A stretch of 64,000 nt of DNA from Thioclava sp. GXIMD2076 (lineage in GTDB: Bacteria > Pseudomonadota > Alphaproteobacteria > Rhodobacterales > Rhodobacteraceae): assembly GCF_037949795.1 (NCBI RefSeq), contig NZ_CP149932.1:2345001-2409000 (forward strand), in the 5' to 3' direction. The notes beneath the pieces are model-generated. The model did no database searches. It was given only the letters and a program-made list of their open reading frames with translations, and was not told where the DNA came from. Position numbers and translations under genes: made by a program. Below, piece after piece: positions 1 through 64,000 of the stretch. The stretch's first letter is position 1. Each line of letters begins with the position of its first letter.

Positions 1-2
1 AT

Positions 3-509
3 CTGCGTCCAGTAATGGAACGCCTTGACCGCACTGCCAGAGCGCGCCTCGGCATTGGCCAGTGCGATCAGGATCTCGATCTTTACCGGATCGGCGATAT
101 CGTCTTCCAGATATTTTCGCAGCACCCGTGCCTGCTGGCTGTTGGGGCTGAACGGCTCGTGTTTGGCAAGCTCGGTCCGCGCTGCGATCGATTCCGGCTT
201 CAGTTCCAAAGCTTTCCTGAAACAGGCGACCGCCTGCTCCGTCTCGCCATAGCTGCCCATGCGCAACCCCAACTGCAGCCAGCCGCGATAGTAGTCGGGG
301 AAGCGGGTGACCAGGATATGCAACAGATCAAGCACCTGTTTCTCGTCGCCCATATACCACATCGCCTCGGCGAGATCGGCAATATAGACCGGATCATCCC
401 CATGCATCGGCGCCATCTCCTGCAGCATGGCGAAGGCCTCTTGATACTTGCCGCGCTGCATCAACTGGAGATGGTCGTCACGATGATCTTGATAACGGAT
501 GGCGCGCAT
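3..509 (-). CDS. TPR-repeat protein, C-terminus cut by the window edge
   Basis: The reading frame starts at an ATG (509) and runs off the left edge without a stop, giving 169 visible residues. Residues 20-110 form helical pairs typical of tetratricopeptide repeats; the clearest unit is around residues 91-110 (EQAVACFRKALELKPESIAA). Residues 140-165 form another helix pair (IEILIALANAEA). TPR arrays bind other proteins. In Rhodobacterales this kind of N-terminal TPR followed by a conserved helix is often found ahead of a sulfotransferase domain, but that part would lie outside the window, so the enzymatic role is inference only. The gene is followed on its 5' side by an AT-richer gap and then the terminator of the next gene. 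Confidence 0.7.
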   Translation of the reverse strand, partial: MRAIRYQDHRDDHLQLMQRGKYQEAFAMLQEMAPMHGDDPVYIADLAEAMWYMGDEKQVLDLLHILVTRFPDYYRGWLQLGLRMGSYGETEQAVACFRKALELKPESIAARTELAKHEPFSPNSQQARVLRKYLEDDIADPVKIEILIALANAEARSGSAVKAFHYWTQ

Positions 510-594
510 GGGGTCTCTCTTTCGCAAACTCGCCTGCAGGTTCGGCGAAATTGGCAAACAAACCCTTTACCATCTCGGAAAAATCACCCCGAAA

Positions 595-623
595 ATGAAA
601 ACAGCCCCCTCGCGGGGGGCTGT
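595..623 (-). terminator. Rho-independent terminator of the MipA-type gene
   Basis: On the minus strand a nine-base arm ACAGCCCCC pairs with GGGGGCTGT around a short loop and is followed by TTTTC. It lies about 20 bases past the stop of the outer-membrane protein gene. Confidence 0.8.
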
Positions 624-645
624 CTAAGATCGGCTATGGGCGGGC

Positions 646-1488
646 TTACATCGCGCCCAGCGTGAACACGCGCGTCACATCGAAGGACATGCTCCACTGC
701 TCGTCCGATCCGGCCTGCGTGATCGGGCTGTCTTCGGCATCGTTCATCAGCTTGTCGTAGCGCACCGCGCCCTCGACACCCCAACCGCCGTCGAAGCGGT
801 AATTCGCGCCCAGCTCGACACCAGCCGACAGGAAACCGCCATCGGGGTCATAGGCGGCAAGCGATCCGCCGGACGCCGCCGATTCCGCCGCCGTCACACC
901 ATAGTAGGTGTCAGCATAACGCTCGGTGCCCCAGAAGGCGCGCGGCCCGAAGGTGACGGTCAGACGCTCCGTCGGGTGCATCTTGAGGTCGGCACCGACC
1001 TCACCAACCCAGGTGTTATGACCGATAACGCCGTAACGCACGGTGCTGAAGACCTCATAGACAGGGGTGTCATAGGCAAAGCCGAGACCCAGCTCGAGAG
1101 AATCCTCCACATCGTCGAGCCCACGCAGCTCGGAATAGTCGCTGGCATCGCGCTCGCCGATATAGCGGAACGACCCCGCAACCGAGAAGCCCGATTTCTC
1201 GGCATAGGGGTCGGGATTGCCATAGGTCATCCCGCCATATTGCAGAGCGTGGAAGCGCACGACCATATCGGGACCGACGGTGAAATCATCCGAGCCGGGA
1301 TATTCGGGAGTGACCGCAACGCCTGCCCCCAGCGTGAATTTCACCCCTGCGCCCGACGACTGGGTGGAGACGCGCGGCGTATCGAAGTGATAGCCTTCGG
1401 ACTGGCTATCCTGGGCAAAGGCGGCACCGGCCACAAGCGGCATAAGGGCAACAGAAGCGGCGGCGATTTTCGCAGTGATCTGGGTCAC
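646..1488 (-). CDS. MipA/OmpV-family outer-membrane protein
   Basis: Predicted 280-residue exported beta-barrel. The start is placed at a GTG (1488) because GAGGGAA sits seven bases upstream and a signal peptide follows at once: basic residue K7, a hydrophobic core, and a likely cut after AFA (residue 25). The mature part has alternating hydrophobic strands, glycine and aromatic residues and the early motif FTLGAGVAVTPEYPGSDD, which is typical of MipA/OmpV proteins (scaffold for murein-modifying enzymes in E. coli, porin-like in others). An in-frame ATG 60 bases further upstream would add a hydrophilic stretch before the signal peptide and is rejected. It has its own terminator and appears monocistronic. 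Substrate or partner cannot be read from sequence. Confidence 0.85.
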   Translation of the reverse strand: MTQITAKIAAASVALMPLVAGAAFAQDSQSEGYHFDTPRVSTQSSGAGVKFTLGAGVAVTPEYPGSDDFTVGPDMVVRFHALQYGGMTYGNPDPYAEKSGFSVAGSFRYIGERDASDYSELRGLDDVEDSLELGLGFAYDTPVYEVFSTVRYGVIGHNTWVGEVGADLKMHPTERLTVTFGPRAFWGTERYADTYYGVTAAESAASGGSLAAYDPDGGFLSAGVELGANYRFDGGWGVEGAVRYDKLMNDAEDSPITQAGSDEQWSMSFDVTRVFTLGAM

Positions 1489-1731
1489 GGTATGATTCCC
1501 TCGTTCTTGAGCGCGGCCCCTGCAGTGATGCAGCACCCCGCCTGTCAATCATTTGCGGTTATCTTAGCGCAGATCACAAAACTTGCTACCTTCCCGCTCA
1601 ATTTCGCGCGAAACTGTTGCATGGATATGTCACGCCCCTGCGAAACCCGTCGATATACCGATAAAAAAGATCAGGTATTGACCGGTTTTCACGGAATTGG
1701 CATATCGGTTGCGTCCCAATAGGAGGTTTCC

Positions 1732-2733
1732 ATGCGTCTGTTTCCGCTTCTCGCGCCAGCTCTCGCGGCCCTGCCCCTGCCTGCGATGGCCGATGTGAAC
1801 ATCTATTCGCACCGTCAGCCCGAGCTTGTTCAGCCGCTGCTGGATGCTTTCACCAAGGAAACCGGTATCAAGGTCAATGTCGCCTATATCGCGCAGGGTA
1901 TGGTCGAGCGCCTGCAGGCCGAGGGCCGCCGCTCTCCCGCCGATCTGGTGATGACGGTCGATATCGCGCGGCTGACGCAAGTTGTGGATGGCGGCGTCAC
2001 GCAAGCGGTCGAGGATCCGGCCCTTGATACCGCGATCCCGGGGGCCTTCCGTGACCCTGCCCATCAGTGGTTCGGACTGACCACACGGGCGCGGATCGTC
2101 TATGCCTCCAAGGAGCGCGTGGCCGAGGGCGAGATCACCACCTATGAGGATCTGGCCGACCCCAAATGGAAGGGCCGTATCTGCACCCGCCCCTTCACCT
2201 CCGATTACAACGTCGCGCTGACCGCCGCCTATCTGATCCATCACGGCGAGGAGGCCACGCGTGACTGGCTGACAGGGCTTAAGGCCAATCTGGCGCTGAA
2301 GCCTTCGGGCAATGACAGCAGTCAGGTGAAATCCATCTGGGCGGGTCAATGCGATATCAGCCTTGGTAACACCTATTATATGGGCCAGATGCTGGCCAAT
2401 GACGAGAGCGCCGAATGGGCCAATAGCGTGTCGATCCGCTTCCCCGTCTTCGAAGGCGGTGGCACACATATGAACATCTCGGGCGTCGCGATGACCAAAT
2501 CCGCCCCCAACAAGGACGAGGCGCTGAGACTGATGGAGTTCCTCGTCTCCGATGAGGCGCAGCATATCTATGCCGAGACCAATCACGAGTTTCCGGTGAA
2601 AGAGGGCGTAGATCCTTCGGATCTGGTCAAAAGCTGGGGCGCCTTCACCCCCGACGGGCTCGATCTTGTGGAGATCGCCAGGATGCGTCCCGAGGCCCTC
2701 AAGCTGATCGAGGCGGTGAACTTCGACGGTTGA
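1732..2733 (+). CDS. Fe(3+) ABC transporter substrate-binding protein (FbpA/FutA type)
   Basis: 333-residue periplasmic binding protein. A signal peptide covers residues 1-20 (cut after PAMA). The mature protein begins with the strand NIYSHRQPEL and contains the tandem tyrosines Y215-Y216 in GNTYYMGQ, the usual iron ligands in FbpA/FutA proteins, plus two cysteines (GRICTRPF, GQCDIS) that could pair. A strong Shine-Dalgarno AGGAGG precedes the ATG. The usual partner genes for a permease and an ATPase are absent: the next gene is a nucleoside hydrolase. The protein may therefore serve a transporter encoded elsewhere. Assignment to ferric iron rests on the family and the YY motif; a different metal or ligand is possible. 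Confidence 0.85.
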   Translation: MRLFPLLAPALAALPLPAMADVNIYSHRQPELVQPLLDAFTKETGIKVNVAYIAQGMVERLQAEGRRSPADLVMTVDIARLTQVVDGGVTQAVEDPALDTAIPGAFRDPAHQWFGLTTRARIVYASKERVAEGEITTYEDLADPKWKGRICTRPFTSDYNVALTAAYLIHHGEEATRDWLTGLKANLALKPSGNDSSQVKSIWAGQCDISLGNTYYMGQMLANDESAEWANSVSIRFPVFEGGGTHMNISGVAMTKSAPNKDEALRLMEFLVSDEAQHIYAETNHEFPVKEGVDPSDLVKSWGAFTPDGLDLVEIARMRPEALKLIEAVNFDG

Positions 2734-2740
2734 CTCAAGC

Positions 2741-2767
2741 GTCCGGCGGGCATGACGCCCGCTGGAC
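2741..2767 (+). other. Strong stem-loop between the binding protein and the nucleoside hydrolase
   Basis: An 11-base arm GTCCGGCGGGC pairs with GCCCGCTGGAC (one G-T pair) around a loop of about five bases. No run of T follows, so it is not a standard terminator. It lies in the 79-base gap between two co-oriented genes and could partly terminate transcription or protect the 3' end of the upstream message. Confidence 0.5.
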
Positions 2768-2812
2768 AAATCCCGCGCCTACGCTCAACCTGCCCCCCAA
2801 AGGAGAGCAGAC

Positions 2813-3748
2813 ATGACGCGCAAAATCATCATCGATACCGATCCCGGCCAGGACGATGCCGTGGCCATTCTGCTGGCGCTGGCCAGCCCCGAGCTGGAGC
2901 TGCTGGGCATCACCTGTGTCGCAGGCAATGTGCCGCTGGATCTGACGGTAAGCAATGCGCGCAAGATCTGCGAACTGGCAGGACGCCGCGATGTAAGGAT
3001 CTTTGCGGGCTGCGACAGACCTATGTCACGCGCATTGGTGACGGCCGAGCATGTCCACGGCAAGACCGGCCTTGACGGGATCGTTCTGCCCGAGCCCACA
3101 ATGCCCGTGCAGGAGCAACATGCGGTGGATTTCATCATCGAAACGTTGCGGGCCGCTGGGGACCGCTCGATCACTCTGGTCCCGATCGGTCCGCTGACCA
3201 ATATCGCGACCGTGTTGCACCGCGCCCCCGAACTGGCTGCGAAGATCGAGGAGATCGTGCTGATGGGCGGGGCCTATTTCGAGGTCGGCAACATCACTCC
3301 CACCGCCGAGTTCAACATCTATGTCGACCCGGAGGCGGCCAAGATCGTGCTGGACGCGGGGGTGAAGGTGACGATGATGCCGCTTGATGTGACGCATAAG
3401 GCTATGACCTCCGCGGCGTGGGTGCAGCAGATGCGCGATCTGGGCACGCCTCTGGGCAAAGCTGTGGCCTCCTGGACCGATTTCTTCGAGCGCTTCGACA
3501 TGGAAAAATACGGATCGGGCGGCGCGCCACTACACGACCCCTGCACTATCGGCTACCTGATCGATCCGACGCTGTTTTCCGGCCGTCTCATCAATGTCGA
3601 GATCGAGGTGGACTCGCCCTTGACCCTTGGTATGACGGTGGCGGACTGGTGGCGCGTCAGCAAGCGCGCGCCCAACGCCACCTTCATGGGCGAGGTCGAT
3701 CGCGATCGTTTCTTCGCGCTGATCAGCGACCGCCTCGCCACGCTCTAA
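2813..3748 (+). CDS. Nucleoside hydrolase (IunH/RihA family)
   Basis: 311-residue cytosolic enzyme that cleaves the N-glycosidic bond of ribonucleosides to free base and ribose. The N-terminus carries the calcium-binding signature D8-x-D10-PG-x-D14-D15, and a further metal-ligand aspartate is present at D242 in GGAPLHDPCT; both are diagnostic. Length is normal for the family. AAAGGAGAG lies just before the ATG. It follows the iron-binding protein gene by 79 bases and overlaps the 3' end of the convergent topoisomerase gene by four bases. Base specificity (inosine-uridine, pyrimidine or purine preferring) cannot be set from these motifs alone. Confidence 0.9.
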   Translation: MTRKIIIDTDPGQDDAVAILLALASPELELLGITCVAGNVPLDLTVSNARKICELAGRRDVRIFAGCDRPMSRALVTAEHVHGKTGLDGIVLPEPTMPVQEQHAVDFIIETLRAAGDRSITLVPIGPLTNIATVLHRAPELAAKIEEIVLMGGAYFEVGNITPTAEFNIYVDPEAAKIVLDAGVKVTMMPLDVTHKAMTSAAWVQQMRDLGTPLGKAVASWTDFFERFDMEKYGSGGAPLHDPCTIGYLIDPTLFSGRLINVEIEVDSPLTLGMTVADWWRVSKRAPNATFMGEVDRDRFFALISDRLATL

Positions 3749-4725
3749 CCCTCGAGAAGCGCCAGAAGGCGGGTCTCTGCCACGGTCAGCCCGCGCAGCT
3801 TCACGGGCGTGATCTCGGGCAGGCCCTCTTCGGCCAGCGCGATGACCTTGGGGTGGATATAGCTGTTGCGGGCGACGGTGGGCGTGTTGTTCAGCCGCTT
3901 GGCTGCAGCCGTGGAGAGCGCCTTGATGGTCTCGCCCCCCGCCTCTGCCGCCTCGAATGCCGCCAGCGACCCCGACCATGTGCGGAAGGTCTTAGCAGTA
4001 AAATCTCCCTGACCTAGGTCAGACAGATAGGCATTGAGCTGATCGGAGGCCAACGCATGCGGTGAGCCCGCATCATCGAGCCATGTGATCAGCTCGGCCC
4101 CCGGCAGATCGCGCGCCTGGTCGAGCACTTTCAACAGCTTGCGGTCTGTGAGCAGGCGCCGCACCTTCTTGCCGCCCTTGGCCGTGTAGCTCAGTCGCAG
4201 CCCCTGATCGCAAAGTCGCATCTGGCGGCGGCGGAGCGTCAGCGCCCCGTAGCTGCCATTGGCCTCGGTATAGGCCGCATTGCCGACCCGCATCGCCAGA
4301 CGGTCGATCAAGAGCACGGCAGCCGCCAGCGCAAACCCCATCTCGCCCGGCCCCTCGGCCAGATCCCGCGTCACGCCGCGCCGGATCCGTGGCAGCGCAT
4401 GGCCAAAGGCGGCAAGTGTGCCGAATTTTTCGGCGGCCCGCGCCTCGGACCAGAGTGTGTGATAGCGATATTGCTTGCGCGTGCGCGCATCGAACCCCGT
4501 GGCCTGCAGATGCCCGTTCTCGCGCGGAGAAATCCAGACATTCTCATAAGCGGGCGGAATGCCCAGAGCCTCGACGCGGGTCCGCTCGGGGCCACGGGCA
4601 AGTGTGGTGCCATCGGGCATCATGTAGCTGAAGCCCCGCCCACAGCGCCTGCGCGCGATCCCCGGACGGCTATCGGGATAGAAGCACAGGCCTTTCGGCA
4701 GATCCGCCAGACGCGCGCCGTCCAT
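3745..4725 (-). CDS. DNA topoisomerase IB (poxvirus-like)
   Basis: 326-residue type IB topoisomerase, which relaxes supercoils by a transient 3'-phosphotyrosyl link. An N-terminal domain (about residues 1-85) includes VWISPRENGHLQATGFDARTR. The catalytic domain carries the arginine in DRLAMRVGN, the lysine in SYTAKGGKK, a second arginine in KTFRTWSGS, and the active-site tyrosine Y289 in ARNSYIHPKV. I choose ATG 4725 over GTG 4728 because GGAGG lies seven bases upstream of the ATG, and because TGATG then couples it to the stop of the DUF2945 gene with one base shared. Its stop overlaps the nucleoside hydrolase by four bases. Such enzymes are common accessory topoisomerases in alphaproteobacteria. 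Confidence 0.92.
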   Translation of the reverse strand: MDGARLADLPKGLCFYPDSRPGIARRRCGRGFSYMMPDGTTLARGPERTRVEALGIPPAYENVWISPRENGHLQATGFDARTRKQYRYHTLWSEARAAEKFGTLAAFGHALPRIRRGVTRDLAEGPGEMGFALAAAVLLIDRLAMRVGNAAYTEANGSYGALTLRRRQMRLCDQGLRLSYTAKGGKKVRRLLTDRKLLKVLDQARDLPGAELITWLDDAGSPHALASDQLNAYLSDLGQGDFTAKTFRTWSGSLAAFEAAEAGGETIKALSTAAAKRLNNTPTVARNSYIHPKVIALAEEGLPEITPVKLRGLTVAETRLLALLEG

Positions 4726-4943
4726 CACCCCGCCTCCAACTCGGAACCGAGCTTGAGCACCCGCGCCCCGTCCTCCTGATGGATCTCGTAGGCGGGGTTC
4801 TCGGCGCTGCCATTGCGGGTGATTTTGGAGCCGTCGATCTGGCGCTCGACACGCTCCTCATGGCGCGCGGCGATCTTGCCTCTGGCCTCGCCCTGCCCCC
4901 AGTTCCATGTGACCCATTGTCCGGTCCGGTAAGAATTCCCCAT
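4725..4943 (-). CDS. Small DUF2945 (TUDOR-like) protein
   Basis: 72-residue protein with the profile of DUF2945 / hypervirulence-associated TUDOR-like proteins: an early GQWVTWNWGQGEARGKI strand segment, then a polar middle and GSAENPAYEIHQEDG near the end. ATG 4943 is preferred because AAGGGGG sits about six bases before it; a GTG at 4958 lacks spacing. It is translationally coupled by one-base overlap to the topoisomerase gene, so both are probably made together. The function of the family is not established. The beta-rich fold and the coupling hint at a chromatin- or DNA-related role, which is inference. Confidence 0.8.
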   Translation of the reverse strand: MGNSYRTGQWVTWNWGQGEARGKIAARHEERVERQIDGSKITRNGSAENPAYEIHQEDGARVLKLGSELEAG

Positions 4944-5045
4944 AGCCGCCCCCTTCACGATTAGCTACCGCCCAAACGAATTCGGAGGGGCGGGGTTCCC
5001 GTCAGCGGCCATGGGGCCTATATCGGAACCAACAGGAGGCCTCTC

Positions 5046-6473
5046 ATGACCGCACCCATCCGCTTCACCAACAGCTATGCCGCCTTGCCCGAGCGTTTCT
5101 TCGCGCCGCAAGCCCCCACACCCGTGGCAGCACCGCAGCTGATCGCCGTCAATGATGCGTTGGCAGGCAATCTGGGCATCGATCCCGCCTTCCTGCGCAG
5201 TCCCGAGGGTGTGGCTATGCTCGCGGGCAACCATGTCCCCGAAGGCGCGGCCCCGATCGCGCAGGCCTATGCCGGTCACCAGTTCGGCGGCTGGGTGCCA
5301 CAACTGGGCGATGGGCGCGCGGTGCTCCTGGGCGAGGTCACGACCCCCGAGGGTCGGTTCGACCTACAGCTGAAAGGCTCCGGCCCCACACCGTTTTCGC
5401 GCCGTGGCGACGGACGGGCATGGGCCGGGCCGGTTATCCGCGAATATGTGGTGTCGGAGGCAATGTATGCGCTTGGCCTGCCCACCACACGGGCCCTTGG
5501 CGCGGCCTTTACCGGCGAGACCATCCTGCGCGACATGAAACAGCGCCCCGGAGCGGTGCTGGCGCGGGTGGCACGCAGCCATGTGCGGGTCGGCACCTTC
5601 CAGTATTTCGCCGCGCGCGGCGATGTGGAGGGGCTGCGGACCCTGACCGATCATGTGATCGCGCGGCTCTATCCCGAATGCGAGAGCCCGCTCGACCTCC
5701 TCAAGGCGGTGACCGCGGCGCAGGCGACGCTGATCGCGGGCTGGATGAGCCTCGGCTTCATCCATGGCGTGATGAATACCGACAATATGGCGATCTCCGG
5801 CGAGACCATCGATTATGGCCCCTGTGCTTTCAGCGATATCTATCATCCCGAGATGGTGTTCAGCTCGATCGACCAATATGGCCGCTATGCCTATGGCGCG
5901 CAGCCGCAGATCGCCACGTGGAATCTGGCGCAATTCGCCACCTGCCTTATCCCGCTGATGGGCGAGCAGGAGAAGGCCATCGAGGACGCCACACTGACCA
6001 TCAATGCGTTCGGTCCGCTCTACCAGAGCCAGTGGCTGAAGCGTTTCGGGCAGAAGATCGGAATTGCCGATGCAGGGATGGAGGAGCTGGACCTGATCCA
6101 GGGGCTCCTGACCGCGATGGCGCAGGGTCAGGCCGATTTCACGCGGGTCTTTGCGGCGATGCGCCGAGGAGAGGATGCGGGGGCGGAGTTCATGGACCCT
6201 GCCCTGTGGCAAGCCTGGGCGCCCGACTGGCGGGCACGTCTGGCGCGGGAGACCGATCCGCAGGCGGTGATGGCCGAAGCCAATCCGCTGCGCATCCCGC
6301 GCAACCATCGCGTGGAGGAGGCGATCAATGCCGCCGAGGCCGGTGATCTGGCCCCGTTCGAGCGCCTGATGCAGGCGCTGGCCGAGCCCTATGCGGAAGC
6401 ACCGGGCTTTGCCGCCTACGAGAAGGCGCCCGATCTGGGTGAGCGCGTTATGCGCACCTTCTGCGGGACATAA
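5046..6473 (+). CDS. selO: Protein adenylyltransferase SelO (YdiU)
   Basis: 475-residue pseudokinase-fold enzyme that transfers AMP from ATP to serine, threonine or tyrosine of target proteins, linked to the oxidative stress response. Visible motifs: [14 protein letters not shown], the nucleotide-binding [19 protein letters not shown] with K110, and the metal/catalytic loop [19 protein letters not shown] with D246. The C-terminus ends MRTFCGT, with cysteine where eukaryotic SelO has selenocysteine, as usual for bacteria. AGGAGG precedes the start. The gene converges on the DUF2238 gene with only three bases between stops. Length fits the family. Confidence 0.95.
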
Positions 6474-6476
6474 CCC

Positions 6477-7160
6477 CTAGCGTCGCCCGACCCGATTGCC
6501 GATCTTGCGGAAGAACCGGCGGTTGCGGGCGACGAAATCCTCGAAGAAAGCGCGGGTAAAACCGGGACCGCGACCATAGAGATAGGCCCAGCCCGCAAGC
6601 GCCCCCAAAGCGCCGCCGATCACATCCACGATCAGATCGCCCATCGTGTCCATCAGGCCGGATTTCTGCATATTGGTGCCGAAGATCTGGTCCATGCCGA
6701 ACTCGAAGATCTCCCAGACCGCGCCAATGGTGACCGCCACCGAGAACGCCATTAGCGCCATCGCCCAGCGAGGCGCGGCATAGCGGTCGCCTTCAAACAG
6801 CATGAAGACGAACATGAAGCCTACAAGGCCGAAGCCGAGTGCCGATCCGCCATGCAGCGCGATGTCCCACCACCAGAAGCGGTTGTAGAAATCGAACGCC
6901 TCGCCGAGAAAAATCGTGGCGAAGATAAAGCCGGTGATCGCCACAACCAGCGCCGTGGGCATGGAAATTCCGATGCGCGAGCTAACATAGAGCGGCACGA
7001 GTGTCAGCCCGAAGGTAAACAGCGCCACCCCCGCAAGTGGCCATTGCCGTTCGACAAGGGCCAGACATAACTCGATGGCCAGAAGCGACCAGATCACGCG
7101 CACCGGCCAGGGCTGGCGCAAAAAGGCCGCGAGGAGGAGGAAGTTTTTCATAGCTCTCAT
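6477..7160 (-). CDS. DUF2238 (YjdF-like) integral membrane protein
   Basis: About 227 residues with six or seven predicted membrane helices, starting with FLLLAAFLRQPW and WSLLAIELCLALV. The conserved polar stretch WWDIALHGGSALGFGLVGF and the later IGAVWEIFEFGMDQIFGT and GLMDTMGDLIVDVIGG segments are hallmarks of DUF2238. Function is unknown for the family; acidic residues within the membrane suggest transport or ion binding. The start is uncertain: a GTG at 7196, ATG 7160 and ATG 7151 are in frame and none has a clear ribosome site. I list ATG 7160 because the first helix follows directly. Confidence 0.85.
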   Translation of the reverse strand: MRAMKNFLLLAAFLRQPWPVRVIWSLLAIELCLALVERQWPLAGVALFTFGLTLVPLYVSSRIGISMPTALVVAITGFIFATIFLGEAFDFYNRFWWWDIALHGGSALGFGLVGFMFVFMLFEGDRYAAPRWAMALMAFSVAVTIGAVWEIFEFGMDQIFGTNMQKSGLMDTMGDLIVDVIGGALGALAGWAYLYGRGPGFTRAFFEDFVARNRRFFRKIGNRVGRR

Positions 7161-7317
7161 GATGGGGGCAAATCGCAGTGCGGGGAAGATGCTCACGCTC
7201 CGCTCACAAAAAATTCTCGGCGAATATATCGCAATATTGGAATTTTTCGCGACGGCAAGGTGACATCCCGCGCATTAGATCTATATCTCTGCGTGAAATT
7301 GACCATGCTGACGACCA

Positions 7318-8025
7318 ATGACTCTCCGAATTGCTTCTTACAACATTCATAAATGCGTAGGTGTGGACCGCCGCCGAGATCCCAACAGGATTATCGAGGT
7401 GCTCAACACGCTGGATGCCGATATCGTTGCGCTGCAAGAAGTTGACCGCCGGCGCGGCGCGCGTCCGGCTGCGTTGACTGCGTCCCTTATCGAGGCCGAG
7501 ACGGATTTCTGCACCATCGAGCAACCCCGCACCGGACCCGATAGTCTGGGCTGGCACGGTCAGGCATTTCTGGTGCGCAAGACCGTCGAGATGATCGATT
7601 GCAAGGGGATCGAATTGCCCGGCCTCGAGCCGCGCGGCGCGCTGCATCTGCATATCAAGGCCGAGGGCGATCTGCCCTTTTCCATTTTTGCAGCCCATCT
7701 GGGGCTACGCCGGGCGGACCGGCGCGCGCAATGGACGCGGATAGCCAAGGAGATGCTGGCAGCCTCTCCCGCGCCCGCCCTCGCCATTGGTGACTTCAAC
7801 GAATGGTCGGGGCGTTCCGGCTTCGAGGCGCTGAGCGGCTTCTCGGTCCATGCACCTGGCGCCACCTACCCCTCGGTCGCGCCTGTCGGCAAGCTGGATC
7901 GAATCGTGACCTGCAACCGTGCGAGCATTGCCAAAATGGCTGTGCTCGACACCCAGCTGACGCGGCGTGCCTCGGACCATCTGCCGATCTGGGCTGATGT
8001 GAAAGGTCTGCGGCGCCGGCGCTGA
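7318..8025 (+). CDS. Endonuclease/exonuclease/phosphatase-family hydrolase
   Basis: 235-residue EEP-fold enzyme. Motifs in order: LRIASYNIHKCVG at the N-terminus, the metal-binding glutamate in VALQEVDRR, IGDFNEWSG in the middle and the catalytic ASDHLPIWADV near the end. The superfamily includes DNases, phosphodiesterases and lipid phosphatases, all using Mg2+; the substrate here cannot be told from sequence. No signal peptide, so a cytosolic place is likely. The ribosome site before the ATG is weak. Located just upstream of enolase, on the same strand, but separated by a 168-base promoter-containing gap. Confidence 0.88.
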   Translation: MTLRIASYNIHKCVGVDRRRDPNRIIEVLNTLDADIVALQEVDRRRGARPAALTASLIEAETDFCTIEQPRTGPDSLGWHGQAFLVRKTVEMIDCKGIELPGLEPRGALHLHIKAEGDLPFSIFAAHLGLRRADRRAQWTRIAKEMLAASPAPALAIGDFNEWSGRSGFEALSGFSVHAPGATYPSVAPVGKLDRIVTCNRASIAKMAVLDTQLTRRASDHLPIWADVKGLRRRR

Positions 8026-8073
8026 TCTACCTGACTATGCGGATGTCATACGAACATTCCACAAATTTCATGA

Positions 8074-9471
<1,398 letters not shown>

Positions 9472-9493
9472 GACTTCGGTGAATACTTCGGAG

Positions 9494-9524
9494 AAAGGCG
9501 CGGAGATTCTCCGCGCCTTTTTTT
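9494..9524 (+). terminator. Rho-independent terminator of eno
   Basis: A perfect 12-base arm AAAGGCGCGGAG and its complement CTCCGCGCCTTT enclose the loop ATT and run into TTTT, 22 bases after the enolase stop. Confidence 0.95.
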
Positions 9525-9672
9525 AGTGGCGATACTTTCCGTATTTGGAAAGCGGTTACGCGTAGTTGAGGGAAGACGGAAAACGAAACCACGCGTAGTT
9601 TGCCCCTGCGCTACCGGTCGCGTGATCCCTATCCTGCCCCTCATGGGCCGGATCTTCTCCGAAGGACATCTC

Positions 9673-10587
9673 ATGCAAAGACCGCTTATTCTGGGTGTTG
9701 CCGCAACGGCTTTCTGGGCCAGCAATTTCGAGGCGACCCGCATCGCCCTTGGCAGCCTGCCGCCTCTAAGCGTGGCAAGCCTGCGCTTTCTCATCGCGAC
9801 AATCGCGATCCTCGTGCTCCTTATCTGGCGTGAAGGGTTGGCCATGGCGCCTCTCAGGCGGAACCTGCTCGCCTATATCATTCTGGGCAGTCTCGGGGTT
9901 GCCGGATTCAATGCGGCGCTCTGCATCGGGCTGCAAAGCACGAACCCGCAAACAGCGGCACTGATCATGGCCACCACCCCGATCACCTCTGCCATCTTTG
10001 ACGCGGTCCTGTCGCGTAAACGCCCAAGCTGGCCCGCATTATCCGGCATGGCACTCAGCTTTGCGGGCGTCGCACTGGTGCTCGCACAGGGGCACATTGA
10101 CGATATCTCCCGAAGGCTCAACTCCGGCGATCTGGTCATTCTTGCCGGTTCACTGGCATGGGCGGCCTATGGGGTGGGTTGCACGCGCTTTATACGGGGC
10201 TCCTCCCCGCTTGCCACAACAAGCTGGACGATGGTTTTCGGCACCCTCGCCCTGATCGGAACGAGCCTCCATGAGGGCAATCTTGTTGCCATCACTCTAG
10301 CCGCATCGCCGCCCAGCCTGATCGCCTCTCTGTGGATGGGGATCCTCGGCTCAATGCTGGCCTATATTTTCTGGACGGCGGCGATCGCCGCGCGCGGCGT
10401 GGCAAAGACCGCCATCCTGTTCAATCTCGTGCCGCTCTTTGCGGTGCTGATCGGCTGGGCGCTCGGACAGACACCTGCCCTCCTGCAGATCATCGGCACG
10501 GCTCTGACACTCCTCGGGGTCAGCCTGTCCCAGATCACCAGTCCACGCTTGACACTGCGCCGCCAACCAACGCTCAATGCGCCATGA
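9673..10587 (+). CDS. EamA-family (DMT superfamily) transporter
   Basis: 304-residue inner-membrane protein with about ten hydrophobic helices arranged as two EamA repeats. The first repeat starts with ILGVAATAFWASNFEATR; the second with LVILAGSLAWAAYGVG. ATG 9673 is chosen because AAGGA lies six bases upstream; the frame is open further 5' but that stretch lacks membrane character and overlaps the promoter region. DMT transporters export amino acids or other metabolites; the substrate is unknown. The stop overlaps the cupin gene start in ATGA, so the two are translationally coupled. Confidence 0.9.
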   Translation: MQRPLILGVAATAFWASNFEATRIALGSLPPLSVASLRFLIATIAILVLLIWREGLAMAPLRRNLLAYIILGSLGVAGFNAALCIGLQSTNPQTAALIMATTPITSAIFDAVLSRKRPSWPALSGMALSFAGVALVLAQGHIDDISRRLNSGDLVILAGSLAWAAYGVGCTRFIRGSSPLATTSWTMVFGTLALIGTSLHEGNLVAITLAASPPSLIASLWMGILGSMLAYIFWTAAIAARGVAKTAILFNLVPLFAVLIGWALGQTPALLQIIGTALTLLGVSLSQITSPRLTLRRQPTLNAP

Positions 10588-11009
10588 GCACTGCAGATGA
10601 TATCATCGAAACACTCCAGCTGGCCCCCCATCCCGAAGGGGGCCACTATCGCCAGACATGGATCGCCGAAGGCGAAGGCCGCACAGCGGGCACCTGCATC
10701 TATTTCCTTCTGAAAGCAGGTGAAGCCAGCCATTGGCACAAGGTCGATTCGACCGAGATCTGGCTTTGGCATGCAGGCGCACCGCTGACCCTGTCGCTTG
10801 CGCCAAGCGATAGGGGGCCGGCAAAGGATCACCGGCTCGGCCCCGACATTCTCGCCGGAGACCGCCCGCAGGTGATCGTGCCGCCCTATCACTGGCAGGC
10901 GGCACGCAGCACAGGAGACTATAGCCTTGTCAGCTGCACCGTCTCACCCGGTTTCCGGTTCGAGGGCTTTACCCTTGCACCGGAAGGCTTCGACATTCCG
11001 CGCGGCTGA
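10584..11009 (+). CDS. DUF985 cupin-domain protein
   Basis: 141-residue single-domain cupin. Residues 8-22 hold LQLAPHPEGGHYRQT, the usual opening of DUF985 proteins. A first cupin strand set contains SHWHKVDSTEIWLWHAG with metal-type histidine and glutamate residues, and the second includes VIVPPYHWQAA and YSLVSCTVSPGFRFEGF. DUF985 enzymes of known activity are rare; some are epimerase-like or act on sugars. Its ATG overlaps the stop of the EamA transporter gene, which suggests a shared small-molecule role, but no substrate can be named. Confidence 0.88.
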   Translation: MSTADDIIETLQLAPHPEGGHYRQTWIAEGEGRTAGTCIYFLLKAGEASHWHKVDSTEIWLWHAGAPLTLSLAPSDRGPAKDHRLGPDILAGDRPQVIVPPYHWQAARSTGDYSLVSCTVSPGFRFEGFTLAPEGFDIPRG

Positions 11010-11327
11010 TCAGTTACTACAGAAGAAGCGCTGACCGTTTCCGGTTACGCCCCAATATTCAACAAAATCAAAGCCGTGATCTGTGCAGACACCCTGCGCC
11101 TGCGCGTAATTACGCCCAGTAGGCGCATCATCGTCAAAGGTCGGATCAACCTGCGTGAAACTAATCATCTGGCCGTTATAGGTGTAATCGGGTGCCTTCT
11201 GGCGCATCAGAGCTGCGGGAGAGGGCAGATCCGGGACGAACTGGATCGCAGGCAGCCGTGACGCAATGTCGGGCGTATGACCACAGCCCGCCATCATCAG
11301 GGGCAGGACAAGAATCAGCGCTTTCAT
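11010..11327 (-). CDS. Small lipoprotein of unknown function
   Basis: 105-residue protein that begins MKALILVLPLMMAGCGH. This is a type II signal peptide with the lipobox MAGC, so the mature protein would be lipid-anchored from the cysteine. The remaining part is polar with two more cysteines near the end (GVCTDHGFDF and RFFCSN) that could form a disulfide in the periplasm. I place the start at ATG 11327; ATGs upstream would put a basic hydrophilic segment before the signal peptide. It has no recognisable domain. It sits tail to tail with the cupin gene. Confidence 0.72.
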   Translation of the reverse strand: MKALILVLPLMMAGCGHTPDIASRLPAIQFVPDLPSPAALMRQKAPDYTYNGQMISFTQVDPTFDDDAPTGRNYAQAQGVCTDHGFDFVEYWGVTGNGQRFFCSN

Positions 11328-11451
11328 AATGCTCGGCCTCGTTTTTATCGTTATCGGCATGAGCGAAATTACGCGCACCGCCAGACATCACAAAGTCGCG
11401 AGCACCAAAGGATTAACAATTGATTAATGCTGTTGCGGAAAGAGCGCGATG

Positions 11452-12549
11452 TCAGGCAGGCCGGCTGATCTGACCCCCGCCCACCTGCGCAGCCACACCC
11501 GTGGTCGACGGTCCCGAGGTGGGCAATCCACGCGCCACCCGCACCGCCAGATAGGCGAATGCCTGCGCCTCCAGCATATCGCCATCAAGCCCGATATCCT
11601 CGACAAGCTCCACGGGGCACGGCACGCGTTTTGCGATCTCGGCCACGAGTGCTGCATTGAGCCGGCCACCCCCACAAAGATAGAGCCTCTCGGGCGGGGT
11701 CGCAAAATGCTCGAACCCGCGCGCCACCGACGCCGCCGAACAGGCGGTCAGCGTTGCCGCCGCATCGGCATCTCCCATGCCGGAGACCAGTTCGAGCACC
11801 CCGTGGAAATCGTTCCGGTCCAATGATTTGGGCGGCATTTTCAGGAAATAGCGATGCTCCAGAAACCGCGCGACCACAGCCTCGTCGACATTCCCCTGCA
11901 ACGCCAGCGCGCCTCCCTCATCCTGCGAGAGATTGAACCGCAGACGCATCAGATCGTTGATCGGTGCATTGGCCGGACCTGTGTCAAAGGCCAGAACCGC
12001 CCCGTCGGCCTCTGGTCCGGTCAGACGCGGATCGACCCATGTCACATTGCCGACCCCGCCGAGATTGAGAAAAACGCAAGGCGCGGTGAGCCCCGCCCAT
12101 TTAGCACAGGCGAAATGGAAATAGGGCGCAAGCGGCGCGCCCTGCCCGCCAAGTGCGACATCCGCCGTGCGGAAATCCCAGACCACAGGCTTGCCCAGCA
12201 CCTCCGCCAGCACCGCGCCATCGCCCGCCTGATGGGTGCCACGCCCGCCCGGATCATGCGCCAGTGTCTGACCATGGAAGCCCACAATCTCGGCCTCGGA
12301 AAAGCCCGAGAGGATCTCGGCATGCACCGTCTCGACGACCTCCGCCGCAGGCTCGACCGCAGGCTCGCCCTGCCACAGCCCGAGAGCCGCATGCAGGATA
12401 CCGCGCTCCTCGTCACTATAGCCACGATAATCCACGCGCCCGAAATCGAGAATCCGCTCACCATCCGTCAGCACGACGGCCGCATCCACGCCATCGAGCG
12501 AGGTGCCCGACATCGCGCCAACTGCCCAGACAGGTCCTGCTTTCAACAT
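11452..12549 (-). CDS. anmK: Anhydro-N-acetylmuramic acid kinase
   Basis: 365-residue sugar kinase that opens the 1,6-anhydro ring of anhMurNAc and phosphorylates it, in peptidoglycan recycling. The ATP-binding [14 protein letters not shown] sits near the N-terminus; other family motifs are [40 protein letters not shown] and [15 protein letters not shown] 12549 is chosen because AGGGGAAG sits just before it; an upstream in-frame ATG would run into the tyrS leader. It is divergent from tyrS with only 59 bases between start codons, an arrangement widely seen in alphaproteobacteria. Confidence 0.95.
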
Positions 12550-12608
12550 GGCTTCCCCTTTACCTGACCAAGCGATATACGCATGCCTATCAGAAAGGAA
12601 CAAGCCAG

Positions 12609-13859
12609 ATGACATACCATCCCAAATCGGATTTCCTGCGCATCATCACCGAGCGCGGATTCCTGGCCGACTGCACCGACCTGCAGGAGCTGGACCAGAA
12701 ACTCTATTCCGGGACGGTCACTGCCTATATCGGCTATGACGCGACGGCCGCCTCGCTGCATGTGGGTCACCTGCTCAACATCATGCTGCTGCGCTGGTTC
12801 CAGAAATGTGGCCATAAGCCGGTCACGCTCATGGGTGGCGGCACGACCAAGGTGGGCGATCCCTCCTTCCGTTCGGATGAGCGCCCGCTTTTGGGACCCG
12901 AGCAGATCCAGTCGAATATCGACGGCATGCAGCAAGTCTTCGACCGCTATCTCGACTATAGCGAGGGCGGCAATGGCGCGCTCATGCTCAATAATGCCGA
13001 ATGGCTCGACAGCCTGAACTATCTCGACTTCCTGCGCGATATCGGGCGGCATTTCTCGGTCAACCGGATGCTCTCCTTCGAGAGCGTGAAATCGCGTCTG
13101 GACCGCGAACAGTCGCTGTCCTTCCTCGAATTCAACTACATGATCTTGCAGGCCTATGACTTCCTCGAGCTGAACCGCCGCTATGGCTGTGCGCTCCAGA
13201 TGGGTGGCTCGGACCAATGGGGCAATATCATCAACGGGATCGACCTGACCCGTCGTGTGCTCGATAACGAGATCTATGGCCTGACCACGCCACTGCTGAC
13301 CACCTCGGATGGCCGCAAGATGGGCAAGTCCCAAGGCGGCGCGATGTGGCTCAATGCCGAGATGCTCAGCCCCTACGAGTTCTGGCAGTTCTGGCGCAAC
13401 ACCACGGATGCCGATGTCGGCCGCTTCCTCAAACTCTATACCGAACTGCCGGTCGAGGAATGCGACCGCCTTGCAGCCCTTCAGGGCTCGGAGATCAACG
13501 AGGGCAAAATCATCCTCGCCCGCGAGGTCACCACGCTTCTGCATGGTGCCGAGGCGGCCGCCGCCGCCGAGGCCACCGCGCGTGAGGTCTTCGAAAAAGG
13601 CGGCACCGGCGAGGATCTTCCGACCCTCAGCCTCTCGGCCGAAGAATTGGGCGATGGCATCAGCCTGGCCCAACTCGTAACCCGTTCGGGCCTTGCCAAA
13701 ACCGGTAAGGATGGCAAACGCCTGATCGGTGAAGGCGGGCTGAAAGTGAATGACGAAACCTGCACCGAAGCGGGCCGTATGTTCACCGCCACCGATTTCG
13801 AGACACCGGTCAAACTCTCGGCTGGCAAGAAACGCCACGCGCTCGTGCAACTGGGTTGA
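12609..13859 (+). CDS. tyrS: Tyrosyl-tRNA synthetase
   Basis: 416-residue class I aminoacyl-tRNA synthetase charging tRNA-Tyr. The HIGH-type signature is SLHVGHLLN near residue 50, the tyrosine-binding region includes GYDATAAS and [10 protein letters not shown], and the KMSKS-type loop is [10 protein letters not shown]. The last 80 residues form an S4-like RNA-binding domain ([17 protein letters not shown] stretch). ATG 12609 has AAGGA upstream and gives the normal family length; the frame upstream overlaps anmK and is not used. A terminator follows. Confidence 0.97.
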
Positions 13860-13895
13860 TCCCCACAACGCCAGATCCGAGCCATATCCATCTTG

Positions 13896-13922
13896 AAGGG
13901 GCGCCCTCACCGGCGCCCTTTT
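13896..13922 (+). terminator. Rho-independent terminator of tyrS
   Basis: AAGGGGCGCC and GGCGCCCTT arms with a short CTCAC loop lead into TTTTG about 40 bases after the tyrS stop. Confidence 0.85.
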
Positions 13923-13928
13923 GCAATT

Positions 13929-13995
13929 CCAGCGTCTCTAAATATCCTCGGGGGTGAATTTGCGCGCAGCGCAAAGAGGGGGCGCGAGCGTCCCC
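13929..13995 (+). repeat. Dispersed two-hairpin intergenic repeat, copy 1
   Basis: Begins CCAGCGTCTCTAAATATCC, continues CGGGGGTGAATT, then two hairpins: TTGCGC-GCA-GCGCAA and a GGGG...CCCC stem. A second copy lies at 26449-26513 on the minus strand with the same order of parts and the same left boundary. It lies downstream of tyrS in the sense direction. Confidence 0.8.
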
Positions 13996-14014
13996 TTACC
14001 CCGCATGCCAAAAG

Positions 14015-14043
14015 GAAAAGGCGGAGCAAACGCCCCGCCTTCC
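14015..14043 (-). terminator. Rho-independent terminator of the aldolase gene
   Basis: On the minus strand AAGGCGG and CCGCCTT enclose a ten-base loop and are followed by TTCCTTTT, about 20 bases past the aldolase stop. Confidence 0.8.
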
Positions 14044-14063
14044 CAACTCAGTTCCGGATACAA

Positions 14064-14966
14064 TCAGGCGGGCTCATGCGCCAGGGACGCCGCATGGATA
14101 TCGTCGATCGCCTTCGCCAGTGCCGCATCGAATTCCTCGTCCGTCTGCTTGTCCGACATGCCTTCGGTCAGCGCGCGGGAGAAGGAGGCGATCATGCCAT
14201 CATTCTTTGCCAAGATCGCATTGGCCTCGTCACGCGAGTAGCCGCCCGACAGGGCCACCAGCTTCAGCACACGCGGGTGATCGACCAGCGGCTTGTAGAA
14301 ATTCGGCACGCTCGGCAGCGAGAGCTTCAGCATCACCTGCTGGTCTTCCGGCAGGGCGTCGAGCTGCTTGAGGATCTCTTCGCGCAGGATCGCTTCAGCC
14401 TCGACCTTATCGGCGATCGAGATGGTCACTTCCGGCTCGATGATCGGCATCAGACCGTGCTTGATGACAATCGCGCCCAGCTCGAACTGTTGTGCCACCA
14501 CGGCGGCAATCCCCTCGGGGTTGGCGGCCGAGACGACCGAGCGCATCTTGGTGCCGAAGATACCTGCTGCCGCCGCGCGGTCCAGAAGATCCTCGAAGCC
14601 CGGGATCGGCTTGAGAAGCTGGCAACCGTTCTCCTCGTCGAGCATCCCCTTATCGGTCTTCAGGAAGGGCACCACGCCGCATTTCTCGGCCAGATAGGTG
14701 GCGGTCGGGATACCGTCGATCTCGCGATCCATGGTCTGCTCGAACAGGATCGCCCCGATCACCTTGCCGTTGGAGAAGGCCGGCGATTTGATGATCCGCG
14801 TCCGCATCTTGTGGATCAGGTCGAACATTTCGGCATCGTTGGAATATTCGCTCTCCTCGATACCGTAAAGGCGCAGCGCCTTCGGAGTCGAACCGCCCGA
14901 TTGGTCAAGCGCGGCGATAAACCCGTCACCTTTTGAAATCTGTTCGGTTTGTTGCGCGTTCGGCAT
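14064..14966 (-). CDS. fda: Fructose-bisphosphate aldolase, class I
   Basis: 300-residue Schiff-base aldolase interconverting fructose 1,6-bisphosphate with dihydroxyacetone phosphate and glyceraldehyde 3-phosphate. Family motifs: FIAALDQSGGSTPKAL near the N-terminus, AILFEQTMDREIDG, VPFLKTDKGM, HGLMPIIEPEV, and the lysine-bearing MLKLSLPSVPNFY and LSGGYSRDEAN near the C-terminus. It resembles the bacterial class I form rather than the metal-dependent class II enzyme. The start ATG has GGAGGGAGA upstream. It lies downstream of pgk on the same strand, but a pgk terminator and a separate promoter region lie between, so the two are probably separate units. Confidence 0.95.
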   Translation of the reverse strand: MPNAQQTEQISKGDGFIAALDQSGGSTPKALRLYGIEESEYSNDAEMFDLIHKMRTRIIKSPAFSNGKVIGAILFEQTMDREIDGIPTATYLAEKCGVVPFLKTDKGMLDEENGCQLLKPIPGFEDLLDRAAAAGIFGTKMRSVVSAANPEGIAAVVAQQFELGAIVIKHGLMPIIEPEVTISIADKVEAEAILREEILKQLDALPEDQQVMLKLSLPSVPNFYKPLVDHPRVLKLVALSGGYSRDEANAILAKNDGMIASFSRALTEGMSDKQTDEEFDAALAKAIDDIHAASLAHEPA

Positions 14967-15045
14967 ATGTCTCTCCCTCCAGCACGGAGTATGAATAATG
15001 GGCCAAGTCCAGACCTAGCGCGACGGAGGAGCTTAGACAATCTTG

Positions 15046-15057
15046 ATGGCGCTAACC
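15046..15057. promoter_or_regulatory. GTTAGCG-type motif upstream of the aldolase gene
   Basis: The minus strand reads GGTTAGCGCCAT about 80 bases before the aldolase start. The GTTAGCG core is the same as in the candidate operators before eno and fumC. Only one half is well conserved, so it is a tentative site. Confidence 0.3.
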
Positions 15058-15133
15058 TTTTCGGATTCTTTCATTTTGTCATGAAGCTTGGCGCAATGCT
15101 GCCAGTATTCGGGCATCTTTCACGCCAGATGGC

Positions 15134-15161
15134 AAAAGGGGCAGCCCTCAGGCCGCCCCTT
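15134..15161 (-). terminator. Rho-independent terminator of pgk
   Basis: AAGGGGC and GCCCCTT arms, with inner pairing, then TTTTGCC on the minus strand, about 24 bases past the pgk stop. Confidence 0.85.
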
Positions 15162-15184
15162 CGTGTCATGTTTACAAGGACCTG

Positions 15185-16375
15185 TTACGCGCCAAGCGCT
15201 GCCACGCCGGGCAGGGTTTTGCCTTCCATCCATTCGAGGAAAGCACCGCCTGCGGTTGAGATATAGCTGAAGGTCTCTGCAGCGCCCGCCTTGTTGAGCG
15301 CCGCAACCGTATCCCCGCCACCGGCGACCGAAATCAACCTGCCCTCGGCCGTCAGTTCGGCGGCCTTGGCGGCGGCGGCATTGGTGGCCGCATCGAACGG
15401 CGCGATCTCGAAGGCCCCAAGCGGTCCGTTCCAGATCAGCGTGCGCGAACCCTCGAAGGCCTTGACGATCTGCGCCACGGCCTCGGGACCGGCATCAAGG
15501 ATCATCGCATCCTCGGGGCAGGCATCCGCCGCCACGGTCTCGCTCTCGGCATTGGCCTTGAACTCGCGCGCCACCACCACATCCGCAGGCAGGATGATGG
15601 TGCAGCCTGCCGCTTTTGCCTTCTCGAGAATCTCGAGCGCGGTGTCGGCCATATCCCGTTCCGCGAGCGATTTGCCGACATCGATACCCTGCGCCACGAG
15701 GAAGGTATTGGCCATGCCCCCGCCGATCACCAGATTATCGACCTTGCTGACAAGATTGCCCAAGAGGTCCAGCTTGGTCGAGACCTTCGCCCCACCCACG
15801 ACCGCCGTGACCGGACGTTCAGGCTCGCCAAGTGCCGCCTCGAGCGCCTTCAGTTCGGCCTCCATCAGCCGACCCGCCGCGCAGGGCAACACATGGGCCA
15901 GCGCTTCAGTCGAGGCATGGGCACGGTGCGCGGCCGAGAAGGCATCATTGATATAGACAGACCCGAGCGCGCCCATGGCAGCGGCCAGCTCGCGGTCGTT
16001 CTTTTCCTCGCCCTCATGGAAGCGGGTGTTCTCCAGCAGCAAAACCTCGCCCTCGGGCAGTGCCGCCACCGCGCGTTTGGCCGGACCGCCGATGCAATCC
16101 TCGGCGAAATGCACCGGCACGCCGAAGGCTTCGGCCAATGCGGGCACCAGCGGCTTGAGGCTCATCTCCGGCACGATTTTGCCCTTGGGGCGGCCGAAAT
16201 GTGCCAACAGAACGGGTTTTCCGCCTTTGGCCAAGATGTCCTTCACGGTCGGCACGATCTTGTCGATGCGCGTGGTATCGGTCACGCGCCCGTCCTCGAC
16301 GGGGACATTGATGTCGACGCGAACCAGAGCAACCTTGCCCTCCAGGTCCAGATCATCAAGGGTTTTCCAAGCCAT
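15185..16375 (-). CDS. pgk: Phosphoglycerate kinase
   Basis: 396-residue glycolytic and Calvin-cycle enzyme transferring the acyl phosphate of 1,3-bisphosphoglycerate to ADP. Motifs: [15 protein letters not shown] near residue 20, [66 protein letters not shown] and near the end [17 protein letters not shown] 16375 has GGAGACACC upstream and gives the normal family length. An in-frame ATG 33 bases further upstream is rejected. It ends in its own terminator. Confidence 0.98.
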
Positions 16376-16588
16376 AGGGTGTCTCCTCATTCCGGCGCCT
16401 TGGCTCATATAGACGGCGCCTCTTTGGCGGCAACTTGCACTGCGGATCGGGGCCCGTCAACAGAGGCGATCACCCGCCCTGAACACCCCGTGACGGGCTG
16501 TGACAGGCTGTGAGAGCGAAAAACTCAGGTTTCGGCTTTCCATGGCGGCATGGTCGTGTAGATTGCAGGCCAGATTCAGGAGGACCTT

Positions 16589-17095
16589 ATGGCCGAATAT
16601 AAAGATCCCGAAAACACCATCATCATCGAGCTGAAGGATGGTCCGGTTGTCATCGAACTGATGCCCGAGATCGCGCCGAAACATGCCGAGCGCATGAAGC
16701 AGCTGGCCCGCGACGGAGCCTATGACAACGTGGCCTTCCACCGCGTGATCGACGGTTTCATGGCGCAGACCGGCGACGTGGAAAACGCGAATATGGAAAA
16801 AGACTACAATCCGGGCCGCGCAGGCACCGGCGGGTCGCAATATGATGATCTTCCCGCAGAATTCTCGCGCATCCCGCATGATCGCGGCACGCTGGGTGCT
16901 GCGCGTTCGATGAACCCGAACTCGGCCAACTCGCAGTTCTTCATCAACTTCTCGGACAACCACTTCCTCAACGGCCAATACACCGTTTATGGCCGCGTGA
17001 TCGCAGGTATGGACAATGTCGACAAGATCGTGCGCGGCGAGCCCCCGAAAAACCCCGACCGTATGATCAAGGTCACGGTGGCTGCCGATGCGTAA
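16589..17095 (+). CDS. ppiB: Cyclophilin-type peptidyl-prolyl isomerase, cytoplasmic
   Basis: 168-residue cyclophilin catalysing cis-trans isomerisation of prolyl bonds. Active-site motifs are present: FHRVIDGFMAQTGD (around residues 51-64), SMNPNSANSQFFINF (Gln and Phe of the active site) and FLNGQYTVYGRVIAGMD. There is no signal peptide, so it is cytosolic. CAGGAGGACC precedes the ATG. The last eight bases overlap the next gene, which encodes a second cyclophilin with a signal peptide, giving a cytoplasm/periplasm pair from one message. Confidence 0.95.
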   Translation: MAEYKDPENTIIIELKDGPVVIELMPEIAPKHAERMKQLARDGAYDNVAFHRVIDGFMAQTGDVENANMEKDYNPGRAGTGGSQYDDLPAEFSRIPHDRGTLGAARSMNPNSANSQFFINFSDNHFLNGQYTVYGRVIAGMDNVDKIVRGEPPKNPDRMIKVTVAADA

Positions 17096-17681
17096 TCTTG
17101 TTGCGGCAGCCCTGTTTGCAATGGGCGCCGGGGCAATGACCACCGGAGCCTATGCTCAGGACACGGCCCCTGACGGGCCCGGTCCGAATCTTGTGCTCGA
17201 GATCGGCGGATCGGTTCAAGGCGAGGTGGTCATCGACCTTCTCCCCGATGTGGCTCCCAAAGCCGCCGAACGTCTGGAAGAGCTGGCCGAGAAAGGCGAG
17301 TATAATGACGTGGTCTTCCACCGCGTCATCGACGGATTCATGGCACAGACCGGTGACGTGCAGTTCGGAAAGCGCGGATCGTCGCAGATTTCGATGGCCG
17401 GCATGGGCGGTTCGACCGAACCCGACCTTCCGGCAGAATTCTCGAACCGGAAATTCGTGCGCGGCATCGTCGGCATGGCCCGCTCGCAAAACCCGGATTC
17501 GGCCAATTCGCAGTTCTTCATCATGTTTGCCGATGCGCCCCATCTGAATGGCCAATACACCGTTGTGGGTCATGTCGTAAAAGGCATGGACATCGTCGAC
17601 CAGATCAAGAAGGGCGACAGCGCCAAGAATGGTCTGGTGGATGAGCCCGATTATATCGTCTCGGCCAAGGTCGAGAAGTAA
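17088..17681 (+). CDS. Cyclophilin-type peptidyl-prolyl isomerase, exported
   Basis: 197-residue cyclophilin with a signal peptide at residues 1-23 (RNLVAAALFAMGAGAM ... AYAQ) and therefore probably periplasmic. The catalytic motif FHRVIDGFMAQTGD is identical to that of the upstream paralogue, and SQNPDSANSQFFIMF and LNGQYTVVGHVVKGMD follow. Its start overlaps the upstream gene by eight bases, so the pair is translationally coupled. It carries an extra insert around KRGSSQISMAGMGG. The two copies look like an old tandem duplication specialised for different compartments. Confidence 0.93.
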   Translation: MRNLVAAALFAMGAGAMTTGAYAQDTAPDGPGPNLVLEIGGSVQGEVVIDLLPDVAPKAAERLEELAEKGEYNDVVFHRVIDGFMAQTGDVQFGKRGSSQISMAGMGGSTEPDLPAEFSNRKFVRGIVGMARSQNPDSANSQFFIMFADAPHLNGQYTVVGHVVKGMDIVDQIKKGDSAKNGLVDEPDYIVSAKVEK

Positions 17682-17702
17682 TCCGGCCTCAGGTTTCCAT
17701 AG

Positions 17703-17727
17703 AAGGCGCCCCCGCGGGCGCCTTTTT
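17703..17727 (+). terminator. Rho-independent terminator of the cyclophilin pair
   Basis: GAAGGCGCCC and GGGCGCCTT arms around a short CCGC loop, followed by TTTTT, 21 bases past the stop. Confidence 0.92.
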
Positions 17728-17880
17728 CATTTTCCGCCCTCGGCCCCGCCAGAAATAGCTAGGCGTAAAGCTCCCTTCATGCCATAATTCGTCCATTGCC
17801 CGACAAGAGGCATCGCGAGTTTCGCACCATATTTGGCAGAGCAGTGAGGCGCGTGTCCCCGCGCCCGACATAGGCAGAAC

Positions 17881-18177
17881 ATGCAGCAGAAAAACCGGGC
17901 GGTCGGGCCGCTGATCTTCTTTTCCATCGCCTTCGTGCTTGCGGCGTATTTCACCTTTGCGGCTGTGCAGGGGTCTTACGGGATCTTCAAGCGCGTCCAG
18001 ATCGAGGCGGAGATCACCGATATGACCCAGAAGCGCGACACGCTGCGCGACGAGGTGACGAGGATGGCGAATCTCACGCACCGGCTTTCGGATGACTATC
18101 TCGATCTCGACCTCCTCGACCAGCAGGCCCGCAATATTCTCGGGCTGGTGCGCGGCGACGAGGTCGTCATCCGCTGA
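17881..18177 (+). CDS. ftsB: Cell-division protein FtsB (septum formation initiator)
   Basis: 98-residue bitopic membrane protein. Residues 9-30 form one transmembrane helix (GPLIFFSIAFVLAAYFTFAA), and residues 38-75 form a heptad-patterned coiled coil (EAEITDMTQKRDTLRDEV). The end DLDLLDQQARNILGLV is the conserved FtsB/DivIC motif. FtsB works with FtsL and FtsQ in the divisome, periplasmic side. Its position directly before the pyruvate dehydrogenase genes is the usual alphaproteobacterial gene order. A longer frame on the opposite strand overlaps it but has no recognisable domain. Confidence 0.9.
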   Translation: MQQKNRAVGPLIFFSIAFVLAAYFTFAAVQGSYGIFKRVQIEAEITDMTQKRDTLRDEVTRMANLTHRLSDDYLDLDLLDQQARNILGLVRGDEVVIR

Positions 18178-18204
18178 GCCCCTCCACAGTGGCGCCACAT
18201 CCGG

Positions 18205-18231
18205 ACCCGCAGGCAAGGCTTGCGGGTTTTT
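18205..18231 (+). terminator. Rho-independent terminator of ftsB
   Basis: ACCCGCA and TGCGGGT arms with a nine-base loop, followed by TTTT. It separates ftsB from the pdh operon. Confidence 0.82.
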
Positions 18232-18363
18232 GCATTACCCTGTCTGACATAATCGTGTCGCTCGCCCTTTTTTCATTGGCAGGCAATGCGGTGATTGTGT
18301 TCCTGAAAGCTTTCCGCTAGAAATGGTTTAATACTGAACTATCCGCTTTTAGGGAGGATGCCT

Positions 18364-19389
18364 ATGGCTGCTCGCAAGAGTTCGGGGACTGCACCGAAGG
18401 CCGGTGCCAACGTCTCCAAGGACGAGCTACTCAGCTACTACCGTGACATGCTGCTGATCCGCCGCTTCGAAGAGAAGGCAGGCCAGCTTTATGGTATGGG
18501 TCTGATCGGTGGTTTCTGCCACCTCTATATTGGTCAGGAGGCTGTTGTTGTCGGTCTCGAGGCCGCCGCGAAAGAGGGCGACAAGCGCGTTACCTCCTAT
18601 CGCGATCACGGGCATATGCTTGCCTGCGGCATGGACGCCAAAGGCGTGATGGCCGAGCTGACGGGCCGCGAGGGCGGCTATTCGAAAGGTAAAGGCGGCT
18701 CCATGCACATGTTCTCGAAAGAGAAACATTTCTATGGTGGCCATGGCATCGTGGGCGCACAGGTGCCGATCGGTGCGGGTCTGGCCTTTGCCGACAAATA
18801 CAAGGGCAATGACAATGTGACCTTCGCCTATTTCGGCGATGGCGCGGCCAACCAGGGCCAGGTCTATGAGACCTATAACATGGCGCAGCTATGGGATCTT
18901 CCGGTCGTCTTCGTGATCGAGAACAACCAGTATGCGATGGGCACGAGCGTCCAGCGTTCGACCAAATCCCCGGCGCTCTGGAAGCGCGGCGAGGCCTATG
19001 GCATCGCGGGTGAGGAAGTTGACGGGATGGATGTTCTGGCCGTGAAAGCCGCAGGCGAAAAAGCCGTGGCGCACTGCCGTGCGGGCAAAGGCCCCTATAT
19101 CCTCGAAGTGAAGACCTATCGTTACCGCGGCCACTCGATGTCGGACCCCGCGAAATACCGGACCCGCGATGAAGTGCAGAAGATGCGCGAAGAGCGTGAT
19201 GCCATCGAGCATGTGCGCCAGCTCCTGCTGACCGGCGAGCACGCAACCGAAGATGACCTGAAGGCCATCGACAAGGATATCAAGGCGATCGTCAACGAGT
19301 CGGCCGAATTCGCGAAAGAAAGCCCCGAGCCCGCGCTCGAAGAGCTCTGGACCGATATCTACGCCGAAGTCGCACCGCAGAACGCCTGA
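18364..19389 (+). CDS. pdhA: Pyruvate dehydrogenase E1 component, alpha subunit
   Basis: 341-residue subunit of the thiamine-diphosphate-dependent E1, which decarboxylates pyruvate and acetylates the E2 lipoyl group. Motifs: [39 protein letters not shown], and the ThDP motif [12 protein letters not shown] followed about 25 residues later by [24 protein letters not shown] near residue 270 is the E1-alpha phosphorylation-loop region. I prefer ATG 18364 over 18358 because AGGGAGG abuts the upstream ATG but is six bases from the downstream one. First gene of pdhA-pdhB-pdhC; 14 bases separate it from pdhB. Confidence 0.97.
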
Positions 19390-19403
19390 GAGGGAATACA
19401 CGA

Positions 19404-20777
19404 ATGGCAACTGAAATCCTGATGCCCGCCCTGTCGCCCACCATGGAAGAGGGCACTCTGGCGCGCTGGCTGAAGAAAGAAGGCGATACCGTCTCCGCAG
19501 GGGACATTATCGCCGAGATCGAAACCGATAAGGCGACGATGGAGTTCGAAGCGGTCGACGAGGGCACGCTGGGCAAGATCCTGATCGAGGAAGGCACCGA
19601 GGGCGTAAAGGTCAACACGCCCATCGCCGTGCTGCTCGAGGAAGGCGAATCCGCCGATGATATCGAGACGGCTTCGGCACCTGCCGCAGAAGCCGCCCCT
19701 GCCCCCGCATCGGTTCCTGCAACCGCCAAATCCGATGAGGCCCCCGAGGCACCGCTGGCGCCGAATACCGCCGCAGACTGGCCCGAAGGCACCGAGATGA
19801 AGACCCAGACGGTCCGCGAAGCCCTGCGCGACGCGATGGCCGAAGAGATGCGCGGCGACGAGAACGTGTATCTGATGGGTGAGGAAGTGGCCGAATACCA
19901 GGGCGCTTACAAGATCTCCCAAGGCCTGCTGGACGAGTTCGGCTCGAAGCGCGTGATCGACACGCCGATCACCGAGCATGGCTTCGCCGGTATCGCGGTC
20001 GGCGCGGCCTTTGGCGGCCTGCGTCCGATCGTCGAGTTCATGACCTTCAACTTCGCCATGCAGGCGATCGACCAGATCATCAACTCGGCTGCCAAGACCC
20101 TCTACATGTCGGGCGGCCAGATGGGCGCACCGATGGTGTTCCGTGGCCCGAACGGCGCCGCCGCCCGTGTGGGCGCGCAGCACAGCCAGGATTACGCCGC
20201 ATGGTATGCGCAGATCCCGGGCCTCAAGGTCGTGCAGCCCTACTCGGCAGCCGATGCGAAGGGTCTCTTGAAATCGGCAATCCGTGATCCGAACCCCGTC
20301 ATCTTCCTCGAAAACGAGATCCTCTACGGGAAATCCTTCGAAGTGCCGGTGATGGATGATTTCACGGTTCCGATCGGCAAGGCAAAAGTCTGGCGCGAAG
20401 GCACCGATGTGACCATCGTCTCCTTCGGGATCGGCATGACCTATGCGCTGGAAGCGGCCGAGAAGCTCGCGGCAGATGGCATCTCGGCAGAGGTCATCGA
20501 CCTGCGCTCGATCCGTCCGCTCGATTATGACACCGTGCTGGCTTCGGTCATGAAGACCAACCGCTGCGTCACCGTCGAAGAAGGCTTCCCCGTCTGTTCC
20601 ATCGGCAACCACCTCTCGGCTGTCATCATGGAACGCGCCTTCGACTATCTCGACGCGCCCGTGATCAACTGCACCGGTAAAGACGTGCCGATGCCCTATG
20701 CCGCCAACCTCGAGAAACTGGCTCTTGTCACCACCGATGAAGTCATCGCTGCGGTGAAAAAAGTCACCTATCGCTAA
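19404..20777 (+). CDS. pdhB: Pyruvate dehydrogenase E1 component, beta subunit, with lipoyl domain
   Basis: 457 residues. Residues 1-80 are a lipoyl domain with the lipoyl lysine K43 in ETDKATME; then an Ala/Pro-rich linker (about 85-125); then the E1-beta part with [47 protein letters not shown]-type [16 protein letters not shown] and the C-terminal transketolase domain. A lipoyl domain on E1-beta is a known alphaproteobacterial trait. The lipoyl domain differs from that of PdhC at only 8 of the first 91 residues. Second gene of the operon, 12 bases before pdhC. Confidence 0.97.
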
Positions 20778-20789
20778 GGAGATCCAGAG

Positions 20790-22088
20790 ATGGCAACTGA
20801 AATCCTGATGCCGGCCCTTTCTCCGACGATGGAAGAAGGCACGCTGGCGCGCTGGCTCAAGAAGGAAGGCGACACCGTCGCCTCCGGCGACATCATCGCG
20901 GAAATCGAGACCGATAAGGCGACGATGGAATTCGAGGCGGTGGATGAAGGTGTTCTGGGCAAGATCCTGATCGCCGAAGGCACCGAGGGCGTGAAGGTCA
21001 ACACGCCCATCGCTGTTATGCTCGAAGAGGGCGAGGATGCCTCGGCCATCGAGACCGCCTCCAATCCGGCAGCGCCCGCGAAATCCGAGGCGCCGGCAGA
21101 GGCACCGAAAGCAGAGGCGGCCCCTGCAGCAGCCGCTGCTCCGGCAGCCCCCGCCAAGGATGGCAAGCGTCTCTTCGCCTCGCCTTTGGCCCGCCGTATC
21201 GCGGCCCAGAAAGGCCTGGATCTGGCGACCATCGCAGGCTCCGGGCCTCGTGGCCGGATCGTGAAGGCCGATGTCGAAGGTGCAAGCGCAGCTCCCAAAG
21301 CCGCAGCTGCAGCTCCGGCCAAAACCGTCGCGCCTGTCGCCAAAGCTGCACCTGCTGGCCCCTCGGCCGATGCCGTCATCAAGATGTATGAGGGCCGCGA
21401 GTTCGAAGAGGTCAAGCTGGACGGGATGCGCAAGACGATTGCCGCGCGCCTCTCGGAAGCCAAGCAGACGATCCCGCATTTCTACCTGCGCCGCGACATC
21501 AAGCTGGATGCGCTGCTAAAGTTCCGCTCGCAGCTGAACAAGCAGCTGGAAGGCCGTGGGGTCAAACTGTCGGTGAACGACTTCATCATCAAGGCCGTGG
21601 CGCAAGCGCTGCAGGCCGTGCCGGACGCTAATGCCGTCTGGGCGGGCGACCGGGTGCTGAAGCTGAAACCGTCGGATGTGGCCGTGGCCGTGGCGATCGA
21701 GGGCGGCCTCTTCACGCCGGTGTTGAAAGACGCCGATATGAAGTCGCTTTCCGCGCTGTCTTCCGAGATGAAGGATCTGGCCAAACGTGCCCGCGATCGC
21801 AAACTCGCGCCGCATGAATATCAGGGCGGCTCCTTCGCAATCTCCAACCTCGGCATGTTCGGTATCGACAATTTCGATGCCATCGTGAACCCGCCCCATG
21901 CCGGTATCCTTGCCGTCGGTGGTGGTGTGAAAAAGCCGGTGGTGAATGCCGAAGGCGAGATCGAAGTGGCCACCGTAATGTCGGTCACCATGTCGGTCGA
22001 TCACCGCGTGATCGACGGGGCGCTTGGTGCGGACCTTCTGAAGGTTATCGTCGAGAACCTCGAGAACCCGATGACCATGCTGGCATAA
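20790..22088 (+). CDS. pdhC: Pyruvate dehydrogenase E2, dihydrolipoamide acetyltransferase
   Basis: 432 residues in the order: one lipoyl domain (1-80, K43 in ETDKATME), an Ala/Pro/Lys linker, a peripheral subunit-binding domain ([18 protein letters not shown], about residues 128-165), a second linker and the catalytic domain (about 205-432). The catalytic histidine motif [16 protein letters not shown] lies near the C-terminus, with [19 protein letters not shown] before it. It forms the core of the complex and makes acetyl-CoA. AAGGAG lies before the ATG. The E3 gene is not in the window. Confidence 0.97.
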
Positions 22089-22109
22089 TTGCCTCTCGAA
22101 CCGGTTTGA

Positions 22110-22135
22110 AAGGCGCCCGGCACCGGGCGCCTTTT
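22110..22135 (+). terminator. Rho-independent terminator of the pdh operon
   Basis: A perfect 11-base arm AAGGCGCCCGG and CCGGGCGCCTT around CA, then TTCC. It lies 22 bases after the pdhC stop. Confidence 0.9.
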
Positions 22136-22361
22136 CCTATTTACCCTCGGGAGATAGGTCACGCAGCTTGCTGCGCTTCAAGATTGCTTCATGATTTTTG
22201 CACTCGCGATAACATCCTGCAAAACGCCGTCGGATTCACGTCATTTTGAGGTAAACTCACAAAAGCTCACGGATCTGCGAAACCTTGTCATGCTCTAAGG
22301 GTTTAGTTGCATGGGATGGTCTGAAAGGCTGTCCGCTCCATGCAACAACATCTGGAAAAAG

Positions 22362-24128
22362 ATGACACTCTCGAACGACCAGAGCCTGGCTTCCTCCGTT
22401 CCCTCGCCCCAAAAACATCGTAAACACCTGCGCGGTGCCATTCCGCCTGCGGCTCGCCATGTGCGCGGCTGGCGCTACTTCGCCGGCCTTTTCGGCGGTG
22501 AGCATATCGCCGCGACCGAATTCGTCATCGGCGTCACCTTCGTGATGATGGGGGTCGGCGCCAAGGAAGTCCTGATCGGCCTCCTGATCGGCAACGCGCT
22601 GGCGGTGGCCAGCTGGACGCTGGTGACCACGCCGATCGCTGTCGAGACACGCCGCTCTCTCTTCTCCTATCTCGAACATATCGCGGGGCCCTACTTCACC
22701 AAGGTCTACAATATTGCGATCTTGCTGTTTTACGGCTCTCTTGCAGCGGCGATGATCACTATCTCTGCCTATGCGGTACGCTTCGCTTTCGGTCTGCCGG
22801 TGCAGACGGAATGGTATCCGACCTCCGGAACCTTCGTTCTGATCACGCTTCTGGTGGGCGCGGTCGTTGTGGCCGTGGCGGCCATCGGTTTCGAGGCCAT
22901 GGCGAATTTTGCAACGATCTGTGCGCCCTGGATGCTGGCCTGTTTCATCTGCGGCGGAGCCATTGCCCTGCCGATCCTTGCCTATAACGCCACCGGTTCG
23001 GTGGGCTTCGGCGGTTTCAGCGGCTTCCTGCAAGCAGCACAGGACACGATCTGGACGGGTCGCACCCCTACTGGAGATCCCGGGATCAGCGTTTGGGAAG
23101 TGGCAGCCTTTGCCTGGGCGAATGGCGCAATGGTCCATCTGGGCCTCATCGACATGGCGATCTTCCGCTTCGCCAAACACAAGAGCTATGGCCTCTTCTC
23201 GGGGATCGGGATGTTCCTCGGCCATTATATTGGCTGGATCTCGGCAGGTCTGATGGGCGCCGGTGCCGCTTTGATTGTCAGCGCCAGCCTGACCAGCCTC
23301 GATAGCGCCGATGTGGCCTTCGCGACACTGGGCGTCATCGGCATCCTTGTTGTGGTGTGTGCCGGTTGGACAACGGCCAATGCCTGCCTCTACCGTGCAG
23401 GGCTTGCAGCAACCTCCCTTTTCCCGGGCAAATCGCGGGCAAAGGTCACGCTCGGCGTTGGTATCTTCATTGCGATTGCCGCATGTTTCCCCTTCGTGGC
23501 GCAATCCATCATGCCGCTGACCGTATACGGCGCGATGCTCCTCTCACCGATCGGCGCAATCGTGGTGGCTGAACACTGGTTCTTCCCCAAGTTGGGCCTG
23601 ACCCGCTACTGGTCACGCTATCTGGGCAAAAAGCTGAACCCTGCCGCGCTGGTGACATGGATGATCGCTCTCGCTTTCGCCATCACCCTGCTGGTGACCG
23701 AAGCCATCAGCTTCTACTTCATCTTCCTGCCGGAATATATTCTGGCGCTGGTCTCCTACCCGATCCTCGCCTCCTTCATGGGCGCGAAAGGAAACTGGCC
23801 CAAGCGAGAAGCCCAGCAGGCCGAGCGCGAGGAATATCTCGCGGCCTTCGAGGAGCGCCGTGATGCGCAGGCCCAGATGGATGACGAGGAAGAGGATCCA
23901 TCGAACGAGCACACGGCCAAGATCGCCAAATGGCTGCTGGGCGGTGCAGGAATTATGCTCCTGTCGATGCTGGGACTGGCACTGCAACTGGCCTTCACGG
24001 CACCCGATCTCGGCGCCTATGAGCTTTTGCGCACCAATTTCCACTCGATCGCAATGGCGCTGACGCTGTGCTATTTCATCCTTGCCGCGCTTGCGATGCG
24101 TGTCACGGATGCCAATCAGAGCAACTGA
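22362..24128 (+). CDS. NCS1-family permease (cytosine/purine type)
   Basis: 588-residue integral membrane protein with about twelve hydrophobic helices (for example GLLIGNALAVASWTLVTTPI, FILITLLVGAVVVAVAA-type stretches, and ACFICGGAIALPILAY). The opening WRYFAGLFGGEHIAATEF and the polar helix segment GVFAVASWT-like region fit the nucleobase:cation symporter-1 family. The C-terminus contains a long acidic loop (QMDDEEEDPSNE) before two last helices, longer than in CodB. ATG 22362 is preferred (GGAAAAAG upstream) over ATG 22311, which has no ribosome site. Substrate may be cytosine, a purine, hydantoin or thiamine precursor; not resolvable here. Confidence 0.82.
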   Translation: MTLSNDQSLASSVPSPQKHRKHLRGAIPPAARHVRGWRYFAGLFGGEHIAATEFVIGVTFVMMGVGAKEVLIGLLIGNALAVASWTLVTTPIAVETRRSLFSYLEHIAGPYFTKVYNIAILLFYGSLAAAMITISAYAVRFAFGLPVQTEWYPTSGTFVLITLLVGAVVVAVAAIGFEAMANFATICAPWMLACFICGGAIALPILAYNATGSVGFGGFSGFLQAAQDTIWTGRTPTGDPGISVWEVAAFAWANGAMVHLGLIDMAIFRFAKHKSYGLFSGIGMFLGHYIGWISAGLMGAGAALIVSASLTSLDSADVAFATLGVIGILVVVCAGWTTANACLYRAGLAATSLFPGKSRAKVTLGVGIFIAIAACFPFVAQSIMPLTVYGAMLLSPIGAIVVAEHWFFPKLGLTRYWSRYLGKKLNPAALVTWMIALAFAITLLVTEAISFYFIFLPEYILALVSYPILASFMGAKGNWPKREAQQAEREEYLAAFEERRDAQAQMDDEEEDPSNEHTAKIAKWLLGGAGIMLLSMLGLALQLAFTAPDLGAYELLRTNFHSIAMALTLCYFILAALAMRVTDANQSN

Positions 24129-24162
24129 CGACCCGCGATCCGGGAAGTGAGCACCAGACCTG

Positions 24163-24187
24163 CCGCGCCACGCGTGGCGGGTCTTTT
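24163..24187 (+). terminator. Rho-independent terminator of the NCS1 permease gene
   Basis: The palindrome CGCCACGCGTGGCG sits inside a longer stem and is followed by GGGTCTTTTT, about 35 bases after the permease stop. Confidence 0.75.
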
Positions 24188-24736
24188 TCTGCGCTTATGC
24201 CAGACTGTCCCAACACGACGGGGCGCCATTGCCGGAAAACTCCGTCGAAACAGCCGACGTTGATACTCTTTGTCGCCGAGCAGATCCGCTGCATTCGGGC
24301 GTTCGCCCGTCTCCCCGCCTCAAGAGGATGAGGGCGCCGTTCAGCGCGTGGCGGAGCGTCCTTTTGAATAGTTCGCCGTCAATCAGGTCCTGATGCGGGC
24401 CGCGCCCGACTGTGGCCTTGGATATGGGCTTGAGGCAATAGAAGATCGCTCTCCACGGGGGGGCTCGGCGCTGGTTCCGCAGGCCGCTAGCGCTTCGCGT
24501 TCACAACGTGACCTTGGCGCTAAAACTGCCCGGGCGATCACCGCATATATCGGCGGTAAAGTTGACTGATCCGGAAAGCTTCTGTGACAAAGGTTCCGGT
24601 GTGTCGCCTTTTCAAATCCTGTGAGCTGATCTGCATCGTGGTCAAGTGCACGGTCGGACGCCAGCATCGGAACCCGAACAACCACCGCTCCGACGATCAG
24701 CGCCAGACCATCCCGGTCGATACAGCACCAAAATGC
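24188..24736. other. About 550 bases without a recognisable gene
   Basis: Between the permease terminator and the guaA terminator. The longest frame on the minus strand (about 100 codons, 24383-24685) has a composition rich in Arg, Ser, Ala and Pro and no domain I recognise; short frames on the plus strand are broken by stops. Local base use looks less GC-biased in the third position than in the neighbours. It may be decayed coding sequence or an old insertion, but no transposase motif or terminal repeat is visible. Confidence 0.4.
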
Positions 24737-24762
24737 AAAAAAGCCCGCAGTAACGCGGGCTT
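24737..24762 (-). terminator. Rho-independent terminator of guaA
   Basis: On the minus strand AAGCCCGC and GCGGGCTT enclose GTTACT and are followed by TTTTGC, about 50 bases past the guaA stop. Confidence 0.88.
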
Positions 24763-24809
24763 AGATGTGTTTTTCTGCCGGTGGCTACCTGTCGGTGCCA
24801 GACCCGGGT

Positions 24810-26372
24810 TCATTCCCACTCGATCGTGCCCGGGGGCTTCGAAGTGATGTCATAGGTCACACGGTTGATGCCTTTGACTTCATTGATGATCCGCGTGGCC
24901 GTCTCGCCGAGGAACTCGTGGGTGAAGGGATAGTAATCCGCCGTCATCCCGTCCACCGAAGTGACCGCACGCAGCGCGCAGGCGAAATCATAGGTGCGGC
25001 CATCGCCCATCACACCTACGGTGCGCACCGGAAGGATCGCAACGAATGCCTGCCAGATCTCGTCATAGAGCCCGTGCTTACGGATCTGGTCGATATAGAC
25101 CGCATCCGCCTTGCGCAGGATCTCGAGTTTCTCGCGGGTAATCTCGCCGGGGCAGCGGATCGCCAGACCCGGACCGGGGAACGGATGACGCCCGATGAAG
25201 CTGTCGGGAAGACCGAGTTCGCGGCCAAGCTCGCGGACCTCGTCCTTGAACAGCTCGCGCAGCGGCTCGACCAGTTTCAGGCCCATCTTCTCCGGCAGAC
25301 CGCCCACATTATGGTGCGATTTGATGGTGACCGACGGACCGCCCGAGAAGCTTACGCTCTCGATCACGTCGGGGTAAAGCGTGCCTTGGGCGAGGAATTC
25401 GGCGCCCTCGATCTCGTTGGCGTATTTCTGGAACACATCGATGAAGAGCTTGCCGATGGTCTTGCGCTTGACCTCGGGGTCCGACACGCCTTCCAGCGCA
25501 CCGATAAAGAGATCGGATTCATCTGCCGCGATCAGTTTGATATTGTAGTTCTCGCGGAACATGGTCTTGACCTGTTCGGCCTCGTCGAGGCGCAGGAGGC
25601 CGTGATCGACGAAGACGCAGGTCAGCTGGTCACCGATGGCTTCGTGCAGGAGGATCGCGGTGACCGAGCTGTCGACGCCACCCGAAAGACCGCAGATGAC
25701 CTGTTTGTCGCCCACCTGCTCGCGGATCGTCTTGATCGCTTCCTCGCGATAGGCGGCCATGGTCCAGTCGCCGGTGAAACCTGCCTTGCGCAGGAAGTTC
25801 TCGATCAGCGCCTTGCCATTGGGCGTGTGGTGCACCTCGGGGTGGAACTGCACGGCGTAGAACTGGCGGCTTTCATCGGCGGTGATCGCATAGGGCGCGT
25901 TGGGCGAGGTGCCGATCACCTCGAAGCCCGGAGCCAATGCGGTCACGCGGTCGCCATGGCTCATCCAGACCTGCTCGCGGCCATCATCGAGGAAGAGACC
26001 GGCGAAGATGCCATCGAGCTTGTGGCCATCGGCGGGAGTGACGAATGCGCGGCCATATTCGGCATGGTGGCCGGCTTCGACGCGGCCGCCGAGCTGTTCC
26101 ATCATGACCTGCTGACCATAGCAGATGCCGAAGACGGGAAGGCCCATCTCGAAGAGGGCTTGCGGCGCGCGGGGGGAGCCTTCGCGCGTCACGCTGTCAG
26201 GACCGCCCGACAGGATCACGGCCAGAGGCGCGATCTCGCGGATCACCTCTTCGGTGACGGACTGGTAGGGACGGATTTCGCAATAGACGTTCAGCTCGCG
26301 CAGGCGGCGCGCGATCAGCTGCGTCACCTGGGATCCGAAGTCGATGATAAGGAGGGTCTGATGCTGTGCCAT
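24810..26372 (-). CDS. guaA: GMP synthase (glutamine-hydrolysing)
   Basis: 520-residue enzyme converting XMP to GMP with glutamine and ATP. The N-terminal class I glutamine amidotransferase domain (about 1-195) has the nucleophile cysteine in FGICYGQQ and the catalytic His/Glu in VQFHPEVHH. The ATP-pyrophosphatase domain has the P-loop [10 protein letters not shown]. The C-terminal dimerisation domain includes [13 protein letters not shown] and ends PPGTIEWE, the conserved terminus. AAAGG lies before the ATG. Its promoter region is the 150-base gap that also holds repeat copy 2. It has its own terminator. Confidence 0.98.
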
Positions 26373-26448
26373 ATGCGAGCCTTTAAGGGGGCAGGATTAC
26401 AAAGGCAATAACTTTGCAGCCCTGCCCGATGCAAGAGTGGAGATGGGG

Positions 26449-26513
26449 ATGGGGGCGCTGCCCCCTCTTGCGCCTTCGGCGCAATTCACCCCCGGGATAT
26501 TTAGGGACGCTGG
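26449..26513 (-). repeat. Dispersed two-hairpin intergenic repeat, copy 2
   Basis: On the minus strand: CCAGCGTCCCTAAATATCC, CGGGGGTGAATT, hairpin TTGCGCC-GAA-GGCGCAA, then GGGGGC-A-GCGCCCCC. It starts 10 bases after the aroB stop and runs in the same sense as aroB. The parts and order match copy 1 at 13929-13995; both arms of the first stem differ together between the copies. Confidence 0.82.
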
Positions 26514-26522
26514 AAGCGGATC

Positions 26523-27632
26523 TCACGATCTCGATGCCAGCGCGTCCTGCAGAAGGGCTTTCAAGATGTCAGCAGGCACCTCGGCGGTGACGAAGGCTTC
26601 GCCGATGCCGCGGGCGAGGATGAAACGCAGCTTGCCGTCGAGCACTTTCTTGTCTTGCGCCATGAGGGCAATGAGACCATCGGCATCGGGCAGATCGCCC
26701 GCAATATCGGAGAGGTCGGTTTTCATGCCCATGGCGCGCAGATGCGCGCGCACCCGCGAGGGGGCTTCTTGCGCGCACAGGCCCAGACGCTGGCTGAGCT
26801 CGAACGCCAGTGCGCAGCCGATCGAGACGCCCTCCCCATGGAGAAGCCGATCAGAATAGCCGGTTGCGGATTCAAGTGCATGGCCGAAGGTATGGCCGAG
26901 ATTGAGAAGCGCGCGGTCGCCTTCCTCTGTCTCGTCACGCTCGACGATATCGGCTTTCATCTGTACCGAGCGGCGCACGGCCTCTTGGCGCAGGGCCGTG
27001 TCGCCTTGCGCCAATGCAGGACCATTGCGCTCGAGCCAGTCGAAGAAACTGGCAGATCCGAGAAGCCCGTATTTGGCCACCTCGCCATAGCCTGCCAGAA
27101 AATCGCGCGGCGCGAGCGTGCCCAGAAGATCGATATCGGCCAGCACCCGGGTGGGTTGGTGGAAGGCGCCGATCAGGTTCTTGCCCACCACGGAGTTGAT
27201 CCCCGTCTTGCCGCCGACCGAACTGTCGACCTGTGCCAGAAGCGTCGTCGGGATCTGCACGAAACGTACGCCGCGACGCAGGACCGAGGCCGCAAAGCCC
27301 ACCAGATCCCCGATCACACCGCCCCCGAAGGCGATGACAATATCCTTGCGCTCGACTTTCTGTTCCAGAAGCCATTCGACCGTGCGGGTAAAGTGCGGCC
27401 AGCTTTTGGTCGATTCGCCCGCAGGCAGGGTCAGCGAGACCATTTCGATCTGCCCGAGCCCTGCGCGCAGCGCGTCGAGATGCAGCGGGCCCACTGTCTC
27501 GTCGGTGACGACCGCCACGCGGGGGCGGCGCAACAAAGGCGCGATCTGGGCCTCGGCACGGGCCAGAAGCCCCGTCCCGATACAGACCTCATAGGATCGC
27601 GCACCTAGATTGACGGAAACGATATCATCCAT
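26523..27632 (-). CDS. aroB: 3-dehydroquinate synthase
   Basis: 369-residue enzyme of the shikimate pathway, converting DAHP to 3-dehydroquinate with NAD+ and a divalent metal. Motifs: AGESTKSWPH, the NAD-binding AFGGGVIGDLVGFAAS, QIPTTLLAQVDSSVGGKTGIN (the family signature), GYGEVAKYGLL, and the metal-ligand region LLNLGHTFGHALE and LLHGEGVSIGC. Its start overlaps the end of aroK by eight bases, so the two are translationally coupled and encode consecutive-pathway enzymes. Followed directly by repeat copy 2. Confidence 0.97.
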   Translation of the reverse strand: MDDIVSVNLGARSYEVCIGTGLLARAEAQIAPLLRRPRVAVVTDETVGPLHLDALRAGLGQIEMVSLTLPAGESTKSWPHFTRTVEWLLEQKVERKDIVIAFGGGVIGDLVGFAASVLRRGVRFVQIPTTLLAQVDSSVGGKTGINSVVGKNLIGAFHQPTRVLADIDLLGTLAPRDFLAGYGEVAKYGLLGSASFFDWLERNGPALAQGDTALRQEAVRRSVQMKADIVERDETEEGDRALLNLGHTFGHALESATGYSDRLLHGEGVSIGCALAFELSQRLGLCAQEAPSRVRAHLRAMGMKTDLSDIAGDLPDADGLIALMAQDKKVLDGKLRFILARGIGEAFVTAEVPADILKALLQDALASRS

Positions 27633-28194
27633 TCTGGCACTCCGTTCTGAACAGTCCCGGCTGTTGGTGAAGCGCGGCGATCACGCGGTCGGTCATCGCA
27701 TTCACGCCGGTCTGGGGGCCCGCTTCGACATGGACCTGCGCCATGGCATAAACGGGCAGGCGGGTCTCGAGCATGTGACGCAGGGTCGCTTTGGGATCGG
27801 CGGTTTTCAGTAACGGACGGTTGCTTTTGGCTTTTACCCGCGTCCAGAGCGTTTCCACATCGGCTTTCAGCCAGACCGACATGCCACGCTCGGCGATCAT
27901 GCGACGATTGGCCTCGGAGAGAAACGCCCCGCCACCGGTGGAGATGACCGCAGGCGCCCCGCGCAGCAGCCGCTCGATGATCTCGGATTCGCGGGCACGG
28001 AAGAACGCCTCGCCATCACGGGCGAAGATTTCCGTCACACTCATCTGCGCGGCCTCCTCGATGGCCTCGTCACTGTCCAGAAACGGCACGCCCAAAGCCT
28101 GTGCCAGCGACTGACCGATCGTGGTCTTGCCGCATCCCATCATACCCACCAGCACGATGCTTTTCTGAAGCCGCTCTCTTACTCGTCCGCCCAC
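27625..28194 (-). CDS. aroK: Shikimate kinase
   Basis: 189-residue P-loop kinase phosphorylating shikimate at O3. The Walker A motif is VGMMGCGKTTIG (residues 16-27); shikimate-binding residues lie in FLDSDEAIE and the STGGGAF loop; the lid contains KSNRPLL with its arginine. The start is a GTG with GAGGA five bases upstream; no better start is in frame. It is the first gene of the aroK-aroB pair. The C-terminal tail after residue 170 is a little longer than in E. coli AroK. Confidence 0.95.
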   Translation of the reverse strand: MGGRVRERLQKSIVLVGMMGCGKTTIGQSLAQALGVPFLDSDEAIEEAAQMSVTEIFARDGEAFFRARESEIIERLLRGAPAVISTGGGAFLSEANRRMIAERGMSVWLKADVETLWTRVKAKSNRPLLKTADPKATLRHMLETRLPVYAMAQVHVEAGPQTGVNAMTDRVIAALHQQPGLFRTECQNG

Positions 28195-28457
28195 GCGTTC
28201 CTCTTGCCTTTTCCTGCATCACTTCTGTGCGTAATCGCACCAAATGGCGCAATTTTCCAGAGAAGCTGCTTGCTTGGCGCAATCGTGAAGATTTCCCCCC
28301 TCAATGGCGTGAACTTCCCAAAAATGCCAGTTATAATGTGCAGGATTTCGCGGGGGCCGTGGGGTTTTGCAGCAAACCGACCGCTTGCACCTTGCATCTG
28401 CTTCACGCGCGATCATACGAGCAGAACGAGAAAAACACTAAGCAGACGTGGGGACCC

Positions 28458-28607
28458 ATGGGGCGCATCTTCAAGGTAATTCTGATCCTTCTGGTATTGG
28501 GCGCATTGGGCGTGATCGGCTATGCCTATATCGGCGATATGGCACCGCGGCAGGAACCGGCCTCGGTCGAAGTCACCCTGCCCGACCAACCCGCCGCGCA
28601 ACAGTAA
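28458..28607 (+). CDS. Small single-helix membrane protein of unknown function
   Basis: 49 residues: MGRIFKV, then a transmembrane helix ILILLVLGALGVIGYAYI, then a Pro-rich polar tail with PASVEVTLP. A GGGGA lies before the ATG. The frame is open further upstream, but that stretch is AT-rich and has no protein character. It is 10 bases before the next gene, which is coupled to xerD, so the three form a likely operon. This kind of short membrane protein is often seen at this place in Rhodobacteraceae. Function unknown. Confidence 0.72.
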   Translation: MGRIFKVILILLVLGALGVIGYAYIGDMAPRQEPASVEVTLPDQPAAQQ

Positions 28608-28617
28608 CGGGGCGCTG

Positions 28618-30246
28618 ATGGTGAGAGGCGTGGGCGACAAGCGTGTCATCGTGGCGGCCGGTCTGTGGGCTGTCACCGTCTCGGGCGCGCTTGCGCAGGG
28701 GGCGGCCCCGATCTCTGCCATCGACTGGCTTTCGAATTCCATTGTCACGCCCTCGGCCATGCCGGCCAATCCGACCTTCGGGACGGCGCGTCCTGTTGTG
28801 CCCGGTAGCACGCTCTCGGTGATGCCACCCGTGCCGGGCGAGCCGCCGGTGAGCAAGGGTGTGGGCACGGAAGATATCAGCGTGCTGGATCTGGGCGGTC
28901 CGGACCCCAATGGGATCGGGCTCCTGCCTGCCAAGCGTGCGGGCCTTCCGAAAGCGCTTTGGGGCAAAACGCCCGAAACCGAGTTGATCGATCTGCTGCG
29001 TCAGGCGCAGGTCGTGAACGCCCTGCCCGCGATCCAGCAACTGATGCAGAAACTGATGCTGGCCGAGCTGGACCCGCCCGAGATCTCGGATCCGAGCCGG
29101 ACCGACAGCCTGTTTCTGGCGCGGATCGACAAGCTGCTCGATCAAGGCGCGCTGGAACCCGCGCTGGCCATGCTCGAGCAGGACCATAGCGATGATCCGC
29201 AGGTCTTCCGCCGCCGTTTCGATGTGGCGCTGCTTTTGGGGGAGGAAGATACCGCCTGCAAGCTGATGGACGAGATGCCGGATGTGGCGCCGTCTTTTGG
29301 CGCGCGGATCTTCTGTTTCGCGCGCAATGGTGATTGGGATGCGGCGGCACTTTCACTCGGGAGCGGCGAGGCACTGGGCCAGTTCGACCCCGAGACGGCG
29401 ACCCTTCTGGAACGGTTCCTCGAACCGGAGCTGGGCGAGGATGCGGATGATCTGCCTCCGCCCACCCGCGTGACACCGCTGAATTTCCGTATGATGGAGG
29501 CGATCGGCCAGCCGCTGCCCACAACGGGGCTGCCGTTGGCCTTTGCCCATGCCGATCTGCGCTCGAATAATGGCTGGAAGGCGCAGATCGAGGCGGCCGA
29601 GCGGCTGGCCCCGCATGGCGCCATCGACCCCAACCAGTTGCTTGGCCTCTATACCGAGCGGCGCGCCGCCGCCTCGGGCAGCCTGTGGGACAGGGTTTCG
29701 GCGGTATCGGCGCTGGATCGGGCAATTACCGATAACGATATCGACACAATCGAGACCGACCTTCCCGAAGCCTATCAGGCCATGGAACGGGCGGAGCTGG
29801 AACCGGTTCTGGCAGAGCTTTACGGGCCGGTGCTGGCAGCGATGGATCTCAAGGGGGCGGCCAAGGAGGCCGCTTTCCGGCTGGGGCTGCTATCGCAGGA
29901 TTACGAGAATGTCGCTCGCAATGCCGATGACGAGGCGCCTGATGACGCGCTGCTCATCGCCATCGCTCTGGGCAATACCGAGGCAGTGCCTGCCCAGGAC
30001 CAGCTGGGACTGGCGCTTAAACGGGTTTTCGATGCGCCCCAGACAGCGACGCCCGCCCCCTATCGCGAGCTGCTGCCCGACCAGCTGGGTGCGGCGATCC
30101 TGCAGGCGGTAAACGATATCGACAATGGCGCGCGAGGAGATTATCCGCGTATGGTGAACGGGTTGAACCTGCTTCGTTTCGTCGGACTGGAAACCGTCGC
30201 GCGGCGCACGGCGCTCGAAATGATCATACTGGAGCGGCGCGGATGA
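28618..30246 (+). CDS. Exported helical-repeat protein of unknown function, coupled to xerD
   Basis: 542 residues. A signal peptide covers about residues 1-26 (VIVAAGLWAVTVSGALAQ), then a Pro/Gly-rich linker, then from residue 115 on a largely helical body with paired helices such as LLDQGALEPALAMLEQ, DVALLLGEEDTACKLMDEM and KGAAKEAAFRLGLLSQDYE, which resemble TPR-like units. No enzyme motif is visible. Start ATG 28618 has no strong ribosome site and may be coupled to the small membrane gene upstream. Its stop overlaps the xerD start as ATGA. It is probably periplasmic, and a role in envelope or cell-division processes is only a guess from the neighbours. Confidence 0.75.
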   Translation: MVRGVGDKRVIVAAGLWAVTVSGALAQGAAPISAIDWLSNSIVTPSAMPANPTFGTARPVVPGSTLSVMPPVPGEPPVSKGVGTEDISVLDLGGPDPNGIGLLPAKRAGLPKALWGKTPETELIDLLRQAQVVNALPAIQQLMQKLMLAELDPPEISDPSRTDSLFLARIDKLLDQGALEPALAMLEQDHSDDPQVFRRRFDVALLLGEEDTACKLMDEMPDVAPSFGARIFCFARNGDWDAAALSLGSGEALGQFDPETATLLERFLEPELGEDADDLPPPTRVTPLNFRMMEAIGQPLPTTGLPLAFAHADLRSNNGWKAQIEAAERLAPHGAIDPNQLLGLYTERRAAASGSLWDRVSAVSALDRAITDNDIDTIETDLPEAYQAMERAELEPVLAELYGPVLAAMDLKGAAKEAAFRLGLLSQDYENVARNADDEAPDDALLIAIALGNTEAVPAQDQLGLALKRVFDAPQTATPAPYRELLPDQLGAAILQAVNDIDNGARGDYPRMVNGLNLLRFVGLETVARRTALEMIILERRG

Positions 30247-31190
30247 ACGATCCGGTCCCGAGCGACCCCAACTGGCTGTCCATCTTTCTCGAAGCACAGG
30301 CCGCCGAAGCCGGTGCCGCGCGCAATACCGTGCTGAGCTACGGACGGGATCTGAGCGACTTCATGGGCTTTGTCACAGCAAAGAACCTCGCCTTCGGCAC
30401 GCTTACGCAAGACGATATCGAGACCTATCTCATCCGCTGCGAGGCGGAGGGGCTGGCGCAATCGACCCGCGCGCGCAGGCTCTCGGCGATCCGCCAGCTT
30501 TACCGCTTTGCCTATGAGGAAGGCTGGCGCGAGGATAACCCCGCGCTGCGGATCTCGGGCCCCGGCCGTGTGAAGGCGCTCCCCAAAGTGCTAAGCATCG
30601 AGGAGGTGGACCGACTGCTGGCGGTTGCGCCGCATTACGGGCGCACCGCTCTCGATCACGGGCGCAACCGCTGTCTTATGGAGCTGCTTTATGCCACAGG
30701 GATGCGCGTGACCGAGTTGGTCACCCTGCCCGTCTCCGGGGCGCGCGGCAATCCGGCGATGCTTCTCGTCAATGGCAAGGGCGGCAAGGACCGGATGGTG
30801 CCCTTGTCGGACCATGCCCGTCAGGCATTGGCGGACTGGATCGTGCTGCGGGACGCCGCCGAGGACGAGGCCCATACCAAGAAGCGCAAGCCACTCTCGC
30901 GCTTCCTGTTTCCCTCCTCGGGCAAGGACGGGCATCTGACGCGGCAGGCTTTCCATCGACTTCTGAAGGAATTCGCGGTCGAGGCGGGGATCAGCCCCGC
31001 AAAGGTCACGCCCCATGTGCTGCGCCATGCCTTTGCCACCCATCTGCTGCAAGGGGGCGCGGATTTGCGCGCGATCCAGATGCTTCTTGGCCATGCGGAT
31101 CTTTCAACGACAGAGATCTATACCCATGTGCTTGACGAGCGGCTGAAAACTCTGGTCATGCAGCACCATCCGCTCGCAAAACGGTCTTGA
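30243..31190 (+). CDS. xerD: Tyrosine recombinase XerD
   Basis: 315-residue site-specific recombinase that with XerC resolves chromosome dimers at dif. N-terminal SAM-like core-binding domain (residues 8-100) with AGAARNTVLSYGRDL. Catalytic domain: first arginine in LLYATGMRVTELVTL, lysine in VNGKGGKDRMVPL, H-x-x-R in THVLRHAFATHLLQGG-like segment (HVLRHAFA), His in LLGHADLSTTEIY and the nucleophile Tyr in EIYTHV. The start ATG overlaps the stop of the upstream gene. XerD rather than XerC is favoured by the GKGGKDR and C-terminal sequence, but this is not certain without alignment. Confidence 0.9.
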   Translation: MNDPVPSDPNWLSIFLEAQAAEAGAARNTVLSYGRDLSDFMGFVTAKNLAFGTLTQDDIETYLIRCEAEGLAQSTRARRLSAIRQLYRFAYEEGWREDNPALRISGPGRVKALPKVLSIEEVDRLLAVAPHYGRTALDHGRNRCLMELLYATGMRVTELVTLPVSGARGNPAMLLVNGKGGKDRMVPLSDHARQALADWIVLRDAAEDEAHTKKRKPLSRFLFPSSGKDGHLTRQAFHRLLKEFAVEAGISPAKVTPHVLRHAFATHLLQGGADLRAIQMLLGHADLSTTEIYTHVLDERLKTLVMQHHPLAKRS

Positions 31191-31220
31191 AGCACGGCGA
31201 AAGCGATATAGAACACGGTT

Positions 31221-32546
31221 ATGGACAGCAATTTTCTCGATGCGGCCTTTTTCGGCTCGGCAATCACCATCCTGATCCTTCTGGCCTTCTCGGCCTTTTT
31301 CTCGGGCTCCGAAACGGCGCTGACCGGATCGAGCCGCGCCAAGCTGCGCTCGCGAGCCGATAAGGGCGACAAGGGCGCCGATATCGCCCTCGATGTCACC
31401 GAGGATAGCGAGAAGCTGATCGGCGCGATCCTTCTGGGCAATAACGTGGTCAATATTCTGGCGACCTCGCTGGCCACCGCCCTGCTCACGCGGGTCTTCG
31501 GCGATTCCGGTGTGGCACTGGCAACGCTGGCGATGACCGTCCTGGTGCTGATTTTCTCGGAAGTGCTGCCCAAGACCTATTCGATCAATAATCCCGAAAC
31601 CGTGGCGAGCAAAGTCGCGCGTCCGATCAAGCTGATCACCATTCTGCTCGCCCCTGTCGTGTCGGTGGTGCGTCTTCTGGTGCGCGGCATCCTGCGGCTT
31701 TTCGGCCAGCATACCAATGCGGACACCCATATGTTCTCGATCCACGAGGAGATTGCGGGGGCTCTGGCACTGGGGCAATCGGAAGGCACGGTGGATAAGG
31801 AAGACCGCGACCGCCTTCTGGGCGCGCTCGATCTGGGCAACCGCACGGTTGAAGAAATCATGCTCCACCGCAGCCATATCGAGATGATTGATGTGAAGGC
31901 GGATCCGAGCGAGATCCTGACCGCCGTGCTCTCCTCTCCCTATACCCGTCTGCCGCTTTATGACGGCGAGCGCGAGAATGTGGTGGGCATCATTCACTCG
32001 AAAGACCTGCTGCGCGCGGTGGAGAAACTCCTGCGTCAGGAAGGCTCGACGCTGGAAAGCATCGCCAAGCTGGATGTGACGCAGGTGATGATGAAGCCCT
32101 ATTTCATCCCCGAAACCTCGCCGCTCGACGAACAGATGCGCGAGTTTCTCAAGCGCCGGACCCATTTCGCGCTGGTGGTGGATGAATATGGCGACCTGCG
32201 CGGGCTGCTGACACTGGAAGACATCCTCGAGGAAATCGTGGGCGAGATCACCGACGAGCACGATCCGACCGCGCCCTCGCGTCTTCTGCCGAATGCGGCG
32301 GGCGATTACATCGTCGATGGTGGCATGACGATCCGCGACCTCAATCGCGAGACGGACTGGCAATTGCCCGATGACGAGGCCCATACGATCGCCGGTCTGG
32401 TGATCCACGAGGCCCAGACCATCCCGACCACGGGTCAGGTCTTCAGCTTCCACAACTTCCGCTTCGAGGTTCTGGCGCGCAAGGACAACCGGATCACGCG
32501 GCTGAAGATCCGGCAGCTGCGTCCTGTAACAGGCGAAGAGGAATAA
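31221..32546 (+). CDS. CNNM/CorC-HlyC family membrane protein with CBS domains
   Basis: 441 residues. Residues 1-190 form a CNNM (DUF21) domain with three to four membrane helices, including ILILLAFSAFFSGSETALTG and LIGAILLGNNVVNILATSL. A pair of CBS domains follows (about 205-330; MLHRSHIEMIDVK, TRLPLYDGERENVVGIIHS, HFALVVDEYGDLRGLLTLED), then a CorC_HlyC domain to the end. Family members move or sense Mg2+/Co2+ or export Na+. Starts 30 bases after xerD on the same strand and ends in a terminator, so it may share the xerD message. Confidence 0.9.
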   Translation: MDSNFLDAAFFGSAITILILLAFSAFFSGSETALTGSSRAKLRSRADKGDKGADIALDVTEDSEKLIGAILLGNNVVNILATSLATALLTRVFGDSGVALATLAMTVLVLIFSEVLPKTYSINNPETVASKVARPIKLITILLAPVVSVVRLLVRGILRLFGQHTNADTHMFSIHEEIAGALALGQSEGTVDKEDRDRLLGALDLGNRTVEEIMLHRSHIEMIDVKADPSEILTAVLSSPYTRLPLYDGERENVVGIIHSKDLLRAVEKLLRQEGSTLESIAKLDVTQVMMKPYFIPETSPLDEQMREFLKRRTHFALVVDEYGDLRGLLTLEDILEEIVGEITDEHDPTAPSRLLPNAAGDYIVDGGMTIRDLNRETDWQLPDDEAHTIAGLVIHEAQTIPTTGQVFSFHNFRFEVLARKDNRITRLKIRQLRPVTGEEE

Positions 32547-32553
32547 TAAAACG

Positions 32554-32582
32554 CCGGTCGGGCTCTCCCGACCGGCTTTCTT
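32554..32582 (+). terminator. Rho-independent terminator of the CorC/HlyC gene
   Basis: GCCGGTCGGG and CCCGACCGGC arms around CTCT, followed by TTTCTT. Confidence 0.88.
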
Positions 32583-32601
32583 CTGGCAAAGCCTCCGGCG
32601 T

Positions 32602-34080
32602 TCAGAGGCCCGCGATCTCTTTTTTCCGGCGGGCGACAAAGGCTTCGAGCGCCGCGCGGCGTTCGGGCGCAAGGCTCGGCGGCTGGGAAGCGTCGAGCAG
32701 CCTGTTCACGCATTGGCGCGCATGCCAGACCGTATCGGGACGATTGGCCGCCTCCCACGCATCATGGGTCCTGTCCTCCAGCACAGCGCTTTTCCAGAGC
32801 CGCGCCTCGCCCTCACGCAGCGTTTCCTCGGCGCCGAGGAAATGCCCTCCCGGCCCGACCTCGCGCAGGCTGGCCAGCGGATCGCCCGAAGCACTTTGAA
32901 GGCCGTCATACTGGCGCAGGGTCGCCGAGATCTGGTCGGCATCGAGGACGAATTTCTCGGGCGAGGCCACAAGCCCGCTCTCCAGCCAGCCTGCCCCGTG
33001 CAGCATGAAATCGACGCCCGCCAGCTGGCTGGCCCAAAGCGAATTGGCCGCCTCGTATCCGGCATGGGCATCGGGTTCGAATGCCGCCGTCAGACAGCCG
33101 CCCGCGCGGTAGGGCAGCCTCATGCGGCGCGCGAGCTGCCCTGCGGCCAGCGTCAGCTGCGTCATCTCGGGAGAGGAAAAGATCGACGCGCCGGTCTTGG
33201 TGTCGAGGGCATTGGCGTAGAGCCCGAAGACCACCGGCGCGCCGGGCCGCACGAGCTGGGCGTAGGCCGTGCCCGCCATCACCTCGGCCAGCGCCTGCGC
33301 GAGCGTCCCGATCACCGTCACCGGCGCCGTGGCCCCCATGATCGCATAGGCCGAGATCACGCAGGCCTGCCCCGCACCGGCATAGACTTCCAGACATTCA
33401 CTCATCGTCGCGTCGAAACTCAGCGGCGAACCGATATTGATCAGCGCGCTCAGCAGCACCGGCAGGTCATCCCCCTCGAGCCCGAAGAGCGTTCTGGCAA
33501 AGGCGACGGAGTCGCGGGCACGCTCGGGGTCGGTGGTCGAACCCATGAAGGGCTTGTCCGACAGCAGCGCATGCGCCATCAGCATATCCAGATGACGCGT
33601 CTCGAGCGGCAGATCGGTCGGCTCGCAGAGCGTGCCACCGGCATGGGAGATGGCCTCGCTCGCCTGCGCCAGCCGCACCAGCATCTGGAAATCGCCAAAC
33701 CGCGCGGCACGGCGGCCCTCCACCGGATCGAGCACGAAGGGCGGGCCATAGACCGGTGCGATCACGGGTTTGCCACCGCCGATCGTCACGCTACGGGCCG
33801 GATTGACGGCCTGCTGCACGAAGGAGGCGGGTGCTGTGGCGCAGAGCCTGCGCGCGAGACCACGCGGGATATAGACCCGCTCGCCCTGCACTTCGGCCCC
33901 CGCCTCCTGCCAGCGCGCCAGTGCGGCGGGGTTGTCGGTGAAATTCACACCGATCTCGGCAAGGATGGTTTCTGCCAGCCCCTCGATCTCTGCCGCGCGC
34001 GCCTCGCTGAGGATCGTGCAGGGAGGTATCCGCCCTATCGACTGCGCGGCAATCTGATGCGGAAGAACGGATGAAGGCAT
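32602..34080 (-). CDS. Trimethylamine methyltransferase (MttB) family protein without pyrrolysine
   Basis: 492-residue TIM-barrel protein of the MttB superfamily, whose members move a methyl group from a quaternary amine to a corrinoid protein. Segments typical of the family: IGVNFTDNPAALARWQEAGAE-like N-terminus, FVLDPVEGRRAARFGDF, GSTTDPERARDS, IGSPLSFDATM, GATAPVTVIGTLAQALAEVMAG and GGCLTAAFEPDAHAGYEA. The frame contains no amber codon, so it belongs to the non-pyrrolysine branch (glycine-betaine MtgB is the studied case). GGAG lies before the ATG. No corrinoid protein, MtbA or reactivase gene is near. The gene may share a message with the alpha-glucosidase gene 78 bases upstream. Substrate unknown. 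Confidence 0.85.
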   Translation of the reverse strand: MPSSVLPHQIAAQSIGRIPPCTILSEARAAEIEGLAETILAEIGVNFTDNPAALARWQEAGAEVQGERVYIPRGLARRLCATAPASFVQQAVNPARSVTIGGGKPVIAPVYGPPFVLDPVEGRRAARFGDFQMLVRLAQASEAISHAGGTLCEPTDLPLETRHLDMLMAHALLSDKPFMGSTTDPERARDSVAFARTLFGLEGDDLPVLLSALINIGSPLSFDATMSECLEVYAGAGQACVISAYAIMGATAPVTVIGTLAQALAEVMAGTAYAQLVRPGAPVVFGLYANALDTKTGASIFSSPEMTQLTLAAGQLARRMRLPYRAGGCLTAAFEPDAHAGYEAANSLWASQLAGVDFMLHGAGWLESGLVASPEKFVLDADQISATLRQYDGLQSASGDPLASLREVGPGGHFLGAEETLREGEARLWKSAVLEDRTHDAWEAANRPDTVWHARQCVNRLLDASQPPSLAPERRAALEAFVARRKKEIAGL

Positions 34081-34158
34081 TTATATCTCCGTGGGTGGGG
34101 CATTGGGGGGCGATCTTGCCCCTGATCGGGGCAGGAAGGCAACCACCTGCCCCGAGTT

Positions 34159-35790
34159 TCACGCCTGCAGGATCAGGATGCTTGCCTGCCACGGCCCCAG
34201 ATGGAGACTATGATCGGGATCAGGCCGGATCGATCCCAGTTCGCCCGCGATGGTGACCCAGCGCCCCGCAGGCACCGTGACCCGCGCAGGGTGCCCGGAA
34301 AGATTGAAGTAGCACTGGATCTGCTCCCCGTTGCCGCTACGCTTGAACGACAGGACCTGTTCGCCCGCCGCGATCTCGTTCATATCCCCCTTGCGCAGGG
34401 CAAGATGCGCGCGACGGAAGGCCAGCGCACGGCGATAGTGATGCAATAGCGCGGCAGGATCACGCTCGGCCGCATCCACCGCCAGCCGCGCATGGGCCCG
34501 CGGGACCGGAAGCCAGGGCTTGGCCTGCGAGAACCCCGCATAGGGCGCCTCCTCTTCCCAGACCATCGGCGTGCGCGCGCCGTCGCGGCCCTTGAATTCG
34601 GGCCAGAATTCGATCCCGTAGGGATCCTGCAGATCCTCGTAATCGAGATCGGCCTCCGGGAGGCCCAACTCCTCCCCCTGATAGAGGCAAAGCGAGCCGC
34701 GCAAACAGACCATCAATGTTGTATAGACCCGCGCGGCCTGCGGGCTCAGGCCCCAACGGCTGATATGGCGAGCCACATCATGGTTGGTGAAGGCCCAGCA
34801 GGCCCAGCCATCGGCAGCCACTTCGGCCACCTTGTCGAGCACCGTCTTGAACGTCTGCGGCGAGAGCGGCGCATGCCCTGCCAGAAACTCGAAGGCATAG
34901 GACATCTGCACCTTGTCCTCGCCCGAGGTATATTCGCCCAGGAGTTCCAGCCCGCGCTGAGCGTCTCCCACCTCGCCCACCGCGGCGGCATTATAGCCGT
35001 TCATCAGGGTGCGCAGCTTGCGCAGGAATTCCAGATTACGCGGATGATTCCTGTCATAGAGATGCAGCTGATAGTTATAGGGATTCACCTTGGGCGCGGC
35101 GACATCATTGCGATCTGCCGGTGGCAGCGCGGGGTTATCGCGCAGCTTCTCGTCATGCATGTAGTAGTTGATCACATCCAGCCGGAACCCGTCGACCCCG
35201 CGATCGAGCCAGAATTTCGACACATCCAGAAGCGCCTGCTGCACCTCGGCGCTGTGGTGGTTGAGATCGGGCTGCTGGGTCAGGAAGTTGTGCAGGTAAT
35301 ACTGCTCGCGGCGGGTGTCCCATTGCCATGCCGAGCCGCCAAACATTCCCAGCCAGTTATTGGGTGCCGTGCCATCGGGTTTGGGATCGGCCCAGACATA
35401 CCAGTCGGTTTTCGGATTGTCGCGGCTCGCGCGGCTTTCCTTGAACCACGGATGCTGGTCGGATGTATGGGAGAAGACCAGATCGATCATCACCTTGATC
35501 CCCAGCGCATGGGCGGTCTCGATCACCTGATCGAAATCGGCTAGCGTGCCGAACATCGGATCGACATCGCAGTAATCGGCCACATCATAGCCGAAATCCT
35601 TCATCGGGCTGGTGAAAAAAGGGGAGATCCAGATGGCATCCGCCCCGAGCCGTGCAATATGGGGGAGCCTGCGCACGATCCCCAGAAGATCGCCCACACC
35701 GTCGCCATTGCTGTCCTGATAGCTGCGCGGATAGATCTGGTAGATGACAGCGCCACGCCACCAGTCGGGGTCTTTTCGCATCACGCTCAT
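34159..35790 (-). CDS. aglA: Alpha-glucosidase, glycoside hydrolase family 13
   Basis: 543-residue cytosolic GH13 enzyme hydrolysing alpha-1,4 or alpha-1,6 glucosides such as maltose, sucrose or isomaltose. Conserved regions: VIYQIYPRSYQDSNGDG, I: DLVFSHTSDQH, II: GFRLDVINYY with the Asp nucleophile, III: AVGEVGD with the acid/base Glu, IV: FTNHDVARH with the third Asp. ATG 35790 is taken because GAAGGAG lies eight bases upstream; the longer frame has no GH13 character. It is divergent from a LacI-family regulator and near a glucokinase gene. The usual aglEFGK sugar transporter genes are not in the window. Confidence 0.93.
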   Translation of the reverse strand: MSVMRKDPDWWRGAVIYQIYPRSYQDSNGDGVGDLLGIVRRLPHIARLGADAIWISPFFTSPMKDFGYDVADYCDVDPMFGTLADFDQVIETAHALGIKVMIDLVFSHTSDQHPWFKESRASRDNPKTDWYVWADPKPDGTAPNNWLGMFGGSAWQWDTRREQYYLHNFLTQQPDLNHHSAEVQQALLDVSKFWLDRGVDGFRLDVINYYMHDEKLRDNPALPPADRNDVAAPKVNPYNYQLHLYDRNHPRNLEFLRKLRTLMNGYNAAAVGEVGDAQRGLELLGEYTSGEDKVQMSYAFEFLAGHAPLSPQTFKTVLDKVAEVAADGWACWAFTNHDVARHISRWGLSPQAARVYTTLMVCLRGSLCLYQGEELGLPEADLDYEDLQDPYGIEFWPEFKGRDGARTPMVWEEEAPYAGFSQAKPWLPVPRAHARLAVDAAERDPAALLHHYRRALAFRRAHLALRKGDMNEIAAGEQVLSFKRSGNGEQIQCYFNLSGHPARVTVPAGRWVTIAGELGSIRPDPDHSLHLGPWQASILILQA

Positions 35791-35949
35791 GCGTCGGTCT
35801 CCTTCTGATCGGTATACCCTTTGCCTGCCCCGAGGATAGGAGGGGATACCCCCGAGCGAAACCCCGATGACAAAAAGCTGAAACCGGGGACGGGCGACGC
35901 GCGATTGCAACAGCCCGCGCCCCTCGGCCTTTACCCTCTCCGAAATCGG

Positions 35950-35982
35950 TTTGGAACCGGACCAAAGCGTTCTAGCGTTATC
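35950..35982. promoter_or_regulatory. Candidate LacI-type operator between aglA and its regulator
   Basis: Two imperfect dyads lie side by side: TTTGG-7-CCAAA (35950-35966) and TCTAGCGTTATC (near 35970-35982), the latter with a central CG as in LacI-family operators. They fall between the divergent starts of aglA and the regulator gene. The assignment is tentative. Confidence 0.3.
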
Positions 35983-36024
35983 CTTCTATCGCAAAGACTT
36001 TCAGGTAGGATCTCAGGTAACCCG

Positions 36025-37050
36025 ATGACGCTCAAAGAACTTGCCCGCCAGCTTGGGCTCTCTCCGACCACCGTCAGCCGTGCATTGAACGGGTTCCCCG
36101 AAGTATCCGAAGCCACGCGGATCAAGGTCCGCGAGGCGGCGCAGGCCAGCGGATACCACCCCAATCTGCAGGCCCGCAGGCTGGCGACGGGCCGCGCCAT
36201 GGCCATCGGGCATATCCTGCCGATGGCGCCTTCCCATGATCTGGTGAACCCGATCTTTGCCGATTTCATTGCCGGTGCGGGCGAGATCTATGCCCTGCGC
36301 GGCTACGACCTGATCATGACCTTGGTGAAAGAGGGCGACGAGGACGCCGCTTACCGTGCGATGGCGGCCAAGCGCAACGTAGACGGCGTCATACTGCATG
36401 GCGCGCGCGATCTGGATCTGCGCCCCGACCTGTGCCGCGAACTGGGCCTGCCCTTTGTGATCCACGGTCGTGTCGAGACGCCTGCATCGGGGGATCTGTG
36501 GATCGACACCAACCACGAGAGCGCCTTCGAACAGCTGGTGCTGCTCTTGATCGATCAGGGGCATCGCGACATCGCGTTGATCAACGGCCCCGAGGGATTG
36601 CGCGCCTCGGCCCACCGTCGCGCGGGGTTCGAGAGAGCATTTCTGGCGCGCGGGCTGGAAGTGCCGCGGCTCTACATGGTGTCGGGCGAGGTTTCGGACG
36701 AGACGGGGCGCGATGCCGCAGCCGAGATGCTGAGCTGGCGAAGCCGCCCCAGTGCCTTTGTGACCGCCTCACTGATGGGGGCGATGGGCGTGCGTCGGGC
36801 CGTCGAGGATACGGGGCTTGCATTGGGGCGCGATATTTCTCTGGTGACATGGGATGACGGGCTGTCCTTCGTGACCAACCGCGGCCTGAACCCGATCTAT
36901 ACCGCAATGAAATCTCCGGTCCGCGAGGCGGGCCAGCGCGCCGCACAGATGCTGATCGACCGGATCGAGACGCCCGATATCGCGCAGACCCCACTTCTTC
37001 TGGAGCCCGCCCTGCTCATGGGCCAGTCCCTTGGCCCGCTGAAAATGTGA
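36025..37050 (+). CDS. aglR: LacI-family transcriptional regulator of the alpha-glucoside genes
   Basis: 341-residue repressor-type regulator. The helix-turn-helix is TLKELARQLGLSPTTVSRAL at the N-terminus, followed by the hinge YHPNLQARRLATGRA. Residues 60-341 form a periplasmic-binding-protein-like sugar sensor (IGHILPMAPSHDLVNPIF, WDDGLSFVTNRGLNPIYTA). ATG 36025 is the start that puts the HTH at the N-terminus; a longer upstream frame is rejected. It is divergent from aglA and 81 bases before glucokinase, which suggests it controls alpha-glucoside use, like AglR of related bacteria. The sugar ligand is inferred from context. Confidence 0.88.
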   Translation: MTLKELARQLGLSPTTVSRALNGFPEVSEATRIKVREAAQASGYHPNLQARRLATGRAMAIGHILPMAPSHDLVNPIFADFIAGAGEIYALRGYDLIMTLVKEGDEDAAYRAMAAKRNVDGVILHGARDLDLRPDLCRELGLPFVIHGRVETPASGDLWIDTNHESAFEQLVLLLIDQGHRDIALINGPEGLRASAHRRAGFERAFLARGLEVPRLYMVSGEVSDETGRDAAAEMLSWRSRPSAFVTASLMGAMGVRRAVEDTGLALGRDISLVTWDDGLSFVTNRGLNPIYTAMKSPVREAGQRAAQMLIDRIETPDIAQTPLLLEPALLMGQSLGPLKM

Positions 37051-37131
37051 GAGCGGTCAGGTGTACCCTGCCCTTGCCCAAGCCCTCGGGCCAATCTATC
37101 AGGGAGACCGAGCACTGTGGAGGAGACAGAG

Positions 37132-38109
37132 ATGACCATGACCAGCCGCTATACCCTACTGGCCGATATCGGCGGGACCAATACACGGGTCGCTCTGGCA
37201 CAAGGTGCGCAGCTGGTGCCTGCCTCCATCGCGCGTTTCCCCAATAAAGGGCGCGCCACGCTCGAGGAAATCATTCGCGAATACATGGTGGCCGAACGGA
37301 TCAGTGATCTGGTGGGTGTCTGCGTGGCCGTGGCAGGTCCGGTGTCCGTTGACGGGACCCATGCGCGGATGACCAATCTCGACTGGACGATCCGTGCGGA
37401 GGCGCTGGCCGAGGTGACGGGTGCGGCGCATGTATCGCTGCTCAACGATCTGCAGGCACAGGGCCACGCACTCGCCGGGCTCTCGCCGGAAGTGCTGCGC
37501 GAGGTGCAGGCGGGCGAACCCGCGCCTGCCTTGTCGCCCAAGCTGGTGGTCGGTGTCGGGACCGGTTTCAATGCGGCTCCCGTCCATCACGCGCCCGGCG
37601 GGCTGATGGTTGTGCCTGCCTCGGAATGCGGCCATATCACCATGCCCGTCCGCTCCGAGATCCACACCGAGGTCAAGCGCTATTTCGAGCGTAAACACCG
37701 CTTTGCGAGCGTCGAACATGCCTGTGCGGGTCGGGGCCTCGAGCGAATCTATGCGTTCGTGACCGGGCGCGAGGACGCCACCGTAACCGGCGAAGAGATT
37801 CTTTCGCTAATGCACGGTAAAGATGAGGACGCTCTGAAGGCGGCCCAGATCTTCGTAACTCTCCTTGGGGGTGCATTGGGCGATCTGGCCCTAACCCATC
37901 TTCCATTTGGCGGAATTTATTTGATCGGGGGGGCGGCGCGCGCGGTCGAGCCTTGGCTCGAACAGATGAATTTCAGGCAAGCCTTTATGGATAAAGGATC
38001 TTTCTCTGATTACATGACGAAATTCCCGATCCATGTAGTTGAGGATGACTTCGCCGCACTCGCGGGATGCGCGAATTATATCGCCACCCACAAGCTCGGT
38101 CTGTCGTAA
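37132..38109 (+). CDS. glk: Glucokinase
   Basis: 325-residue ROK-distinct (Glk-type) glucokinase making glucose 6-phosphate. The ATP-binding phosphate motif LLADIGGTNTRVALA is at residues 8-22; further motifs are VCVAVAGPVSVDG, TNLDWTI, LLNDLQAQGHAL (catalytic Asp), VVGVGTGFNAAP, SECGHITMPVRSE and IYLIGGAARAVEP. ATG 37132 is chosen because GGAGGAGA lies five to seven bases upstream; a GTG at 37117 overlaps this ribosome site. Downstream of the LacI regulator on the same strand, it would phosphorylate glucose released by the alpha-glucosidase. Confidence 0.94.
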   Translation: MTMTSRYTLLADIGGTNTRVALAQGAQLVPASIARFPNKGRATLEEIIREYMVAERISDLVGVCVAVAGPVSVDGTHARMTNLDWTIRAEALAEVTGAAHVSLLNDLQAQGHALAGLSPEVLREVQAGEPAPALSPKLVVGVGTGFNAAPVHHAPGGLMVVPASECGHITMPVRSEIHTEVKRYFERKHRFASVEHACAGRGLERIYAFVTGREDATVTGEEILSLMHGKDEDALKAAQIFVTLLGGALGDLALTHLPFGGIYLIGGAARAVEPWLEQMNFRQAFMDKGSFSDYMTKFPIHVVEDDFAALAGCANYIATHKLGLS

Positions 38110-38231
38110 ACCTCTCACGGCCCCTGCGCCGTCAAGTCTATGTTAATAGACCTGCGCTAAACCCGTTTCATTACCGAATGAAAGGGGAACTAGGTGCAGT
38201 TTTCTCACTCAGACATCCCTGGGGGCAGCCA

Positions 38232-38507
38232 ATGACGGTTTTGCCTCTGGACCCGAAGCTGGACCTGACCAAGGTCGCGGCTCTTACAGATACCATCCGC
38301 TCCCATAAAGGCAGCGATCTGGTGATTGACGCGACAGAAGTGACCCATCTGGGGGCCCTTGGCCTGCAGGTGCTAGTCTCTGCCGCAAAGAGCTGGCGTG
38401 ACAGCGGTCACTCGCTGACGATTTCGCCCCGCTCCGAAGCCTTCGATGAAGCGCTTGGGCTCTACGGGGTTTCCCTCGACGATTTACAATCCACGGAGGC
38501 CGCATGA
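38232..38507 (+). CDS. STAS-domain protein, first gene of the chemotaxis operon
   Basis: 91-residue protein with a single STAS fold: LDPKLDLTKVAAL, then DLVIDATEVTHLGALGLQVL with the loop THLGALG where anti-anti-sigma proteins have a phosphorylatable serine (here threonine T44 and no serine at the usual place), then SLTISPRSEAFDEALGLYG. It is probably a protein-interaction module of the chemosensory complex, like STAS proteins found next to cheA in other alphaproteobacteria. A GGGGGC lies before the ATG. Its stop overlaps the cheY start as ATGA. Confidence 0.82.
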   Translation: MTVLPLDPKLDLTKVAALTDTIRSHKGSDLVIDATEVTHLGALGLQVLVSAAKSWRDSGHSLTISPRSEAFDEALGLYGVSLDDLQSTEAA

Positions 38508-38869
38508 GCCTGACAGTTCTGGCCGTCGATGACAGCCGCACCATTCGCGACATGCTCAAACTTGCATTGAAAGACGCGGGCATGGAACTCCACGTTGCCG
38601 AAGACGGCGTGCATGGGCTGGAGGTGCTGGAAGGCATCGAACCCGACGCCATCATTTCCGACATCAATATGCCGCGCCTTGACGGTTTCGGCTTCATCGA
38701 GGCCGTTCGCGGTCAGGAAAAGCACCGGGCGACCCCGATCCTTGTCCTGACCACCGAATCCGCCCCCGAGCTGAAAGCACGGGCACGTGCCGCAGGGGCC
38801 AGCGGCTGGATCGTCAAACCGTTTGATCCGCCGAAGCTGGTCAAGGCATTGCAGATGGTTGCTGGCTAA
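38504..38869 (+). CDS. cheY: CheY-type response regulator 1
   Basis: 121-residue single receiver domain. Phosphoacceptor D53 lies in IISDINMPRLDG; acidic pair D9-D10 in AVDDSRTIR; the conserved threonine in LVLTTESAPELK and the lysine in GWIVKPFDPPKL. No output domain, so it signals by binding to FliM or another partner. Translationally coupled to the STAS gene by ATGA and 11 bases before cheA. One of two CheY proteins in this operon. Confidence 0.95.
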   Translation: MSLTVLAVDDSRTIRDMLKLALKDAGMELHVAEDGVHGLEVLEGIEPDAIISDINMPRLDGFGFIEAVRGQEKHRATPILVLTTESAPELKARARAAGASGWIVKPFDPPKLVKALQMVAG

Positions 38870-38880
38870 GGGAGGGATCT

Positions 38881-41067
38881 ATGTCTGATCCGATGGCAGA
38901 AATCAGAGCCAGTTTCTTCGTTGAATGCGAGGAATTGCTCGAAAGTCTTCAGGATGCCCTCATCGAAATGGATGAAGGCGCCTATGATAACGAAACGATC
39001 AACGTCGTTTTCCGGGCGGTGCATTCCATCAAGGGCGGCGCTGGTGCCTTCGGACTGGACGCGCTCGTCGCTTTTGCACACCGTTATGAAACGGTCATGG
39101 ACGAGGTCCGCTCCGGAAAATTGCAGCTGTCTCCGGAGGCAGTGAAACAGTTCTTCCAATGCGCCGATTTCCTATCGGATCATGTTCGTGCAGCCCAGGC
39201 CGGCGACCCTCCTCCCGAGGGTGCAGAGCAGGCGCTGTGCGAGCTGGAAGCCCTAATGGGAATGGCTCCGGGCGGAGCGACAGAAGAGAGTGAAGAAGTG
39301 TCGGCGGACGACTTCCAGCCGATGGGTCTGAGCTTCGATCTGGATCTCGGGACGACCGATGACGTCAGCGAGACCCGCATTGAGATCAAATTCGCGCCCA
39401 AAGCGGAACTTTTTGCGTCAGGCAACGAGCCTTTGCATCTCTTCCGTGCGCTTCATGAACTCTGTCCCGAAATCGAAGTCTCTCTCGATCTGGATGCGGT
39501 TCCTGCCCTCGATGACCTCAGCCCCGAAATTCCCCACCTTTCGTGGCATGCCGTTCTGACTGGCGATGTAAACGAGATGGATGTTCGCGAGATCTTCGAT
39601 TTTGTCGAAGATGTTAGCGAGCTCGAGATCCATCAGGACTCTGATGCCGAAAATAGTTTTCTCCCTTTTGCCAATGACGGTGCGGAGGCATCTTTTGACG
39701 CCGTCATGAACAGTGATTTCATGGATGCCCCGCACCCCATAGCCGCACCGGCGACTCAGGTCGCACAAGCACCGATGCCGAGCGCCGCAGGCGCGGACAT
39801 TCCGGCACCGAAGGAAACCGAGGGAGGTGCGGCCAATACAGGCGGCGCGGCCAAACATGGCAGTGATCCATCGCCGACGGTGCGTGTCGATCTCGATCGT
39901 ATCGACCGGCTGGTGAACCTAGTGGGCGAGCTGGTCATCAACCAGGCCATGCTTGCGCAAAGCGTCGCGGAAGCGGGCCTACCGCCGAACTCGGCAGTCA
40001 TGACAGGTCTTGAAGCATTCATGATGCTGACGCGTGATATCCAGGACTCGGTGATGATGATCCGCGCCCAGCCCGTCAAACCGCTCTTCCAGCGGATGGG
40101 CCGGATCGTGCGCGAATCCTCCGCCGCGATCGGCAAGGATGTGCGTCTGAAAGTCGAAGGTGAAACGACCGAGGTCGACAAGACCGTGATCGAGCGTCTC
40201 GCCGATCCGCTGACGCATATGATCCGGAACTCGGTTGACCATGGCCTGGAGACCCCTGACAAGCGCCGCGCGCTTGGCAAACCGGAAGAAGGTGTTATCA
40301 CACTTTCGGCGCAGCACCGCTCCGGGCGTGTGGTCATCGAGATCGAGGACGACGGTGCAGGCATCAACCGTCCCAAGGTTCTGGCAAAAGCCATCGAGAA
40401 AGGTCTTGTCGCACCCGATGCACAGCTGACCGATGCGGAGATCGATAACCTCCTGTTCCTGCCCGGTTTCTCCACGGCAGATCAGGTCTCCGCTCTGTCG
40501 GGCCGAGGTGTCGGAATGGATGTGGTGCGCAGTTCGATCCAGTCTTTGGGCGGGCGTATCACCATCCAGTCCGAACCTGGCAAAGGTACGATTTTCTCAA
40601 TCTCGCTCCCGCTTACGCTCGCTGTTCTGGACGGAATGGTGGTGACGGTCGCTGGCGAGACGCTCGTTGTTCCGCTGAATGCGATCCTTGAGACGCAGAC
40701 GCTGACCGCCGAGGATCTCCGCAAGCTTGGACCGACAACGAATGTTATCCATGTTCGTGGTGAATTTGTACCCCTCTACGACCTGGGTGCAGAGCTCGGA
40801 TATCGTGGCGCCAAGAGCAACTACGAAGGCTGTATCGTGTTGCTGACAGCCCAAGAAGACGGCCGCCGCAACGCTCTGATCGTCGATCAGATTATGGAGC
40901 AACGTCAGGTAGTGATCAAAGGTCTGCAACAAGCCTATGGCCACATTCCCGGCATTGCCGCCGCAACTATCCTTGGTGACGGTCAGATCGCGCTGATCCT
41001 CGACCCCGCCGACCTTGTCCAAAACGCAACCGGCCACACCCGGTCCGACTTTGCTCTAGCAGGATGA
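38881..41067 (+). CDS. cheA: Chemotaxis histidine kinase CheA
   Basis: 728 residues. P1 Hpt domain with phospho-His H48 in FRAVHSIKGGAGAFG; a P2-like CheY-binding region (about 130-250, with IEIKFAPKAELFASGNEP and VLTGDVNEMDVREIFDFVED); a Gly/Ala-rich linker; P3 dimerisation helices (VDLDRIDRLVNLVGELVINQ, near 335-390); P4 ATPase with N box HMIRNSVDHGLE, G1 EDDGAGI and G2 SGRGVGMDVV; and a P5 CheW-like domain to residue 720. The domain order is that of the standard soluble CheA. Shine-Dalgarno GGGAGG before the ATG. cheW starts within its stop codon region. Confidence 0.97.
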   Translation: MSDPMAEIRASFFVECEELLESLQDALIEMDEGAYDNETINVVFRAVHSIKGGAGAFGLDALVAFAHRYETVMDEVRSGKLQLSPEAVKQFFQCADFLSDHVRAAQAGDPPPEGAEQALCELEALMGMAPGGATEESEEVSADDFQPMGLSFDLDLGTTDDVSETRIEIKFAPKAELFASGNEPLHLFRALHELCPEIEVSLDLDAVPALDDLSPEIPHLSWHAVLTGDVNEMDVREIFDFVEDVSELEIHQDSDAENSFLPFANDGAEASFDAVMNSDFMDAPHPIAAPATQVAQAPMPSAAGADIPAPKETEGGAANTGGAAKHGSDPSPTVRVDLDRIDRLVNLVGELVINQAMLAQSVAEAGLPPNSAVMTGLEAFMMLTRDIQDSVMMIRAQPVKPLFQRMGRIVRESSAAIGKDVRLKVEGETTEVDKTVIERLADPLTHMIRNSVDHGLETPDKRRALGKPEEGVITLSAQHRSGRVVIEIEDDGAGINRPKVLAKAIEKGLVAPDAQLTDAEIDNLLFLPGFSTADQVSALSGRGVGMDVVRSSIQSLGGRITIQSEPGKGTIFSISLPLTLAVLDGMVVTVAGETLVVPLNAILETQTLTAEDLRKLGPTTNVIHVRGEFVPLYDLGAELGYRGAKSNYEGCIVLLTAQEDGRRNALIVDQIMEQRQVVIKGLQQAYGHIPGIAAATILGDGQIALILDPADLVQNATGHTRSDFALAG

Positions 41068-41072
41068 TAAAG

Positions 41073-41540
41073 ATGACTGACGTAGCATCGACCCAAACCT
41101 CGTCCGAAATTGAACTTCTGTCTTTCCGCTTGGCAGACGAAGAATATAGCGTCGACATCATGTCGGTTCGTGAGATCCGTGGCTGGACGCGAGCAACCCC
41201 GCTCCCGCACGCACCACCCCATGTCCGAGGTGTTATCAACTTGCGCGGCACCGTTCTGCCGGTCGTTGATCTCTCCATCCGCCTAGGTATGGACCCGGTC
41301 GAAGGCGACGCTCGTAACGTGATTATCGTTGTACAGTTCGGCAATCAAACAGCAGGACTTCTCGTACATGCTGTGTCGGACATTCTCTCCATTCCGCGCG
41401 AAGAGCTTCAGCCTCCGCCGGATCTCGCTGCGGATCTGTCGCACAGCTTCATCTCTGCTCTAACGATCGTAGAAGGCCGCATGATCCGTGTGCTGGATCT
41501 CGCAACTGTTCTGCCTGAAGACACTGCGGAAGCTGCATGA
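41073..41540 (+). CDS. cheW: Chemotaxis coupling protein CheW
   Basis: 155-residue CheW fold linking CheA to receptors: IELLSFRLADEEYSVDIMSV, REIRGWTRATPLPHAPPHVRG, VINLRGTVLPVVDLSIRLGM. ATG 41073 is preferred because AGGA sits eight bases upstream; ATG 41064 overlaps the cheA stop as ATGA but has no spaced ribosome site. Either way the gene is coupled to cheA. It lies between cheA and cheR and there is no receptor gene nearby, so it probably serves receptors encoded elsewhere. Confidence 0.95.
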   Translation: MTDVASTQTSSEIELLSFRLADEEYSVDIMSVREIRGWTRATPLPHAPPHVRGVINLRGTVLPVVDLSIRLGMDPVEGDARNVIIVVQFGNQTAGLLVHAVSDILSIPREELQPPPDLAADLSHSFISALTIVEGRMIRVLDLATVLPEDTAEAA

Positions 41541-42382
41541 ACGCCCTGACCCCAAATATCTCCCAGATGTCACCAAGTGACCGCGAACTCTCCGAGATTG
41601 CTGCGATCCTTATGACACATGCAGGGATCGTTCTGGCACCGGGCAAGGGATCAATGGTCCAGTCCCGCCTCCAAAAACGGCTTCGTGCTTTGGGGCTGAG
41701 CTCCTATCGCGCCTATATCGATCTGGTAAACAGCGTTGACGGTCTCCCCGAACGGCAGGAAATGATTTCCGCGCTCACAACCAACGTCACCAACTTCTTC
41801 CGGGAGAACCATCACTTCGAGACGCTGCAAAAAGAGGCTCTGCCAAAGCTCATTGCCGCGCGCGGAAAACGGCTGCGGATCTGGTCGGCCGGCTGCTCCA
41901 ACGGGCAAGAAGCCTACTCGATCCTGATGACGGCCGCTGAAACAGTGCGAGAATTCGATCAGTCCGATATCAAGCTTCTGGCGACCGATATTGATCCGGT
42001 CATGATACGTCGCGGCACTCAGGGGGTGTACTCGAGCAGTATCCTTGAAGCCGTACCGGCGCTGCTCCAGAAAAAATACTTCCAAGCGGCCGGGGCAGAT
42101 CAGCAGGTCGTGGATCGCCTACGTAAACGGGCCACATTTCGCGAACTCAATATTCATTCCGATTGGCCCATGAAGGGCCAGTTCGACATCATCTTCTGCC
42201 GGAACATGATGATTTACTTTTCCCCTGAGGCGCAAAACCTCCTGTGGAAGCGCTTTGAGAAAATTCTTGCCCCGGGTGGATGGCTGTTTGTCGGACATTC
42301 GGAGCGGGTTCCGCTCGATACTGGTAGTAAACTCGTGCCGGCCGGAATCACCACTTATCGACTCCCCGCAGAGGGACAATGA
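41537..42382 (+). CDS. cheR: Chemotaxis methyltransferase CheR
   Basis: 281-residue SAM-dependent methyltransferase that adds methyl groups to receptor glutamates. N-terminal helical domain (residues 10-80; ILMTHAGIVLAPGKGSMVQS); SAM-binding motif IWSAGCSNGQEAYSILM near residue 118; LLATDIDPVMIRRG; and FDIIFCRNMMIYFSPEAQ. ATGA overlap with cheW. The partner methylesterase CheB is not in the window, so adaptation would need a cheB elsewhere. Confidence 0.95.
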   Translation: MNALTPNISQMSPSDRELSEIAAILMTHAGIVLAPGKGSMVQSRLQKRLRALGLSSYRAYIDLVNSVDGLPERQEMISALTTNVTNFFRENHHFETLQKEALPKLIAARGKRLRIWSAGCSNGQEAYSILMTAAETVREFDQSDIKLLATDIDPVMIRRGTQGVYSSSILEAVPALLQKKYFQAAGADQQVVDRLRKRATFRELNIHSDWPMKGQFDIIFCRNMMIYFSPEAQNLLWKRFEKILAPGGWLFVGHSERVPLDTGSKLVPAGITTYRLPAEGQ

Positions 42383-42394
42383 AGGAGGCCACAA

Positions 42395-42781
42395 ATGGCA
42401 TTGCGAGACCAACTTAAAGTTTTGGTGGTCGATGACATGTCCACGAGCCGCGGCCTGATTTTGCAGGCGCTGGACGCGATGGGTATTCGCCAAGTCGGAT
42501 ATGCTGTCGACGGTCAAGGCGCGATGGGTATTCTGGAAAAGACGCCGGTTCACCTGGTCATCTCCGACTATAACATGCCTGGCATGGATGGGCTGCAGCT
42601 GCTCCATGCGATGCGCAAGAACCCGAAGACGCAACGTAGCGGTTTCATCCTGATCACCGGCCGGGCCGATAAGGAAATCATCGAGAACGGCAAAAAGCTG
42701 GGAATGAACAACTTCATCAAAAAGCCGTTCCAACCGCAGGACCTTCGTAACTGCATCGAGGCGGTCGTGGGGCGCCTATGA
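42395..42781 (+). CDS. cheY: CheY-type response regulator 2
   Basis: 128-residue receiver domain with phosphoacceptor D58 in LVISDYNMPGMDG, acidic residues D13-D14 in LVVDDMSTSRG, the Thr of LITGRADK and Lys of NFIKKPFQPQ. The motif MSTSRGLILQALDAMG is like that of the E. coli-type CheY that binds FliM. GGAGG precedes the start. Its stop overlaps the start of the next gene as ATGA, so the two products are made together. Confidence 0.95.
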   Translation: MALRDQLKVLVVDDMSTSRGLILQALDAMGIRQVGYAVDGQGAMGILEKTPVHLVISDYNMPGMDGLQLLHAMRKNPKTQRSGFILITGRADKEIIENGKKLGMNNFIKKPFQPQDLRNCIEAVVGRL

Positions 42782-43170
42782 TTGTAAGCACCGCACAGGA
42801 AACAATCCCGCCAAAGCATCAAGACCTGCCTCTTGATGCGCTGGCCGCCCGCGTGGGGGACGAGCTCGAGACACTGGCTCGCCTCTCCGCCGACGTCCAG
42901 AAAGCGATTTCAGCCTGCGAATTCGCGGAACATACGCAGGCCGAAGCGATCCGTGGTATGCAGGGTATCGACCGGATCACTCAGTCCCTAGAGGATCTAG
43001 GCCGCCTCATGGCTGCGGTTTCGGGAGAGATGCCCCAAGGTGTGAAACTGCATGCCGTTCCGATCCTCTCGCGCCTTCGCCTGCATGAACTCATCACGAA
43101 TTTGAACCCTGCGGAAGAGCGGATAGTGCTGAGCCATGATGAAGCGGATGGGGAGATTGAATGGTTCTAA
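42778..43170 (+). CDS. Unknown chemotaxis-operon protein, candidate CheZ-like phosphatase
   Basis: 130 residues, predicted almost fully helical from residue 16 to 82, then a loop and one more helix (LSRLRLHELITNLNPAEE) and an acidic tail ending DGEIEWF. Within the long second helix, M61-Q-G-I-D65-R-I-T-Q69 has the D-x-x-x-Q pattern and surrounding IxxMQxID spacing seen in the CheZ active site (E. coli CheZ has QDFQDLTGQ), where Asp and Gln act on CheY-P. The acidic tail with a terminal Phe recalls the CheZ C-terminus that docks CheY. It is coupled by ATGA to cheY 2. It is much shorter than E. coli CheZ (about 214 residues) and has no other recognised domain. The function is my inference. Confidence 0.72.
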   Translation: MIVSTAQETIPPKHQDLPLDALAARVGDELETLARLSADVQKAISACEFAEHTQAEAIRGMQGIDRITQSLEDLGRLMAAVSGEMPQGVKLHAVPILSRLRLHELITNLNPAEERIVLSHDEADGEIEWF

Positions 43171-43184
43171 GCGGGTTACCCGCT
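43170..43184. other. Short hairpin between the che operon and tex
   Basis: AGCGGGT-T-ACCCGCT, in the 28-base gap between two convergent stop codons. No T-run follows on either strand, so it would be at most a weak terminator. Confidence 0.4.
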
Positions 43185-43198
43185 CAGAACCTGACAAA

Positions 43199-45526
43199 TC
43201 ATCTGGTTTTGTTGAGTGCCTGCGCGAGCGCGGAGCCCAATGCACTATTGGTACCGGACACGGCAGAAGCCCCGGTTCCGCTTTTTTTATGCTGCAATGA
43301 TTTCGACTGACCTTTTGATGCAGGACCTCGGCTCGGCTCGGGCCGCTCGGTCTTTCCATCTCGACGCATCGAGAGCCCGATGCGCTTGCGCGGCACATCA
43401 ACTTCCGTCACCACGACTTTGACCACATCACCCGCTTTGACGACCTCATGCGGGTCCTTGACAAAACGGTCCGCCAATTGGCTCACATGGACAAGCCCAT
43501 CCTGATGGACGCCGATATCGACAAAGGCCCCGAAAGCCGCGACATTGGTTATGGTTCCCTCAAGACGCATACCGGGACGAAGATCGGATATCTCTTCCAC
43601 CCCTTCGGTAAAGCTTGCAGTTTTGAAATCAGGGCGCGGATCTCGTCCAGGCTTCTGAAGCTCTGCCAGAATATCACGAATGGTCGGGAGACCGAATCCG
43701 TCGCGCAGAAAATCCTCCGCCCGTAAATTCTGCAATGCTGTATCATTCCCCATCACCGACCGCAGATCGCGCCCACAGGATTTCACGATATCCCGAGCGA
43801 TTTCATAGGCCTCCGGGTGGACCGCTGATGCGTCGAGGGGCTCCTTCCCGTCACGGATACGCAGGAATCCAGCGGCTTGCTCGAAGGCGCGCGGACCCAG
43901 ACGGCTGACCTTTAAGAGCTCCTTGCGGGTCGCAAACGCCCCGTTCGCCTCACGATGGGCCACGATCGCTTCTGCGAGGGCCGGACCGAGGCCCGAAACA
44001 TGGGACAGTAGCGCCGAAGAGGCTGTGTTGAGATCGACCCCCACCGCATTTACCGCATCCTCGACCACACCCTCGAGGGATCGGCCCAGCTTGTGCTGAT
44101 CGACATCATGCTGATACTGCCCGACGCCGATGCTTTTCGGCTCGATCTTTACCAGTTCCGCCAAGGGGTCCTGCAGACGGCGCGCAATCGACACGGCCCC
44201 GCGCAGGCTGACATCCAGATCGGGAAATTCGCGGGCGGCGAGTTCTGACGCGGAATAGACCGAGGCTCCCGCCTCGGAAACGATCACCTTGGTCGGAATG
44301 GCAACGCCCTTGGGCAGCCGTTTGAGCACATCCACGACGAGGCGTTCGGTCTCTCGGGACGCGGTGCCATTGCCGATAGCGATCAATTCGATCCGGTGTT
44401 TCGCAATCAACGCAAGTAGCGCCGCCTCCGATCCGCGCAGATCGTTCTTGGGCTGGAACGGGTAGATTGTGGTCGTTTCCAAAACCTTCCCAGTCGCGTC
44501 GATGGCCGCCACTTTCACACCCGTTCGGATCCCCGGATCGAGACCGAGCGTCGCCCGCGCACCAGCCGGAGCTGCCAGAAGCAGATCCTTCAGATTGCGG
44601 GCAAAGACCGCAATCGCCTCCTCCTGCGCGCGCGCGCGTAGATCACCGAGCAGATCGAGCATCATAGACAGCGACAGTTTCACCCGCCATGCCCATGCCG
44701 CGGCCTGCCCCAGCCAAAGGGCACCCGCACCCTGCCCGCGCAACCCCAGCGACGCGGCCACGATCTCGGCCGGCCGTCCCGCCATCTCTTCGGCGGGGGC
44801 GATATCGAGCGTGATGATCCCTTCATTCGAGGCGCGCAACAATGCCAGCGCCCGATGGGAGGGCGCACTCTGCCACTTTTCGCTATGATCGAAATAATCC
44901 GAGAATTTGGCACCTTTTTCGGCCTGCCCATCGATCAACTTTCCACGCAGGATCGCATTCTGCTGCATCCATTCGCGCAACCGGCCCAGCAAAGCCGCAT
45001 CCTCGGTGAGGCGCTCGCCCAGGATATCACGCGCGCCGGTCAGCGCATCTTTCTCGGTCGGCACGGCTTCCGAAAGATAGGTGGAGGCCAGCCCTTCAGG
45101 ATCTGCCCCGTGATCGGCCAGAATCGCTTCGAGGAGCGGTTCCAGCCCGTTCTCGCGCGCGGTCATCGCTTTGGTGCGCCGCTTTTTCTTGTAGGGGAGA
45201 TAGAGATCTTCCAGCTCGGCCTTTGTGCCTGCCTTGGTAATCTGCGCCGCAAGGGCGTCAGTCAGCTTGCCCTGCTCCTCGATGGATTTGACAATCGCGC
45301 TGCGCCGCGCTTCCAACTCGCGCAGATAGACCAACCGGTCCGAAAGCAGACGCAACTGGCTGTCGTCCAGCCCCCCCGTCGCCTCCTTGCGGTAACGCGC
45401 GACGAAAGGAACCGTCGCCCCTTCATCCAGAAGTTTTACCGCCGCAACCACCTGATCGGTGCGGGCGGAGATATCTGTGGCAATCTGACGGGATATGCGG
45501 AGATCGGGGTCCAAGGCTTCCTCCAT
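43199..45526 (-). CDS. tex: RNA-binding transcriptional accessory protein Tex
   Basis: 775-residue Tex protein. N-terminal HTH-like region with VPFVARYRKEATGGLDDSQLR, the conserved EDLYLPYKKKRRTKA, a YqgF-like domain (TLGLDPGIRTGVKVAAID), helix-hairpin-helix motifs (LLSHVSGLGPALAEAIVAHR), and a C-terminal S1 domain (GMRLEGTITNVAAFGAFVDIG, DGLVHVSQLADRFV). It binds nucleic acid and affects transcription or RNA turnover; homologue of eukaryotic Spt6. The tail after the S1 domain is Lys/Ser rich. Convergent with the chemotaxis operon. Confidence 0.96.
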   Translation of the reverse strand: MEEALDPDLRISRQIATDISARTDQVVAAVKLLDEGATVPFVARYRKEATGGLDDSQLRLLSDRLVYLRELEARRSAIVKSIEEQGKLTDALAAQITKAGTKAELEDLYLPYKKKRRTKAMTARENGLEPLLEAILADHGADPEGLASTYLSEAVPTEKDALTGARDILGERLTEDAALLGRLREWMQQNAILRGKLIDGQAEKGAKFSDYFDHSEKWQSAPSHRALALLRASNEGIITLDIAPAEEMAGRPAEIVAASLGLRGQGAGALWLGQAAAWAWRVKLSLSMMLDLLGDLRARAQEEAIAVFARNLKDLLLAAPAGARATLGLDPGIRTGVKVAAIDATGKVLETTTIYPFQPKNDLRGSEAALLALIAKHRIELIAIGNGTASRETERLVVDVLKRLPKGVAIPTKVIVSEAGASVYSASELAAREFPDLDVSLRGAVSIARRLQDPLAELVKIEPKSIGVGQYQHDVDQHKLGRSLEGVVEDAVNAVGVDLNTASSALLSHVSGLGPALAEAIVAHREANGAFATRKELLKVSRLGPRAFEQAAGFLRIRDGKEPLDASAVHPEAYEIARDIVKSCGRDLRSVMGNDTALQNLRAEDFLRDGFGLPTIRDILAELQKPGRDPRPDFKTASFTEGVEEISDLRPGMRLEGTITNVAAFGAFVDIGVHQDGLVHVSQLADRFVKDPHEVVKAGDVVKVVVTEVDVPRKRIGLSMRRDGKTERPEPSRGPASKGQSKSLQHKKSGTGASAVSGTNSALGSALAQALNKTR

Positions 45527-45641
45527 GCGTCTCGGGCAGTCTTCGGAAACACGGGTCTACCCCTGTTCCCGCAGCCCGCCAAGAGCCTATCTCCGCACAA
45601 GCTCTTGAGGCATGTATCACATCGGTCAGCTTCAGCCGATA

Positions 45642-46037
45642 TCAGCCGAAACGGCCCGAGCGCTCCAGCACCTCGATCTGGTAACCATCCGGATCGGCGA
45701 CAAAAAAGAACCGCGCGATCCTGGTGCCTGCCGGTGCGAATTCGACGATCTTGCGCGGCGCCAGGCCTGCAGCCTCGAAACGGGCATGTTCGGCATCAAG
45801 ATCGGCGACCGAAACCGCAAGGTGCCCATAACCATTGCCGAGGTCATAGGGCGTCGTCTGCCCCTTGTTCACGGTCAGTTCCAGCTCGAAGCCGGTCTCG
45901 GCATTCGAAAGGTAGACAAGCGTGAATTCGGGAAAATCGAGGCGCTCGGCCACCTCGAGCCCGAAAGCGGTTCGGTAGAAGGCACAGGCTTTGGCCTCGT
46001 CCAGCACACGGATCATCGAGTGTATCATCTTGGCCAT
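45642..46037 (-). CDS. gloA: Lactoylglutathione lyase (glyoxalase I)
   Basis: 131-residue metalloenzyme that turns the hemithioacetal of methylglyoxal and glutathione into S-lactoylglutathione. VOC fold with the His of KMIHSMIRVLDEAKACAFY, Glu in FELELTVNKG, His in GYGHLAVSVADLD, and Glu in YQIEVLERSGRFG (metal ligands). ATG 46037 has AAGGATG upstream; the longer frame is rejected. Length fits the short bacterial form. Separated from the MFS gene by a terminator. Confidence 0.93.
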   Translation of the reverse strand: MAKMIHSMIRVLDEAKACAFYRTAFGLEVAERLDFPEFTLVYLSNAETGFELELTVNKGQTTPYDLGNGYGHLAVSVADLDAEHARFEAAGLAPRKIVEFAPAGTRIARFFFVADPDGYQIEVLERSGRFG

Positions 46038-46111
46038 TAGGCATCCTTTCGCGAATGGAATTCCGGGCCGAAAGGAGCATCGCAACGCGGAAGATGCAAG
46101 CACCGGACATG

Positions 46112-46137
46112 AAAAAGCGGCCCCGAAGGGCCGCTTT
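46112..46137 (-). terminator. Rho-independent terminator of the MFS gene
   Basis: AAAGCGGCCC and GGGCCGCTTT arms around a four-base loop, followed on the minus strand by TTCATG after TTTTT. Confidence 0.88.
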
Positions 46138-46158
46138 GACGCATAGTGTGGAGGGCGC

Positions 46159-47388
46159 TCAGGCGTGCCCGAGACGGGTCCGGCGGCGCCAGTCGAGAAT
46201 GGTCACCCCGAAAATCGCCAGACCGATGATGCTGAGCACCGCGCCGACATGGCCGGAGACCGGATAATCATACCCTGCCCCGATCGCCTTCGCGGCAAGG
46301 AACGGCCCCAGCGCATTGGCCACGTTGAAGGCTGCATGATGGAGCGCCGCTGCAAGCTGCTGCGATTCCTTGGCCACATCCATCAGGCGGATCTGAAGCG
46401 GCATCGAGACACCGCTGAGAATCCCCAGCAGGAACACCACCGCCGCAAAGGTCACGACATTAGCAGTTGCCCAAGGATAGGCGATGAGCAGGATCGTTCC
46501 GACGATCAGCGCAAAGAACGTGGTGGCCGTGTAGCTGCGGTCAGATGCCCAGCCGTAAACCATCGTGAAGACAGTCATACCAACGCCTGCAAGCATCAGG
46601 ATGAAGGGCTCGTAGGACGCCGGCAGGTTCATGGACTTGGTCGAGGTATCCACGAGATAGGTATAGACCGCGAAGAAACCGCCATAGCCGATCGCGCCGG
46701 TTGCCAGCGTCAGCCAGACCTGACGGTTCTTCAGCGCACCCAGTTCTTTCAGGGGGCTTGCAGTGGGATCAACCGGCACGCGCGGTGCCGTCAGGAAGAC
46801 CGAGATCGCCGTCAGGAGCGACATGATCCCCACCAGCCCGAAGGTCCAGCGCCAACCCACTGTCTGTCCCAGCACGTTGGCCATCGGCACCCCCAAGGTA
46901 GTGGCGATGGTCAGTCCGAGGAACATCTTCGAGACCGCCGCCGCGCGTTTCCCCTTGGGCACAGCGGCCGCGATCACAAGCGCACCCACGCCGAAATAGG
47001 CACCATGCGGCAGCCCCGACAGGAAACGCATTGCCATGAAGCTGCCGAAGGTCGGGGCGAAGGCCGAAAGGATATTGAAGACCGCAAAGGCGACCATCAG
47101 CCAAGTCAGCATCAGCCGACGGCGCACTTTTGCGCCCAGCACGGCAAGTGTCGGCGCACCGATGACCACCCCTAGGGCATAGGCGCTGATCGCATCGGCC
47201 GCACGGGCCGAATCAACACCCAGTTCCTGGGAGAAATATGGCAGCACCGCCATAGAGGCGAATTCCGTCGTACCGATCGCGAATCCACCCAGCGCCAGCG
47301 CCAGAATGATCAGGCGCGACGAAGCATTGATAACGGGAGGCTCGATGCCTTGCACCGTAGCCCCGTGGGGAGTGTTTTCGATTGTCAT
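46159..47388 (-). CDS. Major facilitator superfamily exporter (AraJ/DHA1-like)
   Basis: 409 residues and about twelve membrane helices. The start LIILALALGGFAIGTTEFAS is typical of the drug:H+ antiporter-1 (AraJ-like) branch, followed by the helix IGAPTLAVLGAKVRRRLMLT that matches MFS motif A. The central loop contains FLTAPRVPVDPTASPLKELG. ATG 47388 has AGGAACTA upstream. The substrate may be a sugar, drug or purine analogue; not determinable from sequence. No regulator is adjacent. Confidence 0.88.
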   Translation of the reverse strand: MTIENTPHGATVQGIEPPVINASSRLIILALALGGFAIGTTEFASMAVLPYFSQELGVDSARAADAISAYALGVVIGAPTLAVLGAKVRRRLMLTWLMVAFAVFNILSAFAPTFGSFMAMRFLSGLPHGAYFGVGALVIAAAVPKGKRAAAVSKMFLGLTIATTLGVPMANVLGQTVGWRWTFGLVGIMSLLTAISVFLTAPRVPVDPTASPLKELGALKNRQVWLTLATGAIGYGGFFAVYTYLVDTSTKSMNLPASYEPFILMLAGVGMTVFTMVYGWASDRSYTATTFFALIVGTILLIAYPWATANVVTFAAVVFLLGILSGVSMPLQIRLMDVAKESQQLAAALHHAAFNVANALGPFLAAKAIGAGYDYPVSGHVGAVLSIIGLAIFGVTILDWRRRTRLGHA

Positions 47389-47545
47389 AGGGTAGTTCCT
47401 AGCGTTCGGGGGGTCGAAACCCCGTTGGCCTCTTTCGCCCAACTAGGGAGAGTTTCCTAAAAGAACAAGCGCCGTAAATCATTTTCTATATGCACTTACT
47501 GCAAGCCCGCTTACATCCAAGCGCAGAGCTGTTATTTTTCAATAT

Positions 47546-47574
47546 AAAACGGCGACTTAACAGCCGCCGTTTTT
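47546..47574 (-). terminator. Rho-independent terminator of the GltB-like gene
   Basis: AAAACGGCG and CGCCGTTTT arms with a ten-base loop; T-rich on both sides (TTTTATATT on the minus strand). It lies about 50 bases past the GltB-like stop. Confidence 0.7.
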
Positions 47575-47622
47575 ATACTCAGCTACTGCGACACGCCGCC
47601 GCAGAGCTATTTAAGCGGCAAA

Positions 47623-49239
47623 TCACACGCCGTCATCGATCGGGAAGAAGCTGTCGGCCCGTGCACGGTGCCAGCGGGCCAGATAGCCGAAGCGGTCCTC
47701 TTCCTCGCGCAGCAGGAAACCTATAGGCATATAGGGATAGACCTCGCTGCCCACGACCATCTGACGGTCCTTCTCCCGCATCATCAGATGGTGTGGCAGG
47801 AATTTCGAGGGATGATCCAGCCCGGCAGCCCCTGTCATCTCCTTGAGCGCCTTCATCGTGTTTCGATGGAAATTGGCCACGCGGGTCGCCTTATCCTCGA
47901 CCACCAGCGCCTTGGAGCGGCGCGGGTCTTGGGTGGCAACGCCCACGGGACAGCGGTTGGTGTGGCAAGCCTGTGCCTGAATGCAGCCAATGGAGAACAT
48001 GAAGCCGCGCGCCGAATTGCACCAGTCTGCGCCGAGCGCCAGCACCCGCGCGATATCGAAGCTCGAGATGATCTTGGCCGAGGCCCCGATCTTGATCTTC
48101 TCGCGCAAGCCCGCCCCCCTAAGCGCATTGTGGACAAAGGTAAGCCCTTCAACAAGCGGCATACCCAGACGGTTGGCAAATTCCAGCGGTGCCGCCCCCG
48201 TGCCACCTTCCTTGCCATCAACCACGATAAAATCGGGGGTAATGCCGGTTTCGATCATCGCCTTCAGCATGCACATGAACTCGCGGCGGTGACCGACGCA
48301 GAGCTTGAAGCCCACTGGCTTGCCACCCGAAAGATCCCGCAGCTGTTTGATAAAATGGCACAATTCCAGCGGCGTCGAGAAAGCCGAATGCGAGGCGGGC
48401 GAGATACAGTCCTGATCCATCGGGATGTCACGCGCCTCGGCGATCTCGGGCGTGATTTTGGCCGCAGGCAGCATGCCCCCATGCCCCGGTTTCGCGCCCT
48501 GGCTCAGCTTGATTTCGATCATCTTCACCTGCGGCTCCTGCGCGCGCTGCGCGAAGGTCTCGGGATTGAACGAGCCGTCATGGTTGCGGCAACCGAAATA
48601 GCCGGACCCGATCTCCCAGATCAGATCGCCCCCGCCCGCGCGGTGGTAGCGCGAGATGGACCCCTCTCCCGTATCATGGGCAAAGCCGCCCAGTTTGGCA
48701 CCGGTATTGAGCGCCTGGATTGCATTGGCAGACAGCGCCCCGAAGGACATGGCCGAGATATTGTAGATCGAGGCGGAATACGGCTGTTGGCAATCCGGGC
48801 CGCCAATGGTGACGCGGAAATCATGGCTTTCGATATGGCGCGGCTGGACCGAATGGGTCAGCCATTGATAGCCCGAATCATAGACCCGCTGTTTGGTCCC
48901 GAAGGCACGCGCATCCTCGACATCCTTGGCGCGCTGATAGACCAGCGTCCGCTCCTCGCGCGAGAAGGGCTCCTCGTCCTGATCGGCCTCGATCAGATAT
49001 TGCCGGATCTCGGGGCGGATGCTTTCCAGCAGGTAGCGCATATGCCCCATGATCGGATAGTTGCGCAGCACCGCGTGGCGGGTTTGACGGACATCGTAGA
49101 AGCCAACAAAGAAGAGTGCACCAAAGATCAGGAATGTGAGCCAGAAGATGCTGTGGAAGATGACACCGAGTAGCGATAACAGCGCCAGCACCCCGCATAG
49201 GATCATGGGCATAAAGCGGCTAACATCTTTTGAATGCAT
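47623..49239 (-). CDS. Membrane-anchored FMN-binding glutamate synthase-like protein
   Basis: 538 residues. Two N-terminal membrane helices (PMILCGVLALLSLLGVIF and WLTFLIFGALFFVGFY, residues 11-48) precede a GltB-type FMN/Fe-S domain: YNISAMSFGALSANAIQALN, GEGSISRYH, KMIEIKLSQGAKPGHGGMLP, VDGKEGGTGAAP, and the Fe-S motif CIQAQACHTNRC (C-x5-C-x4-C). It lacks the glutamine amidotransferase domain, so ammonia or another donor must be used, or it has a different redox role. GAGGAG precedes the ATG. Family proteins of this size are common and poorly characterised. Monocistronic with its own terminator. Confidence 0.88.
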   Translation of the reverse strand: MHSKDVSRFMPMILCGVLALLSLLGVIFHSIFWLTFLIFGALFFVGFYDVRQTRHAVLRNYPIMGHMRYLLESIRPEIRQYLIEADQDEEPFSREERTLVYQRAKDVEDARAFGTKQRVYDSGYQWLTHSVQPRHIESHDFRVTIGGPDCQQPYSASIYNISAMSFGALSANAIQALNTGAKLGGFAHDTGEGSISRYHRAGGGDLIWEIGSGYFGCRNHDGSFNPETFAQRAQEPQVKMIEIKLSQGAKPGHGGMLPAAKITPEIAEARDIPMDQDCISPASHSAFSTPLELCHFIKQLRDLSGGKPVGFKLCVGHRREFMCMLKAMIETGITPDFIVVDGKEGGTGAAPLEFANRLGMPLVEGLTFVHNALRGAGLREKIKIGASAKIISSFDIARVLALGADWCNSARGFMFSIGCIQAQACHTNRCPVGVATQDPRRSKALVVEDKATRVANFHRNTMKALKEMTGAAGLDHPSKFLPHHLMMREKDRQMVVGSEVYPYMPIGFLLREEEDRFGYLARWHRARADSFFPIDDGV

Positions 49240-49319
49240 GGCTTTCTCCTCTAAAGCGCATTTCGACGGGCTAGTAGCGAGTTTAGCTCCCTAATGTAAC
49301 CGGAAACTTACCCGACGTA

Positions 49320-50291
49320 TTAAAGACTTGTTCCGGCATCCACGAGCCCGCGCAGCGCGATCAGTTCGCTCAATACATGGGCGCCTGCGATGGCCGTGGC
49401 ACCCGTCGTGTCATAGGGCGGCGAGACCTCCACCACATCGCCACCGATCAGCGTCACACCGCGCAGGCCGCGCAGGATTTCGGCGGCCTGCCAGCTGGCA
49501 AGCCCACCCCAGACCGGTGTGCCCGTCCCCGGCGCGAAGGCCGGATCGAGGCAATCGATATCGAAGGTGATGTAGCAGGGCCGTTTACCGACAAGCTGTT
49601 TGACCTTCGTCACCACCGCATCCACCCCGTTGCGATGCACGGAGGGCGCATCGAGGATAGTGACCCCGAGCGTGTCGGGGTTATCGGTGCGGATACCGAT
49701 CGAGGCCGAGGCCTTGGGATCGACGAGCCCTTCCTTGATGGCTTTGTAAAGGAATGTGCCGTGATCGATCCGCGCCGGATCATCATCGGCCCATGTATCG
49801 GAATGCGCATCGAACTGGATCAGCGCCACGGGGCCGAACCGCTCGGCCACGGCGCGCAAGATCGGCAACGTAATATAATGATCGCCCCCCATGGAGAGCG
49901 GCGTCACGCCGGCCTGTACGATCTGGCGCAAGTGCTCGGTGATCCGCGACGGAGTCTTGGCGACATTGGCGTAATCGAAGGCCAGATCACCGTAGTCTAT
50001 GATATTGAGTGCCGAGAGCGGATCGTAGCCCCAGCCATAGGGCGCGTCAAATGCCTGAAGGGTCGACGCCTCGCGGATCGCGCGCGGCCCGAACCGCGCG
50101 CCGGGACGGTTGGTGACGGCCTGATCGAAGGGAATACCGGTTACGGCGATATCAGCCCCCACCAGCTCCTTGCTGTAGCGCCTGCGCAGGAAACTGGTCG
50201 CGCCGCCAAATGCGTTCTCGTAGCTGAGCCCGCGCCGGTTCTGTCGGGTAAAGGCCTCGTCTACCTGATGTTTTGCATCCTCAAGCGCCAT
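49320..50291 (-). CDS. speB: Agmatinase / ureohydrolase
   Basis: 323-residue Mn2+ enzyme that hydrolyses agmatine to putrescine and urea, or a related guanidino compound. Metal motifs: SMGGDHYITLPIL, IQFDAHSDTW (three ligands), and FDIDCLDPAFAPGTGTP; IGGDVVEVSPPYD follows. ATG 50291 has GGGAGG upstream. The N-terminal 40 residues are longer than in E. coli SpeB. Divergent from the Fe-S regulator gene, so the two share a 170-base intergenic region. Guanidinobutyrase or guanidinopropionase activity cannot be excluded. Confidence 0.9.
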   Translation of the reverse strand: MALEDAKHQVDEAFTRQNRRGLSYENAFGGATSFLRRRYSKELVGADIAVTGIPFDQAVTNRPGARFGPRAIREASTLQAFDAPYGWGYDPLSALNIIDYGDLAFDYANVAKTPSRITEHLRQIVQAGVTPLSMGGDHYITLPILRAVAERFGPVALIQFDAHSDTWADDDPARIDHGTFLYKAIKEGLVDPKASASIGIRTDNPDTLGVTILDAPSVHRNGVDAVVTKVKQLVGKRPCYITFDIDCLDPAFAPGTGTPVWGGLASWQAAEILRGLRGVTLIGGDVVEVSPPYDTTGATAIAGAHVLSELIALRGLVDAGTSL

Positions 50292-50399
50292 GATCCGCCT
50301 CCCATGCGAAACCCCGATACGCAAGCCGTGACGCGAAGGCCGCTAAGCGTCAACCCCCAATTGTGGAGCGGGAAAAGTCCAAACATGGATTTTCGCTAC

Positions 50400-50413
50400 A
50401 TGATCTATGTCAA
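50400..50413. promoter_or_regulatory. FNR-like half-conserved dyad before the Rrf2-type regulator gene
   Basis: ATGATCTATGTCAA fits the FNR consensus TTGAT-N4-ATCAA at 8 of 10 positions. It lies about 50 bases upstream of the regulator start, in the shared speB intergenic region. It may also be an operator of the regulator itself. Tentative. Confidence 0.3.
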
Positions 50414-50461
50414 ATCCCTCTTTTCACAGCAGGCGTAGGATAGCCGAAACGAGGAGATCCC

Positions 50462-50947
50462 ATGCGACTTACCATCCGAACCAATCTCGCCATGCGCAGC
50501 CTGATGTTCTGTGCCATCAATGCGGGCCGCACGGTCCGCAAATCCGAGATCGCCGAGAACTGCAATGCGTCGGAAAACCATCTGGCGCAGGTGATCAACA
50601 CACTTTCCCAGCGTGGATATATCGAGACCCGTCGCGGGCGTGCGGGCGGCATGCAGCTGGCGCGAGCCGCCTCGGAAATCTCGGTGGGCGCGGTATTTCG
50701 CGATTTCGAGGGCGGCCTGCCCTTTGCCGAATGTTTCGACGCCGAGGCCAATACCTGCCCTCTGGCGCAGGGCTGCATGTTGCGCACAGCCCTTGCCAAG
50801 GCGCTGGAGGCCTTTTTCGGCGAGTTGGACCGCTACAGCCTCGCCGATCTCGTCGACAATAACGACCGGCTTGAAGAGATCCTGCTTCTGCCTGAAGGGA
50901 TACCGCCTGTCTCGGCCTGTAGCCACCGGATCTCGGCACGCGCCTGA
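50462..50947 (+). CDS. nsrR: Rrf2-family iron-sulfur transcriptional regulator (NsrR/RirA type)
   Basis: 161-residue regulator. Residues 1-65 form a winged helix-turn-helix (TNLAMRSLMFCAINAG, ENHLAQVINTLSQRGYI, GRAGGMQLARAA). Three cysteines C91-x7-C99-x5-C105 (AECF and TCPLAQGC) fit the cluster ligands of NsrR and RirA, which sense nitric oxide or iron status. The opening MRLTIRTNLAMRSLM is common to both. I favour NsrR but RirA is a real alternative, as spacing matches RirA well. GAGGAG lies before the ATG. A bidirectional terminator follows. Confidence 0.85.
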   Translation: MRLTIRTNLAMRSLMFCAINAGRTVRKSEIAENCNASENHLAQVINTLSQRGYIETRRGRAGGMQLARAASEISVGAVFRDFEGGLPFAECFDAEANTCPLAQGCMLRTALAKALEAFFGELDRYSLADLVDNNDRLEEILLLPEGIPPVSACSHRISARA

Positions 50948-50965
50948 TTGCCTATGCGCCAAATT

Positions 50966-50996
50966 GAAAAAGCCGCCCCCTGAGGGGCGGCTTTTC
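50966..50996. terminator. Bidirectional terminator between nsrR and ndk
   Basis: A perfect AAAAGCCGCCCC and GGGGCGGCTTTT stem around CTGA, T-rich in both directions. It serves the plus-strand regulator and the minus-strand ndk, whose stop is 30 bases away. Confidence 0.93.
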
Positions 50997-51026
50997 CATG
51001 TTCTGACCTTCCGGAATAACCCGAAA

Positions 51027-51449
51027 TCAGCCGACCAGCTCGAGGCCCGAGAAGAAGAAGGAGATTTCTTCCGCTGCGGTTTCCGGTGCGTCCGAACCGT
51101 GGACCGAGTTCTCGCCGACGGACAGAGCGTATTCCTTGCGGATGGTGCCTTCTGCCGCATCTGCGGGGTTGGTTGCGCCCATGACTTCACGGTTTTTCAG
51201 GATAGCGCCTTCGCCTTCCAGAACCTGCACGACAACCGGCTCGGAGGCCATGAACTCGCACAGTTCGCCGTAGAAGGGACGCTCTTTGTGGACTTCATAG
51301 AACTTACCGGCTTGTTCCATCGACAGTTTGATGCGCTTTTGTGCGACGATGCGGAGACCCGCTTCCTCGAACTTGGCGTTGATCTTACCGGTCAGGTTGC
51401 GGCGGGTTGCGTCGGGTTTGATGATCGACAGCGTGCGTTCGGTAGCCAT
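51027..51449 (-). CDS. ndk: Nucleoside diphosphate kinase
   Basis: 140-residue enzyme exchanging the gamma-phosphate among nucleoside triphosphates. Motifs: [35 protein letters not shown], and the active-site histidine in [34 protein letters not shown] and TIRKEYALS precede it. ATG 51449 gives the normal length; the longer frame has no support. It uses its own promoter and ends at the bidirectional terminator. Confidence 0.97.
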
Positions 51450-51664
51450 GCTAAGCTCTTTCTTTTGCGTCTTGCCCGCGCGGGTGATCCTGCGGGCACG
51501 GGAGAATGAATATCGTTCGCCTGCTAGCATGCGGTCGCGGGGTTGAAAAGCCCCGCGCTGCGTTCTTGCGCCCCATCAGACGGCGTTTTGTAACCTTTTT
51601 AGGCGACAGATCGCGTAGAGAGCTTGAAACCCGAAAAATGGCGGCCTATATCCAATCCTGTTCG

Positions 51665-51972
51665 GGGCTTGCCTCGGACTATGGACATAAACGCGCATGT
51701 AATACACGGATCGGACCCGGGGGCGGTACCCGGCGGCTCCACCATATATCCTTTCGTTTGGGATCATGGGGCCGAAATAGGATCGACGAACGTCTAAAGA
51801 TGTAGCTTTGTCTCGGTGAGATACCACCGTTATCGGTTCAAAAAGTACAATTGCAAACGACAATCGTGCTCCGGTAGCTCTGGCTGCGTAAGCAGCTTAA
51901 GCTCCGAAACCTAACTCCTTGCGCTTAGCAGCGTAAGGCGGGGCCCGCAGGAGCCTTGCAACAGAATCCTGC
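51665..51972 (+). ncRNA. ssrA: Permuted two-piece tmRNA (alpha tmRNA)
   Basis: Rescues stalled ribosomes and tags nascent proteins. The gene is circularly permuted: the acceptor piece comes first and ends CGGCTCCACCA at 51744; a 23-base spacer (51745-51767) follows; the coding piece starts GGGGCCG at 51768. GGGGCCG pairs with CGGCTCC to form the seven-base-pair acceptor stem (one G-T). The T-arm is CCGGG-GGCGGTA-CCCGG, with a loop unlike TTCRA. The tag frame (51853-51891) encodes ANDNRAPVALAA and a stop. A GCAGGA/TCCTGC stem at 51947-51972 ends in CACCTTTT and may be the terminator. The 5' end is approximate. Short ORFs over this span are not genes. Confidence 0.9.
51853..51891 (+). other. 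tmRNA tag reading frame
   Basis: Codons GCA AAC GAC AAT CGT GCT ... GCG TAA encode the proteolysis tag ANDNRAPVALAA within ssrA. The terminal LAA is recognised by ClpXP and the AND... start by the adaptor SspB, whose gene is 800 bases downstream. Confidence 0.93.
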
Positions 51973-52156
51973 ACCTTTTCCCATCCTCTCCGCTCTTTCG
52001 GCACGCGGCGCTTGCATGAGGCGACAAAGCCGTGCAGTCTGATCCGAGGTTCTCACGACTGCGTTGTGAAACTGGTTGTTATTCATCGACATAGTGCCAT
52101 TGACGCAGGCCGAGCCTGCCCAAGACCACCTGTAGCTAAGATAACACCGAGGTCTC

Positions 52157-52585
52157 ATGTCCGATAAGCTCAGCTTCTATAAAGAATTCCTTCAGGAAGT
52201 CTGGTCCAATGGTCGGGCCGAATGCTTGTCGCTTTATGTGTCGGACTGTTCCCATGCCACCGGACTGATCAGCGATGTCGAGATGACGCGGGAGGATATA
52301 GAAGAGCTCGTCCCCGCCCTGCGTGCCCATCTCGACGATATCCGTCATGACATCCGGCACAGTTACGAGAGCGGGGATATCCTGCATGTGCTGATGACGG
52401 TTAGTGGCACGTCGAAAGTATCGGGGAATCACGTCGAATTCAGCGGGCAGTCGCTTCTGCGTTTTCGCGATGGCAAGATCGTGGCCATGCATGACCATTA
52501 CGATCTTATCGGTCTGTTTAGCCAGCTAGGATTTTTGCCTGTGGATACGGTTGCCCTATGCCTCTCGAGCGAAAAGATTTCGTAA
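52157..52585 (+). CDS. SnoaL-like (NTF2-fold) protein of unknown function
   Basis: 142 residues with the profile of a SnoaL-like / NTF2-fold protein: a helical N-terminus (LSFYKEFLQEVWSNGRAECLSLY), an inner sheet with DILHVLMTVSGTSK and VEFSGQSLLRFRDGKIVAMHDHYD, and the closing LIGLFSQLGFLP. Such folds act as cyclases, isomerases or ligand-binding domains; the pocket residues D, H and D of VAMHDHYD are typical. CGAGG lies before the ATG. It sits between ssrA and sspB on the same strand. No specific function can be assigned. Confidence 0.75.
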   Translation: MSDKLSFYKEFLQEVWSNGRAECLSLYVSDCSHATGLISDVEMTREDIEELVPALRAHLDDIRHDIRHSYESGDILHVLMTVSGTSKVSGNHVEFSGQSLLRFRDGKIVAMHDHYDLIGLFSQLGFLPVDTVALCLSSEKIS

Positions 52586-52689
52586 CGTTTCTACGATCTA
52601 GAAAACCTTCAACAGAAAAGTGCCCCTTTCCAAAGGCATGAAAACCCCTATGGTGAGGGAACACCTGCTAAGGTATGGAAGGACAAGGA

Positions 52690-53163
52690 ATGACCCGCAG
52701 CATCGATTACGGAAACCTGATGCATCGCGCGATGCGCAGCCTGATTCAGGATGTGCTCTCAGACGTGGCCGAGAACGGACTTCCCGGCGCGCATCATTTC
52801 TTCATAACCTTCGACACGCAGGCAGATGGTGTCGAGATGGCCGACTGGCTGCATTCGCGTTATCCCGAAGAGATGACGGTGGTGATCCAGCACTGGTTCG
52901 ACAATCTCAATGTCGATGATGACGGCTTCGGCGTGACGCTGAATTTCGGCAACAATCCCGAGCCGCTCTATATCCCCTATGATGCGATCCAGACCTTTGT
53001 GGACCCTTCCGTTGAGTTCGGCCTCAGATTCGAGACGCAGGATTCGGACGAGGATGGCGACGATCAAACGGATGATACCGAGAATGATGACGACGATCCG
53101 CCCCCCTCGGGCGTGCGGCCCGAGGCCGAAGTTGTCAGCCTCGATAAATTCCGCAAATCCTAA
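52690..53163 (+). CDS. sspB: SspB-family ClpXP adaptor
   Basis: 157-residue alphaproteobacterial SspB, which binds the AND... part of ssrA-tagged proteins and delivers them to ClpXP. The folded domain (about residues 1-115) begins SIDYGNLMHRAMRSLIQDVL and includes GAHHFFITFDTQADGVEM and IPYDAIQTFVDPSVEFGL. A long acidic linker (QDSDEDGDDQTDDTEND) leads to the C-terminal ClpX-binding tail EVVSLDKFRKS. ATG 52690 has AAGGAC six bases upstream; the ATG at 52675 precedes that site. Placed about 0.7 kb after ssrA, which is functionally fitting. Confidence 0.93.
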   Translation: MTRSIDYGNLMHRAMRSLIQDVLSDVAENGLPGAHHFFITFDTQADGVEMADWLHSRYPEEMTVVIQHWFDNLNVDDDGFGVTLNFGNNPEPLYIPYDAIQTFVDPSVEFGLRFETQDSDEDGDDQTDDTENDDDDPPPSGVRPEAEVVSLDKFRKS

Positions 53164-53175
53164 CTGTTGCAGCGG

Positions 53176-53197
53176 CCGCCCCTCGGGGCGGTCTTTT
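53176..53197 (+). terminator. Rho-independent terminator of sspB
   Basis: CCGCCCC and GGGGCGG arms around TC, then TCTTTT, 12 bases after the sspB stop. Confidence 0.88.
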
Positions 53198-53201
53198 ACT
53201 G

Positions 53202-53228
53202 TGTTAGCGCCCGTATACATGCGTATAC
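53202..53228. promoter_or_regulatory. Candidate regulatory sites upstream of fumC
   Basis: TGTTAGCGC (53202-53210) matches the GTTAGCG core found before eno and the aldolase gene. Directly after it lies GTATAC-ATGC-GTATAC (53213-53228), a 16-base dyad of two palindromic hexamers. Both are about 95-120 bases before the fumC ATG. Confidence 0.4.
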
Positions 53229-53322
53229 CGTTTGCATTCCCGCGCCCTACCGCTTAGACAAAAACACGTTCACGGCTGGCCCGATTTTTAGCGGCCAGAG
53301 CTGGTTATTACGGAGGCCCACT

Positions 53323-54717
53323 ATGACCGCGACCCGTACCGAGACCGATAGCTTCGGTCCGCTGGAAGTTCCCGCAGACAAATACTGGGGCGCGCAGACG
53401 CAGCGCTCGATCCTGAATTTCCCCATCGGCTGGGAAAAGCAGCCGGTGCCGATCATCCGCGCCCTCGGCGTGATCAAGAAAGCCTGCGCGATGGCCAACA
53501 AGGCCAATGGCTCGATGGATGCCAAGATCGCTGATGCGATCATCGCGGCAGCAGGCGAAGTGATCGACGGCAAGTTCGATGACAACTTCCCGCTGGTCGT
53601 CTGGCAGACGGGTTCGGGCACCCAGTCCAACATGAACGCGAACGAGGTGATCTCGAACCGCGCCATCGAGATGCTGGGCGGCGAGATGGGCTCGAAAAAA
53701 CCCGTCCACCCCAATGACCACTGCAATATGGGGCAGTCCTCCAACGACACCTTCCCGACCGCGATGCATGTCGGTATCGCCATGTCGGCACGTGATGTGC
53801 TGATCCCGGGCCTCACCAAGCTGGCCGAGGCGCTCGAAGCGAAATCGGAAGCCTTCAAGGACATCATCAAGATCGGCCGCACCCATACGCAGGATGCGAC
53901 CCCTTTGACCCTCGGTCAGGAATTCGGCGGCTATGCGCATCAGGTCCGCAAGGGTATCGCGCGCGTCGAGGCCTGCCTTGGTGACATCTACGAGCTGGCA
54001 CAGGGCGGCACCGCCGTCGGCACCGGTCTGAACACCAAGAAAGGCTGGGGCGAGGCGGTTGCGGCAAATATGGCCGAGATCACCGGTCTGCCCTTTGTGA
54101 CCGCTCCGAACAAATTCGAGGCTCTGGCCGCGCATGATGCGATGGTCATGTTCTCGGGCGCACTGAACACGGTTGCGGCCTCTCTGTTCAAGATCGCCAA
54201 TGACATCCGCCTTCTGGGCTCGGGCCCGCGTTGCGGTCTGGGCGAGCTGATCCTGCCGGAAAACGAGCCGGGCTCCTCGATCATGCCGGGTAAAGTGAAC
54301 CCGACGCAGGCCGAAGCGCTGACCATGGTCTGCGCCCATGTCATGGGCAACAATGCCGCTGTCGGTTTTGCAGGCTCCCAAGGCCATTTCGAGCTGAACG
54401 TCTACAACCCGATGATGTCCTATAACGTGCTGCAATCCATGCAGCTTCTGGGCGATAGCGCCTCGGCCTTCACCGATAACATGGTAGTGGGCATCGAGGC
54501 CAACGAGCCGCGTATCGAGAAGCTCCTGCACGAGTCGCTCATGCTGGTCACTGCCCTTGCGCCGACCATCGGGTATGACAACGCCACCAAGGTTGCCAAG
54601 ACCGCGCATAAGAACGGCACCACGCTGAAGCAGGAAGCCATCGCGCTCGGCTTCGTGGACGAGAAGACCTTCGACGAGGTCGTCCGTCCCGAGCTGATGA
54701 TCGGCCCCAATGACTGA
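53323..54717 (+). CDS. fumC: Fumarate hydratase, class II
   Basis: 464-residue oxygen-stable fumarase that interconverts fumarate and L-malate in the citric acid cycle. Motifs: [68 protein letters not shown], and the family signature [19 protein letters not shown] lies before the ATG at 53323; the longer upstream frame reads through the promoter and is rejected. A terminator follows. It has its own promoter region with candidate regulatory sites. Confidence 0.97.
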
Positions 54718-54739
54718 TCTTCCCGTCAAAGGGTAACGG

Positions 54740-54767
54740 AAAGGCCAGCCCTCGGGCTGGCCTTTTT
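54740..54767 (+). terminator. Terminator of fumC, also facing the Nudix gene
   Basis: AAAGGCCAGCCC and GGGCTGGCCTTT arms around TC, then TTTT. Its end touches the stop of the convergent Nudix gene. Confidence 0.93.
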
Positions 54768-55225
54768 CATGATCCCAAGCGTTTCAAAAGGGCTTTCAGG
54801 CCGTCGGGAAAAAGCTTCGGACCACCGTCCTGATCAAGCGTCGCCGGATCGAACCACTGGGCAAAGCACACGACACCGCTATCCTCGTGGAACTGTAGGC
54901 GCGTCTCGCCCTCGAACGCGCCCTCCGGCAGAGTGATCTCGTAAAGCGCGAGGATCTCGTGCCCCTGATGGCCTTCATGATGGTAGAGGTTCTCGATGAA
55001 AACCGGCGCTCCACGCAGGCCAATCTCGACCCCCAACTCCTCGTGGAATTCGCGCCGGAGCGCGGCCTCGGCCGTCTCGCCAAATTCGACTGTGCCCCCC
55101 AAGGGCCGAACACCTTTGACCCGACCGGCATCATCGGGCACCTCGGCGGCCAGAAGCCGCCCGTCGCGCCAATGCAGGCCAAGCACTTTGAACCGGATAC
55201 GGGGAGCGGGACGCCACTGTGTCAT
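54767..55225 (-). CDS. Nudix hydrolase
   Basis: 152-residue pyrophosphohydrolase of the Nudix family. The Nudix box is GGTVEFGETAEAALRREF followed by HEELGVEI, which fits G-x5-E-x7-R-E-U-x-E-E-x-G-U. The N-terminus RIRFKVLGLHWRDGRLLAAE is typical of ADP-ribose or nucleotide pyrophosphatase-like members; the region VFIENLYHHEGHQGHEI is histidine-rich. The substrate is unknown. It starts about 90 bases from cydX and converges on fumC. Confidence 0.92.
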   Translation of the reverse strand: MTQWRPAPRIRFKVLGLHWRDGRLLAAEVPDDAGRVKGVRPLGGTVEFGETAEAALRREFHEELGVEIGLRGAPVFIENLYHHEGHQGHEILALYEITLPEGAFEGETRLQFHEDSGVVCFAQWFDPATLDQDGGPKLFPDGLKALLKRLGS

Positions 55226-55260
55226 AGCCCACCCTAACCTGCCCCCGAGACCGCCTCAAG

Positions 55261-55288
55261 ACAAAGGGGCGGCATCCCTGCCGCCCCT
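55261..55288 (-). terminator. Rho-independent terminator of the cydABX operon
   Basis: GGGGCGGCA and TGCCGCCCC arms around a four-base loop, then TTTGT on the minus strand, about 30 bases past cydX. Confidence 0.85.
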
Positions 55289-55317
55289 CGCCCGCACAAG
55301 TCGTTTTGGGCCTATGC

Positions 55318-55428
55318 CTATTTACCGTCGATCCGCTTCTGGTCTTCCTTCAGCTCAAGCCACATCGCGTTCATGACGGCGAAGATGGCGGCCAGCGGAA
55401 GACCCAGAATCCATGCGAAATACCACAT
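55318..55428 (-). CDS. cydX: Cytochrome bd oxidase small subunit CydX
   Basis: 36-residue single-helix protein, too short for most gene finders. Sequence features: start MWYFAWILGLPLA, then AAIFAVMNAMWLELKED, the conserved W, G and N/E pattern of CydX that stabilises the bd oxidase haem sites. AAAGGA lies about seven bases before the ATG. It lies 15 bases after the cydB stop on the same strand, the usual place. Very likely cotranscribed with cydA and cydB. Confidence 0.92.
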   Translation of the reverse strand: MWYFAWILGLPLAAIFAVMNAMWLELKEDQKRIDGK

Positions 55429-55443
55429 CTGTCGTTCCTTTCC

Positions 55444-56604
55444 TCAATAGACCGAATGGGAGTTGCCGGTGATGTCATCCTCGGTGACCTTGCCCCAGAG
55501 CACCTTATAGACCCAGCTCGTATAGGCGAGGATGATCGGGACAAAAATCACCGCCGAGACCAGCATGATGAACAGCGTCAGATGCGAGGAGGACGCGTTC
55601 CAGACCGCAAGCGAGGAGTTGAGCGCCGTGCTCGAGGGCATGATGAAGGGGAACATCGTGAGCCCGACCGAAGAGATCACGCCGAGCACCGCGACACCCG
55701 AGAGGATCATCGTCGAGCCCTCACGCCCCGCTTTCAGGCCCAGATGGGTCAGGAGCGCGCATACGATGCCCAAGGCCGGTGCGATCACGATCCACGGGCG
55801 GTCAGCATAGGCCGAAAGCCATGTGGCCGAGCGGATCACCGTGAAATGCAGCGGGTTCGAGGGGCCATCGACCGGCACATCACCGCTGAAGGCATAGCCC
55901 GGGATGAAGGCCAGCCAGATCCCGGCCAGCACATAGGCCGCCACCGCGACGAGGGCTGCCTTGGCGCCGATAGCACGGGCGCGCGCCGCCACGATCCCTT
56001 CGGCCTTCAGGTTCACCCATGCACCACCATGCATGACGAGCATCGAGAGCGAGACCACCCCTGCCAGCAGCGAGAAGGGATCGAGAAGCCCGATGAATTT
56101 CATATACCAAGCGCCCTCGTAGACGGTGTGCAAATCATCGGTCAGATGGAAGGGCACGCCCTGGATCACATTGCCCACGGCCACGCCGAAGAGAAGCGCC
56201 GGAACCGCCCCCGAGAGGCACAAAGCCCAGTCCCAGTTGCGCCGCCAGACGAGACCCTCGCGTTTGGAGCGGTATTTGAACGCCACCGGACGCACGATGA
56301 AGGATGCAAGCACCACGAACATCGCCAGATAGAAGCCGGAGAAGCTGACCGCATAGAGCGGCGGCCAGGCCGCGAAGATCGCGCCACCGCCGAGGATGAA
56401 CCATACCTGATTGCCTTCCCAGACGGGGCCGACGGTGTTGATCACCACGCGGCGTTCGGTGTCGGTGCGGCCGATGAAGGGCATCAGGGCGGCGGTGCCC
56501 ATGTCGAACCCGTCGGTCGCGGCGAAGCCGATCAGCAGGATGCCCAGGAGCACCCACCAGATCACCCGCAGCACGTCATAGCTGATAAGGTCATGAAGGA
56601 TCAT
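55444..56604 (-). CDS. cydB: Cytochrome bd ubiquinol oxidase subunit II
   Basis: 386-residue membrane protein with about nine helices. Family segments: VIWWVLLGILLIGFAATDGFDMG near the N-terminus, then NQVWFILGGGAIFAAWPPLYA, WAFGLAGG-type SLLAGVVSLSMLVMHGGAW and near the end MLVSAVIFVPIILAYTSWVY. Pairs with CydA in the high-affinity quinol oxidase used at low oxygen. It starts six bases after the cydA stop, with GGAG upstream, and is followed by cydX. The conserved D and W of subunit II are present. Confidence 0.96.
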   Translation of the reverse strand: MILHDLISYDVLRVIWWVLLGILLIGFAATDGFDMGTAALMPFIGRTDTERRVVINTVGPVWEGNQVWFILGGGAIFAAWPPLYAVSFSGFYLAMFVVLASFIVRPVAFKYRSKREGLVWRRNWDWALCLSGAVPALLFGVAVGNVIQGVPFHLTDDLHTVYEGAWYMKFIGLLDPFSLLAGVVSLSMLVMHGGAWVNLKAEGIVAARARAIGAKAALVAVAAYVLAGIWLAFIPGYAFSGDVPVDGPSNPLHFTVIRSATWLSAYADRPWIVIAPALGIVCALLTHLGLKAGREGSTMILSGVAVLGVISSVGLTMFPFIMPSSTALNSSLAVWNASSSHLTLFIMLVSAVIFVPIILAYTSWVYKVLWGKVTEDDITGNSHSVY

Positions 56605-56610
56605 AGTAAT

Positions 56611-58221
56611 TTACTCCGCAGGTTCCGCGATGGCATCGGCTGCCGCCTTGCCGCTCAGACGGGTCTTGTGGCTGGCCATCCAGCTTTCGGTTTCCGCCAC
56701 ATCCTCGAACGGGCCCTTGTTGATGTATTTCAGCATCAAACCCATCTCGATAATGAAGAGCACGGTATAGAACAGGATGAAGCCGATGATGGTCATCAGG
56801 ACTTCGGTGGCCGAGAGCGCGGAGACCGAAAGCGCCGTCGGCAGGATCCCGTCTACCGTCCATGGCTGACGCCCGAATTCCGCCACGAACCACCCCATCT
56901 CGGCGGCGATCCACGGCGCAGGCATCATCCAGACCGCCAAGCGCAGCATCGGGCGCGGATAATGCATGCCCTTGAAGGACGAGCGGTAGAACATATAGGC
57001 CATCGTGCCGATCATCAGGAAGCCCAGAACCGCCATGATGCGGAAGGCCCAGAAGAGCGGCCAGACCTGCGGCACGGTGTCCGCCGCCGCCTGCTTGATC
57101 TGCGCATCGGATGCCTCGCGCGGATCCTCGACATATTTCTTCAGCAAGAACGCATAACCCAGATCGCCGGAATGGTCCTCGAAGGTTTTCATTACCTCGG
57201 GCGCGGTGGCTGCACGGTCCTGACGGACGGTCATCAAGGCGTCATAGGCGATCAGACCATTGCGGATACGGGCCTCTGATTCCTCCACCAGATCGTCAAT
57301 CCCGGGGATCGAGGTGGTCAGAGAGCGCGTACCGATCAGCCCCATCAGATAGGGGATATGGATCGCGTAGCGGTTCTCGCGCGCCTCCTGATCGGGGATG
57401 GCGAAAGCGGTGAAGGGCGCAGGCGCGGGCTCGGTCTCCCACATCCCCTCGATGGCGGCAAGTTTCATGCGCTGCGTATGGGTCGCATTATAGCCCGACT
57501 CGTCGCCCAGAAGCACCACAGAGAGCGCCGAGGCCAGACCGAAGGCTGCGGCGACGGTGATCGAACGGCGCGCAAGCTCGGTATGACGCCCGCGCAGCAG
57601 GAACCATGCCGAGACGCCGATCACGAAGACCGAAGCGGTCACATAGCCTGCCGAAACGGTATGGACGAATTTCGCCTGCGCCACTTCGTTGAAGAGCACC
57701 GCGAAGAAATCCACCATCTCCATGCGCATGGTCATCGGGTTGAACTCGGCCCCCACGGGGTTCTGCATCCAGCCATTGGCGATAAGGATCCAGAGCGCCG
57801 AGAAGTTCGAGCCGATGGCCACGAGCCACGCCACGACGCAATGCGCGGTCTTCGACATCTTGTCCCAGCCGAAGAAGAACAGCCCCACGAAGGTCGCCTC
57901 GAGGAAGAAGGCCATCAGCCCCTCGATGGCCAGAGGCGCGCCAAAAATGTCGCCCACATAATGGCTATAATAGCTCCAGTTCATCCCGAACTGGAATTCC
58001 ATCGTGATGCCGGTGGCGACCCCGATGGCAAAGTTGATCCCGAACAAAAGGCCCCAGAACTTGGTCATCTGGCGCCAGATGGGGCGGTTGGTCATCACAT
58101 ACACCGTCTCCATGATCGCCACGAGGATCGACAGACCCAGCGTCAGCGGCACGAAGAGGAAGTGATACATCGCAGTCATGGCAAATTGAAACCGTGACAG
58201 CTCGACGATACCGAAATCCAT
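56611..58221 (-). CDS. cydA: Cytochrome bd ubiquinol oxidase subunit I
   Basis: 536-residue membrane protein with haems b558, b595 and d. Signatures: ELSRFQFAMTAMYHFLFVPL (haem-ligand His), the quinol-binding Q-loop region, and GWFVAEFGRQPWTVDG (the GRQPW motif). ATG 58221 has GGAG with CTGAGG upstream; the longer frame is rejected. Gene order cydA-cydB-cydX. An FNR-like box lies 85 bases upstream, which fits control by low oxygen. The assembly exporter genes cydC and cydD lie just upstream. Confidence 0.96.
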   Translation of the reverse strand: MDFGIVELSRFQFAMTAMYHFLFVPLTLGLSILVAIMETVYVMTNRPIWRQMTKFWGLLFGINFAIGVATGITMEFQFGMNWSYYSHYVGDIFGAPLAIEGLMAFFLEATFVGLFFFGWDKMSKTAHCVVAWLVAIGSNFSALWILIANGWMQNPVGAEFNPMTMRMEMVDFFAVLFNEVAQAKFVHTVSAGYVTASVFVIGVSAWFLLRGRHTELARRSITVAAAFGLASALSVVLLGDESGYNATHTQRMKLAAIEGMWETEPAPAPFTAFAIPDQEARENRYAIHIPYLMGLIGTRSLTTSIPGIDDLVEESEARIRNGLIAYDALMTVRQDRAATAPEVMKTFEDHSGDLGYAFLLKKYVEDPREASDAQIKQAAADTVPQVWPLFWAFRIMAVLGFLMIGTMAYMFYRSSFKGMHYPRPMLRLAVWMMPAPWIAAEMGWFVAEFGRQPWTVDGILPTALSVSALSATEVLMTIIGFILFYTVLFIIEMGLMLKYINKGPFEDVAETESWMASHKTRLSGKAAADAIAEPAE

Positions 58222-58305
58222 ATCCTCAGCTCCTAGCGGGAAAGATGAGTTTCCCATTCGCGTTTTCTTATGCGACCCGAGTAAGCCTGCACTCGCGCGG
58301 CCTCC

Positions 58306-58319
58306 TTGATCTGGGTCAA
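58306..58319. promoter_or_regulatory. FNR/FnrL-type box upstream of cydA
   Basis: TTGATCTGGGTCAA on the plus strand reads TTGACCCAGATCAA on the minus strand. It matches the FNR consensus TTGAT-N4-ATCAA at 9 of 10 bases. It lies about 85 bases before the cydA start in the 120-base gap after cydC. Confidence 0.8.
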
Positions 58320-58341
58320 AAAGTAGAAATCAAATGCGCAA

Positions 58342-59982
58342 TTACAGGGTTATCACCCTGTCAGATATTTCAACCTCGACGTGTTTGTGCGAGGCGGAAA
58401 GAATGGCGGACTGCGGCAGGATGGCACGGATTTCCCTTAGCACATGGAGCGCGGTGGCGTCGTCGAGCCCCTCGGTCGGCTCGTCGAGGAGCAGGAGATC
58501 GGGACGGCGCAGGAGTAATCGCGCCAAAGTGACGCGCCTTGCCTCGCCGCCCGAAAGCCCTTCGCCACGCGGACCGATGACCATATCGAGGCCACCGCGC
58601 AGGCGGATCACCTCCCGCAAAGCACAGGCGTCGATAACCGCGTCCAGATCGGCATCGGTGATCCGGTCATCGCCAAGACAGAGGTTTTCGCGCAGGGTGC
58701 CCGCCATCAGGGCGCTGCGCTGGGGCAGATAGGCCACCCTCTCGCGCAGGGACGCCTCGTCGAGCGTGGCGATCGGGACCTGCCCGAGCCTGATCTCGCC
58801 GCCAAAGGACATCAACCCCGCCAGCGCCAGAAGGAGCGTGGATTTACCCCGCCCGCTCGCTCCGGTCACGGCAAGCCACTGCCCCGGTCCGAGATCGAAG
58901 GACAGATCCTCGATAATGGGCTGTGCGGTATCGGGCCGGCAGAGCGACAGATGCGACACCGTCAATTGCGCGCTGCGCGGTGGTGTAACGGCGGGGCTGG
59001 CCGGTGCCTCGGGACCGGGCAGATGGCCGCGCACCCGCGTGGCCGCCATCCGCATCCGCCCCAGATCGGGCGCAAGGCGGCGCAGCGGCGCGATCGTCTC
59101 TGCCAGCCCGAGCGCCGCAAAGAACCCGAGCGCGGCATAAGACGGCGCAAAGCCGCCCGCATTCACCGTGGCAATCCCGAGCCCGAGCGCCCCTGCCGCA
59201 ACCAGCTGCAGGAGCAGGTTGAGCGTCAGCCCGACCCTGCGTTCGGCCGCATCCTGCCGCTGGCTAAACCCGTCGTGCAAGTCTTGGGCGGCCTGCACCT
59301 GCACGGCCTGCCCCGCAAGGCGCCCGTAGACCGCCAGATCACGACGGGCACGGATCATGTCGATCAGGCCCGTGCGGAAAGACTGGGCCGCCTCCTCGCG
59401 CGCACGCGCCACGCGGGCCGAGGCCCGTGCGGCCCAAATCAGGATCAGTGCCCCGCCCAAGGTATAGCCCAATCCGATCCATGCGGCGATCATGCCGCCC
59501 AACAACCAGTGAAGCACCAGATAGACCAGCGCATGGGTGCCAAGCGCCGCCATCACCGGCAGGAACAGTCGCAGTGAGACACCGTCCAGCGCATCGACAT
59601 CGGCCGTCAGCAGATTGAGCGCCTGCGCGCCACGGATGCGGGTCATCGTCCGGTATCCTGCCCCCAGATAGCCGCGCAGCACATCGGCCCGCAGCGCCTC
59701 GAGCCCGCGCAGGGTGGCATCATGGGTGAGAAGCCGCTCGCCATAGCGCCCCGCCGCCCGTCCGAGCGCCAAAAAGCGCACCATGGCCGAGGGGCGGAAC
59801 ACATCGAAGACCGAACCCATCCCGATCAGCCCCGCAGCCGCCGCCGCCACGATGAACCACCCCGACAGCCCCAGAAGCGCGGCTCCCATGACCAGCACGG
59901 TCAGGCTCAGCGCCCAGCCCCGCGCCATCGCCCAGGAATTGGCCCGCAGAAGACGCAGGAATATCGCGAAAAGATCTCTCAT
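58342..59982 (-). CDS. cydC: Heme/thiol ABC exporter subunit CydC
   Basis: 546 residues: an N-terminal transmembrane domain with six helices (residues 1-310; SLTVLVMGAALLGLSGWFIV, GGMIAAWIGLGYTLGGALIL) and a C-terminal ATPase (about 330-546) with Walker A GASGRGKST, signature LSGGEARRVTLARLLL, and Walker B LLLLDEP. CydDC exports glutathione/cysteine or haem needed to assemble cytochrome bd. GGAGG lies before ATG 59982. The stop of cydD is one base away, so the two are coupled. The longer upstream frame lies within cydD and is not used. Confidence 0.93.
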   Translation of the reverse strand: MRDLFAIFLRLLRANSWAMARGWALSLTVLVMGAALLGLSGWFIVAAAAAGLIGMGSVFDVFRPSAMVRFLALGRAAGRYGERLLTHDATLRGLEALRADVLRGYLGAGYRTMTRIRGAQALNLLTADVDALDGVSLRLFLPVMAALGTHALVYLVLHWLLGGMIAAWIGLGYTLGGALILIWAARASARVARAREEAAQSFRTGLIDMIRARRDLAVYGRLAGQAVQVQAAQDLHDGFSQRQDAAERRVGLTLNLLLQLVAAGALGLGIATVNAGGFAPSYAALGFFAALGLAETIAPLRRLAPDLGRMRMAATRVRGHLPGPEAPASPAVTPPRSAQLTVSHLSLCRPDTAQPIIEDLSFDLGPGQWLAVTGASGRGKSTLLLALAGLMSFGGEIRLGQVPIATLDEASLRERVAYLPQRSALMAGTLRENLCLGDDRITDADLDAVIDACALREVIRLRGGLDMVIGPRGEGLSGGEARRVTLARLLLRRPDLLLLDEPTEGLDDATALHVLREIRAILPQSAILSASHKHVEVEISDRVITL

Positions 59983-59983
59983 C

Positions 59984-61669
59984 TTACGCCTCCAGCCGGA
60001 TGATCCGGTCCATTTTCTCCGCCAGCGCCATGTCATGGGTCGCGATAACCAGCCCCATGCCGCGCCCGTGGGCCGCCAGCAGCCCAGTGGTAACGGCGGC
60101 TGCAGTCTCGGAATCCAGATCGGCAGTGGGTTCATCAGCCAGCAGCAGATCGGGGCGGCGCGCCAGCGCCCGCGCCAGCATGATCCGCCGCGCCTCGCCC
60201 CCCGACAGACCACCTCCCGTCTCGCCTAGAGGCGTCTCGAGCCCTTCGGGCAGCGCGCGCACGACCTGCGCCACACCCGCCTGTGCCAGCGCGGGCCAAG
60301 GATCTGCCCCCTCGGGCAACATCAGGCTCTCGCGCAACGTGCCCGAAAGGAAATGCGGGGCCTGTGGCATCCAGCCCAAACGCGCCCGCCACGCATCGGC
60401 GGTCTCGGGCACAAGCGGTTGCCCCCCCACACGGACATATCCTGCCTCGGGCGTGAGCCCCCCTGCCAACAGGCGTAAAAGTGTGGTCTTGCCCGCCCCG
60501 GAGGGCCCGACCAGCGCGATACTCTCTCCTGCATCGACGCTCACATCCGGCAAGGCACGACCATGGATCACGAGCCCGCTTGCCTGCACAGTGCACAGCC
60601 CTGCCAGCGGTGCGGCCTGCGCGCCTTTCCCGACGAGAGGCGCGGCTTGGCCGTTCTGCCAATCCTCGAGTTCGGCGCCCACCGCTTCTGCCGATGCACG
60701 GTCATGCCATGCCGCCGACAGATCGCGCAAAGGCTGGTAGAATTCCGGCGCGATCAGCAGAAGGAAAATCCCCGCCTCGGGCGAAAGCCCCGCCCCCCAA
60801 GTGCCGAAAGAGATCTCGCCCAGAAGCGAGAAGCCCACGAATACGGCGACCATCGCCACCCCGATGGCCGAGAAGAGTTCCAGCACCGTCGAGGACAGGA
60901 ACGCCACCCCGAGCACCGCCATCGTACGCTGGCGCAGCCGACCGGTCTGGACGACAAACCCCTCCATCACGCGGTCCCGTGCGCCCAGCACGCGGATATC
61001 GAGCACCGCCCCCAGCCGCTCGACCAGCATATCGTTGAGCGTGCCGATCTCGCCCAGCTGGCGCATGGAGGCCTCTTTCGCGGCCATCCCCACAAGTGCC
61101 ATGAAGACCGGAATCAGCGGGCCCGAAACCGCGAAGATCACGGCCACCGCCCAGGACTGCCAGAGCGCCACCCCGAGAAACAGGAGCGGCACCACCCCCA
61201 CGCGGAACTGTGCGGGGCGGTAGCGGGTGATATAGGGCCGCAACAACTCGGCCTTCTCGCCGGCAAGGGCGGCGATGGCCCCCGCCCCGCCAAAGCGGTT
61301 CTCCTCGCCCGACGCGGCTTCCTGCGCCACGATCCGCGCGCGCAAGCACCCGACCGTGCGGTTGGCCGCCCCTTGCGCCAGCCCCTCCGCGCCCCAGTTG
61401 AGCGCCGCCCTGAGCCCCCCGAGCAAGCCGAACACGAGCGACGGTATCAGCGCCCCGGCGTTCTGTCCCGCAAGGAGCGCGCCCAGAACATGCGCCACAC
61501 ACCACGCCTGCAAGGGCCAGACCAGTGCCGCGAGAACCGACAGGCCCGAGGCTCCGCGCAACCGTCCCGCCTCGGGCGCCATCAGAGAGTTCAGCACCCT
61601 GCGCCCGCGTTTTGCGCGCGAGAGCGCCTCGTCCTGCGCCGCTTGGTTTGCGCTGCCATGGCCTGTCAT
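59984..61669 (-). CDS. cydD: Heme/thiol ABC exporter subunit CydD
   Basis: 561-residue half-transporter of the CydDC complex. Transmembrane domain with helices such as LSVLAALVWPLQAWCVAHVL and AVIFAVSGPLIPVFMALVG; ATPase with Walker A GPSGAGKTTLLRLLAG, signature GGGLSGGEARRIMLARAL and Walker B LLLADEPTADLD. It starts at 61669, with an FNR-like box 59 bases upstream. Operon order cydD-cydC, then cydA-cydB-cydX. The TMD carries the conserved region of inner-leaflet thiol transport. Confidence 0.93.
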   Translation of the reverse strand: MTGHGSANQAAQDEALSRAKRGRRVLNSLMAPEAGRLRGASGLSVLAALVWPLQAWCVAHVLGALLAGQNAGALIPSLVFGLLGGLRAALNWGAEGLAQGAANRTVGCLRARIVAQEAASGEENRFGGAGAIAALAGEKAELLRPYITRYRPAQFRVGVVPLLFLGVALWQSWAVAVIFAVSGPLIPVFMALVGMAAKEASMRQLGEIGTLNDMLVERLGAVLDIRVLGARDRVMEGFVVQTGRLRQRTMAVLGVAFLSSTVLELFSAIGVAMVAVFVGFSLLGEISFGTWGAGLSPEAGIFLLLIAPEFYQPLRDLSAAWHDRASAEAVGAELEDWQNGQAAPLVGKGAQAAPLAGLCTVQASGLVIHGRALPDVSVDAGESIALVGPSGAGKTTLLRLLAGGLTPEAGYVRVGGQPLVPETADAWRARLGWMPQAPHFLSGTLRESLMLPEGADPWPALAQAGVAQVVRALPEGLETPLGETGGGLSGGEARRIMLARALARRPDLLLADEPTADLDSETAAAVTTGLLAAHGRGMGLVIATHDMALAEKMDRIIRLEA

Positions 61670-61727
61670 GATGCACCCCGTCCTACTCTTTGCCGTCCCT
61701 CCGTAACCGCATTGGCAAATTGCTCAT

Positions 61728-61741
61728 TTGATCTGCATCAT
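61728..61741. promoter_or_regulatory. FNR/FnrL-type box upstream of cydD
   Basis: TTGATCTGCATCAT fits TTGAT-N4-ATCAA at 9 of 10 bases and is 59 bases before the cydD start. It is also about 80 bases before the divergent DUF4169 gene. Confidence 0.7.
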
Positions 61742-61820
61742 ATCGGCGCAGAAAACGCGCAGTCCCGATATATGTTTGCGGGGTCTTTTCAGCCTGCCTC
61801 TGTCATGGCAAAATCACGCA

Positions 61821-62021
61821 ATGAGCAATGTGATCAATCTCAACCAGTTCCGCAAAGCCAAGGCCCGCGCCGAGAAGCGCGCGGCGGCTGACGCCAATGC
61901 TGTGAAATTCGGTCGCACCAAGGCCGAGCGCGCGCGCGACGAAGCGGACGATCTGGCCGCCAAGCGCCATCTCGACGCTCATCGTCTGGACAAGGATGAT
62001 GAGGAGCAGAGCGAGACATGA
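61821..62021 (+). CDS. DUF4169 small protein
   Basis: 66-residue basic protein: VINLNQFRKAKARAEKRAAA at the start, a run of alternating K, R and A, then KFGRTKAERARDEADDLAA and a charged end. This is the pattern of DUF4169, a family of unknown function found in alphaproteobacteria, mainly helical and highly charged. Start ATG 61821. Its stop overlaps the start of the ribbon-helix-helix gene as ATGA, so the pair is coupled. A nucleic-acid role is possible but not shown. Confidence 0.85.
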   Translation: MSNVINLNQFRKAKARAEKRAAADANAVKFGRTKAERARDEADDLAAKRHLDAHRLDKDDEEQSET

Positions 62022-62245
62022 GCCGCCCGCGCAAACATTCCCTGACACTCGGCGGGCACCGCACCTCGGTTACGCTGGAGGACGAGTTCTGGCAGGCCTT
62101 CCGCGACATCGCGCGCGAACGCGATCTGGGGATCAATGCGCTGGCCGCGGAAATCGATGTGGCCCGCGGGGTCGAGATGGGGCTGGCCACCGCCATCCGT
62201 CTCCATGTGCTGCGCTATTACCGCGCGCAGCTTTTACAGGGCTGA
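62018..62245 (+). CDS. Ribbon-helix-helix domain protein
   Basis: 75 residues. The first strand is HSLTLGGHRTSVTLEDEFW, followed by two helices (QAFRDIARERDLGINALAAEI and AIRLHVLRYYRAQLL). This is the RHH-like fold of small DNA-binding proteins; it lacks a toxin partner nearby. Coupled to DUF4169 by ATGA overlap. Its last 12 bases overlap the 3' end of the convergent olsA gene. It may regulate transcription or act with the DUF4169 protein. Confidence 0.85.
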   Translation: MSRPRKHSLTLGGHRTSVTLEDEFWQAFRDIARERDLGINALAAEIDVARGVEMGLATAIRLHVLRYYRAQLLQG

Positions 62246-63070
62246 GAAGCCGTCCCTGACCGCCGCCTCACAGGCCGCGGCCAGCGCCTTGCGGTCGCGA
62301 TGCGCGGCCACGGCCAGAGGCGGATGAAAGACCAGCGTGATCCGTCCCCCGCGTCTTGCCTTCAGAAGCTTCTCGAGATGCGGGGCAAAGGCCATATCGC
62401 CCCACCATCCGTAAAAGCGCGGATCCTCGCCTGAAGGGGCATGATAGCGCAGGCTGACCGGCTGGACCCACATCCGCGCGCGCAGATCCTCGGTGAAAAA
62501 GGCCTGAAACAGGGTCGATTTGAATGGCAGAACCCGACGCGTATCGCTGGAGGTGCCTTCGGGGAAGAACAGAAGCCTGTGGCCTGCGCGGATCCGGGTC
62601 TCGAACAGGCGGGCCTGGGCGGCCGCCTCGCGCGGGTCACGACGGATGAAGACCGTCCCCGCGATCCGTGCCAGAAACCCGATCCCCGGCCAGCCGGCCA
62701 CCTCGGATTTGGCCACGAAAAACACATTACTCGCGGCATTGAGCGCGAGAATGTCGAACCATGATCCGTGATTGCATACCACCGCCCCCGCATGACGCAT
62801 CGGTCGGCCCCGGATCGTGAGGCCGATCCCCAGGATTGCGACGGTCGCCCGCGAGACCAGCCGCGGGATATGCACCGAAAGCGGCCGGTCGGACCGACGC
62901 AGAACGGTCTCGATCAGCCGTGTAACGCCCATCGCCCCGAGCCCGCACAGGAACACGAGCACCACACAGACACACCGAGCGCTTAGCCGGAGCCTGTCGC
63001 CCGCACGGGGTGTGGGCGGCGCTGGGGGCGCCTCACCCATCCAAGTGGGCGACGGTACGGGGCGGGTCAT
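62234..63070 (-). CDS. olsA: 1-acyl-sn-glycerol-3-phosphate acyltransferase-type OlsA
   Basis: 278-residue membrane-bound acyltransferase. Hydrophobic N-terminus (CVCVVLVFLCGLGAMGVTRL), then the catalytic H-x4-D motif in VCNHGSWFD, FVAKSEVAGWPGIGF, and the substrate motif FFPEGTSSD. In this pair it would O-acylate lyso-ornithine lipid at the second step of ornithine lipid synthesis. Its ATG overlaps the olsB stop by four bases (ATGA), and both are divergent from nothing else. PlsC-type phosphatidate synthesis is an alternative, but the coupling to olsB favours OlsA. Confidence 0.9.
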   Translation of the reverse strand: MTRPVPSPTWMGEAPPAPPTPRAGDRLRLSARCVCVVLVFLCGLGAMGVTRLIETVLRRSDRPLSVHIPRLVSRATVAILGIGLTIRGRPMRHAGAVVCNHGSWFDILALNAASNVFFVAKSEVAGWPGIGFLARIAGTVFIRRDPREAAAQARLFETRIRAGHRLLFFPEGTSSDTRRVLPFKSTLFQAFFTEDLRARMWVQPVSLRYHAPSGEDPRFYGWWGDMAFAPHLEKLLKARRGGRITLVFHPPLAVAAHRDRKALAAACEAAVRDGFSAL

Positions 63071-63834
63071 ACCTCGACCCTGCGGGTATAGAAGCTGCGG
63101 TGTTTCGCACTCATGGCGGTCGTGTCCATCATCACCAGCACATCGGTCGTGTTGAAATCATGATCGATAAAAGCACCCTCGCCCACGAAGCCACCGAGCT
63201 TGAGGTAGGACTTGATCAGATTGGGCATGGCCGCCATCGCCGCGCGCCGGTCGAGCGCCTCGGGCGGCACCAGATCCATCGGCTGGAAGACGCGTGCCCG
63301 CGCCCGCAGCGCGTCTGGGGCGCGGTGATGATGGTGGAGCCACGCAAGAGGCATCTTCAGCGCCTGCAGGTCGGTGCCATGGAAAGAGGCCACCCCGAAC
63401 AGGATCTCGATCCGGTTCGTGAGCACATAGTCTGCCAGCCCGTTCCAGAGCAGGAACATCGCCGCGCCTCCGCGATGATCGGGATGGACGCAGGAGCGCC
63501 CAAGCTCGAGCATCGGGCGGTTCAGGGCCTTGAGCGGCCCGAGATCGTATTCCTCATCGCAATAATAGCGCCCGAAGGCCGCCGCACGATCCGAACGCAG
63601 GAGACGATAGACCCCCACCACATGGCTGAGCGTCTCAGGATCGATGGCGGGATCAACCAATATAAGATGATCGTAAACGGGATCGAAGGCGTCGCATTCG
63701 AGTTGGGCTGCGTGATTAACCATCGCGCCACCCCCGCCCAGTTCGGTCACGAAGACCTGATAGCGCAGCCGTTGCGAGGCCAGAAGATCTTCCTCGCTCG
63801 CCGCAAGACGAACCTCTAAACGACTGGATTCCAT
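63067..63834 (-). CDS. olsB: L-ornithine N-alpha-acyltransferase OlsB
   Basis: 255-residue GNAT-fold acyltransferase transferring a 3-hydroxyacyl chain from acyl carrier protein to ornithine, giving lyso-ornithine lipid. Motifs: QRLRYQVFVTELGGGG, DHLILVDP, VVGVYRLLRSD, ELGRSCVHPDHRGGAAMFLL and FGVASFHGTDLQ. Ornithine lipids replace phospholipids under phosphate limitation. Start ATG 63834. The inverted repeat 36 bases upstream may be regulatory. Coupled to olsA. Confidence 0.93.
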   Translation of the reverse strand: MESSRLEVRLAASEEDLLASQRLRYQVFVTELGGGGAMVNHAAQLECDAFDPVYDHLILVDPAIDPETLSHVVGVYRLLRSDRAAAFGRYYCDEEYDLGPLKALNRPMLELGRSCVHPDHRGGAAMFLLWNGLADYVLTNRIEILFGVASFHGTDLQALKMPLAWLHHHHRAPDALRARARVFQPMDLVPPEALDRRAAMAAMPNLIKSYLKLGGFVGEGAFIDHDFNTTDVLVMMDTTAMSAKHRSFYTRRVEV

Positions 63835-63867
63835 GGCATTTCAATCCACTTTTGCAAGCATGTCGCA

Positions 63868-63897
63868 CGCTCTTGCCGAGTTTGTGGCAAGAGAGCG
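63868..63897. promoter_or_regulatory. Inverted repeat upstream of olsB
   Basis: CTCTTGCC-8-GGCAAGAG with extended outer bases, within the region 35-60 bases before the olsB start. It could be an operator or a leader hairpin. No phosphate-box motif is obvious. Confidence 0.4.
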
Positions 63898-64000
63898 CTC
63901 AAAAGGCAAGCAGGTTGGGAGGCGCCGATTGACCCGCGTGGCAAAATCGGCGTTAACCTTTCCTCAACTTTAATCTTCAATAACGAGAGTCAACGCGATC

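Follow-up and report, generated by a model that had tools for sequence, protein, structure and literature searches.

A probable diverged CheT and candidate CheY-P phosphatase at the end of a chemotaxis operon in Thioclava sp. GXIMD2076

How chemotactic signals are rapidly ended in swimming Rhodobacteraceae is not settled by CheZ, since a search of 120 genera of the family (one genome each) did not find this phosphatase in any of them, and a small open reading frame (ORF) at the end of a che operon of Thioclava sp. GXIMD2076 raises the question of whether another protein takes over this function. The window, i.e. the whole stretch of 64,000 nucleotides that was analysed, carries on its forward strand the gene order cheS-cheY1-cheA-cheW-cheR-cheY2-cheT-like. 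It starts with the gene of a cheS-like STAS protein (38067..38507; STAS_2), the true start of which probably lies inside the ORF, followed by cheY1 (38504..38869), cheA (38881..41067; Hpt, dimerisation, ATPase and CheW domains), cheW (41064..41540; Pfam CheW), cheR (41537..42382; Pfam CheR) and cheY2 (42395..42781; best PDB sequence match 1p6q). The last gene, which is the subject of this work (42778..43170), encodes a protein of 130 amino acids and is coupled to cheY2, exactly as read in the original prediction, by an ATG overlapping the cheY2 stop codon as ATGA (42778-42781). One frame of the reverse complement of 42778-43170 contains stops, and a convergent ORF on the opposite strand (43199-45526) ends 28 bases behind the gene. 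In the same genome, cheB and cheD are located outside the window, where they adjoin an MCP gene ending DDWEDF (L194:4744-9507), and no match to CheZ (profile search), CheX or CheC was obtained.

The encoded protein had been proposed to be a divergent CheZ-like phosphatase lacking any recognised domain. The latter holds for Pfam, where no domain reaches significance (best E 0.08, below cut-off), but not for NCBIfam, whose CheT model NF047973 yields a weak match (E 9.1e-4, 19.3 bits vs. a curated cut-off of 200). The Pfam listing of the window protein up to E 10 comprises three families, none of them CheZ (PF04344), and comparison of three CheT-type profiles with an alphaproteobacterial CheZ profile by hhalign resulted in values of 0.3-1.0%. 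The CheZ profile was built from 11 CheZ-like ORFs of other alphaproteobacteria, which a scan of 26 class loci had recognised by their motif. A PDB profile search returned 12 rows up to E 10, led by keratin at 2.6e-4, a match that was judged compositional. Similarity to the CheZ sequence QDFQDLTGQ, which had been pointed out previously, extends to a DxxxQ located in a helix, but not to the residues in front of it: in CheZ, an AXXFQ motif directly precedes DXXXQ (excerpts of PMC7750401), and alphaproteobacterial CheZ carries a Q immediately before the D (e.g. ...FQDITGQ), while the window protein reads I-R-G-M-Q-G-I-D-R-I-T-Q without AXXFQ and its family conserves a Q at -3 instead of -1. On the basis of Pfam, PDB sequence search and profile comparison, membership in CheZ was rejected, while a DxxxQ-type mechanism acting on CheY-P is retained from that proposal as the best-supported reading. 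One could still imagine a genuine CheZ of reduced length, with CheY2-P (the motor regulator whose gene lies next to it) as its substrate, as the DxxxQ sits in helix 2 of a hairpin, the gene adjoins cheY2 and other alphaproteobacterial families do have a real CheZ beside a cheY (the 11 ORFs from 26 loci); considering the absent Pfam match, the hhalign values, the missing AXXFQ and, instead, a nearly full-length match to CheT, this is regarded as improbable.

This match to CheT was obtained by hhalign between the window family and a profile of 32 rhizobial CheT sequences (alignment A3, representing 32 of 80 rhizobial loci), which gave 96.7% over 117 columns, i.e. nearly the whole protein, at approximately 21% identity and with the LQGID...Q motifs as well as the tails aligned. 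Using separately built profiles, the window family reached 93.2% with CheT and 99.1% with a set of proteins picked by gene position (see below), and 31 of these positional proteins that lack a BLASTP match to the window protein reached 97.8% with CheT. Reversed-profile controls with CheT, the window family and the positional set remained at 0.5-17.9%. One reversed control, rhizobial CheT against reversed CheZ, was high at 44.6%, and middling hhalign values were therefore not used. The NCBIfam model points in the same direction, as NF047973 matches 58 of 73 members of alignment A2 at E <= 0.01 (best 4.6e-9), with the next models matching three and one of them and 15 members remaining without an NF047973 match at this threshold. 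At E <= 0.001, it recovers 2 of 61 relatives and 1 of 289 class genomes; in the corresponding profile search no searched genome exceeded the 200-bit cut-off and no match was reported in the genome of Thioclava sp. GXIMD2076 itself. At this stricter threshold, NF047973 is too narrow for the branch considered here. With regard to homology alone, the CheT-like protein is almost certainly a strongly diverged CheT.

Comparison of gene neighbourhoods adds to this picture. Using CheY2 of Sinorhizobium meliloti (PDB 1p6q) as query for rhizobial che loci, CheT was found in all 80 loci considered (best 80 of 387). QG[IVL]D...Q is present in 79 of 79 distinct rhizobial CheT sequences and takes the form LQGIDLAVQ in 49 of them, compared with MQGIDRITQ (residues 61-69, including D65 and Q69) in the window protein. 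The upstream genes of the window operon match their counterparts of S. meliloti 4H41 in order, with identities of 37% (86 residues aligned, with the gene that occupies the cheS position), 63% (cheY1), 49% (cheA), 54% (cheW), 47% (cheR) and 46% (cheY2, over 128 residues). With the window protein as tblastn query, the che region of S. meliloti gave nothing at cheT on its strand (best E 8, opposite strand). One Rhodobacteraceae locus, L052, keeps the rhizobial order cheY2-cheD-cheT-like, with the motif present in the CheT-like protein. According to excerpts of a 2025 review (PMC12654446), CheT homologues have been named in S. medicae, R. leguminosarum, C. crescentus and Hoeflea, and Rhodobacter sphaeroides is listed among the bacteria possessing CheD, CheS and CheT, an assertion behind which neither a sequence nor a test appears in these excerpts. 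CheT has, hence, been asserted in Rhodobacteraceae at least once already, and the window protein is a diverged new CheT and not a new kind of phosphatase. Homologues for which the first protein search gave a source name are annotated as hypothetical or uncharacterised protein, and in the literature searched no phosphatase assay of a CheT-like member from Rhodobacteraceae was found.

The candidate phosphatase site, Q62-x-x-D65-x-x-x-Q69 (42961..42984, forward strand), is preserved throughout the family. Q..D...Q occurs in 120 of 120 homologues listed from two protein searches, the second of which scored 7997 candidates and contributed a list of 120 out of 125 matches. Alignment A2, composed of 71 of these 120 proteins plus the proteins of two divergent loci (n=73), contains Q62, D65 and Q69 as its sole invariant positions. 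A further alignment, A1, was made from 59 of 96 matches. It includes, as does the count of 120, one chimeric metagenome protein (P0096) that was left out of A2; here, a cytochrome-type N-terminus (PF03264) is joined to a CheT-like C-terminal part, and this fusion is most likely an assembly artefact.

Besides searching by similarity, counterparts were picked by position only. Orthologues of cheY2 (cut at E <= 5.3e-27) are present in 53 of the 120 Rhodobacteraceae genomes, every genome representing another genus, and two more from a class-wide search bring the number of loci to 55. At 54 of them, an ORF of 85-170 amino acids starting near the cheY2 stop was picked with the motif ignored in the choice. 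[QN]..D...Q was present in 51 of these 54 ORFs, whereas 200 rounds of residue shuffling yielded it in 1.66 ORFs on average and in 7 at most; the plain D...Q is less striking (again 51 of 54, vs. a shuffled mean of 19.2 and a maximum of 28). One of the 51 motif-bearing ORFs (L055) was discounted as spurious. Exact Q..D...Q is found in 50 of 50 accepted positional counterparts, a count that leaves out four of the 54 ORFs and, by locus, L055 in spite of its Q..D...Q, L056, L024, L038 (no ORF by the rule, with cheB next) and L052, where the picked ORF lies out of frame within cheD and the CheT-like gene comes after cheD. At E <= 1e-3, a BLASTP search with the window protein as query recovers no more than 19 of these 50, including the query itself and with E-values referring to a set of 50; hence, the motif outlasts the drift of the remaining sequence. 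Its conservation is beyond chance, and the absence of D65 and Q69 from orthologues, which had been named as an outcome that would speak against the original prediction, is not what the alignments display.

In the AlphaFold model of the window protein (pLDDT 82.9, pTM 0.72), residues 19-45 form a first predicted helix (42832..42912) and residues 55-84 a second one (42940..43029), both encoded on the forward strand, and the motif is located in the latter, in agreement with the long helix anticipated around D65-x-x-x-Q69. The corresponding model of S. meliloti CheT is moderately confident (pLDDT 73.2, pTM 0.58; last 22 residues under 50) and places these helices at residues 14-40 and 47-75. Both models share a first helix of 27 residues, a second helix with D at +10 and Q at +14, and the succession of a short strand, two helices, another short strand and a third helix, which is split in two in the window protein. 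The CheT-like protein is predicted to form a helical hairpin. Fold searches with the window model gave no match at E <= 0.001, with generic hairpins and no CheZ among the matches listed; the same search with the S. meliloti CheT model likewise gave no match at E <= 0.001, and the matches listed there, too, are generic hairpins with CheZ absent among them. As these searches are uninformative for the window model and for a known CheT alike, they were counted neither way. Commonness of helical hairpins, together with the unspecific PDB and fold matches, might suggest an unrelated small helical protein in which the motif is coincidental. Such a coincidence is very unlikely, however, given the profile match to CheT and a motif that recurs in every listed homologue and every accepted positional counterpart, far above the shuffles.

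Excerpts of the review mentioned above (PMC12654446) describe S. meliloti CheT as a protein with a DXXXQ motif and a predicted structure like that of CheZ, which speeds up the dephosphorylation of only one of two CheY-P and forms complexes with CheR. The latter property could also indicate that the CheT-like protein is mainly an adaptor linking CheR, and perhaps CheD, to the array, in which case DxxxQ would be used for CheY binding more than for catalysis; two tail residues among those conserved to at least 90% and a similar tail on CheD fit this idea as well. Q62, D65 and Q69 being the only invariant residues in A2, however, fits catalysis better than binding alone, and the adaptor function as main role is considered unlikely, albeit less so than a shortened CheZ. 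For the preferred reading as a whole, i.e. homology to CheT together with phosphatase action on a CheY-P, we estimate a probability of roughly two in three.

For catalysis, substrate and partner of the CheT-like protein, we infer the following scheme. The protein may dimerise into a bundle, in which helix 2 would insert D65 and Q69 into a CheY-P active site, and the Q would orient the attacking water as in CheZ. As the characterised CheT discriminates between two CheYs, coupling to cheY2 through ATGA does not name the target. In the S. meliloti study by Agbekudzi from 2024, CheT is said to act on CheY1-P and not on CheY2-P. CheY1 and CheY2 of the window are each closer to their S. meliloti namesake (63 vs. 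34% and 46 vs. 29% identity, respectively), which makes the S. meliloti division of labour the natural prediction. By analogy, the CheT-like protein probably speeds up the loss of phosphate from CheY1-P, a presumed phosphate sink and its likely preferred substrate, rather than from CheY2-P. By emptying the CheY1 sink, it could allow CheY2-P to be drained through CheA and CheS. Excerpts of an older review describe S. meliloti and related rhizobia as lacking CheZ and CheY1 as a phosphate sink working with CheS. Finally, the C-terminal tail, G-[DE]-hydrophobic-x-[LW]-F, may serve to dock the protein onto another component of the array. CheR is the most promising such partner, given the binding of CheT to CheR in S. 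meliloti.

This tail constitutes the second conserved element. The window protein ends in DEADGEIEWF, of which GEIEWF (43150..43167, forward strand) represents a candidate docking peptide with G125 and W129 conserved to at least 90% in A2. All 120 listed homologues end in WF or WL, and in the positional set 46 of 50 proteins end in F, L, W or Y, with F as last residue in 37 of them although F makes up 2.2% of residues. By commonest residue, the tail of the 51 motif-bearing positional ORFs reads G-[ED]-[VI]-[ED]-[LW]-F, and S is frequent at the second position as well. Rhizobial CheT ends in GDFEAF (36 of 79), GDFDFF (32 of 79) or a variant thereof, F being last in 79 of 79. Similar ends are found on CheD, which terminates in [IV]EFF in all 80 rhizobial loci (best 80 of 387) and in LF in 10 of the 12 further CheD that a scan of 39 loci brought up. 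Among the latter is CheD of Thioclava sp. GXIMD2076 itself (L194:4744-5421), whose NDVELF end (DVELF) is much like the CheT tails. In consequence, the Trp-Phe tail, which had been taken as a CheZ-like docking signature, cannot be upheld as such, for similar tails are present on CheT as well as CheD and, hence, it lacks specificity for CheZ. Judged from these sequences, the likeness suggests a common docking partner of CheD and CheT. In the literature searched, which did not extend to the CheT paper itself, no mention of a tail common to both proteins was found. Three of 17 receptor loci in the same genome end in DDWEDF, DDWEDF and DGWDEF, and ends of this type are known as the CheR/CheB-binding receptor pentapeptide, the consensus of which has W or another aromatic residue in second and F in fifth place (excerpts of PMC7390727). 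CheT and CheD tails resemble this pentapeptide in their acidic residues and the final F, but EIEWF of the window protein has I at position 2, and an aromatic residue occurs there in 1 of 50 positional counterparts vs. 76 of 79 rhizobial CheT. Mimicry of the receptor pentapeptide, which is attractive for rhizobial CheT (DFEAF), was consequently retained as no more than an idea.

A CheT-like gene is present at 51 of the 55 cheY2 loci, 50 times directly behind cheY2 and once behind cheD (L052). At L024 and L038, the cheY2 orthologue is followed by cheB-cheD with no CheT-like gene alongside, from which it follows that the gene is dispensable or movable, and no CheT-like gene was seen at the cheY2 loci L055 and L056. 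CheD of L038 also lacks the usual tail; together with the absence of CheT this possibly reflects a loss or an assembly fault. Where cheY2 orthologues were seen, i.e. in about half of the sampled genera (53 of 120), the CheT-like gene offers a testable answer to the question of signal ending, and the drift around a kept motif resembles a mutational scan performed by nature, from which the requirements of such a phosphatase might be read. Remaining interest lies in its reach across a family in which no CheZ was found and in the tail shared with CheD. Tentatively, and with odds we would put somewhat below even, CheT may be the common signal-termination protein of operon-bearing Rhodobacteraceae, hidden by drift outside Q-x-x-D-x-x-x-Q and a short tail, with the CheD-shared tail acting as a common dock, through which the removal of phosphate and the adaptation of receptors would be tied together at one partner, either CheR or the array.

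Among known systems, alternative CheY-P phosphatases in bacteria without CheZ comprise CheX, CheC and the phosphatase domain of CheA3 from Rhodobacter sphaeroides (excerpts of PMC2829493). With CheZ (PF04344), the CheT-like protein has in common a hairpin of helices, the second of which bears DxxxQ, as well as the proposed chemistry, but it differs in length (about 214 amino acids in E. coli vs. 130 here) and has no detectable sequence or profile relation to it. S. meliloti CheT, in contrast, is likewise encoded by the last gene of a collinear che operon and is of similar size (124 vs. 130 amino acids), the S. meliloti operon differing from that of the window in that cheB and cheD have been added.
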